A DNA stretch of 57,107 nucleotides from Bacteroidia bacterium. GTDB lineage: Bacteria > Bacteroidota > Bacteroidia > J057 > JAIXKT01. The stretch lies in contig JAIXKT010000032.1 of NCBI GenBank assembly GCA_026932145.1, positions 1 through 57,107 of the forward strand, given 5' to 3'. The notes under the pieces were generated by a model. It did no database searches. It saw only the letters and a program-made list of their open reading frames with translations, and had not been told where the DNA came from. This document shows, piece after piece, positions 1 to 57,107 of the stretch (position 1 is the stretch's first letter; every line of letters starts with the position of its first letter). The translations under genes and the position numbers were made by a program.

Positions 1-1002
1 TTTAAATTCACCTTCTATGGATTCTACTTTTTTCTCTAATGCTGTTTTGGCAAGCGATAGGTGAGCATTTAGCTGGTCTATTTTTTGTTCAGAATTATTT
101 AGCGTATCCGCTAATTCTTTTTGGGCAGTAATATCTGACCGTACCGAAAAATATTTTACGGGTACACCTCTTTCGTTCAAGATTGGGGTTACGGTAGCAT
201 GAACCCAATAGTGGGAGTTGTCTTTTCTGATATTTTTTACTACTCCTTGCCAAATTTTACCGCCAGAGATGGTTTTCCAGAGGTCGTCAAAGATTTCGGC
301 GGGCATATCCGGGTGGCGGATAATCCGGTGATTCTTTCCCATAAACTCTTCACGGGTGTATCCGGCAACTTGACAGAATTTGTCATTCGCATAAACAATA
401 TTTCCTCGAATATCGGTAGCGGAAACCAATACGGCGTTGTTCATCGCATATAGCTGTGTTTCTAATTCTCGTTGTGAAGCCGCTAAGTTTTCGTTAATGA
501 CGCTCATTTCTTCATTCATCTGGCGCATTTCTTCTTCCTGAGCGGTGATTTCTTCGATTTTTTGTGAAACTTCTTGGTGCAGTAAAAACTCCTCCGAAAC
601 ATCAAACATAATGCACAGGTATTTGTTGATTTTTTCCTTTTCATCAAAAATCGGAACGATTGTGGACTTTACCCAATATAACTCACCGTTTTTATTACGG
701 TTACATAACGTTCCCCTCCAAACCTTACCGGAAGAAATGGTTTTCCAAAGTTTTTTATATACTTCTTCTGATTGGCTTCCGGATTTAAGTACCCGATGAT
801 TTTTTCCGATTATCTCCTGCTCGCTATAGCCGGAGAGCTTTATAAATGGCTCATTTACAAAGGTTATATTGCCGCTCGGGTCTGTTTCTGAGATAATTGC
901 CCCCTCATGCAAAGCCTTTAAATGGCTCTCTAACTCAGCTTTTAATGAGGTAATCTCATTTTTGTCATCGGTTCGTCTTAATAAGACATCTAATAATTTC
1001 AT
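1..1002 (-). CDS. PAS-domain sensor protein, 3' end cut off by the window edge
   Basis: The reading frame starts at an ATG at 1002 (MKLLDVLLRRTDDKNE) and stays open to base 1, so 334 codons are visible and the C-terminus is missing. There is a short coiled coil, a PAS domain (about residues 28-150, with GKNHRVLKSG after the helical core and a PAC-like tail ending DVSEE), a coiled-coil linker (about 155-185), a second PAS domain of the same subtype (about 186-305, GKNHRIIRHPDMP) and another coiled coil. Such tandem PAS/PAC units sense small ligands or redox state and usually sit ahead of a histidine kinase, cyclase or chemotaxis output. The output domain lies outside the window, so the class is open. 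No membrane segment is seen, so it is probably cytoplasmic. A CAAAAATA box at 1044-1051 fits a promoter for this strand. Confidence 0.85.
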   Translation of the reverse strand, partial: MKLLDVLLRRTDDKNEITSLKAELESHLKALHEGAIISETDPSGNITFVNEPFIKLSGYSEQEIIGKNHRVLKSGSQSEEVYKKLWKTISSGKVWRGTLCNRNKNGELYWVKSTIVPIFDEKEKINKYLCIMFDVSEEFLLHQEVSQKIEEITAQEEEMRQMNEEMSVINENLAASQRELETQLYAMNNAVLVSATDIRGNIVYANDKFCQVAGYTREEFMGKNHRIIRHPDMPAEIFDDLWKTISGGKIWQGVVKNIRKDNSHYWVHATVTPILNERGVPVKYFSVRSDITAQKELADTLNNSEQKIDQLNAHLSLAKTALEKKVESIEGEFK

Positions 1003-1043
1003 AGGTAATAATTCCTAAAACTTGTATTGATGATTTTAGAATA

Positions 1044-1074
1044 CAAAAATATGCTTCATAACACAATTTAACAA
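1044..1074 (-). promoter_or_regulatory. Bacteroidota-type promoter for the PAS sensor gene
   Basis: On the minus strand this reads TATTTTTG (1044-1051), matching TAnnTTTG. A TTG (1072-1074) lies 20 bases further upstream, the usual -33 spacing. The start codon is about 40 bases downstream. Confidence 0.6.
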
Positions 1075-1218
1075 GAAATAGTTTTTGTTTTTTTCAATAT
1101 GAATATATTATCAGATTCAAAAAAACCAAGAAAGCATCTTCTTTTTAATGCGTATAATATCACTTTCTCAGGGCTAAGTAACTATTAATCATTAATATTT
1201 TATACTAAATTAACACTA

Positions 1219-1251
1219 ATTAAATGTATAGTTTATCGCTATACATTTAAT
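1219..1251. repeat. Perfect 13-bp inverted repeat (hairpin)
   Basis: ATTAAATGTATAG (1219-1231) pairs perfectly with CTATACATTTAAT (1239-1251) around a 7-base loop. It lies between two divergent genes, where a terminator is not expected. It may be an operator, or a barrier to upstream transcription. Confidence 0.6.
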
Positions 1252-1353
1252 CCATTACTTGTTCTGTATGGATAATTATCCAAAAAGATAAAATATGAAA
1301 GTTGAATCTGATGGGAACTTTTATGGATATTTATCTTTCCAAAGTCATTTGTG

Positions 1354-1361
1354 TATCTTTG
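1354..1361 (+). promoter_or_regulatory. -7 box for thiD
   Basis: TATCTTTG is an exact TAnnTTTG match. It lies inside the longest possible thiD frame (a TTG start at 1302), so that long start would not be transcribed. Transcription from here would begin near 1367, a few bases ahead of the TTG at 1377. Confidence 0.6.
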
Positions 1362-1376
1362 TGGTGTTTTAGTGGG

Positions 1377-2183
1377 TTGCAGAAAGTTGTTTTAAGTATA
1401 GCGGGGTCAGATTCGGGGGGGGGGGCCGGTATTCAGGCAGATTTAAGGACGTTTTTTACTCGAGGTGTTTTTGGGGTTTCAGCCATAACGGCTATTACCG
1501 CACAGAATACGCAAACGGTATCGTTGGTTCATCCTCTACCTGCCCATGTTGTTGCTGCTCAATTAGATGCTTTATATGCTGATTTTACCATAGCGGCAGT
1601 TAAAATTGGGATGTTAGCTAATTTAGCGGTCGTTCGGGTAGTCTCTGATTTTGTACAGCAGATTTCTTGCCCCGTTATTTTGGATCCTGTTTTAAAATCA
1701 ACTTCGGGGGCTATTTTGTTAGAAAATGAAGCCATAGAGTACTTAGAGCAGCATATTTTGCCGTATGTTACCGTTTTTACGCCCAATATACCGGAGGCAT
1801 CTATTTTTAGTGGTATAGAAATAACGGCTCAAACTTCCTTAGCGGCAGTTTATCGGCGCCTATTACAAAAAGCTCCTCAGATGGCAATATTGCTAAAAGG
1901 CGGCCATTTACCACTTGATTATCAGGGTATAAAAGTTACTGTTGATCGTTTTTGGGAGAATGATGCGGAGAAAGTTTTTGTAAATCCGTATATTTGTTCC
2001 GAAAATCTTCATGGTACGGGTTGCACCTTAGCTTCGGTTATTGCTGCTGAGGTTGCCAAAGGAGTTCCTACGTTATTAGCCGTTGAAACAGCAATTTCTT
2101 ATGTACATAAAGCAATTTTGGCAGCTACCAAAATCGGTGGCGGAAATAGCCCCATCAAGCAAGGTTTCTTTCAAGATGAATAG
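1377..2183 (+). CDS. thiD: Hydroxymethylpyrimidine/phosphomethylpyrimidine kinase
   Basis: ThiD phosphorylates HMP to HMP-P and then HMP-PP for thiamine synthesis. The ribokinase-like fold is plain: the N-terminal AGSDSGGGAGIQAD loop, DPVLKSTSG in the middle, TPNIPEA, the KGGH motif, and the C-terminal anion hole HGTGCTLAS with its catalytic Cys. The length of 268 residues is normal. I chose the TTG at 1377 (protein start LQKVVLSIAGSDSGG) because family members start just before this strand and because a TATCTTTG promoter box lies at 1354-1361. The extra 25 codons back to 1302 have no ThiD-like sequence. The GSDSGGGAG loop is encoded by an uninterrupted run of 11 G (1415-1425), an unusual slippage-prone tract. 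The stop overlaps the start of the next gene by 8 bases. No other thi gene is in the window. Confidence 0.92.
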   Translation: MQKVVLSIAGSDSGGGAGIQADLRTFFTRGVFGVSAITAITAQNTQTVSLVHPLPAHVVAAQLDALYADFTIAAVKIGMLANLAVVRVVSDFVQQISCPVILDPVLKSTSGAILLENEAIEYLEQHILPYVTVFTPNIPEASIFSGIEITAQTSLAAVYRRLLQKAPQMAILLKGGHLPLDYQGIKVTVDRFWENDAEKVFVNPYICSENLHGTGCTLASVIAAEVAKGVPTLLAVETAISYVHKAILAATKIGGGNSPIKQGFFQDE

Positions 2184-2772
2184 CATATATCTGATATTGC
2201 TGGGGTGCTTGGCCGTGTGGCAGGGCTTTGCACAAGAAATCCGCTTTAGCGCAAACCAAGGTGTACAGCCCTGCCGTATGAAACCGGAAGATATTAAACC
2301 TTTAATAGACCACCTGAATCCTTTTTTTACGGATTGTTCTTGGGATGACTCTGCCAAAACCGAAGTAGCAAGACTATCACCGGAAAGGTCAGTTATCATA
2401 GAACAACGTGCTTGTTTGAGATACCACATTGCTATTCAGCTATTTATAGCACCTAACCAAATTGGGAAAGAGCCCAATGCGCTACCCAATGAATTGTATG
2501 CGCTGCTGAATAGACTGTTTTTTAACAACCCTGAATATCTAAACTATAAGTTTGAATTAGAAAAAAACATCAACGAGAATTATTTTAAGGCGGGTATAGG
2601 CAAACTCTTTTCGTTTCCGCTTAATGATATGACTTTTATTTGCTCCTTTGATTCCGGCGTGTGGGGAGGGAAAATCACCTTTGAGTGGGTTCGTTTTTTA
2701 CATTCTGAAAAGATAAAAATGCCCGGTATTGAAGATTATTTAGATGACGGTTGGCATAGACCCGGTCAGTAG
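2176..2772 (+). CDS. Small secreted protein of unknown function
   Basis: The protein has about 198 residues. The ATG at 2176 overlaps the end of thiD by 8 bases and gives a clean signal peptide (MNSIYLILLGCLAVWQGFAQ, cleavage after AQ or near it). Starts further upstream lie within thiD and lack the signal. The mature part has several Cys (QPCRMKP, TDCSWDD, RACLRYH, FICSFD) that could form disulfides in the periplasm or outside the cell. I do not recognise the family. The overlap suggests translational coupling to thiD, but a link with thiamine is not implied by its sequence. It ends 4 bases before the convergent sulfotransferase gene. Confidence 0.72.
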   Translation: MNSIYLILLGCLAVWQGFAQEIRFSANQGVQPCRMKPEDIKPLIDHLNPFFTDCSWDDSAKTEVARLSPERSVIIEQRACLRYHIAIQLFIAPNQIGKEPNALPNELYALLNRLFFNNPEYLNYKFELEKNINENYFKAGIGKLFSFPLNDMTFICSFDSGVWGGKITFEWVRFLHSEKIKMPGIEDYLDDGWHRPGQ

Positions 2773-2776
2773 CTTG

Positions 2777-3619
2777 TTACCAATTGCTATCTTTTTCGTA
2801 ACCATATAGTTCTAATAAATCTTGGATAGTTTCTTTGAAGGCATTTTTGTGCTCCGGTTTTAATGTTTCTCGCCATACGTTAATTTGCCCTTTTCGGAAT
2901 GTGGAACTATTGGTAGAAAATGTATTTTTAGCAATTTGCTGAATTTGACTTTCTGATAAAGGTATATTCAAGTGGTTTGCAACTTGCTGGATAGCTGTTA
3001 GTTGTTTTTTTTCGTCTCCGCCTCCGTCTGCTCCCACTAAATCTTCAAATCTAACGATAAGCGTATTTGAGTCGTGAAACCAACCGGCAAAGTTCAGTAA
3101 TAAATCTCTGATAGGTTCTACCTGTTTTTTTTCGCCATAGATGGTTGCTAACAATCTGGCATTATCATCGGGTAAAGATTTAAAGAATTCATGGGCGCGG
3201 TGGGCTTTGTCTATATGGGTTACATATTTTTCATGAGAGATACAGACATCACGTGGGTCTCTGATAACCAATAAATTGCGTATTTGGCAGCGGTGGATAG
3301 CTTCCGCAACTTTGGGGGAATAGTTTACGTGCGCAGGTGCATATTGCCCCCAAGAAAGGCTTTCTATTTTGGCAATCAAGTGTGCTTCCGACTTAAATTT
3401 ATGGGTAGATATGGTGATGTCTCCGTGGTGGCGAAGCAGAGGAAAATAGCTCAAAGCTGTTTCTAAAAGGTTGGTGCCGGATTTAGGGAGAGAGTTCATC
3501 AACACTTTTGGCCCGATAAATCGCCCCTTCATTGCAGATGGTTGTAATCCAGCCCAAGTAACTGAAATATATTTCTTTAAGTAATGGCGATATTTGTCCC
3601 AAACTGTTTCGGTTTTCAT
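2777..3619 (-). CDS. PAPS-dependent sulfotransferase family protein
   Basis: This 280-residue protein should transfer a sulfuryl group from PAPS to an acceptor. The 5'-phosphosulfate loop is NSLPKSGTNLLE (about residues 43-54). The 3'-phosphate site is VIRDPRDVCIS (about 118-128), and the C-terminal RKGQINVWRE matches the RKG...W motif of cytosolic-type sulfotransferases. There is no signal peptide. The acceptor is unknown. Two further sulfotransferases of a different subtype and a glycosyltransferase follow at 4.9-7.6 kb, so a surface glycan is a reasonable guess. The start codon abuts dispersed repeat copy A, whose CAAAAGTA box (3691-3698) is the only promoter candidate and would give a leader of about 65 bases. 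Confidence 0.87.
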   Translation of the reverse strand: MKTETVWDKYRHYLKKYISVTWAGLQPSAMKGRFIGPKVLMNSLPKSGTNLLETALSYFPLLRHHGDITISTHKFKSEAHLIAKIESLSWGQYAPAHVNYSPKVAEAIHRCQIRNLLVIRDPRDVCISHEKYVTHIDKAHRAHEFFKSLPDDNARLLATIYGEKKQVEPIRDLLLNFAGWFHDSNTLIVRFEDLVGADGGGDEKKQLTAIQQVANHLNIPLSESQIQQIAKNTFSTNSSTFRKGQINVWRETLKPEHKNAFKETIQDLLELYGYEKDSNW

Positions 3620-3718
3620 ATTTGGTTGTGGTTCAGAAAGTATAACAAAGAGATTGGCAAAAAGATTTACTTACCTTCATTGCCAAAGCGCAAAAGTATC
3701 CAAAAATAACAGACTCTA
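3619..3718 (-). repeat. Dispersed intergenic repeat, copy A (partial)
   Basis: It begins at the sulfotransferase start codon with GGTTGTGGTTCAGAAAGTAT, the family end sequence, and continues through TTGCCAAAGCGCAAAAGTAT, the most conserved internal block. That block is shared with copies at 12.95, 17.15, 30.15 and 50.2 kb. The distal half of the family element is missing. CAAAAGTA at 3691-3698 is a minus-strand TAnnTTTG promoter box. Confidence 0.75.
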
Positions 3719-3737
3719 ATACTGTTACGCTGTAATT

Positions 3738-4715
3738 CTAATTTTTGATGATTTTTTGATGATACTGCCGTCCGGTTTTTGTTTTAATCACCGCATAATA
3801 AAGTCCGGGAGCTAAAGATTGGATGTTTATAGGAAAATCAGCCGCTTTACAGACAAAATTTCCGGACAATTGATATAAGCAAATTTCGTGAATTGCGGGT
3901 TCATTTGATAGCCACAAGTAGTCTGTGGCAGGGTTCGGAAAAAGTACTATTGAGTTAAGAGATAGTTCATCCAGATAATTTTCTAAGTTTTGGTGTATTA
4001 CTCCAACTGCGTCTAAATCAAAGCCTCCGGATTCAAAATTTGTAGGATAAGGGTCATTGATTGGGTGGCCGTTTTGGTCATAAGAAGCGAATCTTTGGTC
4101 AATACTTCCCACAACGTCTATGATTTTTACGTGGGTAATGGAATTTTTATCAAGATTTTGATAATTAGGGAGTTCTGCTAAGTCAAAAGGAGTTCCGTAA
4201 TTGGCGCGGTATTTTCCGGCGAGATTATGGAGTTTGGTAGCATCATTAGAGTCGTCAAAAGTGGCTATTTGGGTTTGAGTTTGGGTATTAGAAACTGCCG
4301 GAAATCGGTAAAAGTCTGTGCCGTTACTACTCACTTCTACAAAAGCGAGTTCCAAAAAGCCGTCATTAAAAGCATTTTCAAAGACGGCAAAATCTGGTCC
4401 GGGGCCATCCATAATCGGATGCTGAAACCTCAAAACTGCCTCGCCTCTATCTCCTAAGCTCACAAAGCCGCTTTCGCCTGCACGCCCAATAGCGTTTGAA
4501 TCTGCACCATAACTCGCAAAACCAGAATCAGGAACGGCAATATCTCTATAACCACGAACCACAGAACACCCAATAGCCCAGTTTACCAAAATAGAACTAT
4601 CTCTATAAATAGCAGTTGTCGTGGGAGAACCTACCGGCCCGGCATACTGAGCCGCTATATCTCCGACTGAAATTACATAAATTAAAATACAACAAATTAA
4701 CCGAAAACCTTTCAT
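3738..4715 (-). CDS. Secreted protein with C-terminal T9SS sorting domain
   Basis: The protein has 325 residues. An N-terminal signal peptide (MKGFRLICCILIYVISVGDIAAQ) is followed by a domain of about 220 residues that I cannot assign to a family (VNWAIGCSVVRGYRDIA, FAVFENAF, AFVEVSSNGTDF, GGFDLDAVGV). The FENAF...VEVSSNG pattern recurs in secreted Bacteroidota proteins, possibly a beta-sandwich. The last ~80 residues form a T9SS type A sorting domain: LFPNPATDYLWL, a central LYQLSGN strand, and LAPGLYYAVIKTKTGRQYHQKIIKN. The protein should cross the outer membrane through T9SS and be released or surface-anchored. It lies between sulfotransferase genes but on its own transcript. No clear promoter box was found upstream. 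Confidence 0.85.
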   Translation of the reverse strand: MKGFRLICCILIYVISVGDIAAQYAGPVGSPTTTAIYRDSSILVNWAIGCSVVRGYRDIAVPDSGFASYGADSNAIGRAGESGFVSLGDRGEAVLRFQHPIMDGPGPDFAVFENAFNDGFLELAFVEVSSNGTDFYRFPAVSNTQTQTQIATFDDSNDATKLHNLAGKYRANYGTPFDLAELPNYQNLDKNSITHVKIIDVVGSIDQRFASYDQNGHPINDPYPTNFESGGFDLDAVGVIHQNLENYLDELSLNSIVLFPNPATDYLWLSNEPAIHEICLYQLSGNFVCKAADFPINIQSLAPGLYYAVIKTKTGRQYHQKIIKN

Positions 4716-4882
4716 TCAATAAATAACTCCGCAAAGTACTGACTTATAAACACAAATACCAAACGCTTATCTATCGAAACAAAATATATTGCAATAAAAT
4801 GATAATCAATAAATTAAATCAGTTTTTTTATTATTTAACGGATAAAACCGACTATGCTCTCAAAAGCTACCTCAGTTTTTTA

Positions 4883-4890
4883 TACCTTTG
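4883..4890 (+). promoter_or_regulatory. -7 box for the second sulfotransferase gene
   Basis: TACCTTTG matches TAnnTTTG. It falls inside the longest frame (from 4854), so the true start is the ATG at 4908, about 12 bases past the expected transcription start. Confidence 0.6.
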
Positions 4891-4907
4891 CAAAATCTGG
4901 TAGATAC

Positions 4908-5807
4908 ATGGCTGTTTTTCATAGGTTTCCAAGTTTTATGTGTATCGGTGCGCAAAAAGCAGGGACAACCAGTTTACAAGACGCATTGGTTCAGCATCCA
5001 CAAATTTTTTTACCCAAAGTTAAGGAAACCCACTTTTTTGTTCGAGAAGATAGATTTTCATTGGGTTTTGAAGATTATCAACAGCGTTATTTTGGTGAGG
5101 CAAGTACCAACCAGATTATTGGAGAAATTGACCCTGAATATCTATTTTTTCCGATTGCAGCACCCAGAATCAAACAATATTTGGGTGAAAATTTAAAGTT
5201 TATCATTATTCTGCGGGAGCCGGTTTCGCGGGCTTTTTCTCATTATCAAATGAGCCAACGGCGTGGCTTAGAAACCTTAGACTTCAAAACAGCTATTTTG
5301 CAAGAACCAGAACGAACCCTTACAGATACAGGATTCCGCCATTTTTCATATATATCACGCAGCCAATATCTGAAACAAATAAAAGCATTTCAGGCTCATT
5401 TTCCCAATGCTCAATTTTTGTTTTTGCTCTTTGAGCAAGATATTCAGCAGAGCTTGAATAAAACCCTTACCAAAATAACCGATTTTTTAGGAATATCCAG
5501 TTTTTCTATTCAAGAAGATATAGTCAGCAACCCAGCCTCTACACCAAGATTTGCGTTTTTGCGAAATATGATTTATGATAAACAAAATCCATTACGCAAA
5601 CTTATTGGAAAACTGATTCCACGTAAATACAAACTACAAATTGCTCAAACTGCCGATTCGTTAAACCAAAAAAAATTAACTCATTCCATAAAGATAGATG
5701 CTGAACTCAAAGAACATATTTTTAATCAATATTTTTTAGCAGAAATACCTGAGTTAGAAAAACTTACAAACCTCAATCTATCTATTTGGCTGCCTAAAAA
5801 TGTATGA
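4908..5807 (+). CDS. Sulfotransferase domain protein (heparan sulfotransferase-like)
   Basis: The protein has 299 residues from the ATG at 4908 (MAVFHRFPSFMCIGAQKAGT). The 5'-PSB loop CIGAQKAGTTSL lies near the N-terminus. The 3'-phosphate motif IIILREPVSRAFSHYQM follows about 100 residues later, and HPQIFLPKVKETHFF is typical of the Sulfotransfer_1/NDST-like group that modifies sugars. The start at 4854 was rejected because a TACCTTTG box lies downstream of it and the extra residues have no family match. The gene overlaps the next sulfotransferase by 4 bases and a GT2 gene follows 4 bases later, so the three form one operon. The likely role is sulfation of a surface or exported glycan; the acceptor cannot be read from sequence. 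Confidence 0.87.
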   Translation: MAVFHRFPSFMCIGAQKAGTTSLQDALVQHPQIFLPKVKETHFFVREDRFSLGFEDYQQRYFGEASTNQIIGEIDPEYLFFPIAAPRIKQYLGENLKFIIILREPVSRAFSHYQMSQRRGLETLDFKTAILQEPERTLTDTGFRHFSYISRSQYLKQIKAFQAHFPNAQFLFLLFEQDIQQSLNKTLTKITDFLGISSFSIQEDIVSNPASTPRFAFLRNMIYDKQNPLRKLIGKLIPRKYKLQIAQTADSLNQKKLTHSIKIDAELKEHIFNQYFLAEIPELEKLTNLNLSIWLPKNV

Positions 5808-6697
5808 AAAAACCAAATTTTGTGGTTATCGGAGCACCTAAATCCGGAACAACCTCTTTATTTTATTACCTGCACCAACATCCGGACATTTATCTGCCCA
5901 CCAAAAAGGAGCTGCATTATTTTTCATATCCATTTATCAAACAAACCTTGAATGGCCCGGGAGATGATCTGGTTTTAGCCGGCTTATGTGCAGATTTAGA
6001 AAGCTATCTTTCTCATTATAAGGCTGTAAAAAACCAAAAAAGAATTGGCGAAGTTTCTCCATCTTATTTACTTTATGATGAAGCGCGGCATAATATCAAA
6101 TCCGAGTTAGGGGATGATGTTAAAATCATCGCTATCTTACGGAATCCGGTTCAAAAAGCCTATTCTCAGTATATGCACATGGTTCGTGAGCAGCATGAAA
6201 CCGAAACCTTTATGCGTGGCTTAGAATTAGAACCACAACGAGTAGCAGCAGGCTGGTGGGATATGTGGCTCTATGCCTCTTCATCTCGTTATGCCTCACA
6301 TTTACAAAGATATTATGACACCTTCAAAAAAGAACAAATCTTAGTACTTATCTTTGAAGACTTTATGTTAGATACGCCTGCCGCTATGAAGATAGTTTTC
6401 AAGTTTCTGGATATAGACGATACGGTATTCATTGATACAGAGCAGATTTACAACCGTACTGGCGAATCCAAAGTAAAAGAAATCTCCACTTTTTTAAATC
6501 ATCCGTCTTCGATAAAGTCCTTTTTTAAGAAAATCATACCGGATAAGATTCGCCTACAGTTTAGAGAACAGATTATGCGCTGGAATACAGGAAAAAAACC
6601 GGCTATTGACCCTAAGGCAGAAGCATTTCTGAATCAATACTTTAAAGAAGATATTCAAGCTGTTTCAGACTTACTTGGCAGAAAACTCCCTTGGTAA
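5804..6697 (+). CDS. Sulfotransferase domain protein, second gene of the operon
   Basis: This 297-residue paralogue of the preceding gene has a 5'-PSB loop FVVIGAPKSGTTSLFYYL at residues 6-23. HPDIYLPTKKELHYFS follows it, and the 3'-phosphate site is IIAILRNPVQKAYSQYMHM (about residues 108-126). The start ATG overlaps the upstream stop (ATGA), which implies translational coupling. Two related but diverged sulfotransferases in tandem usually act on different hydroxyl or amino positions of one glycan; that is inference here. There is no signal peptide or membrane segment, so it should act in the cytoplasm before export of the acceptor. Confidence 0.87.
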   Translation: MKKPNFVVIGAPKSGTTSLFYYLHQHPDIYLPTKKELHYFSYPFIKQTLNGPGDDLVLAGLCADLESYLSHYKAVKNQKRIGEVSPSYLLYDEARHNIKSELGDDVKIIAILRNPVQKAYSQYMHMVREQHETETFMRGLELEPQRVAAGWWDMWLYASSSRYASHLQRYYDTFKKEQILVLIFEDFMLDTPAAMKIVFKFLDIDDTVFIDTEQIYNRTGESKVKEISTFLNHPSSIKSFFKKIIPDKIRLQFREQIMRWNTGKKPAIDPKAEAFLNQYFKEDIQAVSDLLGRKLPW

Positions 6698-6701
6698 TCT
6701 C

Positions 6702-7589
6702 ATGGAAACCTCAATTCCTACACTTTCTATATTAATCGTTAATTACAATGGCAAAGAAGTCATAACCAATTGTCTTGCTTCTATTCGTGATAACCTAACT
6801 ATTTCTCATGAAGTTATAGTGATAGACAACCTATCTACGGACGGCAGCCCTGCTTTAATTCAAAATAACTTTCCGGATGTTCATTTAGTAGAAAACAACG
6901 AAAATACGGGTTTTGCACGCGCAAACAATCAGGCTGCCAAACTCGCAACCGGTAAATACCTACTGCTGTTAAACAATGACACTATTTTGTTAGATGACAT
7001 CAAGCCGATGATTGATTATTTCGAGAAAAACCCAACAGTAGGAGCAATCGGCATCAAGATGCTGGGAAAAGATATGGAATACAGAAAATCCGCAGGCCAT
7101 TTTCCAGAACCCCTTCGATTAATCAAAATATCCAGTATATACAAAAATAATCAATATTTTAACACTGGGAACTTTCCACAAAGCACTGATAATTACAGCG
7201 TTGATTGGGTAGAAGGCTCTTTTTTAAGTACTCCCCGTGAACTTTGGGGTCAGCTTAGGGGGCTTGATGAAGGATATTTCATGTATGTTGAAGATATTGA
7301 CTATTGCAAAAAAGTTCAAGTAGCCGGCCTACAAACCCGTTTCTACCCAGCCTTGCGTTATCAGCATCTTGGTGGCTATAATCAAGGCCGTTTTGACCTG
7401 ATTGTCAAAGGGTTCAGAAGGTTTCATCAAAACTTTTCCGGCTATGGAACAAGATTATTGGCCAACACTATCCTGACAATCGGACTCTGGCTTAGGCTTG
7501 CACTAAGCTCTATTTTGTATCTAATTACCCGAAAAAAACATCACTTAGAACGCAGAAACGTTTGCCTAAAAGCACTCCGCAGCCGATAA
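6702..7589 (+). CDS. Family 2 glycosyltransferase (rhamnosyltransferase-like)
   Basis: The protein has 295 residues from the ATG at 6702 (METSIPTLSILIVNYNGKE), 4 bases after the sulfotransferase stop; a TTG at 6675 inside that gene is less likely. The GT-A fold is clear: LSILIVNYNG, VIDNLSTDGS, NTGFARANNQA, the metal-binding LLNNDT, and the acceptor-side block DWVEGSFLSTPRELW followed by GYFMYVEDIDYCKKV. This resembles the WbbL/RfbF rhamnosyltransferase subgroup, but the sugar cannot be fixed. A hydrophobic C-terminal stretch (LLANTILTIGLWLRLALSSI) may attach it to the inner membrane. With two upstream sulfotransferases it probably builds and sulfates the same glycan. Confidence 0.87.
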   Translation: METSIPTLSILIVNYNGKEVITNCLASIRDNLTISHEVIVIDNLSTDGSPALIQNNFPDVHLVENNENTGFARANNQAAKLATGKYLLLLNNDTILLDDIKPMIDYFEKNPTVGAIGIKMLGKDMEYRKSAGHFPEPLRLIKISSIYKNNQYFNTGNFPQSTDNYSVDWVEGSFLSTPRELWGQLRGLDEGYFMYVEDIDYCKKVQVAGLQTRFYPALRYQHLGGYNQGRFDLIVKGFRRFHQNFSGYGTRLLANTILTIGLWLRLALSSILYLITRKKHHLERRNVCLKALRSR

Positions 7590-7656
7590 CTATAATCGTG
7601 GAAAATAATTTGGGCTTAGTGAATGAATTTTAATTAAAGATGTAGAATTTTACATT

Positions 7657-8670
7657 ATGAAATATGAGGAAATTCTCAATCATATTCGTTCCCAAAAGTT
7701 TACGCCATTATATTATCTGTATGGAGAAGAGTCATATTTTATTGACAAGATAATCAGTACCTTAGATGAATGTGTGGTGCCAGAAAGCTGCCGGTCTTTT
7801 AATGTGGATATAATTTATGGAGAAGAAGCTACCGCTAACCGGCTGCTTTCGTTAGCCAAAAGTTTTCCCATGATGAGTGAACGCAAACTTATCATCGTTA
7901 AAGAAGCGCAACGCATTAAAAAAGATGAATTTGAAAAACTCACCACCTACTTTGAAAAACCGGTACAAACAACCATTTTAGCGTTCGCCTGCAAGGATAA
8001 AAAAAAACCGGATGGCCGCCTAAAATGGTCTAAAGTATTGGATAAAAACGGAATAGTATTTGAATCCAAATCCCTATATGAAAATCAAATTGCCAACTGG
8101 CTGGCACAATATGTTAAACAAAGTAGTTTTACCATTGCCGAAGATGCCCAACAAATAATCGCCACTTATTTAGGAAACAATTTACAAATTATTGAGAATG
8201 AGATTTCTAAAATAATACTAACGCTGAAGCAACAACAAAAAAATCATATTTCTAAAGAAACTGTCTTTGACATCATAGACATAGACAAAGACTATAACGT
8301 TTTTGAACTGATTGATAAAATCTCCTTGCGGGAGCCGGAAAAATGCCATCAGATAATCACCCAAATGCTTCGCAACCCCCGTGAAAACCCAGCAATAGTT
8401 ATTGTTTATCAGCTATTTGTATTCTTTCGGGACTTATCTATTTTAAAATACCGCCATGCAGAAACCGATAGCAGCATCGCTCAGATATTGGGAATTAACC
8501 CCTTTTTTGTAAAACGCTACAAAACAGCCCTTCAGCAGTTTACATTCACCCGCATCAAACAAAATCTACAGTATATCTTAGAGGCAGATTTAGCCCTAAA
8601 AGGAATTATCAATACCCGAATAGGCGATGGACATATCCTAAAAACATTGATAATAAAGTTATTACAATAG
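7657..8670 (+). CDS. holA: DNA polymerase III subunit delta
   Basis: The protein has 337 residues, normal for HolA. It starts MKYEEILNHIRSQKFTPLYYLYGEESYFIDKI, the degenerate P-loop region of the clamp-loader delta subunit. Other blocks are LLSLAKSFPMMSERKLIIVKEAQ, the lid-like LAFACKDKKKPDGRLKW, AQQIIATYLGNNLQIIENEISKI, and a C-terminal helical collar domain (FELIDKISLREPEKCHQII). It opens the beta clamp as part of the clamp loader in the cytoplasm. It probably has its own transcript, 67 bases after the GT2 gene. It converges with the cysteine desulfurase gene, and a small hairpin lies between the two. Confidence 0.9.
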   Translation: MKYEEILNHIRSQKFTPLYYLYGEESYFIDKIISTLDECVVPESCRSFNVDIIYGEEATANRLLSLAKSFPMMSERKLIIVKEAQRIKKDEFEKLTTYFEKPVQTTILAFACKDKKKPDGRLKWSKVLDKNGIVFESKSLYENQIANWLAQYVKQSSFTIAEDAQQIIATYLGNNLQIIENEISKIILTLKQQQKNHISKETVFDIIDIDKDYNVFELIDKISLREPEKCHQIITQMLRNPRENPAIVIVYQLFVFFRDLSILKYRHAETDSSIAQILGINPFFVKRYKTALQQFTFTRIKQNLQYILEADLALKGIINTRIGDGHILKTLIIKLLQ

Positions 8671-8675
8671 CTTTT

Positions 8676-8695
8676 TGAGGAATTTTATTTCCTCA
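8676..8695. terminator. Weak bidirectional hairpin between holA and the desulfurase gene
   Basis: TGAGGAA (8676-8682) and TTCCTCA (8689-8695) form a 7-bp stem with a 6-base loop. The right arm includes the desulfurase stop codon. T-rich flanks on both sides fit a small terminator shared by two converging genes. Confidence 0.45.
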
Positions 8696-9844
8696 TACAA
8701 ATGCTTCTTGATGAAGTTTTGTTAAAATAGAAATAGTGTAATCTATTTCTTCAATAGTTGTTAATGGGCTAAAAGAGAACCGGATAGAGTTTCCGACTCG
8801 TATTTCGGAGCAGTTCATTGCTCGCAAGACGTGCGACCCTGCATTGCTGCCGGAAGTGCAGGCAGAACCGCCGGAAGCTGAAATTCCATGCGTATCTAAA
8901 TTATAAAGTAACATAGATTCTGGGTCTGAACCCGGAAAAACTACACTTAAAATAGTGGCCGCCGAACATCCAACTTGCTGGTTTCCATTAAATTGAACTT
9001 CTTGAATTTGCTGGGTTAGTTTTTCCTTAAAATACTGTTTGAGGTTATTTAGATGTTTCGTATGCTCTTCTATATTTCGTAAGCTATGTTCTAAAGCGGC
9101 AGCCATTCCCACAATTCCGGCAACATTTTCAGTACCGGCACGTTGGTTTCGCTCTTGACTTCCACCATATAAAAGAGGTTCAACCGCAGATTGATTTTTT
9201 CTAAACAAAAAGCCGACCCCTTTTGGCCCCCCAAACTTATGTGCCGAAGCCGCAACAAAATCTACCGGTAAGTTGCTTAGATTAAGGGAAAAATGCCCAA
9301 TCGTTTGAACTGTATCTGAATGAAATAATGCACCAAACTCTTTGCAGCAACTTCCGATAGCCGCAATATCATGTAAGGTTCCAATTTCGTTGTTGGCGTG
9401 CATTAAACTGACTAATGTTTTTTCGGAGCATTTTTCTAAGGTGTTTTTTAGTTCCTCTAAAGAAATGTTCCCAAACTCATCAACTGATAAGTAGGTTATT
9501 TTTATGCCACTACGCTTTGCTAATTTTTCTGCTGTATAAATAACTGCATGATGTTCTAATTTAGTGGTAATGATGTGCTTAACATGGAGACTATACACGC
9601 AGCCGCAGAGTGCCATATTATCGGCTTCTGTGCCGCCGCTTGTAAAAACGATTTCTGCCGGAGCGCAATGCAGTAATTGCGCAATATTTTTACGGCTATT
9701 TTCAATTGCAGCACGCAAAATCCGCCCATGATGATGAATTGCAGAAGGATTCCCAAAATATTGGGTCAAATAGGGTAGCATCGCTTCAACAGATTCTAAA
9801 TACATTGGGGTAGAAGCTGCATTGTCTAAATAGGCTCGCATCAT
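8693..9844 (-). CDS. Cysteine desulfurase (NifS/IscS family)
   Basis: This 383-residue PLP enzyme releases sulfur from cysteine as a Cys persulfide for Fe-S clusters or thiolation of tRNA. Visible signatures are the N-terminal YLDNAASTPM, TSGGTEADNMAL, the PLP lysine in ASAHKFGGPKGVGFLF, the NQRAGTENVAGIVG loop, and the active-site Cys in SGGSACTSGSNAGSHVLRAM, which places it in the IscS-like class I group. The start is either of two adjacent ATGs (MMRAYLDNAAS). No iscU, iscA or suf genes are nearby, so the gene is isolated here and could serve thiouridine synthesis (MnmA partner) instead of general Fe-S assembly. A CAAAGTTA box at 9858-9865 fits a promoter with a very short leader. Confidence 0.9.
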   Translation of the reverse strand: MMRAYLDNAASTPMYLESVEAMLPYLTQYFGNPSAIHHHGRILRAAIENSRKNIAQLLHCAPAEIVFTSGGTEADNMALCGCVYSLHVKHIITTKLEHHAVIYTAEKLAKRSGIKITYLSVDEFGNISLEELKNTLEKCSEKTLVSLMHANNEIGTLHDIAAIGSCCKEFGALFHSDTVQTIGHFSLNLSNLPVDFVAASAHKFGGPKGVGFLFRKNQSAVEPLLYGGSQERNQRAGTENVAGIVGMAAALEHSLRNIEEHTKHLNNLKQYFKEKLTQQIQEVQFNGNQQVGCSAATILSVVFPGSDPESMLLYNLDTHGISASGGSACTSGSNAGSHVLRAMNCSEIRVGNSIRFSFSPLTTIEEIDYTISILTKLHQEAFV

Positions 9845-9857
9845 AAATAAGAGAGAA

Positions 9858-9865
9858 CAAAGTTA
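9858..9865 (-). promoter_or_regulatory. -7 box for the cysteine desulfurase gene
   Basis: On the minus strand this reads TAACTTTG, an exact TAnnTTTG match, 13 bases upstream of the start codon. No clear -33 element was seen. Confidence 0.5.
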
Positions 9866-9987
9866 CAAAAAAGAGTAACTTCTATTTAGCTGCTTACAAA
9901 GCCGACTGCTTTTATCTAAGATTAAGTGCCCAAAAAGAATTATTCTGTATGCATTTTTATAGTTACTTAGCGAAGTTTTTGGAGCAC

Positions 9988-10671
9988 ATGAAAATTGGTT
10001 TAGTTACATTTCCGGGTAGCAACTGCGATAATGACTTGCGATTAGCAATTAAACGGATTACGGGAAAAGAACCTATTGCGTTATGGCATAAAGACACTGA
10101 TTTACAAGGTTGTAGAGGAGTATTTTTGCCCGGAGGTTTTTCTTATGGCGACTATTTGCGCTCTGGTGCTATTGCTCGCTTTTCTCCCATTATGCAGGAG
10201 ATCATCAAATTTGCCCAAAATGGCGGATTAGTGATGGGAATCTGTAACGGTTTTCAAATTTTGACAGAAGCCGGATTACTACCCGGAACGTTATTAAAAA
10301 ATGATAATCAACTATTTAACTGTTCATCGGTTTTCATTAAACCGGCAACTCAGCACTCAATAATAACCCAAAATTTAACCTCAAACCCTTTAAAAATACC
10401 CATTGCACACGGAGAGGGACGCTACTTCTGCCCACAAGATACTTTGAATAACCTTCAAGAATATGAGCAAATCTTATTTCGATACTGCAATGAATCTGGT
10501 GAGGTTTCCTCGGCCAGCAATCCCAATGGGTCATTAGAATCCATTGCCGGCGTGTGTAACAAAAATAAAAATGTATTTGGGATGATGCCCCATCCAGAGC
10601 GTGCAGCCGACTCGGATATTCATAATACTGACGGACTTGAGATTCTACGAAGTTTTTGCCTAAATAGCTGA
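9988..10671 (+). CDS. purQ: Phosphoribosylformylglycinamidine synthase, glutaminase subunit
   Basis: The protein has 227 residues from the ATG at 9988 (MKIGLVTFPGSNCDNDLRLA). A longer frame from 9949 was rejected because PurQ proteins begin exactly here and GGAG precedes this ATG at a good spacing. It is a class I glutamine amidotransferase that feeds ammonia to PurL in step 4 of purine synthesis. The nucleophile Cys is in MGICNGFQILTEAGLLPG, GEGRY lies before the mid-domain, and the His-Glu pair is in MMPHPERAAD. The small PurQ form needs PurS and a separate PurL, neither of which is in the window. The next gene follows 5 bases later. Confidence 0.92.
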   Translation: MKIGLVTFPGSNCDNDLRLAIKRITGKEPIALWHKDTDLQGCRGVFLPGGFSYGDYLRSGAIARFSPIMQEIIKFAQNGGLVMGICNGFQILTEAGLLPGTLLKNDNQLFNCSSVFIKPATQHSIITQNLTSNPLKIPIAHGEGRYFCPQDTLNNLQEYEQILFRYCNESGEVSSASNPNGSLESIAGVCNKNKNVFGMMPHPERAADSDIHNTDGLEILRSFCLNS

Positions 10672-10676
10672 TTTTC

Positions 10677-11741
10677 ATGTATCAAGATGAATCCGGAAAG
10701 TGGGTTTGCTTATCTGTTGGCCCTGCTACCTTAGATAGCCACGTCAATGAATATTATCAGGAAGCCTGTACCTCCGGAATTCTAAGCCGTTCACACCGAA
10801 GCCCACAATTTTCTGCCCTGTATGAACGGCTGGTACTTGCTTTTCAGCATAACCAACTTTTACCCAGAGACTATGCTGTACTCTTGTTTAGCTCGGCAAC
10901 AGAATGTTGGCAAGTGCTGGCAGATTCTTTTCCGGAAAGCCAATCGCATCATCTGTTTAATGGATCATTTGGCCAAAAATGGTGGGAACGAACAAAAAGC
11001 ATAAAACCGATGCTTACAACAGCGCAACAATTTGATATTAATGAGGTTGTAAATCCAACTACCCTAGATACTTTTAACGGGATTTTATGTTTAACCCAAA
11101 ATGAGACTTCTAACGGCACAGCTATTCCCGTTGATTCAATTGTGAAATGGCACAACAGGTATCCGGAAGCCTTACTTGCTGTGGACGCTACTTCCAGCAT
11201 GGGCGGCATTCAGTTGCCTTGGTCATGTGCTGATATTTGGTTTGCTTCGGTTCAAAAATGCTTTGGTTTACCGGCAGGTTTAGCCGTAATGTTATTAAGC
11301 CGGCGAGCAGTAGAGTACGCCAATCACTTTAATATCACCAACCGCTATAATTTACTTGCAAACGCGATTCAGCATTACCGAAACCGCCAAACTACCCATA
11401 CACCGAATACCGCAAATATTTATCTCCTTACCCGTGTTTTAGAAGAGCGTAATTCCATTCAAATTATAGCAGAACGTACCCGATCCCAATCAGATATGCT
11501 CTTTGACGTATTAGAAGCTCACCCAACCTTAAAACCACTGATAACCAATTATCTAAACCGATCCCAAACAATTATTGTTATCAAAACCGAATCACAGGAA
11601 AACTGGACTAAACAACTTGCTACTGAGGGACTTGTAGTCAGCAGTGGATATGGTGCTTGGAAAAAAAATACCTTCCGAATAGCAAACTTCCCAACTATTA
11701 AACAAGAATGGCTGAACCTTTTTATCAAACAAATTAATTGA
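10677..11741 (+). CDS. Class V aminotransferase, phosphoserine aminotransferase-like
   Basis: This 354-residue PLP enzyme starts 5 bases after purQ and is probably co-transcribed with it. SVGPATL at the N-terminus, SRSHRSPQF (substrate loop), FNGSFGQKWWE, LAVDATSSMGG (PLP Asp) and the Schiff-base lysine in FASVQKCFGLPAGLAV are the marks of the SerC/alanine-glyoxylate branch. The SRSHRSP and QKCFG pattern is closest to SerC, which makes phosphoserine from 3-phosphohydroxypyruvate. No serA or serB is near, and I cannot exclude an alanine-glyoxylate or unknown specificity, so no symbol is given. The deduced protein is complete. Confidence 0.8.
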   Translation: MYQDESGKWVCLSVGPATLDSHVNEYYQEACTSGILSRSHRSPQFSALYERLVLAFQHNQLLPRDYAVLLFSSATECWQVLADSFPESQSHHLFNGSFGQKWWERTKSIKPMLTTAQQFDINEVVNPTTLDTFNGILCLTQNETSNGTAIPVDSIVKWHNRYPEALLAVDATSSMGGIQLPWSCADIWFASVQKCFGLPAGLAVMLLSRRAVEYANHFNITNRYNLLANAIQHYRNRQTTHTPNTANIYLLTRVLEERNSIQIIAERTRSQSDMLFDVLEAHPTLKPLITNYLNRSQTIIVIKTESQENWTKQLATEGLVVSSGYGAWKKNTFRIANFPTIKQEWLNLFIKQIN

Positions 11742-11927
11742 CAACGACCCCTAATCTACCCTTGAACAAATAGAAGCAATTATCTTTATAAAATTGATAT
11801 TTGTTTTTAATAAAAGTTGAATTTAAATTGCCGCCGCAGAGCTGATTGGCATCAATATTGACAGGAAAAAATCTCATTAACAGCTTAGTTAGCCGAAGTA
11901 AAAGAACCTAATAAAAATAAAACAACA

Positions 11928-12848
11928 ATGGAGAAACATTTTTTTAGAACAGGACTTATTATAGTCTTAGCTTTTGTAGTAAACACAGCATTTGCGCAAG
12001 ACGATGCTGAAGGCTGTAAAGACTATCCATTATTTAACCGGATGCCAAACTATTATCTTTCAAATTGTGAAGAATTAGAATTTGGCTCTATGAAATTTCC
12101 TACAGGCATTCCAAATCCTAAGAATGATAATAAAATCAAGTCAGAAGCAGTTGAAGGGAAAATAATGGCATTTAAGTATTCATTAAAAGAAGAGGCGAAA
12201 CCAGCATCTGGCTTGCAAATCATGCGTAACTTTCAAACGGCAGCAAAACAAAATGGAGGTGTTGTTTTAGGAGAATATCAAGGGTGGTGTTCAGGATATT
12301 ATGACCATAACGGAGAAAGCATTAACGGAGGAGATATTCCGGTTGGTAATGGCTGCACAAATTGGTCAACGACTTTTAAATTTACCAAGAATAACAAAGA
12401 AATTTGGGTGTATGAACAACTTGCTGATGGTGGATATGATTTGATTATTGCAGAAAAGGAAGCCATGAAGCAAGATATTCAAGTCAATGAAATGTTTGAA
12501 AAAATCAATAATGGAAACTCTCTGGTGCTTTACATTAACTTTGAAACAGGGAAATCTGTTATCAAAAATGAATCCCAAAATATCATTGATGAAATATACA
12601 AAATGCTGAAAGGAAATCCGTCTTTAAAAATTATAATAGAAGGACACACCGATAATACCGGCAATAAGGATTCTAACCAAACCCTTTCTGAACAACGTGC
12701 TGCAAGCGTAAAAGCCGCATTAGTAAGCAAAGGTATTGCCACAGACAGAATAAAGTCAGTTGGTTATGGACAAGATAAACCCATTTCTGATAACAGCACC
12801 GAGGAAGGAAAAACCAAAAACAGACGGGTAGAGATAAAAAAAATGTAG
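11928..12848 (+). CDS. OmpA-family outer membrane/periplasmic protein
   Basis: The protein has 306 residues. A signal peptide (MEKHFFRTGLIIVLAFVVNTAFAQ) is followed by an N-terminal region of about 160 residues (CKDYPLFNRMPNYYLSNCEELEFG...) resembling the domain that precedes OmpA modules in other Bacteroidota proteins. It contains a Cys-rich segment (GWCSGYYDHNGESINGG...NGCTNW). The C-terminal ~115 residues are a complete OmpA peptidoglycan-binding domain: INFETGKSVIKNES, IIIEGHTDNTGN, LSEQRAASVKAALVSKGI, SVGYGQDKPI and NRRVEI. No beta-barrel is evident, so it is more likely a soluble periplasmic or lipid-free anchor protein. It stands alone with about 190 bases of non-coding DNA before it. 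Confidence 0.88.
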   Translation: MEKHFFRTGLIIVLAFVVNTAFAQDDAEGCKDYPLFNRMPNYYLSNCEELEFGSMKFPTGIPNPKNDNKIKSEAVEGKIMAFKYSLKEEAKPASGLQIMRNFQTAAKQNGGVVLGEYQGWCSGYYDHNGESINGGDIPVGNGCTNWSTTFKFTKNNKEIWVYEQLADGGYDLIIAEKEAMKQDIQVNEMFEKINNGNSLVLYINFETGKSVIKNESQNIIDEIYKMLKGNPSLKIIIEGHTDNTGNKDSNQTLSEQRAASVKAALVSKGIATDRIKSVGYGQDKPISDNSTEEGKTKNRRVEIKKM

Positions 12849-12952
12849 CTACTCGATACCCATAATACTTCGGTAGTTTTTAACTTAAATATCTAATTAT
12901 CAATGAATTAAATATTTATAAATTAGATAATATATTGACTCTTAGTATATTT

Positions 12953-13120
12953 ATTGGTTGTGGCTCAGAAAGTATGATAAACGCTTGACAACAAGCCGTA
13001 ACTTTACGATTTAACCTAAAACCGAAGTTACTTATCCTCATTGTCGAAGCACAAAAATATCTAAAAATGGGCGGAAAAAGAACGGAACTCAGAATTATTT
13101 GTGTACCGCTTATCAAAAAA
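12953..13120 (-). repeat. Dispersed intergenic repeat, copy B (one end)
   Basis: It opens with GGTTGTGGCTCAGAAAGTAT and continues through TAACTTTACGATTTA (shared with copy C) and CATTGTCGAAGCACAAAAAT (the conserved internal block). It then runs through CAGAATTATTTGTGTACCGC, which recurs near 23.1 kb and, more loosely, in copy C. The opposite end is not recognisable. Unlike copies A, D and E, its promoter-like box points away from any start codon, towards the 3' end of the OmpA gene. Confidence 0.7.
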
Positions 13121-13172
13121 ACTATTAATATACGGATTATCAGCTATTTATAAATATATATACGAACTTATT

Positions 13173-13201
13173 TTGCAGGGTTTCAAATAGTTGTACTTTT
13201 G
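13173..13201 (+). promoter_or_regulatory. Promoter of the FkbM methyltransferase gene
   Basis: TTG (13173-13175), an 18-base spacer and TACTTTTG (13194-13201) give a complete -33/-7 pair. The start ATG is about 50 bases downstream. Confidence 0.65.
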
Positions 13202-13250
13202 CCGTGTACTGGAAGTTATACTCCCCGATCTAAGACCCAAATAGTTAATT

Positions 13251-14135
13251 ATGAATGGCGATATAAAAAAACCAAAGCAATTATTAAATGCATTCAGAAG
13301 TCTTTTTATAATACTACAGATAGATAAAATATTACGATATTTTACCCATAATAAAGAATCCACTTCATTCATTGGGAAAATAGCTCCTAATAATTACCAA
13401 TATAAACCAAATACGATACGAAAATTTAAAATTAATGATATTTGCTTAGAAGGAGATATAAGCGACTATGTTGCGCATTTCTTATACTTTGGATTTAAAG
13501 ATATCGCACATGAAAGATTATTGAACCTTGCTAAAAAGGATGCAATAATACTTGATATCGGAACCAATATAGGAACTACACTTTTAAGATTTGCAGATAG
13601 GGTTGGCTCCAATGGATATGTTTATGGATTTGAACCCGATGTAATTAACTATAAATCATGTTTTAAAAATATCTCACTTAATAACTTTAGTAATATAGAA
13701 GTTAATAATATTGGTTTAGGAGACTCTAATAATGTATTTTTATTGGTAGTAGATACACCAACTAATAGGGGAGGAAATAGAATTGTTATTGGTAACACAA
13801 CGAATAAGGAGTCTATTGAGATTAAAGTACAAAAATTAGATGATTGGATTACCTCAAAAGATATAAGTAAAATAAACGTTATTAAAATAGATGTAGAAGG
13901 ATTCGAATTTAAAGTACTAAAAGGAGGAATAGAAACTATCCAAAAGTTTAAACCGATTATGTTTATTGAATTAGATGATAATAATTTAAAAGCTGTTGGT
14001 AATTCTGCGAAGGAACTAATAGCCTTAGTAGAATCTTTAAACTATAGTATTATAAATGCAGAAAACAACGCAGCAGTTTACGCTGACCAATCGTTTACGA
14101 ATTGCCATTTTGATATACTCTGTACTCCTAAGTAA
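13251..14135 (+). CDS. FkbM family methyltransferase
   Basis: This 294-residue SAM-dependent O-methyltransferase has ILDIGTNIGTTLLRFADRVG (SAM loop I, about residues 100-119), YGFEPD (motif II, acidic ribose contact), NNIGLGDSN, and the family's hallmark INVIKIDVEGFEFKVLKGG. It ends with the normal ILCTPK tail. FkbM enzymes often methylate sugars or lipids of surface polysaccharides. The gene is distinctly more AT-rich than its neighbours (many AAT, ATA and AAA codons), is flanked by repeat copy B and a perfect terminator, and stands alone, which suggests acquisition by transfer. The acceptor is unknown. The ATG at 13251 fits the promoter at 13173-13201. Confidence 0.88.
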   Translation: MNGDIKKPKQLLNAFRSLFIILQIDKILRYFTHNKESTSFIGKIAPNNYQYKPNTIRKFKINDICLEGDISDYVAHFLYFGFKDIAHERLLNLAKKDAIILDIGTNIGTTLLRFADRVGSNGYVYGFEPDVINYKSCFKNISLNNFSNIEVNNIGLGDSNNVFLLVVDTPTNRGGNRIVIGNTTNKESIEIKVQKLDDWITSKDISKINVIKIDVEGFEFKVLKGGIETIQKFKPIMFIELDDNNLKAVGNSAKELIALVESLNYSIINAENNAAVYADQSFTNCHFDILCTPK

Positions 14136-14233
14136 ATTCAATGTACATCGTACAGACTATTGGTAGTTAGGAACAATTTTTTCTAATCCTAACTACTTGA
14201 TTATCAATAGTAATTTTGTAATTACTTTTTTAG

Positions 14234-14283
14234 TACAGGGCAAAAATTTCAAATAATTAACTATTTGAAATTTTTGCCCTGTA
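14234..14283. terminator. Strong bidirectional terminator
   Basis: A perfect 22-bp stem (14234-14255 with 14262-14283) surrounds a 6-base loop. The stem has a GC-rich foot (CAGGGC/GCCCTG) and A/T-rich arms that give T-runs in both directions. It sits between the FkbM gene and sucA, which converge, so it should end both transcripts. Confidence 0.85.
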
Positions 14284-14330
14284 TCTTTAGTTGTTTTACT
14301 ATATGCAATTTTACCTCAAAGTCAGTAGTT

Positions 14331-17063
14331 CTATCTAACTAATTGAGTTTCAGGGACTAAGTCTAAGGCTTTTTTGATTATGTATTCCTGCTGGGAAAGA
14401 TGCTGTTTATGTGATCCCGTAGCTGGGCTGGCACTTTCTTTTCTGGAACAAACTTCAAATGGAATGTCGCGAAGTTTTCGTAGAATATAAGTCCAAGCTC
14501 CCATGTTTTCTGGCTCTTCCTGAACCCATAACACCTTAGCTTTATGATACTTAGCGATTATATCCCGAATAGCAAGTTCCGGTAAAGGATACAACTGTTC
14601 AAGGCGAACAATAGCCACATTTTCTTTGTTAAAAGCTAATTTCTGGTCAAGTAAGTCGTAATAGATCTTTCCGGTACAGAATATCAGTCTATCTACAATT
14701 TCCGGCTGTTCTGTTGGGTCATCAATTACAGGTTGAAATTTATCATACATAAAATCAGCGACAGGAGAGACACATTTGGGATGCCGAAGTAAACTTTTGG
14801 GGGTAAATATCGCAGCAGGAATTCTATATTCTCCTTTTACTTGTCTGCGAAGCGCATGAAACATATTTGCCGGCGTGGTGCAATCCAACACATAAATATT
14901 GTTTTCAGCACAAAGTTGTAAAAAGCGTTCCATACGTGCACTGGAATGTTCAGGCCCTTGACCTTCATAACCATGTGGTAATAAAACAGTTAGAGCATTT
15001 AGCCTCTGCCATTTTGTTTGGCTGCAACTAAAGAATTGGTCGGTGATAATCTGGGCACCATTAGAAAAATCTCCAAACTGAGCTTCCCAAATTACCAAAT
15101 CATTGGGAGAAGAATACGAATATCCATACTCAAAACCCATAACCGCATATTCAGATAATAAAGAATTATAAATGTGTAACTTAGATTTTTCGGTGGCTAA
15201 ATTATTTAATGCAGTATAAGAACTGCCATTTTTTTGGTCTTTGATAACAGCATGACGGTGTGAAAAAGTGCCCCTTTCAACGTCTTGCCCTGAAATGCGA
15301 ATACTATGTCCATCTGCCAGCAAGGAAGCATAAGCCAATAATTCTCCCATTCCCCAGTCAACTTTGTTGGTTTCAAACACCATTTTATTTCTGTCGCTAA
15401 ATAGTTTAGCCACATTTTTATGGGGTACAAAAGATGCTGGAATCGTCGAAAGTATTTCTGTATATTTGGTTAATTGGTCATCGGTAATGCTGGTATCAGG
15501 AATTTCAAGTACTTCATCTCGGGTGATGTATCGAAAGCCTACCCAAGACCGTTTAGGGAGGTCTCCAAGGACAGAACCTTCTTTTTCTTTGGCACTTTTC
15601 AGCTGATTTTGGAGATAATCGTCAAACCCCTGCTGCATTTCAGCAAACTCTTGGGTAGTAATTACTCCTTCAGCTATCAATTTTTCTTGGTAAATTGTTA
15701 ATGGGGATTTATGTTTATCAATAATTTCATACATCAATGCTTGCGTAAATCTGGGTTCATCTCCTTCGTTATGGCCATATTTACGGTAGCATACTATATC
15801 TATAAAAATATCTCGATTGAACTCTTGGCGAAAGTCCATAGCTAATTGGGTCGCAAAGACCACTGCTTCGGGATCATCTCCATTAACATGAAATACTGGA
15901 GATAAAGTTACTTTGGCTATGTCTGTGCAGTATGTACTAGAGCGGGAGCACTCAGGGTCAGTAGTAAAGCCAATTTGGTTATTGATAACGATATGAACTG
16001 TTCCGCCGACCCCATAGCCTTTTAGCTCGGACATCTGCGCCACTTCATAAACAATACCTTGCCCAGATAAAGAAGCATCTCCATGAATCAGTATCGGCAC
16101 AATTGCATCAATATCACCTTGATAGATATTATCAAGGCGGGCGCGAACCATCCCTTCAACTACTGGATTAACTGCCTCTAAGTGAGATGGATTAGGTGCC
16201 AAACTTAGGTGGATCTGTTTGCCATTTGCAAGTACCGGGTCGCTTGAAAAACCCATGTGATATTTTACGTCTCCGTCAAAAATGGAGTTAGCTATCCCTT
16301 TTCCTTCAAATTCTCCAAAAACGGTTTCATAGTCCTTTTGGAGAATGTTTGTAAGTACATTCAGTCGGCCTCGATGAGCCATTCCAACGACAAATTCTTT
16401 GGCTCCATTTTCTGCCCCGCGTAAGATAATACCGTCTAATGCCGGAATAAGAGATTCCGCTCCTTCTAACGAAAAACGTTTTTGGCCAACAAATTTTTTG
16501 TGTAAGAAATTTTCAAAAGAAGCAGATTCATTTAATTTCTTCAAAATAGCCTTCTTTTGTTCTTTAGAAAAAGAGGGCTTATTTTTAGAGGTCTCCATGC
16601 GTTTCTCTAACCACGCTGTTATTTCCGGATTGCGGGTATATCTGTATTCTACACCGATAGATCCACAGTAAGTTTCTTCTAAGTGGCTGATAATCTGGCG
16701 TAATGTAGCCATACCTAACCCAATTATTTCTCCAGAGAGAAACTTGGTATCTAAATCTGCCTCTGTAAGCTCAAAATTAGATATATCTAAGGTAGGTAAG
16801 GAAGGTTTGTTGGGCAAGATTGGGTTCGTTTTTGCAAATAGATGCCCGCGGCTGCGGTATCCGTTTATTAGGTCTAAAACATGAACTTCTTTTGAGAAGG
16901 CATTAGATACTGTTTGAACGCCTTCTCCACTTCGGGAGAACTCAAATCCTTCAAAAAAACGCTGCCAACTCGTGTCTAACGTCTCCGGCGTGTCAATATA
17001 CTGCCGATATAGCTGTTCCACATACTCTGCACCAGCATTGCCTAAATATGTCAATTTATCCAT
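14331..17063 (-). CDS. sucA: 2-oxoglutarate dehydrogenase E1 component
   Basis: This 910-residue thiamine-diphosphate enzyme decarboxylates 2-oxoglutarate in the TCA cycle and passes succinyl to E2. The N-terminus MDKLTYLGNAGAEYVEQLYRQY is the usual E1o lead helix. GMAHRGRLNVL, SHLEAVNPVVEG, HGDASLSGQGIVYE and the ThDP/Mg motif ending INNQIGFTT follow. The C-terminal half carries GTFSHRHAV, EAQFGDFSNGAQ and ARMERFLQLC. It is about as long as E. coli SucA (933), so it is complete. sucB (E2) is not adjacent, so E1 and E2 are not in one operon here. A CAAAAATA box at 17107-17114 provides a promoter; repeat copy C lies just upstream. Confidence 0.95.
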   Translation of the reverse strand: MDKLTYLGNAGAEYVEQLYRQYIDTPETLDTSWQRFFEGFEFSRSGEGVQTVSNAFSKEVHVLDLINGYRSRGHLFAKTNPILPNKPSLPTLDISNFELTEADLDTKFLSGEIIGLGMATLRQIISHLEETYCGSIGVEYRYTRNPEITAWLEKRMETSKNKPSFSKEQKKAILKKLNESASFENFLHKKFVGQKRFSLEGAESLIPALDGIILRGAENGAKEFVVGMAHRGRLNVLTNILQKDYETVFGEFEGKGIANSIFDGDVKYHMGFSSDPVLANGKQIHLSLAPNPSHLEAVNPVVEGMVRARLDNIYQGDIDAIVPILIHGDASLSGQGIVYEVAQMSELKGYGVGGTVHIVINNQIGFTTDPECSRSSTYCTDIAKVTLSPVFHVNGDDPEAVVFATQLAMDFRQEFNRDIFIDIVCYRKYGHNEGDEPRFTQALMYEIIDKHKSPLTIYQEKLIAEGVITTQEFAEMQQGFDDYLQNQLKSAKEKEGSVLGDLPKRSWVGFRYITRDEVLEIPDTSITDDQLTKYTEILSTIPASFVPHKNVAKLFSDRNKMVFETNKVDWGMGELLAYASLLADGHSIRISGQDVERGTFSHRHAVIKDQKNGSSYTALNNLATEKSKLHIYNSLLSEYAVMGFEYGYSYSSPNDLVIWEAQFGDFSNGAQIITDQFFSCSQTKWQRLNALTVLLPHGYEGQGPEHSSARMERFLQLCAENNIYVLDCTTPANMFHALRRQVKGEYRIPAAIFTPKSLLRHPKCVSPVADFMYDKFQPVIDDPTEQPEIVDRLIFCTGKIYYDLLDQKLAFNKENVAIVRLEQLYPLPELAIRDIIAKYHKAKVLWVQEEPENMGAWTYILRKLRDIPFEVCSRKESASPATGSHKQHLSQQEYIIKKALDLVPETQLVR

Positions 17064-17106
17064 GATGAGCGAATTTTAACGCTGTAATTATTGGGGTATC
17101 TTCGGG

Positions 17107-17135
17107 CAAAAATACAATTCTAAATAATATAGCAA
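17107..17135 (-). promoter_or_regulatory. Promoter of sucA
   Basis: On the minus strand TATTTTTG (17107-17114) is preceded by TTG (17133-17135) with an 18-base spacer. The start codon is about 45 bases downstream. Confidence 0.6.
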
Positions 17136-17150
17136 CTAAAAAGAGGAAAA

Positions 17151-17504
17151 TATTTTGGTCATAGCTCAGGAAGCACGATAAGGTGCTTAGCTATAAGGAG
17201 TAACTTTACAATTTATACTGAAACAAAAGTTGAAATCACTTACTTTCATTACCAAAGTACAAAAGTATCCAAAAATTAGATTAAAAAAGAACTGAGATTA
17301 GAATTATTTAAGCACACTTACCGAAAATAATTTCTTCAACCCAGAAAACAGAAAATATAAATAACTCATTAGAGAGTTAGAAACAGAAATATAGTTAGGA
17401 ATACTATTTGTTTTTCCAAGAAACAAGGAAACTATGATACCCTACTTGCAATAATATTCCCAAACAACGAAACGCTAGTTGTTATATTTTCTGAGCTACA
17501 TTTC
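17151..17504 (-). repeat. Dispersed intergenic repeat, copy C (long, both ends)
   Basis: The left end GGTCATAGCTCAGGAAGCAC differs from the family end mainly by transitions. The inner block ACCAAAGTACAAAAGTATCC (17252-17271) is near identical to the other copies. A distal block TTGTTTTTCCAAGAAACA (17408-17425) is shared with copy D. The right end near 17479-17504 (TTTTCTGAGCTACA) is an imperfect inverted copy of the left end. Its CAAAAGTA box (17260-17267) points at sucA, but sucA has a closer promoter. Confidence 0.7.
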
Positions 17505-17523
17505 AAGATATAGCTCAGAAAAT
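17486..17523 (-). terminator. Hairpin downstream of paaN
   Basis: ATTTTCTGAGCTA (17486-17498) pairs with TAGCTCAGAAAAT (17511-17523), a perfect 13-bp stem with a 12-base loop, 24 bases past the paaN stop. Its left arm coincides with the right end of repeat copy C, so the terminator may have been made from a repeat end. Confidence 0.6.
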
Positions 17524-17546
17524 TCAGTAACTATCTACTCTATAAA

Positions 17547-19256
17547 CTATTGTAGGTTAATTCTATGGCCAACTAAGGTGTAGCGTTTGGTTATAAATTC
17601 TGGATTTGTTAGGGAGGCATTTCCGGCGGGGTTTCCACCGGTTACGTGGAAGTCGCTGAATCCAGCATGCTGATTCAAGAAAATCTGCCCGGTTAGGTTG
17701 AAAGAAACCGGTGTGTATGATTCACTCATTTCCGTAATAATCATTTCGGCTATTTCTGAACTTGTGGTGTATGCTCCGCAGGAAATAGCACCGGAATGAG
17801 CAGCTAACTCTTTGGCTAACTGAACACTTTGATACGTGTTTTCTGTGGGAATAATAAACAAAACCGGCCCAAAAAGTTCCCGAGATAATAGACTGTAATT
17901 TTTAGGGTCTATTTCCAATACTAAGGGACTTTGCAGGCGGGCATTGGGAAACTCAGGGTTAGTTATTGGCTGAGAATCTAATAATATCGTTGTGCCAAGA
18001 TTTCGAGCTTGCTCTACTCTTTCGTAGGTAGCATCACTTTGAATTGCGCCCAAAATACCCGGCCCCATCTTTTCATGTGTAGCTAAGCCCGATATTGCAT
18101 TCGTCAATAAATTGACAACATTATTATAGCTAACGGTTTCTCCGTTTACCTGAATGCCGGACTTAGGTATGAAAAAGTTTTGTGGGCAGGTACACATTTG
18201 GCCACTATACAAACTCACTGAAAACGCTAAATTTTGCATAACAGCATTTAAGTCTGAACAACTGTCTAAAATCACTGAATTAATTCCGGCTTTTTCGGTA
18301 AAAGTTGTTTTGCCGCTTAAAGATTCTACATAATCCCCAAAAACAGAACTTCCGGTGAAGTCTATTAATTTAACATCCTTATTTTCACATAGTTGTTTTG
18401 TAATTGGTTTTTCGGGAGTGTCGCAAGCTAACTGAACGATATTGGGGTCTAAGCCATAGGCAGCAAACGTTTTTTGTAATTCTGCGACAACAATAGCTAT
18501 TGGGTAAATAGCAGTCGGATGTGGTTTTACAATAACGGAGTTTCCGGTTATTAAATTTGCATATAATCCGGGTAAAGTATTCCAAGTAGGGAACGTTGAA
18601 CATCCGATACATAGCGCAACGCCCTTAGGAACAGCACGATAATGTTTTTCAAGTTTTATGTTAAACTTTCCCATAGGTTTTTCCCATACTGTTTGGGTTG
18701 GGAAGCGGCGTAGTTCATATAAGCCCAGTGCAATTGTTTCTAATGCGCGGTCGTTTGCATGCGGGCCGGAAGCCTGAAAAGACATCACAAAACTCTGCCC
18801 GGTAGTGTGCATAGTCGCATTAGCTAATTCAAAAAAACGACCTTTAACGCCCTCTAAGGATTCTACCAACAATGCCGCCCGCACTTCATAATCTGTATTT
18901 CTCCATTGCTTTAAAGCTGACTGAGACTGCTTAACGTATGTTTCTAACGCATTACAAACCGGATAAGCTATATCTAAGTCTTGCATGGTATATGGAGACC
19001 GTTCTTTGGCTTTTAGCCAAGAATCAGTCTGTTGCAAAAGACCGGCGAAATTTTTCCCCAATTGATTTTGAAAATCTGCTGAACCCTTTTCCAGAACACC
19101 TTCTCCATATACTTTAGGAGAGGGAGATTCCGGATAAGCAGCATAAAAACCACGTGAATGAACCGCCTCAATGGCTTTTTCTAACAGCGGTTGGTGCTTA
19201 TTTATTAACGACTGAATAGACTCAGAGCGCGTAGCAGTAGTAACCTGTAAACTCAT
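17547..19256 (-). CDS. paaN: PaaN-type aldehyde dehydrogenase (phenylacetate degradation)
   Basis: The protein has 569 residues. Its N-terminal region, longer than in ordinary aldehyde dehydrogenases, has SRGFYAAYPESPSPKVYGEG, the start typical of the PaaN family. The dehydrogenase core follows: CIGCSTFPTWNTLPGLYANLITGNSVIVKPHP (cofactor region), FTGSSVFGDYVE, the glutamate region FTEKAGINSVI, and the catalytic Cys in SLYSGQMCTCPQNFFIP. PaaN proteins are linked to oxidising the ring-opened CoA semialdehyde in the phenylacetyl-CoA route. They lack the hydratase domain of PaaZ. No paaABCDE, paaG, paaJ or paaK gene is near, so a more general aldehyde role is possible. The start ATG is the only good one. 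Confidence 0.83.
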   Translation of the reverse strand: MSLQVTTATRSESIQSLINKHQPLLEKAIEAVHSRGFYAAYPESPSPKVYGEGVLEKGSADFQNQLGKNFAGLLQQTDSWLKAKERSPYTMQDLDIAYPVCNALETYVKQSQSALKQWRNTDYEVRAALLVESLEGVKGRFFELANATMHTTGQSFVMSFQASGPHANDRALETIALGLYELRRFPTQTVWEKPMGKFNIKLEKHYRAVPKGVALCIGCSTFPTWNTLPGLYANLITGNSVIVKPHPTAIYPIAIVVAELQKTFAAYGLDPNIVQLACDTPEKPITKQLCENKDVKLIDFTGSSVFGDYVESLSGKTTFTEKAGINSVILDSCSDLNAVMQNLAFSVSLYSGQMCTCPQNFFIPKSGIQVNGETVSYNNVVNLLTNAISGLATHEKMGPGILGAIQSDATYERVEQARNLGTTILLDSQPITNPEFPNARLQSPLVLEIDPKNYSLLSRELFGPVLFIIPTENTYQSVQLAKELAAHSGAISCGAYTTSSEIAEMIITEMSESYTPVSFNLTGQIFLNQHAGFSDFHVTGGNPAGNASLTNPEFITKRYTLVGHRINLQ

Positions 19257-19318
19257 GTTTTAGAATGTGTTAAAATAAAATAGTGAATATATTCAATGAA
19301 CAAAAACAGCCTGAATGG

Positions 19319-19357
19319 ATCTGATTTTAAGCCTAATTTTTAGGCTTAAAATCAGAT
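19319..19357. repeat. Perfect 17-bp inverted repeat between divergent genes
   Basis: Bases 19319-19335 pair perfectly with 19341-19357 around a 5-base loop; the core is TTTTAAGCCTA/TAGGCTTAAAA. It sits between paaN (start 19256) and the polyprenyl synthetase (promoter 19419), where a terminator is not needed. It could be an operator for a dimeric regulator or a structured leader. Confidence 0.7.
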
Positions 19358-19418
19358 AATTATCAATACATTTTAGCAATTAGGATAGTTCAAAAGGGTG
19401 GCTAAAAACAAAAAAATA

Positions 19419-19426
19419 TACCTTTG
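19419..19426 (+). promoter_or_regulatory. -7 box for the polyprenyl synthetase gene
   Basis: TACCTTTG is an exact TAnnTTTG match inside the longest frame (GTG at 19398). Expected transcription would begin at or just before the GTG at 19431, making the message nearly leaderless. Confidence 0.6.
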
Positions 19427-19430
19427 CATA

Positions 19431-20396
19431 GTGATTACCTACGACAGCGAGCTAAAGTCTATTGAAAACTTTTTAGGAGAGATGCCGATGATGAGTCGTC
19501 AGCCGGCGGCTTTATATACTCCGATTCGAGATTTTATTAAAATCCCGGGTAAACGAGTTCGCCCTCTGTTGGTACTACTTTCATATCAGTTGTATCATAC
19601 TGATTTTCAATGTGCTTTACCGGTTTCATCTGCCGTAGAATGCTTTCATAATTTCACTTTGATCCATGATGATATTGTGGATAGTGCCCCCACCAGACGC
19701 GGGCATCCAACGGTTCACATAACACATGGCACAGATACTGCAATCATTGCCGGTGATGTACTGATGGTGTATTGTTATGAATTATTAGCAAATTGCCAAA
19801 ATATGCCTTTTGCCGAACTGGTTCAATGCTTTACTACAATGTCTCGTTTAGTTTGTGAAGGGCAGATTTTAGACCTCGAATTTTCAAAAAGAGAATCCGT
19901 TACCAAAAACGAATATCTGGAGATGATTACGCTCAAAACGGCTACCCTTTTAGGGGCTGCCTTAGAGCTCGGAGCTATTGCCGCAAATGCCTCCAAAGAG
20001 GAGCAACTATTACTAAAAAACTACGGAGAAGCTATCGGAATTATTTTTCAACTTCAAGATGATATTTTGGATTTATATGCGACCTCCGCAGAATCTGGAA
20101 AGGTCGTTGGGGGGGATATTTTAGAAAATAAGCGGACTATTCTTTGGGTATCTGCTTGGGAGAATGCTATGGGGCATCATCAAGATGCGTTACGATACTG
20201 GGAAAAGCAACCTCGTTCAGCAGAAAAAATAGAGGCCGTCCGCGCTATTTTTGAAGAAACCGATGCCCGAGGAACAGCACAAAAACTGATGCAAGCATAT
20301 CAGCAACAAGCGGATTATTATTTAGCACAGCTATCACACCGGCCTACCCAAAAATTACACAACTTAGCCCAACTGCTGATTAACCGCCAATATTAA
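19431..20396 (+). CDS. Polyprenyl diphosphate synthase (trans-isoprenyl)
   Basis: The protein has about 321 residues from the GTG at 19431, which keeps the family's N-terminal helix (ELKSIENFLGEM) and fits the promoter box just upstream. The enzyme elongates farnesyl diphosphate with isopentenyl diphosphate, probably to the octaprenyl side chain of menaquinone. Motifs are GKRVRPLLVLLSYQ, the first Asp-rich motif LIHDDIVDSAPTRRGHP, the GQILDLEF helix, KTATLLGAA and the second Asp-rich motif FQLQDDILDLY. It is of the IspB/HepT type; chain length cannot be predicted safely. A 7-G run lies in GKVVGGDI. The gene converges with the metal transporter fusion, the two stops being only 3 bases apart. 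Confidence 0.88.
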   Translation: MITYDSELKSIENFLGEMPMMSRQPAALYTPIRDFIKIPGKRVRPLLVLLSYQLYHTDFQCALPVSSAVECFHNFTLIHDDIVDSAPTRRGHPTVHITHGTDTAIIAGDVLMVYCYELLANCQNMPFAELVQCFTTMSRLVCEGQILDLEFSKRESVTKNEYLEMITLKTATLLGAALELGAIAANASKEEQLLLKNYGEAIGIIFQLQDDILDLYATSAESGKVVGGDILENKRTILWVSAWENAMGHHQDALRYWEKQPRSAEKIEAVRAIFEETDARGTAQKLMQAYQQQADYYLAQLSHRPTQKLHNLAQLLINRQY

Positions 20397-20399
20397 AAA

Positions 20400-22178
20400 T
20401 CACTTTTTTTGATTTCTCATAAGTTCCTCAGCATGAACCAATAGCGTAGCTGCACCGCCATAAGTTTTGGTAATGTTTTCAGAAGTCATAGTCGTCTTTA
20501 CCGGCCCTGCAGCCACAATCCGTTTGTTTATCAAAATCACTTCATCAAAATATTCTTCTACCTTGCTGATGTCATGATGAATCATGATTATTAATTTTCC
20601 ACTTTCAGCTAACTCTTTGAATAGTTGCATCATTTTGATTTCGGTAGCTGCATCAACGCCCGTAAAAGGTTCGTCTAAGAAGAACACATCGGCTTGCTGG
20701 CAAATTGCCCTTGCCATAAATGTGCGTTGCAGTTGCCCGCCAGATAGCTCAGAAACCCTGAAATCTGCTAACTGCTTGATTTCTAAGAGATCCATTGCCT
20801 TTTCAATACGCGATATTTCGGTTTTGGGAATGGTTTCAAAAACTTTTTTGCCGGGATACAACCCCATTTTAACAACATCTCTTACGGTTACCGGAAACTG
20901 AATATCTACTTCGTCTTTTTGGGGCAAATAAGCGATATAACGTAGCATTGTAGAAAGTGGTTTTCCATATAGCGAAATTGTACCTTTTTGGATAGGCACA
21001 ATTCCCAAAACAGCTTTTAAAAAGGTGGATTTCCCAGAACCGTTTGCACCCAAAATCCCATAAATTTTACCTGTATAAAGTTCTAACGAACAGTTAGTTA
21101 GTATCATTCTTCCGGAATAACCTACGGATAAATTTTGGATTGTTATTTTCTTTTCAGCATTAGAATCCGGCGTTGAACTTCTTTTTAATATCAACTTTGT
21201 TAACAGCCAAAAGGCAGCTATAAAAGAGGTTAAGACTACTATAAATAATGCGTTATCTATTGGAAATTTGCGTGTTTGTGTTCTGGAAGAGGTTAGTCCG
21301 GCAACGATTCTTTTGGTATTTTCTGCTAACATTCCGATGTAAGAATCTGCTCCTGAGCCGGTTTCTCCCATAGAATCAGCATACAATTTATCTCCCAGAG
21401 TTAGGCCATAGTCAGCGGCAATTTGAGCTAATGCCTTAGGGTTGGTCGTAGCCTCTACAAAGACAGCCGGTACATTACTCGTTGAAATTTCTGCTATTAA
21501 GGATTCCATTCCAGAAACAGCAATTTCGGCATCAGTAGAAGTGCCTATTAAAGTTCTAACACTTAAACCATAATGGCTTGCATAATATCGAAATGCATCA
21601 TGGGTCGTGATTAAGGTTCGATTTTCAGGAGGTATTTTTTGAATTTCTTGGCGAATCCAAAAATCTAAACTATCTAACTGATGTTTGTATGTGATGAAAC
21701 GATTCTCAAAATAGGCTGTTTTCTGCGGTAAAAGTTGGGTAAATGCTTCTGTAATAGCTTGTGCATATAAAATTCCATTTTGAGGAGACATCCACGCATG
21801 TGGGTCTGTTGCGTTATGAATATCTGTGTTTTCTATGGGCTTAACATACCGGCTAACGGTAATTACCTTACCGGAAACATTTGCACTTACAATTAGTTTT
21901 TTAATCCAACCTTCTAATGTTAAGCCGTTTATCAAAATCAGGTCGGCATTTCCCAACGTTATTGCATCTCTTGGAATTGGGTCGTAGATGTGTGGGTCTG
22001 TGCCGGTAGGCAATAACGATTGAACTACAATTTCGTCCCCGGCGATTTGGCGGGCTATATCACTGATAATATTAATTGTGGCAACAACGTTTTTTTTATC
22101 GTTTTGGCAAAACCCTAAAAATGGTGATATAATGATTACGAATATGTTGAATATAATTTTCTTTTTGAAGCTATCCAC
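20400..22178 (-). CDS. Fused metal-binding protein and ABC ATPase (ZnuA-ZnuC-like)
   Basis: One 592-residue chain joins two normally separate proteins. Residues 1-25 are a signal peptide or anchor. Residues 30-295 are a cluster A-I (zinc/manganese) substrate-binding domain with likely ligands H63 (TDPHIYDP), H127 (DPHAWMS), H193 (TTHDAFRYY) and E242 or D268. Residues 309-331 form one membrane segment. Residues 344-590 are an ATPase with Walker A GANGSGKST (377-385), Q-loop Q420, LSGGQ (478-482), Walker B FFLDEP and the H-loop HH (534-535). The topology is consistent: binding domain outside, ATPase inside. No ZnuB-type permease is in the window, and the His-rich loop of high-affinity zinc SBPs is missing. 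There is no stop or frame change at the junction. A CAAAGCTA box at 22193-22200 gives a very short leader. Confidence 0.88.
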   Translation of the reverse strand: MDSFKKKIIFNIFVIIISPFLGFCQNDKKNVVATINIISDIARQIAGDEIVVQSLLPTGTDPHIYDPIPRDAITLGNADLILINGLTLEGWIKKLIVSANVSGKVITVSRYVKPIENTDIHNATDPHAWMSPQNGILYAQAITEAFTQLLPQKTAYFENRFITYKHQLDSLDFWIRQEIQKIPPENRTLITTHDAFRYYASHYGLSVRTLIGTSTDAEIAVSGMESLIAEISTSNVPAVFVEATTNPKALAQIAADYGLTLGDKLYADSMGETGSGADSYIGMLAENTKRIVAGLTSSRTQTRKFPIDNALFIVVLTSFIAAFWLLTKLILKRSSTPDSNAEKKITIQNLSVGYSGRMILTNCSLELYTGKIYGILGANGSGKSTFLKAVLGIVPIQKGTISLYGKPLSTMLRYIAYLPQKDEVDIQFPVTVRDVVKMGLYPGKKVFETIPKTEISRIEKAMDLLEIKQLADFRVSELSGGQLQRTFMARAICQQADVFFLDEPFTGVDAATEIKMMQLFKELAESGKLIIMIHHDISKVEEYFDEVILINKRIVAAGPVKTTMTSENITKTYGGAATLLVHAEELMRNQKK

Positions 22179-22192
22179 AAACTCAGTTTTGG

Positions 22193-22200
22193 CAAAGCTA
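22193..22200 (-). promoter_or_regulatory. -7 box for the metal transporter fusion gene
   Basis: On the minus strand this reads TAGCTTTG, an exact TAnnTTTG match 15 bases ahead of the start codon. Confidence 0.5.
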
Positions 22201-22330
22201 CAAAAAAAGGTAAATCATGCTAAAAACGTAGCAATATCAGGTTCAAGGATAAAATGTTCTGGTTGATTTCTAACAGTAGTTGTTTTTAACGATATTTGTA
22301 AAACTGGGAGAGTAGCAATCTTTTCGCAAT

Positions 22331-22825
22331 ATGATTTCTTTTAAGTCTGCAATAATTTGGCTGATTTTATGGGTCAGTTTTACTTCAGGGTTTGCCCAAA
22401 GAGTTCGAGTTTTGCCAATTGATTCAATATTAAGCCGCGTTAATCGTCATTCAGATACCACTTGGGTGCTAAACTTTTGGGCTACTTGGTGTAAGCCTTG
22501 TGTGGCAGAACTCTGGGATTTTAACAACTTTCACACACACAATCAAGATAAGCCAATACGGGTTTTATTGCTTTCTGTTGATAATCAAGATGCTGCATTT
22601 TCTCGTGTAGAGCCTTTTATACAGAAGAGAAAAATTTCTGCTGAAGTATTAGTTGTGCAAGAAACGAACCCAAATTTATGGATGGATAAAATTGACCCTA
22701 AATGGTCAGGCTCTATTCCTTCAACGTTATTTATTGCAGCAAAGACCCAAAAACGACTTTTTAAGGAACAAAGTTTTGATGAGATAGAACTGAATGACAC
22801 CGTATTTCCGATGCTGTCTCCGTAA
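22331..22825 (+). CDS. Secreted thioredoxin-like protein (TlpA/ResA type)
   Basis: The protein has 164 residues. The signal peptide (MISFKSAIIWLILWVSFTSGFAQ) is followed by a thioredoxin fold with the active site NFWATWCKPCVAELWDF (WCKPC). RVLLLSVDNQD and the cis-proline strand SGSIPSTLFI follow. The protein should act in the periplasm as a thiol reductant or disulfide handler, for example in cytochrome or metalloprotein maturation. The CKPC site and a central insertion between the second strand and helix place it with TlpA/ResA. It is divergent from the metal transporter fusion, with about 150 bases between starts. No cytochrome maturation genes are adjacent. Confidence 0.87.
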   Translation: MISFKSAIIWLILWVSFTSGFAQRVRVLPIDSILSRVNRHSDTTWVLNFWATWCKPCVAELWDFNNFHTHNQDKPIRVLLLSVDNQDAAFSRVEPFIQKRKISAEVLVVQETNPNLWMDKIDPKWSGSIPSTLFIAAKTQKRLFKEQSFDEIELNDTVFPMLSP

Positions 22826-23391
22826 AAAGCTATCTTTTGTCTTCTTCTATTGTTTGTTTTTGGCTACACTTTTGTAAACCTATTTTAGGGTAAAATATAG
22901 GGTGTTATTTTTTCTCAATTATAAACCAATACTGTCCTAAACATTTTTTTAAAACCGTTGTATCTTATTGAAAATGAGCAAAATATAAGTACTTTTAAAA
23001 AGGGATGGTTGTTCTTTAAAACAAGTTGAGTATCAATCGCTTAAGGTATTGTTTAGGACAGGATGGGTTAAAAAAGAATGCTACATAAAATTATTTATTG
23101 TGTACCACTTGTAGGGAACAACTGTATAATTTAGGGGAAGCAGTATTGGGGGGGGGAGAAAATTATTGCATTAGCAAGTATTTAAGTCGAAAAATAAAAA
23201 AGGCAGATAACTCATTACAAATTAGAAACAATAGTGCAAAAAAAACTCCTAATCATAGGATTTAAGCCACAGCTTAAATTTTTGTACTCTATTTTTTTCA
23301 ATTTATAGTTCCGTGTTTCAATGAATATTGGCTAAATCTGTGCAAATTCGCAGTATTATCCAATAGAAGCGAAATACCGAGGAGAATAGGA
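22826..23391. other. 566-base intergenic region holding repeat fragments
   Basis: No coding frame is visible. It contains the 12-bp inverted repeat pair spanning 22932-23061, a segment AATTATTTATTGTGTACCAC (near 23091-23110) close to repeat copy B, and CAGATAACTCATTACAAATT (23213-23232) close to copies C and E. A run of nine G (23148-23156) is also present. It looks like a mosaic of repeat debris. No clear TAnnTTTG box was found ahead of recJ. Confidence 0.55.
22932..23061. repeat. Small inverted-repeat-bounded element
   Basis: CTGTCCTAAACA (22932-22943) and TGTTTAGGACAG (23050-23061) are perfect 12-bp inverted copies that bound 130 bp. The inside contains TATCAATCGCTT, which also occurs near one end of repeat copy E. 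It may be a decayed small mobile element. Confidence 0.55.
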
Positions 23392-25089
23392 ATGGTAAAG
23401 TTACGCTGGTTACTGCAGCCGGAAAGCACCGAAGCACCCAGAAAATTATTAGAAGAAAAATTAAAAATAGATTCCGTTACAGCTTCTGTATTGGTTCGTA
23501 GAGGGGTTAAAACCTATGAAGACGCACGAAAATACTTTGCCTGCGAATGGCAAGACTTGCATGACCCTTTCTTAATGCAAGATATGGCCATAGCAACTGA
23601 ACGAATCTTATTAGCTATCCGTAATAAAGAACGAATTTTGGTCTATGGAGACTTTGATGTAGATGGCACGACCTCTGTTGCTTTAACTACATTAGCCTTT
23701 GATATGCTGGGAGTTAGCTATGAATATCATATTCCGGATAGATACGTAGAAGGTTATGGCTTGAGTTATATAGGGATTGATTTTGGGTTATCTAAGGGAT
23801 GTACGTTGATGATTTGCTTAGATTGTGGCACACGCGCACATACGCATATAGAATATGCTTCCCAAAATGGTATGGATGTTATTGTTTGTGATCACCACTT
23901 ACCGGATACTACATTACCGCCAGTTGTGGCCATGCTGAACCCAAAACGTAAAGACTGTGCTTATCCCTACAAAGAACTAACCGGCTGCGGAATCGGATTT
24001 AAATTACTATGCGCTTTGTGGTCTAAACTTAACCGCAATGATTATATATGGGAGCATTTTGCGGACTTAGTAACCCTCAGTATTGCTTGTGATTTAGTGC
24101 CAATAACTGACGAAAACCGCACTATCGCATTTTATGGGCTAAAAAAAATCCAAAATAACCCGTTACCCGGAGTAGCTGCACTCAAAAATCTGGCAAGCAA
24201 CCAGCGTGCGTGGGAAATCAGCGACTTAGTGTTTTTTATGGGGCCTCGCATTAACGCTGCCGGTAGAATCAGCCACGCCCGCCACGCCGTAGAAGTATTA
24301 CGCGGAAAAAAAGAATCATTAGAGCAAGATACCTCACTGCTCGAAGACTCTAACGAAACCCGCAGAATACTTGAAAACGAAATCTATAACGAATGTGTAG
24401 ATATTATAGAACAATCGCCGCACCTGCTCGGCAACGCATCTATTGTCCTATGGAGAGCACATTGGAAAAAAGGAGTTATCGGAATAGTAGCCTCTAAACT
24501 GATTGAACGCTACTATAAACCAACTATTATGCTCACGATGGCAGACAACAAGTGGGTAGGCTCATGCCGAAGTGTTCACGAATTTGATATTCACGAAGCC
24601 ATCAACCGATGCTCAACATTTGTAGTGCAGTTTGGAGGCCATAAATATGCTGCCGGCTTAACCGTTACCGAAGAAAATATGAACTCCTTTGCTGAAGCAT
24701 TTGAAAATATCTGCCAACGCGAAATCCGTTTTGACCAAACCTTACCCATACTCCCCATTGAGGCTATCATTGACTTCAGCCAAATTACGGATAAATTCTT
24801 CCGATTACAACAGCGAATGTCTCCCTTTGGGCCGGAAAATATGATTCCTTTATACCAAACAAATAGTGTTGTGCTTTTAAACTACCGTATTATTAAAGAA
24901 AAACATCTTAAACTAACCCTCCGGCAAGGAAAAATTATTATGGAAGGAATTGCCTTTGGTATGGCCGAACGTACTACTGAACTCGAAACCGCCAAATCAG
25001 TAGCTATTGTATATTCCTTAGAACTAAATACACTGCAAAATAGAAATATTATCCAGCTACGAATCCGCGACTTTAGAGCTCATGCCTAA
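23392..25089 (+). CDS. recJ: Single-stranded-DNA-specific exonuclease RecJ
   Basis: This 565-residue protein degrades single-stranded DNA 5' to 3' in recombination and repair. DHH-family motifs are clear: VYGDFDVDGTTSV (motif I, metal Asp), MICLDCGTR (motif II), VIVCDHHLPDTTLPP (DHH, motif III) and SIACDLVPI (motif IV). The DHHA1 domain holds FMGPRINAAGRISHA, WKKGVIGIVASKL and QFGGHKYAAGLTV, and an OB-fold lies near residues 460-560. The length matches normal RecJ. It has its own transcript behind a repeat-rich spacer. The ATG at 23392 gives the typical MVKLRWLLQPE start. Confidence 0.93.
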   Translation: MVKLRWLLQPESTEAPRKLLEEKLKIDSVTASVLVRRGVKTYEDARKYFACEWQDLHDPFLMQDMAIATERILLAIRNKERILVYGDFDVDGTTSVALTTLAFDMLGVSYEYHIPDRYVEGYGLSYIGIDFGLSKGCTLMICLDCGTRAHTHIEYASQNGMDVIVCDHHLPDTTLPPVVAMLNPKRKDCAYPYKELTGCGIGFKLLCALWSKLNRNDYIWEHFADLVTLSIACDLVPITDENRTIAFYGLKKIQNNPLPGVAALKNLASNQRAWEISDLVFFMGPRINAAGRISHARHAVEVLRGKKESLEQDTSLLEDSNETRRILENEIYNECVDIIEQSPHLLGNASIVLWRAHWKKGVIGIVASKLIERYYKPTIMLTMADNKWVGSCRSVHEFDIHEAINRCSTFVVQFGGHKYAAGLTVTEENMNSFAEAFENICQREIRFDQTLPILPIEAIIDFSQITDKFFRLQQRMSPFGPENMIPLYQTNSVVLLNYRIIKEKHLKLTLRQGKIIMEGIAFGMAERTTELETAKSVAIVYSLELNTLQNRNIIQLRIRDFRAHA

Positions 25090-25161
25090 GCATCAGCTAA
25101 TTATAAAAACTTTTACTTGCTAACTTCCTGATAATAAGCATAATACTTTTGTCAAAATCGG

Positions 25162-26475
25162 TTATGGGCAATGTGGTGAAATACCAATTGGCCTTGTCTT
25201 TTGGAGAAAATCTCTGGCAGTTGGAATAGGAAAGTTCTCGACATCTTCTAACAAGCAGCGAATCTGACGGGCATCTTGAAAATGAATAATTGGATACGTA
25301 TTAAGTTGAATCGGATACCAAAAGAGTTTTACGGGATTCTGTAAAATCTGCTCTACCGGCTGATTTTGAAAAATAAGATGTAAAGATTTTAAATCCTGAA
25401 TATTCAAAAAGCCAATGCCAAAATAATCTTCCGTATTCCCTTGCCCCCAAACTAAATGAATTTTCTGCGGATTAAATATAAGTTTGTGGTTTATCTTTTC
25501 CCAAGCACCAAACACTTCAATAGCCACAAGACCAACCGAAAAGTCGAACTCTCGAATTGTTTTAGTCGTTACTTCATGCGTAGGCGCAGCCGGATGCTGC
25601 AGCACAATCTCCCGTACGTAAGAAATCGGGACATAACGCAGCTTATTGTCATTTCCAAAACTAAAATATTGTAACTTGATTTTGCCGCTTAATACAGCCG
25701 CAAAAATAGCTCTACCAATACTTTGTAGCAATGCTTGGTTATCATAACGACTTAATTCTGAGGCTGTAAATAACGGAATCTGAAAGCTATCCTTAAAAAC
25801 AATTTTGGGAATCGAATAAGCTCCAGTTTTCTCCCAGCTATCTTCCGGTTTAGGATACGTTAATTTAATAGCAAACGGCAGTGGAGTAGTCCCTGTCCAA
25901 GAAAAATTGTATAGTTGCTGGCGCATAACATCTTCTGGCGTTTGGTTTATATTTGCCCCATAGTCATAGGCCATTTTAAGGTATCGGATTGGAAAAGGAT
26001 TATTGGGTGGCAAAAATAAAGATAGTGCATTTTTCAGATTTCCTTCTGTTTCAATTCTCAATATCCAAGCCTGCAAAGTACGTGAATAGGTACTGTCTTG
26101 TAATTGCCAAGTTTCAAATCTGCCTATATGTAAGCAAGTTATACTATTAGCTATTTTTTTCTTTTTGAGTTGTATAACTGGAAATTGCTGGGCTATTTCG
26201 GTAAACGAAATAGGTGTAGTTAGTTGTGCATCTCGGTAAACTGTTAGTGTTTTAGCCTTAATTGCTTTAAAAGTTTCTTGAAAAAAAACTTCTTCCGGAA
26301 CAGCGGATAGGAACGTATAAGGCATTGCGGTTAGGGACGCTTCAGATGCCGGCTCTTGAAACTGCAATAATCGGGAGTCTGTGAGCCATAAGAATGCTTC
26401 AACCGGTTTTTGTTGAGACAATACAGCCCCAAAAGGTAAACAAAAGCAAAATAGGGCAATCAGACGAAGCATCAA
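25162..26475 (-). CDS. Secreted protein of unknown function, last gene of a signalling operon
   Basis: The protein has 437 residues. The signal peptide MMLRLIALFCFCLPFGAVLS ends near SQQKP. The mature protein has no repeats and no T9SS tail. I do not recognise the family. A short region (RYDNQALLQSIGRAIFAAVLSGKIKLQYF, then IREFDFSVGLVAIEVFGAWEK) has a loose flavour of GldN/PorN gliding proteins, but without their conserved blocks I do not make that call. The gene starts 10 bases after the receiver-GAF-PP2C gene and is probably co-transcribed with it, so it may be an extracytoplasmic partner or output of that system. Confidence 0.65.
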   Translation of the reverse strand: MMLRLIALFCFCLPFGAVLSQQKPVEAFLWLTDSRLLQFQEPASEASLTAMPYTFLSAVPEEVFFQETFKAIKAKTLTVYRDAQLTTPISFTEIAQQFPVIQLKKKKIANSITCLHIGRFETWQLQDSTYSRTLQAWILRIETEGNLKNALSLFLPPNNPFPIRYLKMAYDYGANINQTPEDVMRQQLYNFSWTGTTPLPFAIKLTYPKPEDSWEKTGAYSIPKIVFKDSFQIPLFTASELSRYDNQALLQSIGRAIFAAVLSGKIKLQYFSFGNDNKLRYVPISYVREIVLQHPAAPTHEVTTKTIREFDFSVGLVAIEVFGAWEKINHKLIFNPQKIHLVWGQGNTEDYFGIGFLNIQDLKSLHLIFQNQPVEQILQNPVKLFWYPIQLNTYPIIHFQDARQIRCLLEDVENFPIPTARDFLQKTRPIGISPHCP

Positions 26476-26485
26476 TGCTTAGGCT

Positions 26486-28264
26486 TTAGAATTTAATTCC
26501 GATTACCAGTACGTCATCTGTTTGTTCATTTTCGCCACGCCAGTGCCGTAATTCGGCATCTACCAGCAGGCGTTGATGCTCGGTATCTTTTTCGTAAATT
26601 TCTTGTAATAGCTGATAAAATCTTCGAGACTGGAACTTTTTGTTGATTTCTTCGCCAAATTGGTCTGGAAATCCGTCTGTAAATATGTAAAAAGTATCCC
26701 CAGGTTCTATATCAATTTGGTGCAGGGTAAAGTTTCTGACTTCTTCCAATTGTTCTCCTCCTACGGAAAATTTATCACCTTTGTATTCAACAACTTCACC
26801 GTTTCGTATCATAACTAACGGTCGGTTAGCTCCGGAAAACATTATTCGGTGGCGTTTTGTATCTATTTGTAGCACCGAAATATCCATTCCGTCTCTGGCA
26901 TTTGCGTCATCTTCTTGTTTAAGCGCGACTCTCACCCGCAAGTGGAGTTGGTCTAAGATTTCATTGGGTCTAAAAACCCCATCTAATTCAACAATTTGCT
27001 GAAGTAATGTATTGGCCATCACAGACATAAAGGCTCCGGGTATTCCGTGCCCGGTGCAGTCAGCCGCAACTAAAACAGCTTTGCTCAGACGCTGTGTAAA
27101 CCAATAAAAATCACCACTAACAACATCTTTGGGGCGGAAATAGACAAAAGACGTAGGAAATGCAGCCAGAATATCTCTGGTTTTAGGTAAAAATGCATCT
27201 TGGATTCTTTTGGCATAGGTGATACTTTCCATAATATCCCGATTTTTCTGCATGATTACATCTCGCTGACGCTCAATTTCTTCTTTCTGGAATACAATTT
27301 CATTTGTGCGTTCCTGAACAAGTTGCTCTATCTCGGCATAGATACGGGCATTTTGTAACGCCACTGCGGCATGGGCAGACAAGGTAGATAGTAAATCTAA
27401 GCTGTATGGAGAAAAGGCACTTGTGCGGGATTTGTTTTCTAAATACAACATTCCCATAAAACGGCCTTGATACACTAAGGGAGTGCATAAAATCGAACGG
27501 CATTGATTCCGCTGGATATACGGATGGTTAGCAAAGAAGCCGTAGTTCATGGCATCATCGAGAATAATATTTTCTCGAGATTGCCGTGCAAAATTGACAA
27601 TAGTGGCACTAATAGGAGCATCTTCGGTGATTTCTATGCTCTCAATAATTGATTCATGGGAGCTCGCATAATGAATAGCTTCGATGAATAGTGGGCCGGT
27701 TTCGGTTCTTTCTAATACTAAATATCCAACTTCGGCATCTGCATTATCCATCACGATACGCATTAATTTGTTCATCAGCTTATCTAACCGAATTTCACCG
27801 GTTAATGACATGGAGGCTCGGTGAATCTCCATATACATTTTATGTTTTTCTCGAAGTTGTTTTCGCTGTCTATACTTAGTAACAGCGTCTTCTACTGTCC
27901 GATATAAATGCTCCTTATCCCATGGCTTTGTTAATACAGTATGTAGCTGACCCAGTGCGACCAAATTAATAATTGAGTCAATATCGGCTTGGCCGGTGAG
28001 CATCATAATTAAGGTATCCGGAAATTTTAGGAGAATTTTTTTTATTAATACTTCTACTCTCTCTGTGCCCAGATTATTGTCTGCAATTACAAGGCTTAAT
28101 TCTTGCTTTCTCTCATAAAGTTCTTGGATAATATCAAGTGCTTCTTCTGAATTTTCAGCAAGTTCTACTTGATATTCAGAGAAAGAGTGGGAAACTTCCT
28201 CTCCAAGGGCTTTTAAGATAATTAACTCATCTTCGATACATAAAATAGCGGGTCTAACAATCAT
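26486..28264 (-). CDS. Response regulator with GAF and PP2C (SpoIIE-type) phosphatase output
   Basis: The protein has 592 residues. Residues 1-130 are a receiver domain with acidic pocket E11/D12, a phosphoacceptor probably at D62 (LVIADNNLG), T90 and K113 (LTKPWD). Residues 150-325 are a GAF domain, and 328-352 a coiled coil (QERTNEIVFQKEEIERQR). Residues 365-592 are a SpoIIE-type PP2C phosphatase with RPKDVVSGDFYWF, AADCTGHGIPGAFMSV, DGMDISVLQ, FTDGFPDQFG and a terminal QTDDVLVIGIKF. It should dephosphorylate a Ser/Thr-phosphorylated partner under control of phosphotransfer and GAF ligand binding. No anti-sigma factor or antagonist gene is in the window, so the substrate is not identified. 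It follows a PP2C phosphatase gene by 9 bases. Confidence 0.9.
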   Translation of the reverse strand: MIVRPAILCIEDELIILKALGEEVSHSFSEYQVELAENSEEALDIIQELYERKQELSLVIADNNLGTERVEVLIKKILLKFPDTLIMMLTGQADIDSIINLVALGQLHTVLTKPWDKEHLYRTVEDAVTKYRQRKQLREKHKMYMEIHRASMSLTGEIRLDKLMNKLMRIVMDNADAEVGYLVLERTETGPLFIEAIHYASSHESIIESIEITEDAPISATIVNFARQSRENIILDDAMNYGFFANHPYIQRNQCRSILCTPLVYQGRFMGMLYLENKSRTSAFSPYSLDLLSTLSAHAAVALQNARIYAEIEQLVQERTNEIVFQKEEIERQRDVIMQKNRDIMESITYAKRIQDAFLPKTRDILAAFPTSFVYFRPKDVVSGDFYWFTQRLSKAVLVAADCTGHGIPGAFMSVMANTLLQQIVELDGVFRPNEILDQLHLRVRVALKQEDDANARDGMDISVLQIDTKRHRIMFSGANRPLVMIRNGEVVEYKGDKFSVGGEQLEEVRNFTLHQIDIEPGDTFYIFTDGFPDQFGEEINKKFQSRRFYQLLQEIYEKDTEHQRLLVDAELRHWRGENEQTDDVLVIGIKF

Positions 28265-28273
28265 TTATTTGGA

Positions 28274-29011
28274 TTAAGGTTGAACACAGAATAACTGTAA
28301 ACTAATATTATCAACACCACCGGAATCTAAGGCAAGTTCAGTCAGTAATGTTGCTTTCTGTTGTAATGTTAAGTATTTTACTGACAGCACATTGGATATT
28401 TCACTATCAGTGACCATTGTAGTTAGGCCATCTGTACAAAGTAATAAAATATACTCAGGCAATAGTAGGATTGGTTCAGGTGCTAATTCGGGGTCATTTT
28501 TTGTACCTCCGATTGCCTTTAAAATTATATTTCTTTTGGGGTGGTTTTCGGCTTCAGCCTCCGTAATAGTTCCGGCATCTACAAGCATTTGAACAAAAGA
28601 ATGGTCTTTTGTTAATCTATGGAGTATCTCATTATTAAATAGATATATTCTGCTATCTCCGATATGGCCATAGTAAAGTGTCGTTTCTCTGACTAAGGCC
28701 ACTACGGCGGTAGTACCCATTCCGCCTAAGTCTGGGTTCTCGGCTACTTTAGCGCAGATTTCTTGGTGGGCATTTTGCAGCGCAATATGGATACCCTCTA
28801 CGGGATTTTCAAAATATTCTGATGACAGTGTTTTGGCGATAGCTCTCACAGAAGTACTTGCGGCTAAATCTCCACGTGCATGCCCGCCCATACCATCACA
28901 AACAATTAATAAAAAACCATTTAGAGTCTGAAAATAACCGCAAACATCTTCATTTATCGCCCGAACTTTCCCTTTATCTGTGCAACTTGCAAATTCCGGC
29001 TTATGCCTCAT
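28274..29011 (-). CDS. PP2C-family Ser/Thr protein phosphatase (PrpC/Stp type)
   Basis: This 245-residue cytoplasmic enzyme removes phosphate from Ser/Thr of proteins, using two metal ions. All core motifs are visible: TDKGKVRAINEDVCG (first metal Asp region), VCDGMGGHARGD, GGMGTTAVVAL, GHIGDSRIYLF, LTKDHSFVQMLVDAGTI, NIILKAIGG, LLLCTDGLTTMV and GGVDNISLQLF. It is the first gene of a three-gene operon with the receiver-GAF-PP2C protein and a secreted protein. The partner kinase is not in the window. The promoter box CAAAAGTA at 29029-29036 sits 18 bases ahead of the start. Confidence 0.93.
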   Translation of the reverse strand: MRHKPEFASCTDKGKVRAINEDVCGYFQTLNGFLLIVCDGMGGHARGDLAASTSVRAIAKTLSSEYFENPVEGIHIALQNAHQEICAKVAENPDLGGMGTTAVVALVRETTLYYGHIGDSRIYLFNNEILHRLTKDHSFVQMLVDAGTITEAEAENHPKRNIILKAIGGTKNDPELAPEPILLLPEYILLLCTDGLTTMVTDSEISNVLSVKYLTLQQKATLLTELALDSGGVDNISLQLFCVQP

Positions 29012-29028
29012 CGTTTTTTATAGGAAAG

Positions 29029-29036
29029 CAAAAGTA
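29029..29036 (-). promoter_or_regulatory. -7 box for the phosphatase operon
   Basis: On the minus strand this reads TACTTTTG, an exact TAnnTTTG match. It would drive the three genes from 29011 down to 25162. Confidence 0.55.
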
Positions 29037-29146
29037 CATTTTTTTGAATTATGAAAAGGTTATCTCTTAATTATCTTACTTGTTACATAACAAAAAATCA
29101 TAAAAATGGACTTTTAGCACTAACAACATAACGTAGGTGCTGATTT

Positions 29147-30136
29147 TTATTTTGGGTTGAAGGGTTTAACCTCCCCGGTGGGGGTGATAATGTAATAGTT
29201 TGACTTAGCGGGTGTTTCCGGCAGCATAAATTTAACAGCCATTGTATAAGTTATTTGCACGGCCGGCTCCGAAACTATCGGGTTTATAATAACGTCATAA
29301 TTATCGGGCTCTACTTGATTATAGTATTTTGATACCGCTTTATAGATTTCTTTGGTATTAGCGGACGTTCTTTTGCGTGCTGCATTCAGTGAGGGGCGGG
29401 AAAATGCTTGATATGAGAAATAGCGGTTCGGCGGATATGTTATTGTAAAATTCTCATTAGCAACACGTTTTACGGAATCCATACGAATTCCCAGAGATTC
29501 GTATGCTTTCACCTTATTGCGAAATTCTCGATGGCAATGTGCGCGTAGGCTATCTCGGTAAGCTGCTTGGCTTGACAGAAAATAATCTACTTTTATTAAA
29601 TCATAGATTTCAGCCTGAGCAGCTGCCGTAATGATAGCATCTAATTGAAAGGCTTTTTTATACTGAATCATAATGTTTTTTTGCAGTTCAAATCCCGCGG
29701 GAACTTCATTATAGCTTTTGCTAAACAGCTTTGAATCAGCTTGATAATCATATCTTGGCAAGAATGATACGAGATCAACAAAAATAGCCGTAGAGTCAAA
29801 ACCGGCATGTTTAAGTTCTGTGCGTAGAACGGCTATTCTCTCGTTCATCAGTGCATCTGCCTGGGAGGCCGTTTCGGCAACCTGAATCACATTAAAAACG
29901 GCCACATATTTATCTGCGATAACGTTCATCAAGCCGGCCACCCGAATCAAAATCTCATTGTTAGCATATATTTCAACCGTTTTTGACGGATTTTTGTTTG
30001 GAAATGCTGCATTCCCAGATTCATCTGAATTATAGGATTTATTTTCTCTGTCATATAGTTGATTTCCACCTACTTGTGCCATTAATGACAAACAGCTAAA
30101 TAGTAACCCACCAAGAATAATTGTGATAAACTTCAT
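29147..30136 (-). CDS. Secreted SIMPL/DUF541-like protein
   Basis: The protein has 329 residues with a signal peptide (MKFITIILGGLLFSCLSLMAQ). The middle (ADKYVAVFNVIQVAETASQADALMNERIAVLRTELKHAGF...YDYQ...VPAGFELQKNIMIQYKK) follows the SIMPL pattern: a strand, a helix with counted xxNxxxxxxxxxLxxxGF, a YDYQ-type turn, then a Y/F-rich strand. A second alpha-beta part covers about residues 190-320. SIMPL proteins are periplasmic and of unclear function. I place it there with moderate confidence because the motif is diverged. The start codon lies 8 bases from repeat copy D, whose CAAAAGTA box is the only visible promoter and would leave a leader of about 97 bases. Confidence 0.65.
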   Translation of the reverse strand: MKFITIILGGLLFSCLSLMAQVGGNQLYDRENKSYNSDESGNAAFPNKNPSKTVEIYANNEILIRVAGLMNVIADKYVAVFNVIQVAETASQADALMNERIAVLRTELKHAGFDSTAIFVDLVSFLPRYDYQADSKLFSKSYNEVPAGFELQKNIMIQYKKAFQLDAIITAAAQAEIYDLIKVDYFLSSQAAYRDSLRAHCHREFRNKVKAYESLGIRMDSVKRVANENFTITYPPNRYFSYQAFSRPSLNAARKRTSANTKEIYKAVSKYYNQVEPDNYDVIINPIVSEPAVQITYTMAVKFMLPETPAKSNYYIITPTGEVKPFNPK

Positions 30137-30143
30137 AAAAAAT

Positions 30144-30410
30144 TATAAGTTATGATTCTGAAAGTATGATAAAAAGATTCGTGAGAAAGATTATACTTTA
30201 TGCCTGAAACCCAAATCACTTGTTCTCAATGCCAAAACGCAAAAGTATCTAAAAATAGATATGAAAAATCTGTTATGAATTAGGTACAGAAGATGGGTCA
30301 GAAAGACTACTTGTTTTTCCAAGAAAACAGAGAATCATGACACCATGATAGCAATAATGTTCCATAAACAAAACTACATCTCCAATGGTTTTTGAACTAC
30401 AAACCTGATT
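30144..30410 (-). repeat. Dispersed intergenic repeat, copy D (full length)
   Basis: The left end TTATGATTCTGAAAGTATGA matches the family end sequence, and the right end near 30387-30410 (TTTTTGAACTACAAACCTG) is its imperfect inverted copy. The inner block ATGCCAAAACGCAAAAGTAT (30228-30247) and distal block TTGTTTTTCCAAGAAAACAG (30311-30330) are shared with the other copies. CAAAAGTA at 30240-30247 points at the SIMPL-like gene, whose start is only 8 bases away from the element. Confidence 0.72.
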
Positions 30411-30419
30411 TTTAGCTAT

Positions 30420-31157
30420 TTACAAAGTATGTGCTGCAATATCTTTTTCTGAGCTGATATTTTCAACTGCTTGTGGGTTAAGTAAAACGATTCTTTTTTT
30501 TACTACGTCAATCAAATTTTCTTGGCGAAAGGAAGACAGCGTTCTGATAACATTGGCAATATTCATATTTGATAAACCGGCTAAATCAGAACTGGTTAAG
30601 GTACAGTTAATAGTTTCGTTATCAATCAGTGTTCCAAAAAAGTCTTTAATATACAAAATGGTTTCGGCAAGCCTTGCTCTCATATATTTTTGGGTCATAT
30701 TAACAAACCTCGAATCAGCTTCATCTAATTCATTTGTAAGCGTTTGGATAATTTTTAATGCCAATTTTGAATTTCCCTTCAAAACCCTCAAAAAATCTTG
30801 GGTATCTATGAAGCACACTGAGGATTCTTCTAAGGCAACAGCGGAATGGTTGTAGCGGGTCATAGAAACCACTGAACGAATATCAATAAAATCAACAGGT
30901 CTTTTGAGGCGCATAATTTGCTGGGTGTTATTTTTGGTGGTACGCACCAATTTTACCTTTCCGGCATTTAGGCAGAGTAGCCCCAACGGGCGAATTCCTT
31001 CTTTGTAAATAGCTTCTCCCTTTTTATAGTTCACCGTTGTTCGGTGGCTTTCCAATAAAGAAAGTTCATCGGCAGAAAGACCATCAAATAATGAGTTTTT
31101 TTTCTTCTCACAAGTTAGGCAAGTATTTGGTAATGAGTTACAATGAGAATCTTTCAT
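30420..31157 (-). CDS. Crp/Fnr-family transcriptional regulator
   Basis: The protein has 245 residues. The N-terminus has three close cysteines (C6, C13, C16 in HCNSLPNTCLTC), an arrangement like that of Fnr-type oxygen sensors, and further Cys at 62 and 115. The cyclic-nucleotide-binding-like barrel (YKKGEAIYKEGIRPLGLLCLNAGKVKLV) lies at about 25-135. The dimer helix follows at 140-165 and a winged HTH ends the protein (LTSSDLAGLSNMNIANVIRTLSSFRQENLI). The recognition helix lacks the RE pair that E. coli Crp uses (I and A instead) but keeps the final Arg. It lies divergent to the cytochrome oxidase operon and shares a double palindrome with it, so it likely controls respiration and itself. 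Which ligand it senses is not known. Confidence 0.88.
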   Translation of the reverse strand: MKDSHCNSLPNTCLTCEKKKNSLFDGLSADELSLLESHRTTVNYKKGEAIYKEGIRPLGLLCLNAGKVKLVRTTKNNTQQIMRLKRPVDFIDIRSVVSMTRYNHSAVALEESSVCFIDTQDFLRVLKGNSKLALKIIQTLTNELDEADSRFVNMTQKYMRARLAETILYIKDFFGTLIDNETINCTLTSSDLAGLSNMNIANVIRTLSSFRQENLIDVVKKRIVLLNPQAVENISSEKDIAAHTL

Positions 31158-31216
31158 GCTTAATAAAATTTTGAATACAAAATAACTACAATATTTTTAT
31201 GATTTACACAATATTG

Positions 31217-31260
31217 TTATGTGATTTATATCACAAAAATTTGTGATATAAATCACATAA
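31217..31260. promoter_or_regulatory. Double Crp-type operator within one long palindrome
   Basis: TGTGATTTATATCACA (31220-31235) and TGTGATATAAATCACA (31242-31257) are both perfect TGTGA-N6-TCACA sites. They are reverse complements of each other and 22 bp apart (two helical turns), which makes a 44-bp palindrome with 21-bp arms. It lies between a Crp/Fnr regulator gene (start 31157) and coxB (start 31353), with coxB about 100 bases downstream. Confidence 0.8.
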
Positions 31261-31352
31261 TGAAGTATCTGTTTTTGTTGTAAACTTGCAATTCAAATAT
31301 GTTATACAGCATATTTTTTATTGTTTTATATCTTGAAAGTAATCTTTAAATA

Positions 31353-32060
31353 ATGATGAAGTATTTAATATCTATTTTTCCAAAAGGCATTAGCACGTAT
31401 AGTGAAGAGATGGATAACCTCTTTTGGTTCATAACTATCTTAGTGTCAATAGCATTTGTTATCAGTTTATATATACTGCTGCGTCCGCTGGTTCTTAATC
31501 ACTATAAAAAGGTGTCTAAGGCGGCGTATTTTACCGGAGAAGATAAGAAGCACTTTCGCTGGATTGTGATTGCAATGGCATTGTTGGCAGCAAGTGATTT
31601 TGCTATTTTGCTTGTAGAGCACCCTACTTGGGCAAAAATAGAGCAGGAAATCCCAAATCCGGATTTTCATGTAGCTGTTATTGGCCGGCAGTGGAACTGG
31701 ATTTTTCAGTATCCGGGTGAAGACGGTAAACTCTATACTGCTGATGATGTAGTTGTTGATGAGCAAAATAGTGAACTTCATGTGCCGGTAAATAAAAATG
31801 TAGTAGTAGATCTAAAAGCAAAAGATGTAGTACATAGTTTTTTTATACCAGAGCTTAGATTAAAGCAAGATAATGTGCCGGGAAGAACCATAAAACGCTG
31901 GTTTAACGCTACCGTAGAAGGAAAATATGACTTAGCTTGCGCAGAAATCTGCGGCGTATTGCATACTAATATGCGGAACTTTCTGGTCGTAGAATCCCAA
32001 GAAAAAAACGATTTATACCTAAAAAATCTTTACGAAAAAAAAGTAACTAATAAACAATAA
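31353..32060 (+). CDS. coxB: Cytochrome c oxidase subunit II
   Basis: This 235-residue subunit carries the CuA centre that receives electrons from cytochrome c. Two N-terminal membrane helices (about 22-45 and 68-87) precede a periplasmic cupredoxin domain with IGRQWNWIFQYPG. The CuA ligands are H in VVHSFFIP and C, E, C, H, M in CAEICGVLHTNM. It is somewhat shorter than typical subunit II and has no fused cytochrome c domain. It is the first gene of an operon, 6 bases before coxA. It lies downstream of the Crp-type double palindrome. A good TAnnTTTG box is not obvious; TATCTTGA near 31329 is a weak candidate. Start at either of two adjacent ATGs. Confidence 0.93.
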   Translation: MMKYLISIFPKGISTYSEEMDNLFWFITILVSIAFVISLYILLRPLVLNHYKKVSKAAYFTGEDKKHFRWIVIAMALLAASDFAILLVEHPTWAKIEQEIPNPDFHVAVIGRQWNWIFQYPGEDGKLYTADDVVVDEQNSELHVPVNKNVVVDLKAKDVVHSFFIPELRLKQDNVPGRTIKRWFNATVEGKYDLACAEICGVLHTNMRNFLVVESQEKNDLYLKNLYEKKVTNKQ

Positions 32061-32066
32061 ATTTTA

Positions 32067-33776
32067 ATGAATATGGAACACGCGCTTCACACGCACGAAC
32101 ATCCCCAGAGTTTTTGGTCAAAATATATTTTTTCGACTGACCATAAAACTATCGGGTTGCAGTATATTATCATGGGGTTGATAATGGCATCTGTAGGTGG
32201 CTTCTTGGCATACGTATTTCGGATGAACTTAGCCTTCCCGGGAGAGTATATTCCGTTTTTTGGAAACCTTAATCCGCAAGAGTACAACACCTTAGTTACC
32301 AACCATGGTATGATTATGGTGCTTTGGGTAGCAATGCCCATATTGCTTTCCGGGTTAGGTAACTTATTAATCCCCATTATGATAGGAGCTGACGATATGG
32401 CTTTCCCTACGTTAAATATGCTCTCTTTTTGGGTTTTCTTTATTAGTTCTATTGTAATATTATCTTCCTTTTTTGTACCTTCAGGGGGGTTTGCCGGAGG
32501 CTGGACATTATATCCGCCGCTTTCTGCTGGTGCTTATCACAATACGAGGCCGGAGTTTTGGTCAGCATTCTTTTCCGGAGCAAGTTTAATGATTATCGCA
32601 GTTGCACTTGAAATTATAGCAATGTTGATGGGCGGGATTAACTTTTTAGTAACTGCTATCAACAAACGCGCACCGGGATTATCTGCCTTTAAATTACCCA
32701 TTATCGTATGGTTCCTCTGCATTGCAAGCCTTGATTTTATGTTTTCTGTTGCTCCGTTAGTAGCGGGAGCCATTATGTTACTCTTTGATAATATTTTAGG
32801 AACTGGTTTTTATGACCCCGCCCGCGGTGGAGACCCTATCTTATTTCAGCACTTATTTTGGTTTTTTGGGCATCCTGAGGTTTATGTGATCCTAATGCCG
32901 GCATTAGGAGTAGTGGCAGAAATCATTACTGTATTTTCTCGTAAAACCCTATTTGCCTATAAGTTTATCGTAAATGCTACGGTGTTGGCAGCGATATTAT
33001 CTGTTGTTGTGTGGGCACACCACCAATTTGTTGCCGGTATAGACCCACGTATGGCTACTTTTTTTAGCATTGGCACTATCATTATCTCTATTCCGTTTGC
33101 GGGGATATTTCTTTCTTATATGGCAACACTATGGGGAGGCTCCATCAGGTTTACAACGCCAATGCTTTGGGCACTCGGCTTCATCGGCCTATTTTTGATT
33201 GGCGGTCTAACCGGCTTATTCTTAGGCTCTAACACCTTTGACATCTATGCGCATGACACCTACTTTATCATTGCTCACTTCCATTATACTTTGTTCCCAA
33301 TTGTGTTTTTTGGCTTCTTTGCCTCTTTCTACTATTGGTTTCCCAAGTTTCTGGGCAAAAACCTGAATGAAACCTTAGGCAAACTGCATTTCGCTTTAAC
33401 ATTTATTTTCTTTAATGGAACATTTTTCTTGTTATTTTTCAACGGATTAGCCGGACAGCACCGTAGGATTTACAATTACAGTTTATTCTCAAATGTGATG
33501 CAAGAACCTTACAGAACATTTGAAAAAATCGCAACTATTTCTGCTGTTTGCTTAATATTAAGCCAGTTTATTTTCTTAATTAACTTAATCATCACCTTAC
33601 GCAAGAAAGAAAAAGCCGTAGATAATCCTTGGAATGCAGCTACTTTAGAATGGCAAACCTCATCACCTCCGCCTCATGGAAACTTCCCAGAGCCTATTTC
33701 TGTAAATTATGGCCCTTATGAATACAGTAATCCTCAGTTTACAACGGATTTCGTTCCACAAAATCAAAAAATATAA
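32067..33776 (+). CDS. coxA: Cytochrome c oxidase subunit I
   Basis: This 569-residue catalytic subunit of an A-type heme-copper oxidase reduces oxygen and pumps protons. The low-spin heme His is in the first helix group (NTLVTNHGMIMVLWV). The CuB His and cross-linked Tyr lie in FWFFGHPEVYVILMP, the CuB His pair in VVWAHHQFVAGID, and heme a3/a ligands in HDTYFIIAHFHYTLFP. The HPEVY tyrosine means a K-channel as in A-type oxidases. The protein has about 12 membrane helices and a long hydrophilic tail ending FVPQNQKI. Translation is probably linked to coxB upstream (6 bases). The ATG at 32067 (MNMEHALHTHEHPQSFW) fits. Confidence 0.95.
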   Translation: MNMEHALHTHEHPQSFWSKYIFSTDHKTIGLQYIIMGLIMASVGGFLAYVFRMNLAFPGEYIPFFGNLNPQEYNTLVTNHGMIMVLWVAMPILLSGLGNLLIPIMIGADDMAFPTLNMLSFWVFFISSIVILSSFFVPSGGFAGGWTLYPPLSAGAYHNTRPEFWSAFFSGASLMIIAVALEIIAMLMGGINFLVTAINKRAPGLSAFKLPIIVWFLCIASLDFMFSVAPLVAGAIMLLFDNILGTGFYDPARGGDPILFQHLFWFFGHPEVYVILMPALGVVAEIITVFSRKTLFAYKFIVNATVLAAILSVVVWAHHQFVAGIDPRMATFFSIGTIIISIPFAGIFLSYMATLWGGSIRFTTPMLWALGFIGLFLIGGLTGLFLGSNTFDIYAHDTYFIIAHFHYTLFPIVFFGFFASFYYWFPKFLGKNLNETLGKLHFALTFIFFNGTFFLLFFNGLAGQHRRIYNYSLFSNVMQEPYRTFEKIATISAVCLILSQFIFLINLIITLRKKEKAVDNPWNAATLEWQTSSPPPHGNFPEPISVNYGPYEYSNPQFTTDFVPQNQKI

Positions 33777-33798
33777 AATCTTAATCAAGTAAAAGAAT

Positions 33799-34407
33799 AT
33801 GAGTCAGAATCAAACAATGTATGTTTCAGAGCGGTCTGTTCCTCAGGGGCGGCTTGCACTCTGGGTACTTATTGCCGGCGAATTGGCTATCTTTGGGGGT
33901 CTGATAGCTGTTTACCTCATGAGCAGGCTTCGCTATCCCGAAGAATGGTCTGCGCAGGCAGCCCACACCTCTACCTTTTTTGGTGCGCTAAATACCATCG
34001 TGTTGCTATTCAGCAGCTATGCCATCGTCCGTGCACACACAGCCGCCGTACATAAGCAACTAAACAAAATAACCCTCTGGATGAGCGTAACTATCGGCTG
34101 CGGATTCCTCTTCCTAATCAATAAATCAATAGAATACACAAATGAAATCCACCACGGATTTACGATGAGTAGCCCTAAGCTACAGGATGCCGGCAATGCT
34201 GTGGGCTCTGTATTCTGGTCATATTATTATACCATGACAGGGCTGCACGGGCTGCACGTTATTATCGGAATGATATCCATCTTTATCGTAATGATGGGTG
34301 CCAGAAAAGGAAAAAACCTACACCGAGTAGAACTCGTTGGGCTTTATTGGCACATGGTTGACCTAATCTGGATTTTCTTATTCCCACTACTTTATATCGC
34401 AAAATAA
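33799..34407 (+). CDS. coxC: Cytochrome c oxidase subunit III, first copy
   Basis: The protein has 202 residues and five membrane helices, the short form of subunit III found in many bacteria. Features are SVPQGRLALWVLIAGELAIFGGL, HTSTFFGALNTIVLLFSS, a loop with SPKLQDAGNAVGSVFWSYYYTMTGLHGLHVIIGM, and the final WHMVDLIWIFLFPLLYI. It stabilises subunit I and helps proton entry. It lies 22 bases after coxA in the same operon. A second, clearly paralogous subunit III gene lies two genes downstream. Confidence 0.9.
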   Translation: MSQNQTMYVSERSVPQGRLALWVLIAGELAIFGGLIAVYLMSRLRYPEEWSAQAAHTSTFFGALNTIVLLFSSYAIVRAHTAAVHKQLNKITLWMSVTIGCGFLFLINKSIEYTNEIHHGFTMSSPKLQDAGNAVGSVFWSYYYTMTGLHGLHVIIGMISIFIVMMGARKGKNLHRVELVGLYWHMVDLIWIFLFPLLYIAK

Positions 34408-34446
34408 AAACAACTAATTCATTATAAACAAATTAACTTAACTATT

Positions 34447-34785
34447 ATGGAGTCAAATAAAGAAGAAGGGGTCGTTATCCCCGATATGGAGAATGATTAT
34501 CATGGGCATCCAAATTATGAAAAGGTACTTATTCAGTTATTCGTTCTTTTTGCAGTGAGTTTAGCCGTAGGCTATTTTTCCTCGATGCTTTCTATTATTA
34601 TCATTTTTGGGACAGCTTTTTGGAAGATTGCTATGGTGATGCGTAACTTTATGCACCTAAAATTTGAGCCGTGGGTAATTGGTGTAGCCGTTGCTATGGT
34701 GATATTCACACTATTAACATTCTTTTTTGGGGTAATGCCAGACGTTACGTACATTATTCGGGATGTTGTTCCAAAATATAACTAA
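34447..34785 (+). CDS. Cytochrome c oxidase subunit IV-like protein
   Basis: This 112-residue membrane protein has three predicted helices (about 28-45, 47-66, 75-95) and a hydrophilic N-terminus (MESNKEEGVVIPDMENDYHGHPNYEK). FWKIAMVMRNFMHLKFEP followed by a helix is typical of the bacterial subunit IV family (CoxD/CyoD-like). It sits between two subunit III genes and 9 bases ahead of the second, so it belongs to the complex. It likely aids assembly and stability of the CuB site. Confidence 0.85.
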   Translation: MESNKEEGVVIPDMENDYHGHPNYEKVLIQLFVLFAVSLAVGYFSSMLSIIIIFGTAFWKIAMVMRNFMHLKFEPWVIGVAVAMVIFTLLTFFFGVMPDVTYIIRDVVPKYN

Positions 34786-34793
34786 TTAGTATT

Positions 34794-35366
34794 ATGGATA
34801 TAGCTATTCAAGGTGCATCTGGGAAAAAAATCCCGAACGCCTTATTAGGAATGATTTTATTTCTAACGGTAGAAGTAATGCTATTTGCCGGCTTTATCAG
34901 TGCATACACTGTCAATCGTGCAACAGCAGCCGTTTGGCCACCATATAGCCAGCCTCGCTTACCCATAGAAATAACTTTTGTGAATACTTTAGTACTATTA
35001 GCAAGTGGCATAACGGCCTTTTTGTTTGCACGGCAGTATAAACGTTCGGCTAAAATGACCCTCTTGTATGTAACTATCTTATTGGGAATAATATTTTTAT
35101 CTATTCAAGGAAGTGAATGGGCAAAGTTAATCAGCTACGGATTAACCACTTCTTCCAGCCTATACGGAGCATTCTTTTATACCATTATCGGTGCTCATGC
35201 AGTCCATGCTGTTGCAGGGCTTGTGATTTTGCTATACTTATTAAATAAATTACAACGAAGTTCAGACCTACAAGACAAGCAAGAAACAATAGTAGTTTGC
35301 AACCTATATTGGTATTTTGTGGTGGGAATTTGGCCGGTATTGTATGTATTAGTTTATCTATTATAA
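34794..35366 (+). CDS. Cytochrome c oxidase subunit III, second copy
   Basis: This 190-residue paralogue of the first subunit III has about five membrane helices. It shows NALLGMILFLTVEVMLFAGFISAYTV, LPIEITFVNTLVLLASGITAFL, SSSLYGAFFYTIIGAHAVHAVAGL and the terminal NLYWYFVVGIWPVLYVLVYLL. Tandem subunit III genes around a subunit IV gene occur in Bacteroidota; together they may replace a seven-helix subunit III. It starts 9 bases after subunit IV and ends 13 bases before ctaB. Confidence 0.88.
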   Translation: MDIAIQGASGKKIPNALLGMILFLTVEVMLFAGFISAYTVNRATAAVWPPYSQPRLPIEITFVNTLVLLASGITAFLFARQYKRSAKMTLLYVTILLGIIFLSIQGSEWAKLISYGLTTSSSLYGAFFYTIIGAHAVHAVAGLVILLYLLNKLQRSSDLQDKQETIVVCNLYWYFVVGIWPVLYVLVYLL

Positions 35367-35379
35367 AACCAAATTTGCT

Positions 35380-36264
35380 ATGTTAAGTTTATCTGCGATT
35401 GAAAGTTTTACTAAGCAAAAGCTAATTGACTATGGCCAGTTAGTAAAACTAAGGTTATCTTTTTTTGTGGTTTTTTCTGCCGCGATGTCTTATCTATGGG
35501 CAACAAATCGTCAGGTAGATACCCTTACAATCTGGTTATTATCTGCCGGTGGCTTCCTCATTACTGCTTGCGCAAATATTTTAAATCAAGTTATTGAGCG
35601 TATTTCAGATAAATTTATGAAGCGTACGGCAAAGCGACCCCTTCCGGCTAATAGAATGAATCCATTAGAAGCATTGACGTTAGCCTTACTTACCGGAGTT
35701 ATCGGACTATTACTTTTATTTAGTATAAATTTCATTTCAGGGATACTCGGTTTTTGTGCCATCGTTACTTATGCCGGGATTTATACCCCCATGAAAAGAT
35801 TATCCTCCTTAGCGATTGTTCCGGGAGCCATTGCCGGCTCTATCCCAGTTATTATCGGCTGGACTGCTGGAACCGGTGCTATTCAATTAGAAGCTATCTT
35901 ATTGTTTGGGATTCAGTTTGTTTGGCAATTTCCACACACTTGGACTATTGCTTGGCTACAAAATGACGAATACAACAAAGCCGGCCTCAAAATGCTTCCG
36001 ATGCAACGCAAAAATAAACTTTCTGCAAGCCTGATTTTACTATCTACATTTTTAATAATACCCTCTGTATTAGTTCTTTATATGTATCAAACTGCCGGCT
36101 TTCACGTAACTTGGATATTAGCCTTAGCAGCCTTAGGGATGATGTTTTTATCCTATAAGTTTTATATCAAAAGGACAGACAAAGCTGCCGTTACGTTGAT
36201 GCTTTCTTGTTTTGCGTTCCTACCGTTTGTACTGATTACATTAGTAATTGAAAAATTTCTATGA
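35380..36264 (+). CDS. ctaB: Protoheme IX farnesyltransferase
   Basis: This 294-residue UbiA-family inner-membrane enzyme joins farnesyl to heme b to make heme O for the oxidase. The first Asp-rich motif is altered but present (NQVIERISDKFMKRTAKRPLPANRM, near residue 64), where N and D bind prenyl diphosphate with Mg. Other blocks are GIYTPMKRLSSLAIVPGAIAGSIPVIIGW and FGIQFVWQFPHTWTIAWLQNDEYNKAGLKML. Eight or nine helices are visible. The gene is in the cox operon, 13 bases after the second subunit III, and overlaps the next small gene by 4 bases. Heme A synthase (ctaA) is not in the window. Confidence 0.92.
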   Translation: MLSLSAIESFTKQKLIDYGQLVKLRLSFFVVFSAAMSYLWATNRQVDTLTIWLLSAGGFLITACANILNQVIERISDKFMKRTAKRPLPANRMNPLEALTLALLTGVIGLLLLFSINFISGILGFCAIVTYAGIYTPMKRLSSLAIVPGAIAGSIPVIIGWTAGTGAIQLEAILLFGIQFVWQFPHTWTIAWLQNDEYNKAGLKMLPMQRKNKLSASLILLSTFLIIPSVLVLYMYQTAGFHVTWILALAALGMMFLSYKFYIKRTDKAAVTLMLSCFAFLPFVLITLVIEKFL

Positions 36265-36479
36265 AACTCATTAAGTCCTTTATTTTTTTCATCCTAATAA
36301 GTGCTGTTCCCGCAATGGTTTTAGCTTGCCCGATGTGCCAAAGCGGATATTCACCAAAAAGTATTTTTGCCTACAAAATAGTTACTGTATTTTTAACAGC
36401 ACTACCACTTGTGATGGGAGGAAGCCTCGTATGGTGGGTACGCAAACGCTATAAGGATTCTTCAAATCAACACAATTAA
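36261..36479 (+). CDS. Small membrane protein with a CPMC motif at the end of the cox operon
   Basis: This 72-residue protein starts by ATGA overlap with ctaB, so it is part of the operon. A signal-like helix (KSFIFFILISAVPAMVLA) is followed directly by CPMCQSGYSPKS, then a second helix (IVTVFLTALPLVMGGSLVWWV) and a basic tail (RKRYKDSSNQHN). The CPMC pair would sit on the periplasmic side, a good position for copper binding or a thiol reaction. I do not recognise the family. Its place suggests a role in delivering copper to the oxidase or in its assembly, which is inference only. Confidence 0.72.
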   Translation: MKLIKSFIFFILISAVPAMVLACPMCQSGYSPKSIFAYKIVTVFLTALPLVMGGSLVWWVRKRYKDSSNQHN

Positions 36480-36499
36480 AGTATTTTGATGTTTTTATT

Positions 36500-36519
36500 C
36501 TTTGTAAGTCTTTACAAAG
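36500..36519. repeat. Short inverted repeat after the cox operon
   Basis: CTTTGTAA (36500-36507) pairs with TTACAAAG (36512-36519) around a 4-base loop, between the cox operon and sdaA. There is no T-run after it, so a terminator role is uncertain. The left part also resembles a degenerate -7 box (TATTCTTTG) for sdaA. Confidence 0.4.
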
Positions 36520-36558
36520 TCAGAAAAACAAACTAAGTTTGTTGCTTAACATAAATGT

Positions 36559-37485
36559 ATGCCAATAAACTTTGATAGCTTTCAAGAATGGGAGCAATAT
36601 TGCACCCAAGAGAATATAGTTTTGTGGAAACCCGTTGTTGAATATGAAATGATACAACGAAATCGCACAGAACAAGAAGTTTGGGATAGAATCTCGGCGG
36701 CTTACTTAGTCATGTGTGAAGCGATAGAAACAGGACTTACCCAAAATATGACTTCTCGTAGTGGAATGATCAATAATGGGGCTAAAAAAATCCGAGATTG
36801 TACGATAACGGTTCTTTCTGAAGAATTTAAAACATTATTAGTAAAGACAATAGCTGCTAAGGAGCTAAATTCTTGTATGGGTAGAATTGTTGCTGCCCCT
36901 ACGGCTGGAGCTTCTGGAATTGTGCCAGGAGTATTATCTACGTTACAAGAAATCCACCATCTACCTAACCAAATTATTTATGAAGGGATGTTGGTTGCAG
37001 CCGGCATAGCACTAATTATTGAGCGGCGTGCTTCTATTTCCGGCTCTGTGGGCGGCTGCCAGGCCGAAACCGGTGCCGCAGCCGCAATGGGAGCAGGTGC
37101 TATCGTTTATTGCTTGAAAGGAAGCATCAAGCAAGTATTTGACGCAGTAGCAATCACAATCATGAATATGCTTGGCCTCGTTTGCGACCCCATCGCCGGC
37201 TTAGTAGAAGTTCCCTGCGTAAAAAGAAATGGTTCAGCAGCCGTCATCGCCTTCTCGGCAGCCCAAATAGCCCTCGCCGGAGACCCCTCAATAATCCCAG
37301 TAGATGAAGTCGTAGATACAATGGGAGAAATCGGCCAAAATATGGATATATCCCTAAAGGAAACCGCCTTAGGAGGATTAGCCGCTACACCATCCGGAAA
37401 AGCCATCGCAGAAAAAGTCCTAAACCGAAAAATAGTTCCAGAAGAACTTATAGAAACTCCAGATACGGACGAAATACCGAACTAA
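36559..37485 (+). CDS. sdaA: L-serine dehydratase, alpha (catalytic) subunit, iron-sulfur dependent
   Basis: This 308-residue enzyme turns L-serine into pyruvate and ammonia using a [4Fe-4S] cluster. Features are TSRSGMINNGAKKI, KELNSCMGRIVAAPTAGASGIVPGVL (first cluster Cys region), SVGGCQAETGAAAAMGAGA, NMLGLVCDPIAGLVEVPCVKRN (cluster Cys residues) and TALGGLAATPSGKAI. The three cluster Cys positions are present. The length matches a separate alpha subunit of the two-gene form; the beta (ACT-like) subunit is not adjacent. The gene follows the cox operon by 79 bases. The next gene is 336 bases away, so it probably stands alone. Confidence 0.92.
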   Translation: MPINFDSFQEWEQYCTQENIVLWKPVVEYEMIQRNRTEQEVWDRISAAYLVMCEAIETGLTQNMTSRSGMINNGAKKIRDCTITVLSEEFKTLLVKTIAAKELNSCMGRIVAAPTAGASGIVPGVLSTLQEIHHLPNQIIYEGMLVAAGIALIIERRASISGSVGGCQAETGAAAAMGAGAIVYCLKGSIKQVFDAVAITIMNMLGLVCDPIAGLVEVPCVKRNGSAAVIAFSAAQIALAGDPSIIPVDEVVDTMGEIGQNMDISLKETALGGLAATPSGKAIAEKVLNRKIVPEELIETPDTDEIPN

Positions 37486-37821
37486 TCCCCTTACCTGATA
37501 AACGTAACTCTTTCTTATACCTATGCAATAGTTGCAGAAGATACTTGTAGCATAGATATAACAAATTATCCATATCGGAGATTATAAGCAATATACTTTA
37601 ATTGCTTTAACTATTTGATTATCAATATATATCATATAGTTGTTTTGTAGAAAGTGAGGTAAGTTACCTAATTTATTTTTTGTATATTCAAAATACAATT
37701 AGGTGAAAAACTAAACTTTACTGTGTTTTCATTAGTTTTAAATTTAAAAGGTACTATCTTTGCCTAAGATAATATCTATTTACGTAATGTTTTACACAAC
37801 TCAATTTTTCATTTTTTAAAT
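37486..37821. other. AT-rich intergenic region ahead of the XylR_N/V4R gene
   Basis: No coding frame seen. It contains TTGATTATCAAT near 37616-37627, an 11-bp palindrome core that also occurs at 14197 and inside repeat copy E, and the TATCTTTG box at 37755-37762. Confidence 0.5.
37755..37762 (+). promoter_or_regulatory. -7 box for the XylR_N/V4R sensor gene
   Basis: TATCTTTG is an exact TAnnTTTG match, giving a leader of about 53 bases to the ATG at 37822. Confidence 0.55.
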
Positions 37822-38421
37822 ATGAAAGCAACGGACTTCGATTTTTCCAAAGATTTAAAGCTTTCCATAGAAACGGGTATTGCTTCTTTTAGGAGTACAC
37901 GTTTAGCAATGTTTGATGTAGAGGCTATTGGCTTACTTCGCAAGCTATTAATAGACGAACTTGGTATGGAAAGAGCCCGGCAATTGTTCCTTCGATTTGG
38001 CTACCAATGCGGCTATGCCGACTTTATCCAGATGAAAATAAACTATACCTTTGAAACCGAAATGGATTTATTGGCATCAGGACCTGTTATACACACTTGG
38101 GAAGGGATTGTAAGAGCAACCCCAACAGAAATTCGTTTTAATAGAGATACAGGGGAGTTTTATTTTACCGGAGTATGGGCAAACTCCTATGAGGCAGAAC
38201 AACACATTGCTTTTTGTGGGCACTCTAAAGAAGTATCTTGTTGGAGTTTAATGGGATACGCCTCTGGGTGGTGCTCGGCTTTTTTCGGAAGCAAATTAGT
38301 TGCGATTGAGCCAGTTTGCGCTTGCAAAGGCGATGCTAACTGTGGTTGGGAAATAAAACCAGAAGGCGAATGGGGCGATATTGCTAAACCCTATATTGAG
38401 GCATTTAAAATATTTAGCTAA
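37822..38421 (+). CDS. Stand-alone XylR N-terminal/V4R sensor domain protein
   Basis: This 199-residue protein is made only of the sensor half of XylR/DmpR-type regulators. Residues 20-100 resemble the XylR_N fold (STRLAMFDVEAIGLLRKLLIDELGMERARQLFLRFGYQCGYADF) and 100-180 the V4R domain. The zinc ligands known in DmpR (Cys155, Glu178, Cys181, Cys189, as I recall) have counterparts at the same spacing: C140, E163, C166 and C174. The AAA+ ATPase and HTH that normally follow are absent, and the gene ends cleanly at 38421. So it may bind an aromatic or other small ligand and signal by protein contact. A 63-residue partner gene follows 21 bases later. The domain call is good; the function is unknown. 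Confidence 0.82.
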   Translation: MKATDFDFSKDLKLSIETGIASFRSTRLAMFDVEAIGLLRKLLIDELGMERARQLFLRFGYQCGYADFIQMKINYTFETEMDLLASGPVIHTWEGIVRATPTEIRFNRDTGEFYFTGVWANSYEAEQHIAFCGHSKEVSCWSLMGYASGWCSAFFGSKLVAIEPVCACKGDANCGWEIKPEGEWGDIAKPYIEAFKIFS

Positions 38422-38442
38422 CAAAATAAAAATAATAAAGCT

Positions 38443-38634
38443 ATGGCTGTGAAATTAGTAAAATACTACCAATATGTAGTTCAAATTAAAGGGATTTCCG
38501 GAAAAGCCCAGTTAGCTGGCAAAACAAATATCCCGAGTATTATTGCCGCAACAATGCCTGATAATTTAGATAATATTCGGAAATTTAAAAAGGCAATTGA
38601 GGAAATTACCGGAATGCCCGCCCCAAACTTTTAA
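38443..38634 (+). CDS. Small protein of unknown function, paired with the V4R sensor
   Basis: The protein has 63 residues (MAVKLVKYYQYVVQIKGISG...) ending GMPAPNF. It is basic, without signal peptide or membrane helix, and has a likely beta-alpha layout with a C-terminal amphipathic helix (NLDNIRKFKKAIEEITGM). It starts 21 bases after the V4R gene and shares the transcript, which ends at the hairpin over its stop codon. I do not recognise it. It could be the output partner of the sensor. Confidence 0.6.
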   Translation: MAVKLVKYYQYVVQIKGISGKAQLAGKTNIPSIIAATMPDNLDNIRKFKKAIEEITGMPAPNF

Positions 38635-38663
38635 AGTAAGTTGTTTACAGATTACTTTAAAAG
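38628..38663 (+). terminator. Hairpin over the stop codon of the 63-residue gene
   Basis: CTTTTAAAGTAA (38628-38639) pairs perfectly with TTACTTTAAAAG (38652-38663) around a 12-base loop. The stem begins inside the stop region of the upstream gene. No long T-run follows, so it may be a weak terminator or an mRNA 3' stabiliser. Confidence 0.5.
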
Positions 38664-38803
38664 GGTAATAATATGGTTTAAGCTAATTAATAGCTGCTAA
38701 ACCTATACAGAGGGAGTTAGGATATTCATCCTAATGTAGGATAGATTTTAGTTAAGCTAAAACAAATTAAATTATAGCTGCCGAAGTCGATTCTAAATAA
38801 AAA

Positions 38804-38860
38804 TAGCTCAAAAAGCGTAATTTAATTTTTTGAATAGATTAAATTACGCTTTTTGAGCTA
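38804..38860. terminator. Strong bidirectional terminator
   Basis: A perfect 23-bp stem (38804-38826 with 38838-38860, ends TAGCTC/GAGCTA) encloses an 11-base loop. It separates the V4R gene pair from the converging PpiD-like gene and should end both transcripts. Confidence 0.8.
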
Positions 38861-38888
38861 CTATGAGAGTTTGGGTTGTTATGAAAAA

Positions 38889-40982
38889 CTACAACCCAAA
38901 CCTGTATCGGTAATCTTTTATCTGAGCATATTCGCGAAGACCTTGATAAATCTTGCTTTCCATGGCAGATTTCTTGGTATCTGCTTGTCTGGTAACGGCA
39001 TCAGCAAGTTGTTGGTCATTCATTTTATCGGCCTCTTTGATAGATTCTATCTTTAGGATATACACACCGGTAAAGCCTGCAACCGGCCTTGACACTTGCC
39101 CTTGCTTGAGGCGAAATACTTTGCCCAATATGTATGGATCAGCTCCCACACCGGGGATAGAACTAACTGAGAATGAAACATTTTCAGCGCGGCTTACAAA
39201 AGCACCGGTTCCATATTTAGTTTTATATTGCTCTAAATCTCCACCCGAAACGCCAGAAAGTTTATTTATGATGTACTCGGATTTCTTTTTATTTAAAACC
39301 GGGCGGGTAATCATTTCTTTGACGGCGGCTAAGGATTTATATCCAGCTAAGTTTTTAGTTGCCACATAACCAAAGAGATACGCATTATCGCAGTTACGGA
39401 TGTCTATAATTTTGCCTTCATCTGAGTTTAGTGCCAAACGGATAACTTCTTTGGAGCCTTCAACTCCCGGAATATTAGACATTGAGGGGGGGATGGGTTG
39501 AGTTGTACGAACATCATAACCGGCTTTTGTAGCTGCTGCCACAAAGTCAGCACCGGTTTTTATAGTACTCGTAAACTTAATTGCCGCCCGTTCGATATTT
39601 TTAATAGTGGTGTTACTCGGGAAAATTTCACGAATAACAGTAGCTAAGCGAACTAACTTGTCAGATTTTTCTACTATCTCTACGATATGATATCCCTGAT
39701 TAGATTTAATTGGGCCAACAATAGCGCCTACCGGTGAGCGGGAAAGCGTTTTTTCAAAGTCTTCTCCAAATCTCCCTCTGGGTAACCAACCTAAATCTCC
39801 ACCTACGTTTTTGGTTTGGTAGTCATCTGAATTTGCCATAGCCTGCTCCGCAAAGTTATCTTTTGTGGTTTTGGCTTTTACCTCTTGCGCTTTCTTCAGA
39901 TTAACAGAAGAGTCAGGAGAAGTCCGAATGAATATATGACGGATTTTAAAACTTGGCAAACTATCTTTCTTAAAGCCATTAATTTTGACCACCTTAAAAT
40001 GAGTTCCCTCTAAATAAGGGCCTAAAATATCGCCTTCTTTGCCGTTATTAACAAAACCTTGAGTGCTTGCATCTAACTTAGCGATGTTTTGAAAGGTAAA
40101 TCCTGCCGCAACTTCGGTTCTTGAGGCTGCAAACAAAGAATCATCGTGGGTCGTTTTGAAATCTTCTACCACTTTCTTTAAGTCTTCTACTAAGGCTGTT
40201 GTATCCTGTGCAGACGGCGTTTTAGGGAAAAGAACGTATTTGATAACTACTTCATCTTGGGTTTGCTTAAACTCCTCTTTATGGTCATTATAATAGCGGA
40301 TATAATCTGTATCAGTGGCTTTAACCAAAGAATCTGCTACCGAGCCATAGTTGACAGCCATAAAAGAGAAAGTAACCGTTTTACCTTCTTCTTGGTGCTT
40401 GTAGTTAGCCTCAGATTTTGCGCAGAACATACCGGATTTTACGGCGTTATTGTATTTTTCCTGAATACGTGCTTTGGCGATGTAGTCTTCTAATTCTTTA
40501 AGTTGTGCAGCTATATTTTTATCTTTTTTGCTGGCTGCTACTACCTGCTTCACTTGATTGGGGTCATATTGGTTGCCGCCTTGTGAAAAAACCTGAACCA
40601 CAATCGGAGAAGGATCCGGGCCTACAAATAAATCTGCAAGTTCTTTTCCGGAAACTTCAATACCGTATTTTTGGGTTTGGTTTGCATAAATAATATCATT
40701 CAGATAAGAATCCCAAGTTGAGTTCAAAATCTGTTCTTTTTGGGCTTCATCAATACCGTTAGGTGAATTTCGCTGATTATTTTCTAATGCTCGCTGAAAA
40801 TGAGCATTGAACTCAGTAAAATCTATTTTATTACCTAAAACCTCCCCGGCAGAAGTATCTTTAAAGAAAGAACCTCCGTTGATATGTGAAATTAAATCCG
40901 TTAAAATAAATACTGCCATTGATACCCCGATGACCGCGATGACAATGCCCACGCGATCCCGGATTTTATTCATAATAGCCAT
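38889..40982 (-). CDS. ppiD: Peptidyl-prolyl isomerase/chaperone, PpiD/SurA-like
   Basis: This 697-residue periplasmic folding factor is anchored by one N-terminal helix (VGIVIAVIGVSMAVFILTDLI, residues 11-31) after a short basic cytoplasmic end (MNKIRDR). A SurA-type N-terminal chaperone region (about 40-250) is followed by one clear parvulin domain (FKIRHIFIRTSPDSS...AMANSDDYQTKNVGGDLGWLPRGRFGEDFEKTLSRSPVGAIVGPIKSNQGYHIVEI, about 340-440). A second, degenerate region lies at about 450-640. This is the PpiD layout. It probably helps outer-membrane and T9SS proteins fold. The start could be the first ATG or the fourth codon. It has no gene partner in the same direction except rpsT upstream (66 bases). 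Confidence 0.87.
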   Translation of the reverse strand: MAIMNKIRDRVGIVIAVIGVSMAVFILTDLISHINGGSFFKDTSAGEVLGNKIDFTEFNAHFQRALENNQRNSPNGIDEAQKEQILNSTWDSYLNDIIYANQTQKYGIEVSGKELADLFVGPDPSPIVVQVFSQGGNQYDPNQVKQVVAASKKDKNIAAQLKELEDYIAKARIQEKYNNAVKSGMFCAKSEANYKHQEEGKTVTFSFMAVNYGSVADSLVKATDTDYIRYYNDHKEEFKQTQDEVVIKYVLFPKTPSAQDTTALVEDLKKVVEDFKTTHDDSLFAASRTEVAAGFTFQNIAKLDASTQGFVNNGKEGDILGPYLEGTHFKVVKINGFKKDSLPSFKIRHIFIRTSPDSSVNLKKAQEVKAKTTKDNFAEQAMANSDDYQTKNVGGDLGWLPRGRFGEDFEKTLSRSPVGAIVGPIKSNQGYHIVEIVEKSDKLVRLATVIREIFPSNTTIKNIERAAIKFTSTIKTGADFVAAATKAGYDVRTTQPIPPSMSNIPGVEGSKEVIRLALNSDEGKIIDIRNCDNAYLFGYVATKNLAGYKSLAAVKEMITRPVLNKKKSEYIINKLSGVSGGDLEQYKTKYGTGAFVSRAENVSFSVSSIPGVGADPYILGKVFRLKQGQVSRPVAGFTGVYILKIESIKEADKMNDQQLADAVTRQADTKKSAMESKIYQGLREYAQIKDYRYRFGL

Positions 40983-41048
40983 AACAAAACTCTTTAATTT
41001 GTTTTAAACCAAAAACTTATTCCAATAATACAACATACTAAGTATTGA

Positions 41049-41300
41049 TTACAAAGTATTTATGTATTTAGCTAATTTGGATTTTAAGTTTGCAGCTTTA
41101 TTTCGGTGAAAAATATGATGCTTGGAGCAGCGATCAATCATAGAAACTACACGCGGAAATAATGAAGTAGCGGTTTCTTTTTCTTTGGTTTTTCTGAGTG
41201 TTTTGATCAGTGTGCGAGTAGTAACCAATTTGTAACGGTTACGTAATCTTCTCTTAGCAATCTGGCGAATTCTCTTTTTCGCAGATGATGTGTTAGCCAT
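41049..41300 (-). CDS. rpsT: 30S ribosomal protein S20
   Basis: The protein has 83 residues. The bS20 pattern MANTSSAKKRIRQIAKRRLRNRYKLVTTRTLIKTLRK is near the consensus, and the end KHHIFHRNKAANLKSKLAKYI matches the C-terminal helix (normally HKNKAARxKSRLNKxI). It is a very basic three-helix bundle that binds 16S rRNA. It has its own promoter box (CAAAGTTA at 41332-41339), and the PpiD-like gene follows 66 bases after its stop. Confidence 0.95.
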   Translation of the reverse strand: MANTSSAKKRIRQIAKRRLRNRYKLVTTRTLIKTLRKTKEKETATSLFPRVVSMIDRCSKHHIFHRNKAANLKSKLAKYINTL

Positions 41301-41331
41301 ATTATTTCTGTCTGTTCTGAATTTTAGGGCG

Positions 41332-41339
41332 CAAAGTTA
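41332..41339 (-). promoter_or_regulatory. -7 box for rpsT
   Basis: On the minus strand this reads TAACTTTG, an exact TAnnTTTG match about 32 bases ahead of the start codon. Confidence 0.6.
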
Positions 41340-41422
41340 TAGTTACCTGATGACGTTTCCAAGTGTTATTTTTGGGAATTTTACTTAGATTTTGTGAAGT
41401 ATGTCTAATCATAAAGTAATCC

Positions 41423-44400
41423 TTACAAAATCTGCCTCCAATTTGCCCCATCACTCTGTAACATAACACTGGAATTTATCGGCACATTACCAACAAAAGC
41501 ACCTGTGAGATTGAAATAATTGGTAATAGCTATCGGGCCTGCTGCTTGATTTACGATAACGTAAATTCTACCCTGGCAGGTATTGGCTATGGGGAGGTTC
41601 AAAGCACCCAGAATACCTGTTTTTATTACCGTAAAATAGGTATCATCTAAATTAATTGTTCCTACTCCTACAACAACAATAGGTAGTGAGAAGGATCCAT
41701 TGTTATGGAGGGTGGAACTTGGGTTATTTGTGCCTATACCTACACTACCGGCATTAGGAGGAACAATGATGGCATAATTACCGGTAGTGGCACCGCTTGC
41801 CCCAAAATATCCGGCTATGTTTTTTCCTGCGGTAGCACCGACTACAGAATTATAGGAACCATAAGCGGTAGCCGCAGTCGTTGAATTAACACTGGTGCGT
41901 ACGCCAAAAGCAGAAACAGTACCTCCAGAAACGCTTATGTCTAAACCACGTGTAGAATTTGCTGTATTTCCGAGAGCAAGTATAGATGCCGCAGTTACTC
42001 CACCTGTACCTGAACTTGTAGTGGCGGATATATCGGCACCGTATTTGGGCTCCGAACCGTCAGACGAAGCGTGAGCAAATAATGCAGAAGTACCTACGGG
42101 TGTCCCCGGTGAAGACCCACCTTGAATATTCCTTACGAACAACGAAGGTGTGCTGTTGTTTACATTATTAGAAGCAAAATAAGCATTGCCAAGTAAATGT
42201 AATGGGTTGGTAGGTACGGCCGTGCCGATACCTACCCTTCCGGCATCATCAACGATAAAGGCTGTTGTGCCGTTATCCCGCACCTCAAAATCTCCGGTAG
42301 AAGATAAGTTAAAAATAGTGTTGCTGCCACCGCTGTTTTCAAAAGTCAAGCTATTAGAACCTTGGGTTAGTGTTGTATTTGTTGTTAGGTTGCCTCCTAA
42401 GCGCACATCAAAGCCGGATAGCGTTAATCCGTTGCTGGCCGTAGTGGATTCTCCAGTCGGTAAAGATGTCCACGTTAAGCCCCCGAAGCCGTCATTCTTT
42501 AAATAGGTATTAGCACCGCCTTGGGTGGCCGGAAAATTGGTAGGTACGTCGTTTATTTTAACGACATTACCGGTAGCATTCACTTGAAATTTTTCTGCTA
42601 CTGAAAACGTTTGGCTTGGTGCAGTAGTGCCTATCCCTACGTTTGTATTTGCCGTAGCTCCGTTTTGGCCGTTTATGCTGCCTAATACCATACTGTTGTC
42701 GGTAGTTACATAAGCTTTTGCTCCGATAGCTGTGGCGTTGGTTAAGTTATTGCTGCCTACATCGGCATTACGTCCTAAAGCGGTATTGTAATTTCCGGTA
42801 GTATTGCTAAGAAGTGAACTATCTCCTATTGCTGTGTTATAGCTTCCGGAGTTACTGTTAATCATTGCGTTATAGCCTAAGCTGCTGTTACCTATTCCGG
42901 TTGTATTGTTGAAGAGACTACCATTACCCATAGCCACATTTCGAGATCCTGAGCTGTTGTTATTCATTGTTCCAAGACCTATTGCCGTATTTTCGCTTCC
43001 GTCCACATTTGAGTATAGCGCCCATGCACCCAGAGCTGTATTGGAAATACCAATTGTATTTAATGATAATGATCGTAATCCAACGGCTGTGTTGTTATTA
43101 CCGCTTGTATTTGAGAGCATTGAGCGCTGTCCCAATGCTGTATTGTTAGCACCCGTGGTATTAGCATTAAGAGACAAGCTGCCTACTGCCGTATTGTTAT
43201 TTGCCGTAGTGTTATTTTGTAATGCCTGATAGCCTACAGATGTGTTATTAATACCGGTTGTATTGTTAGATAATGCCTGATAGCCGATAGCATTGTTATT
43301 AGTTCCGTTAGTGTTAGCTTGTCCTGCATTAGTGCCAATAAACACATTAAATCGGTCTGTGCCATTATTTTGGTTTTGTCCGGCGTTTTCGCCTAGGAAT
43401 ACGGATTGTGCGCTATTTAAGACTTCAATTTGGCCTTTTGTAGTAAACCGGAAGCGATCTGTATTGTTGTTTTTTATCAGGATCGGTTTGTTATCTGTAG
43501 TTCCTATAAAGTGTGTTCCTGGAATTGTGCCGGCATTGCCGGTTAAATTCCATTCATTGCCGCCGGATGGTGCCCAGCTGAGATTTCCGGAGCCGTCATT
43601 TTTTAAATAAGTATTGGCACCGCCTTGGATAGCCGGAAAACTAGTAGGTACGTCGTTTATTTTAACGACATTACCATTAATATCTACTTGAAATTTCTCT
43701 ACGACAGAAAACGGCTGAGTAGGTGCAGTAGTCCCTATGCCTACCTTAGTATTTGCCGTAGCTCCGTTTTGGCCGTTTATGCTGCCCAGCACCATGCTGT
43801 TATTAGCTGTTACATAGGCTCTTGACCCAATAGCCGTAGCATTGGTTAAGTTATTGTTACCTACATCGGCAAAATACCCTAACGCACTGTTATTGCTGCC
43901 GGTGGCATTGGTAAGTAAAGTGCTATCGCCAAAGGCGGTGTTAAAATTACCTGATGAACTATTGTATAATGAATATTTTCCGTTCCCTGTATTACCGCAC
44001 CCCGTGGTGTTGCTGTATAGCGAATTAAAACCGCTTGCCGTGTTGTTATTACCCGCTGTGTTGTTGGATAGCGATTGATAACCGCTTGCCGTGTTATAGG
44101 TACCCGTGATGTTGTTGTATAGCGACCCTAAACCGCTTACCGTGTTATACCCTCCCGTGGTGTTGCTGTATAGCGATAGATAACCACTCGCTGTGTTGCC
44201 GCTACCCGTGGTGTTATTGTATAGCGAATAATAACCGCTTGCCGTGTTATAACTCCCCGTGGTGTTGCTGTATAGCGATAGATAACCACTTGCCGTGTTA
44301 TACCCCCCCGTGGTGTTGCTGTATAGCGAATTAAAACCGCTTGCCGTGTTATACCCCCCCGTGGTGTTGCGCATTAAAGCTCCATTACCAATGCCTACAT

Positions 44401-45148
44401 TGGTTTTAGCTGTATTCACCAAGCCGGCTCTGTAGCCTAAAAATACGGAACCGGTATCTATGCGCCCGGCTTGCATATTATTGACCTTAAACTTCAAACT
44501 CTTTAGGTCAGTGGTACCTATAAAGTTGATAGAAGTATCTGTGCCGGCATTGCCGGTTAAATTCCAGCTATTGCCGCCGGATGGTGCCCAGCTGAGATTT
44601 CCGCTGCCGTCATTTTTTAAATAAGTATTGGCACCGCCTTGGATAGCCGGAAAATTGGTGGGTACGTCGTTTATTTTAACAATATTACCATTAATATTCA
44701 CTTGAAATTTTTCTGCTACTGAAAACGTTTGGCTTGGTGCAGTAGTGCCTATCCCTACGTTTCCAGTTCCATTTACAAATACACCCTCGTTATCTCCGTC
44801 CCCGCTTAGATAGTTGTTATTTAATGCTATATTTTGGGTAGCTGTATGGTCGCCCAGATTATCTCCGGAACCAGAACTTATATTTATCCATACAGTACCG
44901 TCAAAATATTCAAACTGATTTATATCTGTGTTGAATATCAGCAAGCCGGTTGCCGGAGATGCTATTCCGGATCGGGCTGAAGTGGTCATTCGAGGCACTA
45001 AAATACCCTTATCGCCTGACTGAATATCCAGCATAGCAGAGGCATCAGGGGTGAGTGTGCCAATGCCTACCTGCGCAGATACTTGTATAGCAAAACAAAT
45101 TGACAGCAAAGCAATCTGTAAATACTGTAAAGGAGAGTTGTATTTCAT
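41423..45148 (-). CDS. Very large secreted repeat protein, YadA-head-like
   Basis: The protein has 1241 residues with a signal peptide (YLQIALLSICFAIQVSAQ). The mature start VGIGTLTPDASAMLDIQSGDKGILVPRM is standard for Bacteroidota surface fibre proteins. Two arrays of 17-residue repeats (typical unit NTASGYLSLYSNTTGSY, about 260-430 and 590-850) resemble the left-handed beta-roll of trimeric adhesin heads. Three copies of a ~60-residue cassette (VGIGTTAPSQTFSVAEKF to LKNDGSGNLSWAPSGG) surround them, and each array ends with a block like TNATAIGSRAYVTANNSMVL. The C-terminus (ANTCQGRIYVIVNQAAGPIAI...MLQSDGANWRQIL) lacks a T9SS or membrane-anchor domain. It may assemble as a trimer, possibly as a surface fibre. 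The frame is open throughout. No promoter was found near the start. Confidence 0.87.
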   Translation of the reverse strand: MKYNSPLQYLQIALLSICFAIQVSAQVGIGTLTPDASAMLDIQSGDKGILVPRMTTSARSGIASPATGLLIFNTDINQFEYFDGTVWINISSGSGDNLGDHTATQNIALNNNYLSGDGDNEGVFVNGTGNVGIGTTAPSQTFSVAEKFQVNINGNIVKINDVPTNFPAIQGGANTYLKNDGSGNLSWAPSGGNSWNLTGNAGTDTSINFIGTTDLKSLKFKVNNMQAGRIDTGSVFLGYRAGLVNTAKTNVGIGNGALMRNTTGGYNTASGFNSLYSNTTGGYNTASGYLSLYSNTTGSYNTASGYYSLYNNTTGSGNTASGYLSLYSNTTGGYNTVSGLGSLYNNITGTYNTASGYQSLSNNTAGNNNTASGFNSLYSNTTGCGNTGNGKYSLYNSSSGNFNTAFGDSTLLTNATGSNNSALGYFADVGNNNLTNATAIGSRAYVTANNSMVLGSINGQNGATANTKVGIGTTAPTQPFSVVEKFQVDINGNVVKINDVPTSFPAIQGGANTYLKNDGSGNLSWAPSGGNEWNLTGNAGTIPGTHFIGTTDNKPILIKNNNTDRFRFTTKGQIEVLNSAQSVFLGENAGQNQNNGTDRFNVFIGTNAGQANTNGTNNNAIGYQALSNNTTGINNTSVGYQALQNNTTANNNTAVGSLSLNANTTGANNTALGQRSMLSNTSGNNNTAVGLRSLSLNTIGISNTALGAWALYSNVDGSENTAIGLGTMNNNSSGSRNVAMGNGSLFNNTTGIGNSSLGYNAMINSNSGSYNTAIGDSSLLSNTTGNYNTALGRNADVGSNNLTNATAIGAKAYVTTDNSMVLGSINGQNGATANTNVGIGTTAPSQTFSVAEKFQVNATGNVVKINDVPTNFPATQGGANTYLKNDGFGGLTWTSLPTGESTTASNGLTLSGFDVRLGGNLTTNTTLTQGSNSLTFENSGGSNTIFNLSSTGDFEVRDNGTTAFIVDDAGRVGIGTAVPTNPLHLLGNAYFASNNVNNSTPSLFVRNIQGGSSPGTPVGTSALFAHASSDGSEPKYGADISATTSSGTGGVTAASILALGNTANSTRGLDISVSGGTVSAFGVRTSVNSTTAATAYGSYNSVVGATAGKNIAGYFGASGATTGNYAIIVPPNAGSVGIGTNNPSSTLHNNGSFSLPIVVVGVGTINLDDTYFTVIKTGILGALNLPIANTCQGRIYVIVNQAAGPIAITNYFNLTGAFVGNVPINSSVMLQSDGANWRQIL
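43851..44380 (-). repeat. 51-bp tandem repeats in the adhesin gene
   Basis: About ten tandem units of 51 bp encode 17-residue repeats. The core CCGCTTGCCGTGTTATA on the plus strand recurs with small changes, and some neighbouring units are nearly identical in DNA. Recent duplication or gene conversion is likely, and copy number could change by slippage or recombination. Confidence 0.8.
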
Positions 45149-45608
45149 CGGACTAATAGTATATTAACGCAATATTACGTATTTTCCCGAATAAATGTTG
45201 TGATATTTAAGTGTATTTTTTTAAAAAAAAGTAAACTATGATTCCTATTTCAAGCCCTAAAAATTTCTTAAAACTTAAACAATAAAGATTGTAAACAAAA
45301 AATTTATATTTAAGTAACTATCTGATTTTCAATGATATTTTCGGGTAGTTTTTTCTAAAAAATCGTTTGTTCACAATGCTAAACATACAAACTTACTTAC
45401 TGAACCCGAACCGTCCAAAATTATTAATCCTAAAACTAAATAACGAACTATCTATATTTAGTTACCAAACCTGATAAACTTTTTTGGGTACTGTCTAAAC
45501 AGGATCTGTAAGCGGCACAGAACTACGGGCAAAATTGGATATAACGTTGGATAGATAGCCGCTTTATTTGTGCAACTTCAATGTATAAATTACACAGTTA
45601 GCTATGTA
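45149..45608. other. 460-base intergenic region between the adhesin gene and kbl
   Basis: No gene or strong promoter seen. It contains a possible end of the dispersed repeat family (CTTACTGAACCCGAACC, about 45396-45412) and a 9-bp inverted repeat (AACTAAATA 45434-45442, TATTTAGTT 45455-45463). A segment TACTGTCTAAACAGGA (near 45489) loosely recalls the inverted-repeat ends at 22.9 kb. Confidence 0.45.
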
Positions 45609-46802
45609 TCACGATATTACATTTAATTCTTTTCCGACTTGGACAAAACTCTCGATTGCTTTTTCCAGATGTTGCCGGGTATGGGCAGCCGAAAGTTGAA
45701 CTCTGATTCTGGCTTGGCCTTTGGCTACAACCGGATAGAAAAATCCAATTACATAAATTCCTTGTTTGAGTAAGTTTTCGGCAAAACGCTGAGCTAATTC
45801 TGCTTCATAAAGCATGATGGGAACGATAGGATGCTCTCCCTGTTTTATGCTAAAGCCGGCGTTAGTCATTTCTTTTCTGAAGAAAAGCGTATTTTCTGCT
45901 AATTTATCTCTTAATTCTGTACTTTCTTGTAAGATATTGAAAACCTCTAAGCTTGCGCCCACAATGGCCGGAGCTACGGTATTTGAAAATAGATAAGGTC
46001 TTGAACGTTGGCGTAATAGGGCTATAATTTCTTTTCTGCCGGAGGTAAAGCCGCCGGAAGCTCCCCCCAAAGCCTTCCCTAATGTGCCAGTGATAATATC
46101 CACTTCACCTAACACACCGCGTAACTCTACTGCGCCACGACCGGTTTTTCCCAAAAAACCAGTTGAATGACATTCATCAACCATAACTAAGGCTTGATAT
46201 TGCTTCGCTAATTTACAAATAACATCTAACTGCGCTATTGTACCGTCCATTGAAAAGGAGCCATCTGTTACGACAATACAATACTTAGCTTGGTTCGCTT
46301 CTTGTAGGCAGCGCTCTAAGTCATTCATATCATTGTGTTTGTACCGAAAACGCATTGCTTTACAAAGCCGAACACCGTCAATAATACTGGCGTGGTTAAG
46401 TTCATCAGAAATGATAGCGCAATTTTCATCAAAGAGTGGCTCAAAAACACCCCCGTTAGCATCAAAAGCCGCTGCATATAAAATAGTGTCTTCGGTATGC
46501 AAAAAAGAGGAGATGGTTTGCTCTAATTGAAGGTGAATATCCTGCGTTCCACAAATAAAGCGTACCGAAGACATTCCAAAGCCGTGAGTTTCTAAGGCTT
46601 TGTGCGCAGCCGCCAACACACGTGGATGCGAAGAAAGCCCTAAATAGTTATTAGCACAAAAATTAATGACTTCTTTTCCATCCGCTAACGTAATTACGGC
46701 ACCTTGCGGACTTGCAATAATCCGCTCACGCTTAAACAATCCGGCACTCTCGATAGCAGTTAATTCTTGCTGTAGCCAAGTCTGAAAATTCGTATTATAC
46801 AT
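45609..46802 (-). CDS. kbl: Glycine C-acetyltransferase (2-amino-3-ketobutyrate CoA ligase)
   Basis: This 397-residue alpha-oxoamine synthase cleaves 2-amino-3-ketobutyrate with CoA to glycine and acetyl-CoA, in threonine breakdown. Features are NFCANNYLGLSSHPRV, GFGMSSVRFICGTQDIH (typical of Kbl), AAFDANGGVFEPLF, DELNHASIIDGVRL, MVDECHSTGFLG and the PLP lysine in DIITGTLGKALGGASGG. The length equals E. coli Kbl (398). The Kbl-specific RFICGT stretch argues against BioF or ALA synthase. Threonine dehydrogenase (tdh) is not adjacent. A CAAAATTA box (46813-46820) overlaps the stop codon of the upstream gene and would give a very short leader. Confidence 0.92.
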   Translation of the reverse strand: MYNTNFQTWLQQELTAIESAGLFKRERIIASPQGAVITLADGKEVINFCANNYLGLSSHPRVLAAAHKALETHGFGMSSVRFICGTQDIHLQLEQTISSFLHTEDTILYAAAFDANGGVFEPLFDENCAIISDELNHASIIDGVRLCKAMRFRYKHNDMNDLERCLQEANQAKYCIVVTDGSFSMDGTIAQLDVICKLAKQYQALVMVDECHSTGFLGKTGRGAVELRGVLGEVDIITGTLGKALGGASGGFTSGRKEIIALLRQRSRPYLFSNTVAPAIVGASLEVFNILQESTELRDKLAENTLFFRKEMTNAGFSIKQGEHPIVPIMLYEAELAQRFAENLLKQGIYVIGFFYPVVAKGQARIRVQLSAAHTRQHLEKAIESFVQVGKELNVIS

Positions 46803-46812
46803 ATTTTAGATA

Positions 46813-46820
46813 CAAAATTA
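46813..46820 (-). promoter_or_regulatory. -7 box for kbl
   Basis: On the minus strand this reads TAATTTTG, an exact TAnnTTTG match 11 bases ahead of the kbl start, overlapping the stop codon of the beta-propeller gene. Confidence 0.45.
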
Positions 46821-49800
46821 ATGATAAATCACTATTCGCTGCGCGTAGCGCCGTGCTCCAGATTGTATTTCAAGGTGGTAAACTCCATTTGATAATTCTG
46901 TAGAAATATAATTTGGAAAACGGGTAGATATTTGCTCTTGATGCAGCATTTTTCCCTGTGTATCAAATATCTTTAGATTCGCTAATGGTAAATCAAAGTT
47001 GGTACAGTTTAGCTCAAACTGCCCAGCATTTGGGTTAGGGAAGATTGTAATGTTTTTATCTATTAAACTTTCTCTACCGGTAGGCAATACCACGATTTGT
47101 TTGGAAATCGTATCACTGCACAGCCCATTGCTGATTGTTAATGTAACTACATAAACCCCTGATGTGGTATAAGTGTGGTTTGGGTTAGGTTGGCTACTTG
47201 TGGTATTATCTCCAAAGTTCCAAGCCCAACGAAATGTTCCCGAAGTGGACATATCCGAAAAACGAACTGGAACAGTGTTTGCTGCAATAGTATCTACGGA
47301 GGTGTTGAAGTTGGCTGCGATAGCACTTGATATTGATAACAAGAGAATATGGTGTGCCGAAGCTCTACTCCAACGAGGGCTATCATAAGACTCCCAAGTC
47401 CCGTTGGATAATAATGACCATGCCGTGTTGTTAGACTTTGGAGTGCCAATTCCAATGGCTACGGTATCTCCGGCTTGGTCTGGTAATTTAACGGCAATAT
47501 AAAATCCGGTTGTTTTAACCTCAATTGCTAACGGAAAGTCAATGATTGTAGATTGATTGAGGGAAATATCATTCAAAATACGAGATAAAGACACAGATGT
47601 TTTTCCTAAAATTGAATAAGGCGTTCCATTAATACCATCGTTTGCAAAGGCGAAAATATCAACCATTGTGTTGGGGTTTGCCTGTGTAGCGTACTTAAAC
47701 GTGATAGAGCCTGTTTTTAATAAGTCTTTTTTGTTTACAGAAAAGAATTCGGCTTTCATAACGTCTCCATCAAGGTTATTTCCAGAGATAAAGGTATTTC
47801 GGCTGTCTAAAATAAGTTGGGGAGCGCCGGCAGAAAAGTTTTCTCGGGAAAAACATTCATAATCACCGGCAAATAGTGGAGAAGTCCATAAACCGCGTCC
47901 ATAAGTTCCGGCATATATCTTGTTTGACAAATAGTTTATTTCTAAATCATTAACAATTGTGTTTGGTAAACCGTCATTAAAAGGCATCCAGTCTGATAGC
48001 AATGAGTTGCGGTAAAAAACGCCTAAATCTGTTCCGATATACATTGCTTCGATGTCGGTTTTTTCATAGATAGAGCAGTTTATGGGAACGTTAGGGAGTG
48101 TTCCTGAGATGTTTTCCCATACATAGCCGCCGTCATAGGAACGATATACTTTGGCATTGGGGTCATAGCCGGAGTAGGTAATCATGAGTACCATTGGGTC
48201 GTCCGGGTGGATAGCTATTCCGGAAATATCTTGACCCGCAGGCAAATTATTGGAAAGATCTACCCATGAATTTCCGCCATCTTGGGATGTGTATAGTGTA
48301 GAATAAGTCGCTGCATAGATGAAATTACCATCAGAAGGAGCGACCGTTAGATGCCTAAAGAGGTTTCCACTGGATATTCCGTTTGTTTTTTTAGCCCATG
48401 AGTTTCCACGATTAGTAGTTTTATAGATTTCGTCATATCCGGCATATAAAGTATTTGTTTGGGTTGGGTTGATGGCAAAAGGAGTTACCCACGCACCGTT
48501 ACTGGCGGCAGAGATATTTGTCCAAGACTGCCCAAAGTTGGTACTTCTACTGATGGCTCCGTAGTATAAAGAGCCATACATAATACCGGAATTTACGGGG
48601 TCAATATGGCAATCCATTCCGTCTCCACCAAGGGCACTTTCCCAATAACCATTTTTATAGACGTTTGTACCATTATCTTGTGCTCCCCCAATGGCGATGT
48701 ATGAGTTAGATGCAGCTACGCTAATTTTGTAAAACTGCATAATTTGAATATCATTATTGGCATCTGCCCAAAGATACCCTAAGTCTGTGGTGTAGTAAAT
48801 TCCGCCGTCATTGCCTGCAAACAAAGTGTTGCTATTCGGCTGAAAGATGAGTGTATGTTGGTCAGCATGAATATCATTCATCCAAAAGGCACTTAACGAC
48901 CAAGTGCTACCTCCGTCTCCTGATTTCCAGATGTTTACGCCACCAACAAAAACCATATCGGCATCTACTGAGGAAGCAGCTAAGGCTAAATCATACCAAC
49001 CTTGCCCGGTATTATCTGAGCCGTCATATTCCCAACCAAGTAGGTTTGGCGTATTAGAACGTTCTGACCAAGTGATTCCGTTATCAAGAGAACGCCAAAG
49101 TCCTGCAAATCCGTTTGTACCACTTTTGGATAGTAATGCATAAACAATGTTTGGGTTTGCCGGGGTTACAGCTATGGCGATTCGATTTACTCCGCTTGTT
49201 GTGATTTGATTTGTAATACCTTGCCATGTAACGCCGTTATCAGTGGAGCGAGCAAAATTAGAAGATCCGCTTCCATAGATAATATCGGGGTTCGCAGGGT
49301 TGATTTCCAAATCTCGTAATTGCCCGAAATAAGTTTGTGTCCAGCTTACACCGGCATTCGTAGAACGAAAAACGCCATTGGATGTAGATGCGATGAGAAT
49401 TGCCGGATTATTGGGGTGCATTAGCAGCCGATATACGTGGCGGGTTTGGTAAACCTGAAAGTTTAAGCCGGTGATAGACCAAGAACCTCCGCCGTCAAAA
49501 GACTCCATAACTCCCACTGAATAGGTATCATTACCGTCAGGATCTCCGGTAGCAATAAACAGATGTTCTGGGTCAGAATGGTCTATTATGATGTCAGCTA
49601 TTCCGATAGAGGGGATTCCGTCTGTCAAGGGTATCCAAGAGTTACCCCCGTTAGTAGTTTTCCAGACACCGCCGGCTGGAGTTCCAATGTACCAAGTGTT
49701 ATTGTCGGTTGGGTGAAAGGCGATACAATTCACGCGACCTGCTCCAGATTGAGGAACACGGCCTTCGGGGCCAAGAGGCTCCCACATAGCAGCCTGAGTT

Positions 49801-50093
49801 TTATGGGTGCGAGGATGCAAGGTTTCATAAGAACGCCACTCTGAATATAACTGCATAGGATTAGACAAAGTCCCTGCGCTTGAAATACGTGGCTCCCAAA
49901 AATATTCCCAACGTTGATACGGCTTCCAGCCTCTTGTTTTGCGTAAATCGTACTTTTGCCTAAACTGTTTAAAGGATGCTTGATATTCCTGAAATGTTTT
50001 TGGCGGATTATTCGGGTCTATCCAAGATTGTGCAAGCAAAATAGAAGGTAAAATCCCAATCAAAAAACACAGGACTTTTAGTAGATTTTTCAC
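46818..50093 (-). CDS. Secreted beta-propeller (BNR/Asp-box) protein with PKD and T9SS domains
   Basis: The protein has about 1091 residues from a GTG at 50093, which gives the signal peptide MKNLLKVLCFLIGILPSILLAQ. A longer TTG start at 50114 was rejected because a TAACTTTG promoter box overlaps it. Residues about 95-720 hold many Asp-box turns (TTNGGNSW, SFDGGGSW, STNAGVSW, STDNGVTW, SGDGGSTW, SQDGGNSW, SYDGGYVW), giving one or two seven-bladed sialidase/VPS10-like propellers. A beta-sandwich follows at about 735-925, then a PKD domain (SDMSTSGTFRWAWNFGDNTTSSQPNPNHTY) and a T9SS type A sorting tail (IFPNPNAGQFEL...ISTELSNGVYHLEI). Catalytic residues of sialidases are not evident, so it is more likely binding or structural. 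It ends 15 bases before kbl. Confidence 0.88.
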   Translation of the reverse strand: MKNLLKVLCFLIGILPSILLAQSWIDPNNPPKTFQEYQASFKQFRQKYDLRKTRGWKPYQRWEYFWEPRISSAGTLSNPMQLYSEWRSYETLHPRTHKTQAAMWEPLGPEGRVPQSGAGRVNCIAFHPTDNNTWYIGTPAGGVWKTTNGGNSWIPLTDGIPSIGIADIIIDHSDPEHLFIATGDPDGNDTYSVGVMESFDGGGSWSITGLNFQVYQTRHVYRLLMHPNNPAILIASTSNGVFRSTNAGVSWTQTYFGQLRDLEINPANPDIIYGSGSSNFARSTDNGVTWQGITNQITTSGVNRIAIAVTPANPNIVYALLSKSGTNGFAGLWRSLDNGITWSERSNTPNLLGWEYDGSDNTGQGWYDLALAASSVDADMVFVGGVNIWKSGDGGSTWSLSAFWMNDIHADQHTLIFQPNSNTLFAGNDGGIYYTTDLGYLWADANNDIQIMQFYKISVAASNSYIAIGGAQDNGTNVYKNGYWESALGGDGMDCHIDPVNSGIMYGSLYYGAISRSTNFGQSWTNISAASNGAWVTPFAINPTQTNTLYAGYDEIYKTTNRGNSWAKKTNGISSGNLFRHLTVAPSDGNFIYAATYSTLYTSQDGGNSWVDLSNNLPAGQDISGIAIHPDDPMVLMITYSGYDPNAKVYRSYDGGYVWENISGTLPNVPINCSIYEKTDIEAMYIGTDLGVFYRNSLLSDWMPFNDGLPNTIVNDLEINYLSNKIYAGTYGRGLWTSPLFAGDYECFSRENFSAGAPQLILDSRNTFISGNNLDGDVMKAEFFSVNKKDLLKTGSITFKYATQANPNTMVDIFAFANDGINGTPYSILGKTSVSLSRILNDISLNQSTIIDFPLAIEVKTTGFYIAVKLPDQAGDTVAIGIGTPKSNNTAWSLLSNGTWESYDSPRWSRASAHHILLLSISSAIAANFNTSVDTIAANTVPVRFSDMSTSGTFRWAWNFGDNTTSSQPNPNHTYTTSGVYVVTLTISNGLCSDTISKQIVVLPTGRESLIDKNITIFPNPNAGQFELNCTNFDLPLANLKIFDTQGKMLHQEQISTRFPNYISTELSNGVYHLEIQSGARRYAQRIVIYH

Positions 50094-50111
50094 AAAATAT
50101 ATTACAATAAG

Positions 50112-50119
50112 CAAAGTTA
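50112..50119 (-). promoter_or_regulatory. -7 box for the beta-propeller gene
   Basis: On the minus strand this reads TAACTTTG, an exact TAnnTTTG match. It overlaps the TTG of the longest frame and places the start at the GTG at 50093, about 19 bases downstream. Confidence 0.6.
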
Positions 50120-50161
50120 GTAAAGTTTAACTTAGGCATAATGGTGTTTAGAATTATTCTT

Positions 50162-50417
50162 TATGGGTTATGGTTTGGAAAGTATGAAAGCTACGTTTTC
50201 TAAGTGTATCGCAGCTTTCTTGTAGTTCGGTGAATCCCTTAGAAATCCCACCTGATTTTCTATTTCTAACTTGTAATGAGTTGCTTCTATTTTGAGATAT
50301 TTTTGATACTTTGGTAGTATAAAGGTAAGTAATCCTTAGTTTTGTTCTATACCTAAACTATTAAGATACTCCTTGATTATCAATCGCTTTATTACACTTT
50401 CTGAACCAAAACCCATA
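50162..50417 (+). repeat. Dispersed intergenic repeat, copy E (full length, inverted ends)
   Basis: The left end TATGGGTTATGGTTTGGAAA and the reverse complement of the right end (TATGGGTTTTGGTTCAGAAA) match at 21 of 26 positions over the whole end (50162-50187 against 50392-50417). The 256-bp element begins and ends with TA. It is inverted relative to copies A-D: ACCAAAGTATCAAAAATATC is found on the minus strand. Its TATTTTTG box (50298-50305) points at the large gene starting at 50511. Confidence 0.78.
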
Positions 50418-50455
50418 CTTTTTGCAAAAAAAATAATCAATTTTCTGTTTTTGGG

Positions 50456-50486
50456 TTGAAAAGTTCAATATTTATACTTAGTTTTG
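50456..50486 (+). promoter_or_regulatory. Promoter of the 2169-residue protein gene
   Basis: TTG (50456-50458), a 20-base spacer and TAGTTTTG (50479-50486) give a full -33/-7 pair, about 25 bases ahead of the ATG at 50511. Confidence 0.65.
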
Positions 50487-50510
50487 TAACAAACTATTAA
50501 CTTCAACGTT

Positions 50511-57020
<6,510 letters not shown>

Positions 57021-57034
57021 TAAATTCTGTTTCC

Positions 57035-57073
57035 AAATAGAAGAGGCTGCCCTAAAGGCAGCCTCTTCTATTT
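57035..57073 (+). terminator. Rho-independent terminator of the giant protein gene
   Basis: A 17-bp perfect stem (57035-57051 with 57057-57073, GC core GAGGCTGCC/GGCAGCCTC) and a 5-base loop, followed by T. It begins 15 bases after the stop codon. Confidence 0.9.
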
Positions 57074-57107
57074 TAGCTAAAAAATATATTATACGATAGT
57101 GAAAAAT

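Follow-up and report, generated by a model that had tools for sequence, protein, structure and literature searches.

The window, a stretch of 57,107 nt, contains a gene that encodes a cluster A-I metal substrate-binding protein (SBP) joined to an ABC ATPase (NBD) through one membrane helix (Table 1), and this SBP-TM-NBD fusion represents a real, conserved architecture. The fusion is very probably the subunit that both binds substrate and hydrolyses ATP in a two-polypeptide cluster A-I importer, in which the partner chain is a permease carrying an MntR/DtxR module. As originally predicted, the SBP, helix, and ATPase are encoded in one uninterrupted frame, as the 592 codons contain no internal stop in the ORF list and the two domains are recognized by Pfam; joining them in one chain also fixes the SBP:ATPase ratio at 1:1. 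A search of open-licence papers turned up no SBP-NBD fusion, which is weak evidence of novelty; as far as these papers show, the architecture is undescribed within a well-known transporter class.

Table 1. Features of the fusion gene and of the encoded protein (positions in the window).
Feature	Residues	Position	Strand	Remarks
SBP-TM-NBD fusion CDS		20400..22178	-	GTG start; stop codon included; 592 aa
Signal peptide region	1-25	22104..22178	-	Hydrophobic core (N-terminal hydropathy); predicted to export the binding domain
Cluster A-I substrate-binding domain (PF01297)	31-293	21300..22088	-	Pfam and alignment
Single transmembrane helix	309-331	21186..21254	-	AlphaFold2 model and hydropathy; joins periplasmic and cytoplasmic domains
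ATPase (NBD)	345-580	20439..21146	-	Pfam, alignment, and AlphaFold2

The PF01297 (ZnuA) profile matched the binding domain at full length (profile positions 1–262 of 263, E = 2.9e-77), and ABC_tran matched residues 360–505 (E = 1.9e-26). AlphaFold2, run on a 13-sequence alignment, placed one helix between two domains (mean pLDDT 84.8), and Foldseek matched the two halves to separate families, i.e., to SBPs (8svc, MntC, 5w57 AztC, 1toa TroA, and PsaA) and to the NBD of PsaBC (7kyp). The set of ATPase motifs is complete, as had been proposed, and includes Walker A (GANGSGKST), the Q-loop (Q420), the signature LSGGQ (residues 478–482), Walker B up to E503, and the switch histidine of the H-loop (H534/H535); all five motifs, which together mark a transporter-type ABC ATPase, are invariant or nearly so in the alignment of 13 homologous fusions. 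The junction between SBP and ATPase, originally placed at a point near codon 335, is the whole stretch of codons 297–344. In 31 of 33 fusions, more positive charge flanks the helix on its C-terminal side than on its N-terminal side; the other two are ties, and the window's protein itself shows such a charge tie and is not clearly positive-inside. A convincing lipobox is absent from the signal peptide region (LGFC). A search for a metal-box operator 5′ of the gene (22150–22345) yielded just repeats that are weak and imperfect (77% over a 22-nt stretch), and promoter and terminator matches were no better than those in shuffled sequences. An antisense ORF (20584–20901) was interpreted as a coding-strand shadow. 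The gene next to the fusion gene, in divergent orientation (22331–22825), encodes a secreted AhpC/TSA-family thioredoxin-like protein, and the 152-bp gap between the two genes would hold both promoters.

A sequencing or assembly error joining two genes is ruled out by the presence of the same fusion in many independent genomes, as a continuous fusion was found in 13 other genomes among 60 relatives (35–46% identity); neither are the genes separate in all relatives, though many Saprospiraceae do have separate genes. Within the order, near-full-length matches were found in 12 of 22 genomes, including the window's own, with G015, where the copy is cut by a contig end, as the thirteenth (12 of the 21 others). 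Sorting of loci by their reading frames gave 41 fused loci (about 33 distinct), 53 loci with separate SBP and ATPase genes, and seven with an SBP only; some of these loci are duplicates of one record. Across 395 genomes of the phylum, no other uninterrupted fusion was found at E 1e-60, the matches being unfused relatives or pairs in one frame that are interrupted by stops; the fusion is thus specific to its lineage. Scanning named genomes with two search motifs, which bias the result toward the fusion's own family branch, gave 80 further loci, mostly from Saprospiraceae, Lewinellaceae, and other Bacteroidota. Three loci titled "Sphingomonadales" (L115, L122, and L124) nest among Bacteroidota fusions on short branches; these names seem mistaken, perhaps for Sphingobacteriales. 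The linkers between SBP and ATPase, including the helix, are mostly 45–63 residues long and in some cases 90–103 residues long and of low complexity (L115 and L140); since linker length varies this strongly, exact spacing seems not to be critical. In L115 (4647–6824) and L140 (4809–6881), long repetitive polar inserts are located between the SBP and the helix (linker ≤103 residues), with ETGSGAQQ-like units in L115.

Split loci of the Saprospiraceae type suggest how the fusion may have originated. The SBP of these loci has a hydrophobic C-terminal end (median hydropathy of 2.54 over 19 residues), and the helix is the C-terminal tail of the SBP in the 46 split loci included in the tree; conventional SBPs of other class members stop at the domain boundary. 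The ATPase gene of split loci often starts 0–8 nt past the SBP stop and, in some of them (e.g., L176, L109, and L110), lies in the frame of the SBP, separated from it by TAA and at most one codon. Programmed stop readthrough was considered for these relatives and rejected; in 12 of 12 junctions the stop is TAA with a start codon next, and ordinary separate genes are the simpler explanation. In a tree of SBP plus ATPase (a quick method with SH-aLRT support only; fewest changes, 4), the window's sequence sits on a long branch within a clade of fusions, and three more fusion groups are nested among split genes. The simplest reading is that an SBP acquired a membrane tail at its C-terminus and that a stop loss then joined it to the ATPase, with the direction from split to fused taken from the outgroup, as parsimony counts alone are insufficient; the fusion appears to have arisen about three more times, in Saprospiraceae. 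The family provides a natural series from a free SBP to a membrane-tailed SBP to an SBP-ATPase fusion, in which the last step is the loss of a stop codon.

A fusion that arose several times, and from which some split loci are separated by so little, is easily reached, and it could represent a neutral accident, i.e., the loss of a stop codon after which the pump works no differently from one whose ATPase is separate from a membrane-tailed SBP. We consider this rather unlikely, as the fusion has been retained in a deep clade with long branches; this clade comprises 27 diverse loci, the fusion is continuous throughout, and no reversion to separate genes was seen inside it. The same continuity, together with the lack of a conserved cleavage motif or internal start at the junction in the 13-fusion alignment, makes it quite improbable that the protein is a precursor, cut between the membrane helix and the ATPase (or supplied with an internal ATPase start) to yield separate working subunits with 1:1 expression as the only consequence; this is despite the many close relatives that use separate genes, the unconserved 13-aa linker past the helix, and the cleavage in vivo of the chlamydial permease-repressor YtgC/YtgR (PMC5599777).

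The permease, expected in the original prediction to be either elsewhere in the genome or absent, is elsewhere. A profile search of the genome identified exactly one ABC-3 permease (PF00950, E = 4.2e-64; C7:358632–359408), which rules out a missing permease and provides the cognate ABC-3 subunit of a cluster A-I importer, and exactly one ZnuA domain, the one within the fusion; the genome assembly comprises 3.48 Mb in 66 contigs, with a completeness score of 100%. Because both genes are well inside their contigs (20 kb into a contig of 57 kb for the fusion, approx. 100 kb into the 463-kb contig C7 for the permease), they are truly apart in this genome, and their pairing here is based on exclusion and phylogeny. 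In all 13 relatives that carry the fusion, the permease gene is directly downstream of the fusion on the same strand, mostly with gaps of −8 to +84 nt (199 nt in G019; an overlap that results from ORF start choice in G016). Moreover, each of 14 fusion genomes contains exactly one strong ABC-3 permease, as compared to two in nine conventional unfused systems, which fits a symmetric 2+2 complex. In the permease tree, the C7 permease groups with permeases of fused systems and away from conventional ones (SH-aLRT 87–93, not starred). Its best PDB match is PsaC, and its residues D44, H48, and D95 are invariant across 20 permeases; these are the counterparts of Asp47, His51, and Asp94 in MntBC-A of B. 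anthracis, a triad whose mutation abolishes Mn import (PMC8487065).

As a permease gene is present elsewhere in the genome, we read the fusion as most likely a working pump in a new layout and not a sensor, with transport presumably carried out by fusion and permease together. Two copies of the fusion and two of the permease-MntR chain, (SBP-TM-NBD)2 + (permease-MntR)2, would assemble around a permease dimer, a 2:2 stoichiometry that we infer. The signal peptide would export the binding domain and the helix would stop transfer, so that the ATPase would remain inside; each ATPase would be positioned under its permease half, with the helix probably packed alongside the permease. Since two ATPases are needed per transporter, two SBPs would be held permanently on the periplasmic side; diffusion away would be impossible for an SBP tied to its ATPase, and metal would be handed over at the periplasmic mouth at very high local concentration and not by diffusion. 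It is a standing question of transport mechanism whether an importer needs its SBP to dock and leave, and this tie to the ATPase makes it testable. The alternative raised in the original prediction, a sensor or regulator without transport in which metal binding outside signals across the helix to the ATPase, matches the topology of many receptors (one membrane helix) and the non-adjacent permease gene in the window's genome, but is highly improbable given that the ATPase retains every catalytic motif of a transporter NBD, that a cognate permease with an intact metal path exists within the fused-system clade and adjoins the fusion in the 13 relatives, and that no signalling output domain or partner gene was seen.

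The predicted metal ligands of the fusion are H63, H127, H193, and D268, i.e., three His and one Asp as is typical of TroA-type cluster A-I SBPs; they are invariant in 13 fusions and match TroA's ligand positions in the alignment. In S. suis TroA, zinc is bound by His76, His139, His205, and Asp289, whereas Glu occupies the third ligand place in PsaA and MntC, which are Mn-specific (PMC3097204); a TroA-type set is thus compatible with Mn, Zn, or Fe. The nearest SBP families are mixed and include one zinc protein (AztC) as well as Mn ones, the match to the AztC equivalog NF040870 (224.5 bits) being below its curated cut-off of 350 bits. ZnuA proper is a weak match (2osv, E = 1.4e-14, vs. 1toa, E = 3.7e-50), and the fusion sequence contains no His-rich stretch, in contrast to ZnuA sensu stricto with its His-rich loop between the N-terminal ligands. 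The label "ZnuA/ZnuC-like" used originally is imprecise; based on the closest solved relatives and the ligands, we replaced "ZnuA" with TroA/AztC-like, and the closest solved relative of the ATPase is PsaB (best PDB match, 40% identity over 230 residues). Mn2+ is the most likely substrate, with Zn2+ and Fe2+ possible, as judged from the ATPase and permease, both of which are nearest to PsaBC, and from the associated regulators, which are of the MntR/DtxR type.

Beyond its transport domain (PF00950, residues 14–272), the C7 permease contains the metal/dimer domain of iron-dependent repressors (PF02742, residues 349–418), and its model shows a winged helix (residues 312–348) and an SH3-like domain (residues 436–496); this is a YtgCR-like layout of an ABC-3 domain followed by a wHTH and a metal-binding dimerisation domain. 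The permease at L043:6594–8090 is fused to a complete MntR/DtxR module with invariant metal ligands and an unconserved recognition helix; conventional class members (L056 and L060) carry such permease fusions too. In matched genomes, the ligands of the permease modules at positions 8, 77, 99, 102, and 103 (D, H, E, E, and H) are invariant; the positions are numbered after B. subtilis MntR, used as a yardstick, and the same ligand positions are supported by an alignment with ScaR. The mean pairwise identity of the recognition region in these genomes is 0.27 among permease modules vs. 0.73 among stand-alone MntR proteins (nine read), as compared to 0.65 vs. 0.78 for the metal and dimer helices; the DNA-binding helix of the permease module thus lacks the conservation found in DtxR-family repressors. 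Invariant ligands next to an unconserved recognition region give the strongest hint that the module may sense metal without reading DNA and act on the transporter. Variation of the recognition helix could also reflect divergent target sites, but not easily, since a single reading helix is retained by the stand-alone MntR of the same genomes.

In MetNI and ModBC, a cytoplasmic regulatory domain could sense how much substrate is inside and halt transport (trans-inhibition); that domain is on the ATPase and has another fold, whereas the module described here is on the permease and its inhibitory role is a proposal. It is possible, though on balance doubtful, that the two chains form an importer hard-wired at both ends, with the SBP tethered to the ATPase and the permease-fused MntR, having lost DNA binding, braking transport allosterically (trans-inhibition) once the cytoplasm is replete with metal. 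If confirmed, a permease-bound MntR with an intact metal site and an unconstrained DNA-reading helix would represent a transcription factor turned transporter gate. A single stand-alone MntR/DtxR was found in the window's genome (L200:354–1037, minus strand; G000:C37 near 65014–65223); it keeps its DNA-reading helix, SPASVTDMLKRL, and has lost primary metal ligands (AERLGYI vs. AEQLEHI in relatives; DPLG for DPHG); sensing and DNA reading may therefore be split between the permease module and this MntR.

The system resembles TroABCD, PsaABC, MntABC, and AztABC in its SBP fold and ligands (TroA/AztC), its NBD (PsaB), and its permease (PsaC) with a D/H/D path; however, these systems have a separate SBP (free or a lipoprotein) and a separate ATPase, in place of one membrane-crossing chain. 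Importers of the GlnPQ/OpuA type also have substrate-binding domains covalently tied to the transporter, with two or more per complex (PMC8025302), but these unrelated type I amino-acid and osmolyte transporters have them fused to the permease (TMD), while here the tie is to the ATPase via an extra helix. TagGH, a Bacillus subtilis exporter, likewise combines an ABC ATPase chain, one membrane helix, and an extracellular domain (PMC11466899); it is a type V exporter and its extracellular domain is not an SBP. In Neisseria, MetQ, as well as other membrane-anchored SBPs, is kept at the inner membrane and is not free in the periplasm (PMC8416018; PMC8025302), but by a lipid anchor and with a separate ATPase. 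Chlamydial YtgC-YtgR, like the C7 permease, is a cluster A-I permease extended at its C-terminus by a DtxR-like domain that keeps its metal ligands; YtgR is cleaved off and binds DNA (PMC5599777), whereas the DNA-reading helix of the C7 module is unconserved, and no SBP-ATPase fusion is reported for the chlamydial system.

Elsewhere in the window, three sulfotransferase-family genes (2777–3619, 4854–5807, and 5804–6697) are located beside a glycosyltransferase-like gene, suggesting a possible sulfated-glycan locus (2777–7589). A 199-aa protein (37822–38421) has XylR_N and V4R matches alone, without the usual activator domains. Two genes encode large surface-type proteins; one (41423–45148; 1241 aa) has SGYxSLYSNTTG-type repeats and no Pfam match, and the other (50511–57020; 2169 aa), with no Pfam match in its first 1163 residues, contains Gly-rich stretches.

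Follow-up and report, generated by a model that had tools for sequence, protein, structure and literature searches.

A putative tandem Crp/Fnr-type operator, probably oxygen-responsive, between a regulator gene and a cytochrome c oxidase operon in a Bacteroidia genome

Results

The window, the whole 57,107-nucleotide stretch of Bacteroidia DNA analysed here, carries a Crp/Fnr regulator gene (30420-31157, minus strand, 245 aa) and, divergent from it on the plus strand, a cytochrome c oxidase operon, with a 44-bp palindrome between the two at 31217-31260. This divergent arrangement of regulator and coxBAC about the palindrome is as the sequence-only reading of the locus described it. The operon comprises coxB (subunit II, 31353-32060), coxA (subunit I, 32067-33776), a first subunit III gene (33799-34407), a subunit IV gene (34447-34785), a second subunit III gene (34794-35366) and ctaB for heme O synthase (35380-36264). 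The two subunit III genes are different, and both are kept in the relatives G145, G035 and G087; in the G035 operon, coxB and coxA are separated by a cytochrome c-like gene. The regulator has cysteines C13, C16, C62 and C115 and a recognition helix with N199-I200-A201 and R205.

Within the palindrome, site 1 (TGTGATTTATATCACA, 31220-31235) and the cox-proximal site 2 (TGTGATATAAATCACA, 31242-31257, centred 103 bp before the coxB start codon) are both perfect TGTGAN6TCACA sequences, are reverse complements of each other and are spaced 22 bp centre to centre, precisely as first claimed. Self-complementarity extends over 42 of the 44 positions, the flaw being a central AAAATT, and a weak third site of Crp/Fnr type (TATGATTTACACAATA, 31198-31213) lies one further step of exactly 22 bp from site 1 towards the regulator gene. 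Pattern matching across the 3.48 Mb genome found four perfect TGTGAN6TCACA sequences against about four expected from base composition, and 53 with one mismatch against 60 for the reversed control, whereas a pair of perfect sites is expected only ~5e-6 times per genome at one given spacing and ~3e-4 times over 60 spacings. By these expected counts, chance can be dismissed as the origin of the pair but not of any single site.

The closest homologues of the regulator, in G145 (56% identity), G035 (50%) and G087 (43%), are all encoded divergently from the same cox gene set, and in G078 the regulator gene sits amid cox genes and is transcribed divergently from a cytochrome c-like gene. TGTGA sites are absent from the corresponding gaps of these four genomes. 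What each gap has instead is a strong TATGATN4RTCATW site, 81-108 bp ahead of the downstream gene, together with a weaker second site displaced by exactly 22 bp towards the regulator (site sequences CATGATCTAGAGCATA, TATGTTCTTGGTCATA, CATGAGATCAAACATA and TATGATATGAAACATA). The layout of the predicted operator is kept at orthologous loci, and its spelling has diverged, to TATGATN4RTCATA in the relatives. A search of such loci for the motif had been put forward as a check on the original proposal, and it recovered the layout and the 22-bp spacing but not the 44-bp palindrome as spelled here. Among 395 genomes of the class the double TGTGAT pattern has three other matches, with two or three mismatches and none of them seen beside an oxidase operon, and this rarity indicates that the spelling is lineage-specific while the layout is not. 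An AT-rich inverted repeat between genes might also be a hairpin or repeat element, terminator-like or mobile, that has no regulatory role. We find this barely credible, as the palindrome lies between two divergent gene starts, the 22-bp two-site layout persists in four genomes in which the sequence has diverged, and the same motif stands before other respiratory genes.

The weaker second site is lopsided in all four relatives, with one TATGA-type half and one half ending in CATA, the latter preceded by A or G and often reading AACATA, which could mean that it is held below the optimum or serves a different protein. Only short AT-rich words were common to the relatives when the regulator-cox gap was searched for an extra conserved motif. 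A parallel to the window is seen in G008, of the same order, where three sites at 22-bp steps lie between a related Crp/Fnr regulator gene and a ccoN-like gene (cbb3 oxidase, named by eye).

The 22-bp spacing extends well beyond these loci. Of 53 TATGAYN4RTCATW sites in four relatives, 51 fall outside coding sequence. A partner scoring at least 10 of 12 stands 22 bp away in 13 of 102 flanks, the rate at the other offsets between 16 and 80 being 0.12%. As strict-site pairs enter this count twice, once from each end, the number of separate pairs is about 11, and some of these come from genomes of a single genus. Other genomes repeat the pattern: 59 of 61 sites fall outside coding sequence, the 22-bp partner occurs in 5 of 122 flanks where the background rate is 0.13% (P = 8e-7), and 44 bp shows a slight rise as well. 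The predicted tandem design of two sites 22 bp apart recurs before respiration genes in related bacteria. The original observation was correct yet understated, for the palindrome is the best copy of a putative tandem operator that recurs across the class.

Promoter position follows a rule of its own. The Bacteroidota -7 element, TAnnTTTG, allowed at most one mismatch, was sought on both sides of 112 sites in relatives: in 53 of the 224 directions it begins exactly 29 bp away from the centre of the site, against a mean of 2.75. These cases come from 13 genomes, and the distances peak a second time at 51 bp, that is, 29 + 22. With the usual placement of the box the site would be at about -41.5, a class II position, and its partner at about -63.5. 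In the window's own genome an exact box lies at 29 bp before a FAS1 protein gene and a one-mismatch box at 29 bp before a modE-like gene, a nitrate-reductase-like operon has a one-mismatch box at 51 bp, and the nirK-like promoter has no box at 29 bp.

The cox promoter itself has no TAnnTTTG box at 29 bp; the nearest, which is also the best candidate found, is TAAACTTG (31282-31289, plus strand, one mismatch), 31 bp from the centre of site 2. On the other side, the regulator gene has a candidate -7 box with one mismatch, TTATTTTG (31178-31185, minus strand), whose distance to the centre of site 1 is 42 bp, and no site was found in the canonical position before it. Since the cox promoter is without the 29-bp spacing, the operator may act on cox with either sign. 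One possibility is repression of cox at low oxygen, with dimers on the tandem sites, and perhaps on the weak third, excluding RNA polymerase or locking out an activator. The non-canonical spacing would suit such a role, and an aa3-like oxidase is expected to be off in anoxia. We nonetheless consider repression doubtful, as the geometry is class II regulon-wide, the TTTG boxes of the G035 and G087 cox promoters end where the 29-bp rule predicts (one mismatch each), and the candidate cox promoter lies downstream of the sites, not under them.

Other sites in the same genome are few (7 against 3 in the control), and the names given here to their targets come from reading the sequences, not from family searches. 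A site on contig C44 precedes a molybdopterin oxidoreductase, iron-sulphur and cytochrome c operon of nitrate-reductase-like type, followed by MoaA-, MoeA- and MobA-like genes. Double sites precede a gene for a NirK-like multicopper oxidase (C7:327928) and the FAS1 protein gene (C7:393051), and further sites precede the ModE-like gene (C7:148035) and one gene on contig C41. In the relatives the targets include cytochromes c and, by eye, 2-oxoacid:ferredoxin oxidoreductase-like and ribonucleotide reductase-like genes. This set resembles anaerobic and nitrogen-oxide respiration, and the motif probably marks an FNR-type anaerobic or micro-oxic regulon with a tandem operator.

An HTH_Crp_2 search of the genome returned two Crp/Fnr proteins, the adjacent regulator and one encoded on contig C48 (hereafter the C48 protein). 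By alignment the adjacent regulator has Ile200, Ala201 and Arg205 where E. coli Crp has Arg180, Glu181 and Arg185, so the early remark that Ile-Ala replaces Arg-Glu in its recognition helix was borne out. The C48 protein, with a VRETATR helix, has the full Arg180, Glu181, Arg185 set; it is without a C62 equivalent, and its gene's own promoter has no site. Among regulators of relatives that have a site in their own promoter, those with Thr-Glu have TATGA in 12 of 12 cases, and for Arg-Glu the spelling is TGTGA in 4 of 4 (G103, G065, G011, G078), an association of residue 180 with the half-site at P = 5e-4, or 2e-3 if two of one family count once, in which the Arg180 side consists of four regulators, two of them of one family. 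The code agrees with a published correlation of R180 with G and E181 with A of the half-site (PMC1274295). G019 is an exception, having a RETATR protein and no TGTGA sites. The Arg180 regulators of G103, G065 and G011 all adjoin a homogentisate dioxygenase-like gene, with TGTGA-type sites near.

With Arg in the C48 helix and Ile in that of the neighbour, the residue-180 code makes the C48 protein the likelier reader of TGTGA, and we favour it as probably the principal reader, while both proteins may bind. Part of the sequence-only reading therefore stands, namely a Crp-type two-dimer operator tied to the oxidase, and part is disfavoured by the code, namely the adjacent regulator as its reader; the fallback offered at the time, that another Crp-like protein may bind, is now preferred. 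It could still be that the adjacent regulator binds both sites and controls coxBAC and itself, reading TGTGA through contacts other than Arg-Glu. Its divergence from the oxidase, with a tandem operator between both genes, is kept in four genomes including this one, and R205 is invariant. We judge this unlikely all the same: Ile200 and Ala201 misfit the code at residues 180 and 181, the G087 orthologue has the same Ile-Ala beside a TATGA operator, and the regulator's own candidate -7 box, as described above, has no canonically placed site. In addition, for 3 of 3 related TTSNASR-type regulators, which have no Glu181, the gene's own promoter contains TTGTTN4AACA[AC] instead, and the adjacent protein may thus not read TGTGA at all. 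That palindrome sits just before a TAnnTTTG-like box, as if autorepressing, and a similar one occurs in the G087 regulator-cox gap, in the cox promoter.

As a candidate sensor the adjacent regulator has a conserved set of cysteines. All 14 homologues retain C13, C16 and C115, which correspond in the alignment to C20, C23 and C122 of FNR. C62 occurs in most of the homologues with an intact CxxC and is missing from the long forms that have lost this motif. C6 is found in this protein alone and was rejected as a cluster ligand. The N-terminal C6/C13/C16 cluster once taken as a hint of oxygen or redox sensing accordingly survives in C13 and C16, which together with C115 and mostly C62 form a redox-type set, and not in C6. 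An FNR-like iron-sulphur cluster in the adjacent regulator is plausible. The protein exceeds the cut-offs for PF00027 and PF13545 and so belongs to the Crp/Fnr superfamily. Its AlphaFold2 model, with a mean pLDDT of 85.8, resembles both 2GAU and holo-FNR in fold (Z 27.9 and 24.2, respectively). It is not FNR proper, scoring 45 bits on NCBIfam PRK11161 against a curated cut-off of 228. Of the N-terminal C-x2-C-x5-C of FNR it has C13-x2-C16 only, with no C29 equivalent, while C115 is the equivalent of C122; Ala201, Ile204 and Arg205 stand in place of the FNR helix residues Glu209, Ser212 and Arg213, and the operator is TGTGATN4ATCACA here and TATGAYN4RTCATA in relatives, not the FNR box TTGATN4ATCAA.

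Discussion

The palindrome appears to be a genuine double landing site for a Crp/Fnr-type switch that probably responds to oxygen. The sites, their spacing, the synteny, the promoter spacing in relatives and the correlation of residue 180 with the half-site are read from the DNA by computation, and from them we infer binding, the reader, its signal, activation and the sign of control at cox. We put the odds at roughly even (about 0.5) for a tandem FNR-type operator that is read principally by the C48 protein under low-oxygen or nitrogen-oxide control, with the neighbouring regulator gene as a target. Two homodimers would sit side by side on one face of the DNA. In typical promoters of the regulon the proximal site, 29 bp before TAnnTTTG and hence at about -41.5, would support class II activation, with the second site at about -63.5. 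The half-site here would have shifted from TATGAT to TGTGAT, and the likeliest principal reader would be the RET-helix C48 protein, whose Arg180 equivalent fits the G. Its targets (cox, the nirK-like gene, the nitrate-reductase-like operon, the modE-like gene and the FAS1 gene) suggest control by low oxygen or nitrogen-oxide respiration, an iron-sulphur cluster probably serving as the sensor. The regulator gene next to the operator would be one more target under the same control, and its product may bind too.

A wider and more tentative proposal, which we rate as less likely than not, is a class-wide FNR-like regulon in which dimers bound in twos or threes, repeated strictly every 22 bp (-41.5, -63.5 and beyond), act as a cooperative class II plus class I switch. 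Its four-cysteine set would differ from that of FNR in having C62 in place of C29, and in this lineage the whole regulon would have moved from TATGAT to TGTGAT with a Thr-to-Arg change in a regulator encoded elsewhere in the genome. Regulator and operators would then seem to have switched specificity together, a natural case of such a change. From the motif, the two spacing rules (22 bp between tandem sites, 29 bp to the promoter box) and the residue-180 code one could predict, in testable form, the oxygen and denitrification regulons of many environmental genomes. No direct description of an FNR motif in Bacteroidota, or of FNR sites in tandem at 22 bp, emerged from our searches of open-licence papers; a meta-regulon study of Crp/Fnr proteins assigned homologues from Flavobacteriales and Saprospiraceae to MalR (PMC8510549).

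With the [4Fe-4S] oxygen sensor FNR (PDB 5E44, 9QLL) the system described here shares the fold (Z about 24), the CxxC and C122 equivalents, targets of anaerobic-respiration type and the class II site position; unlike FNR it has no C29 equivalent, C62 being the candidate fourth ligand, its half-site is TGTGAT or TATGAT as opposed to TTGAT, and tandem 22-bp pairs recur. The operator TGTGAN6TCACA and the RETxxR recognition helix of the C48 protein are those of E. coli CRP, and the site being the E. coli Crp consensus could suggest that a cAMP-dependent Crp reads it for catabolite control. This is very improbable, as E72 and R82 of the E. coli cAMP pocket are, by alignment, kept in neither Crp/Fnr protein of the genome, the targets are respiratory and 22-bp pairs are common to the TATGA sites of relatives; the cysteines are a further difference from CRP. 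HcpR1 of Desulfovibrio has a wTGTGAn6TCACAw consensus with R180, and DNR and NnrR control nitrite and nitric oxide reductases, whereas all three are without the FNR-type cysteine motif (PMC1274295); here CxxC and C115 are conserved and cox is a target. The nearest solved structure, 2GAU, a Crp/Fnr protein of Porphyromonas gingivalis with 32% identity and a shared NM-type recognition helix (SNMTVSNAIRT), differs in being without C62 and C115 equivalents in the alignment, and our search found no known operator for it. Elsewhere in the window, positions 37822-38421 encode a 199-aa protein with an XylR_N/V4R sensor part and neither an ATPase nor a DNA-binding part.
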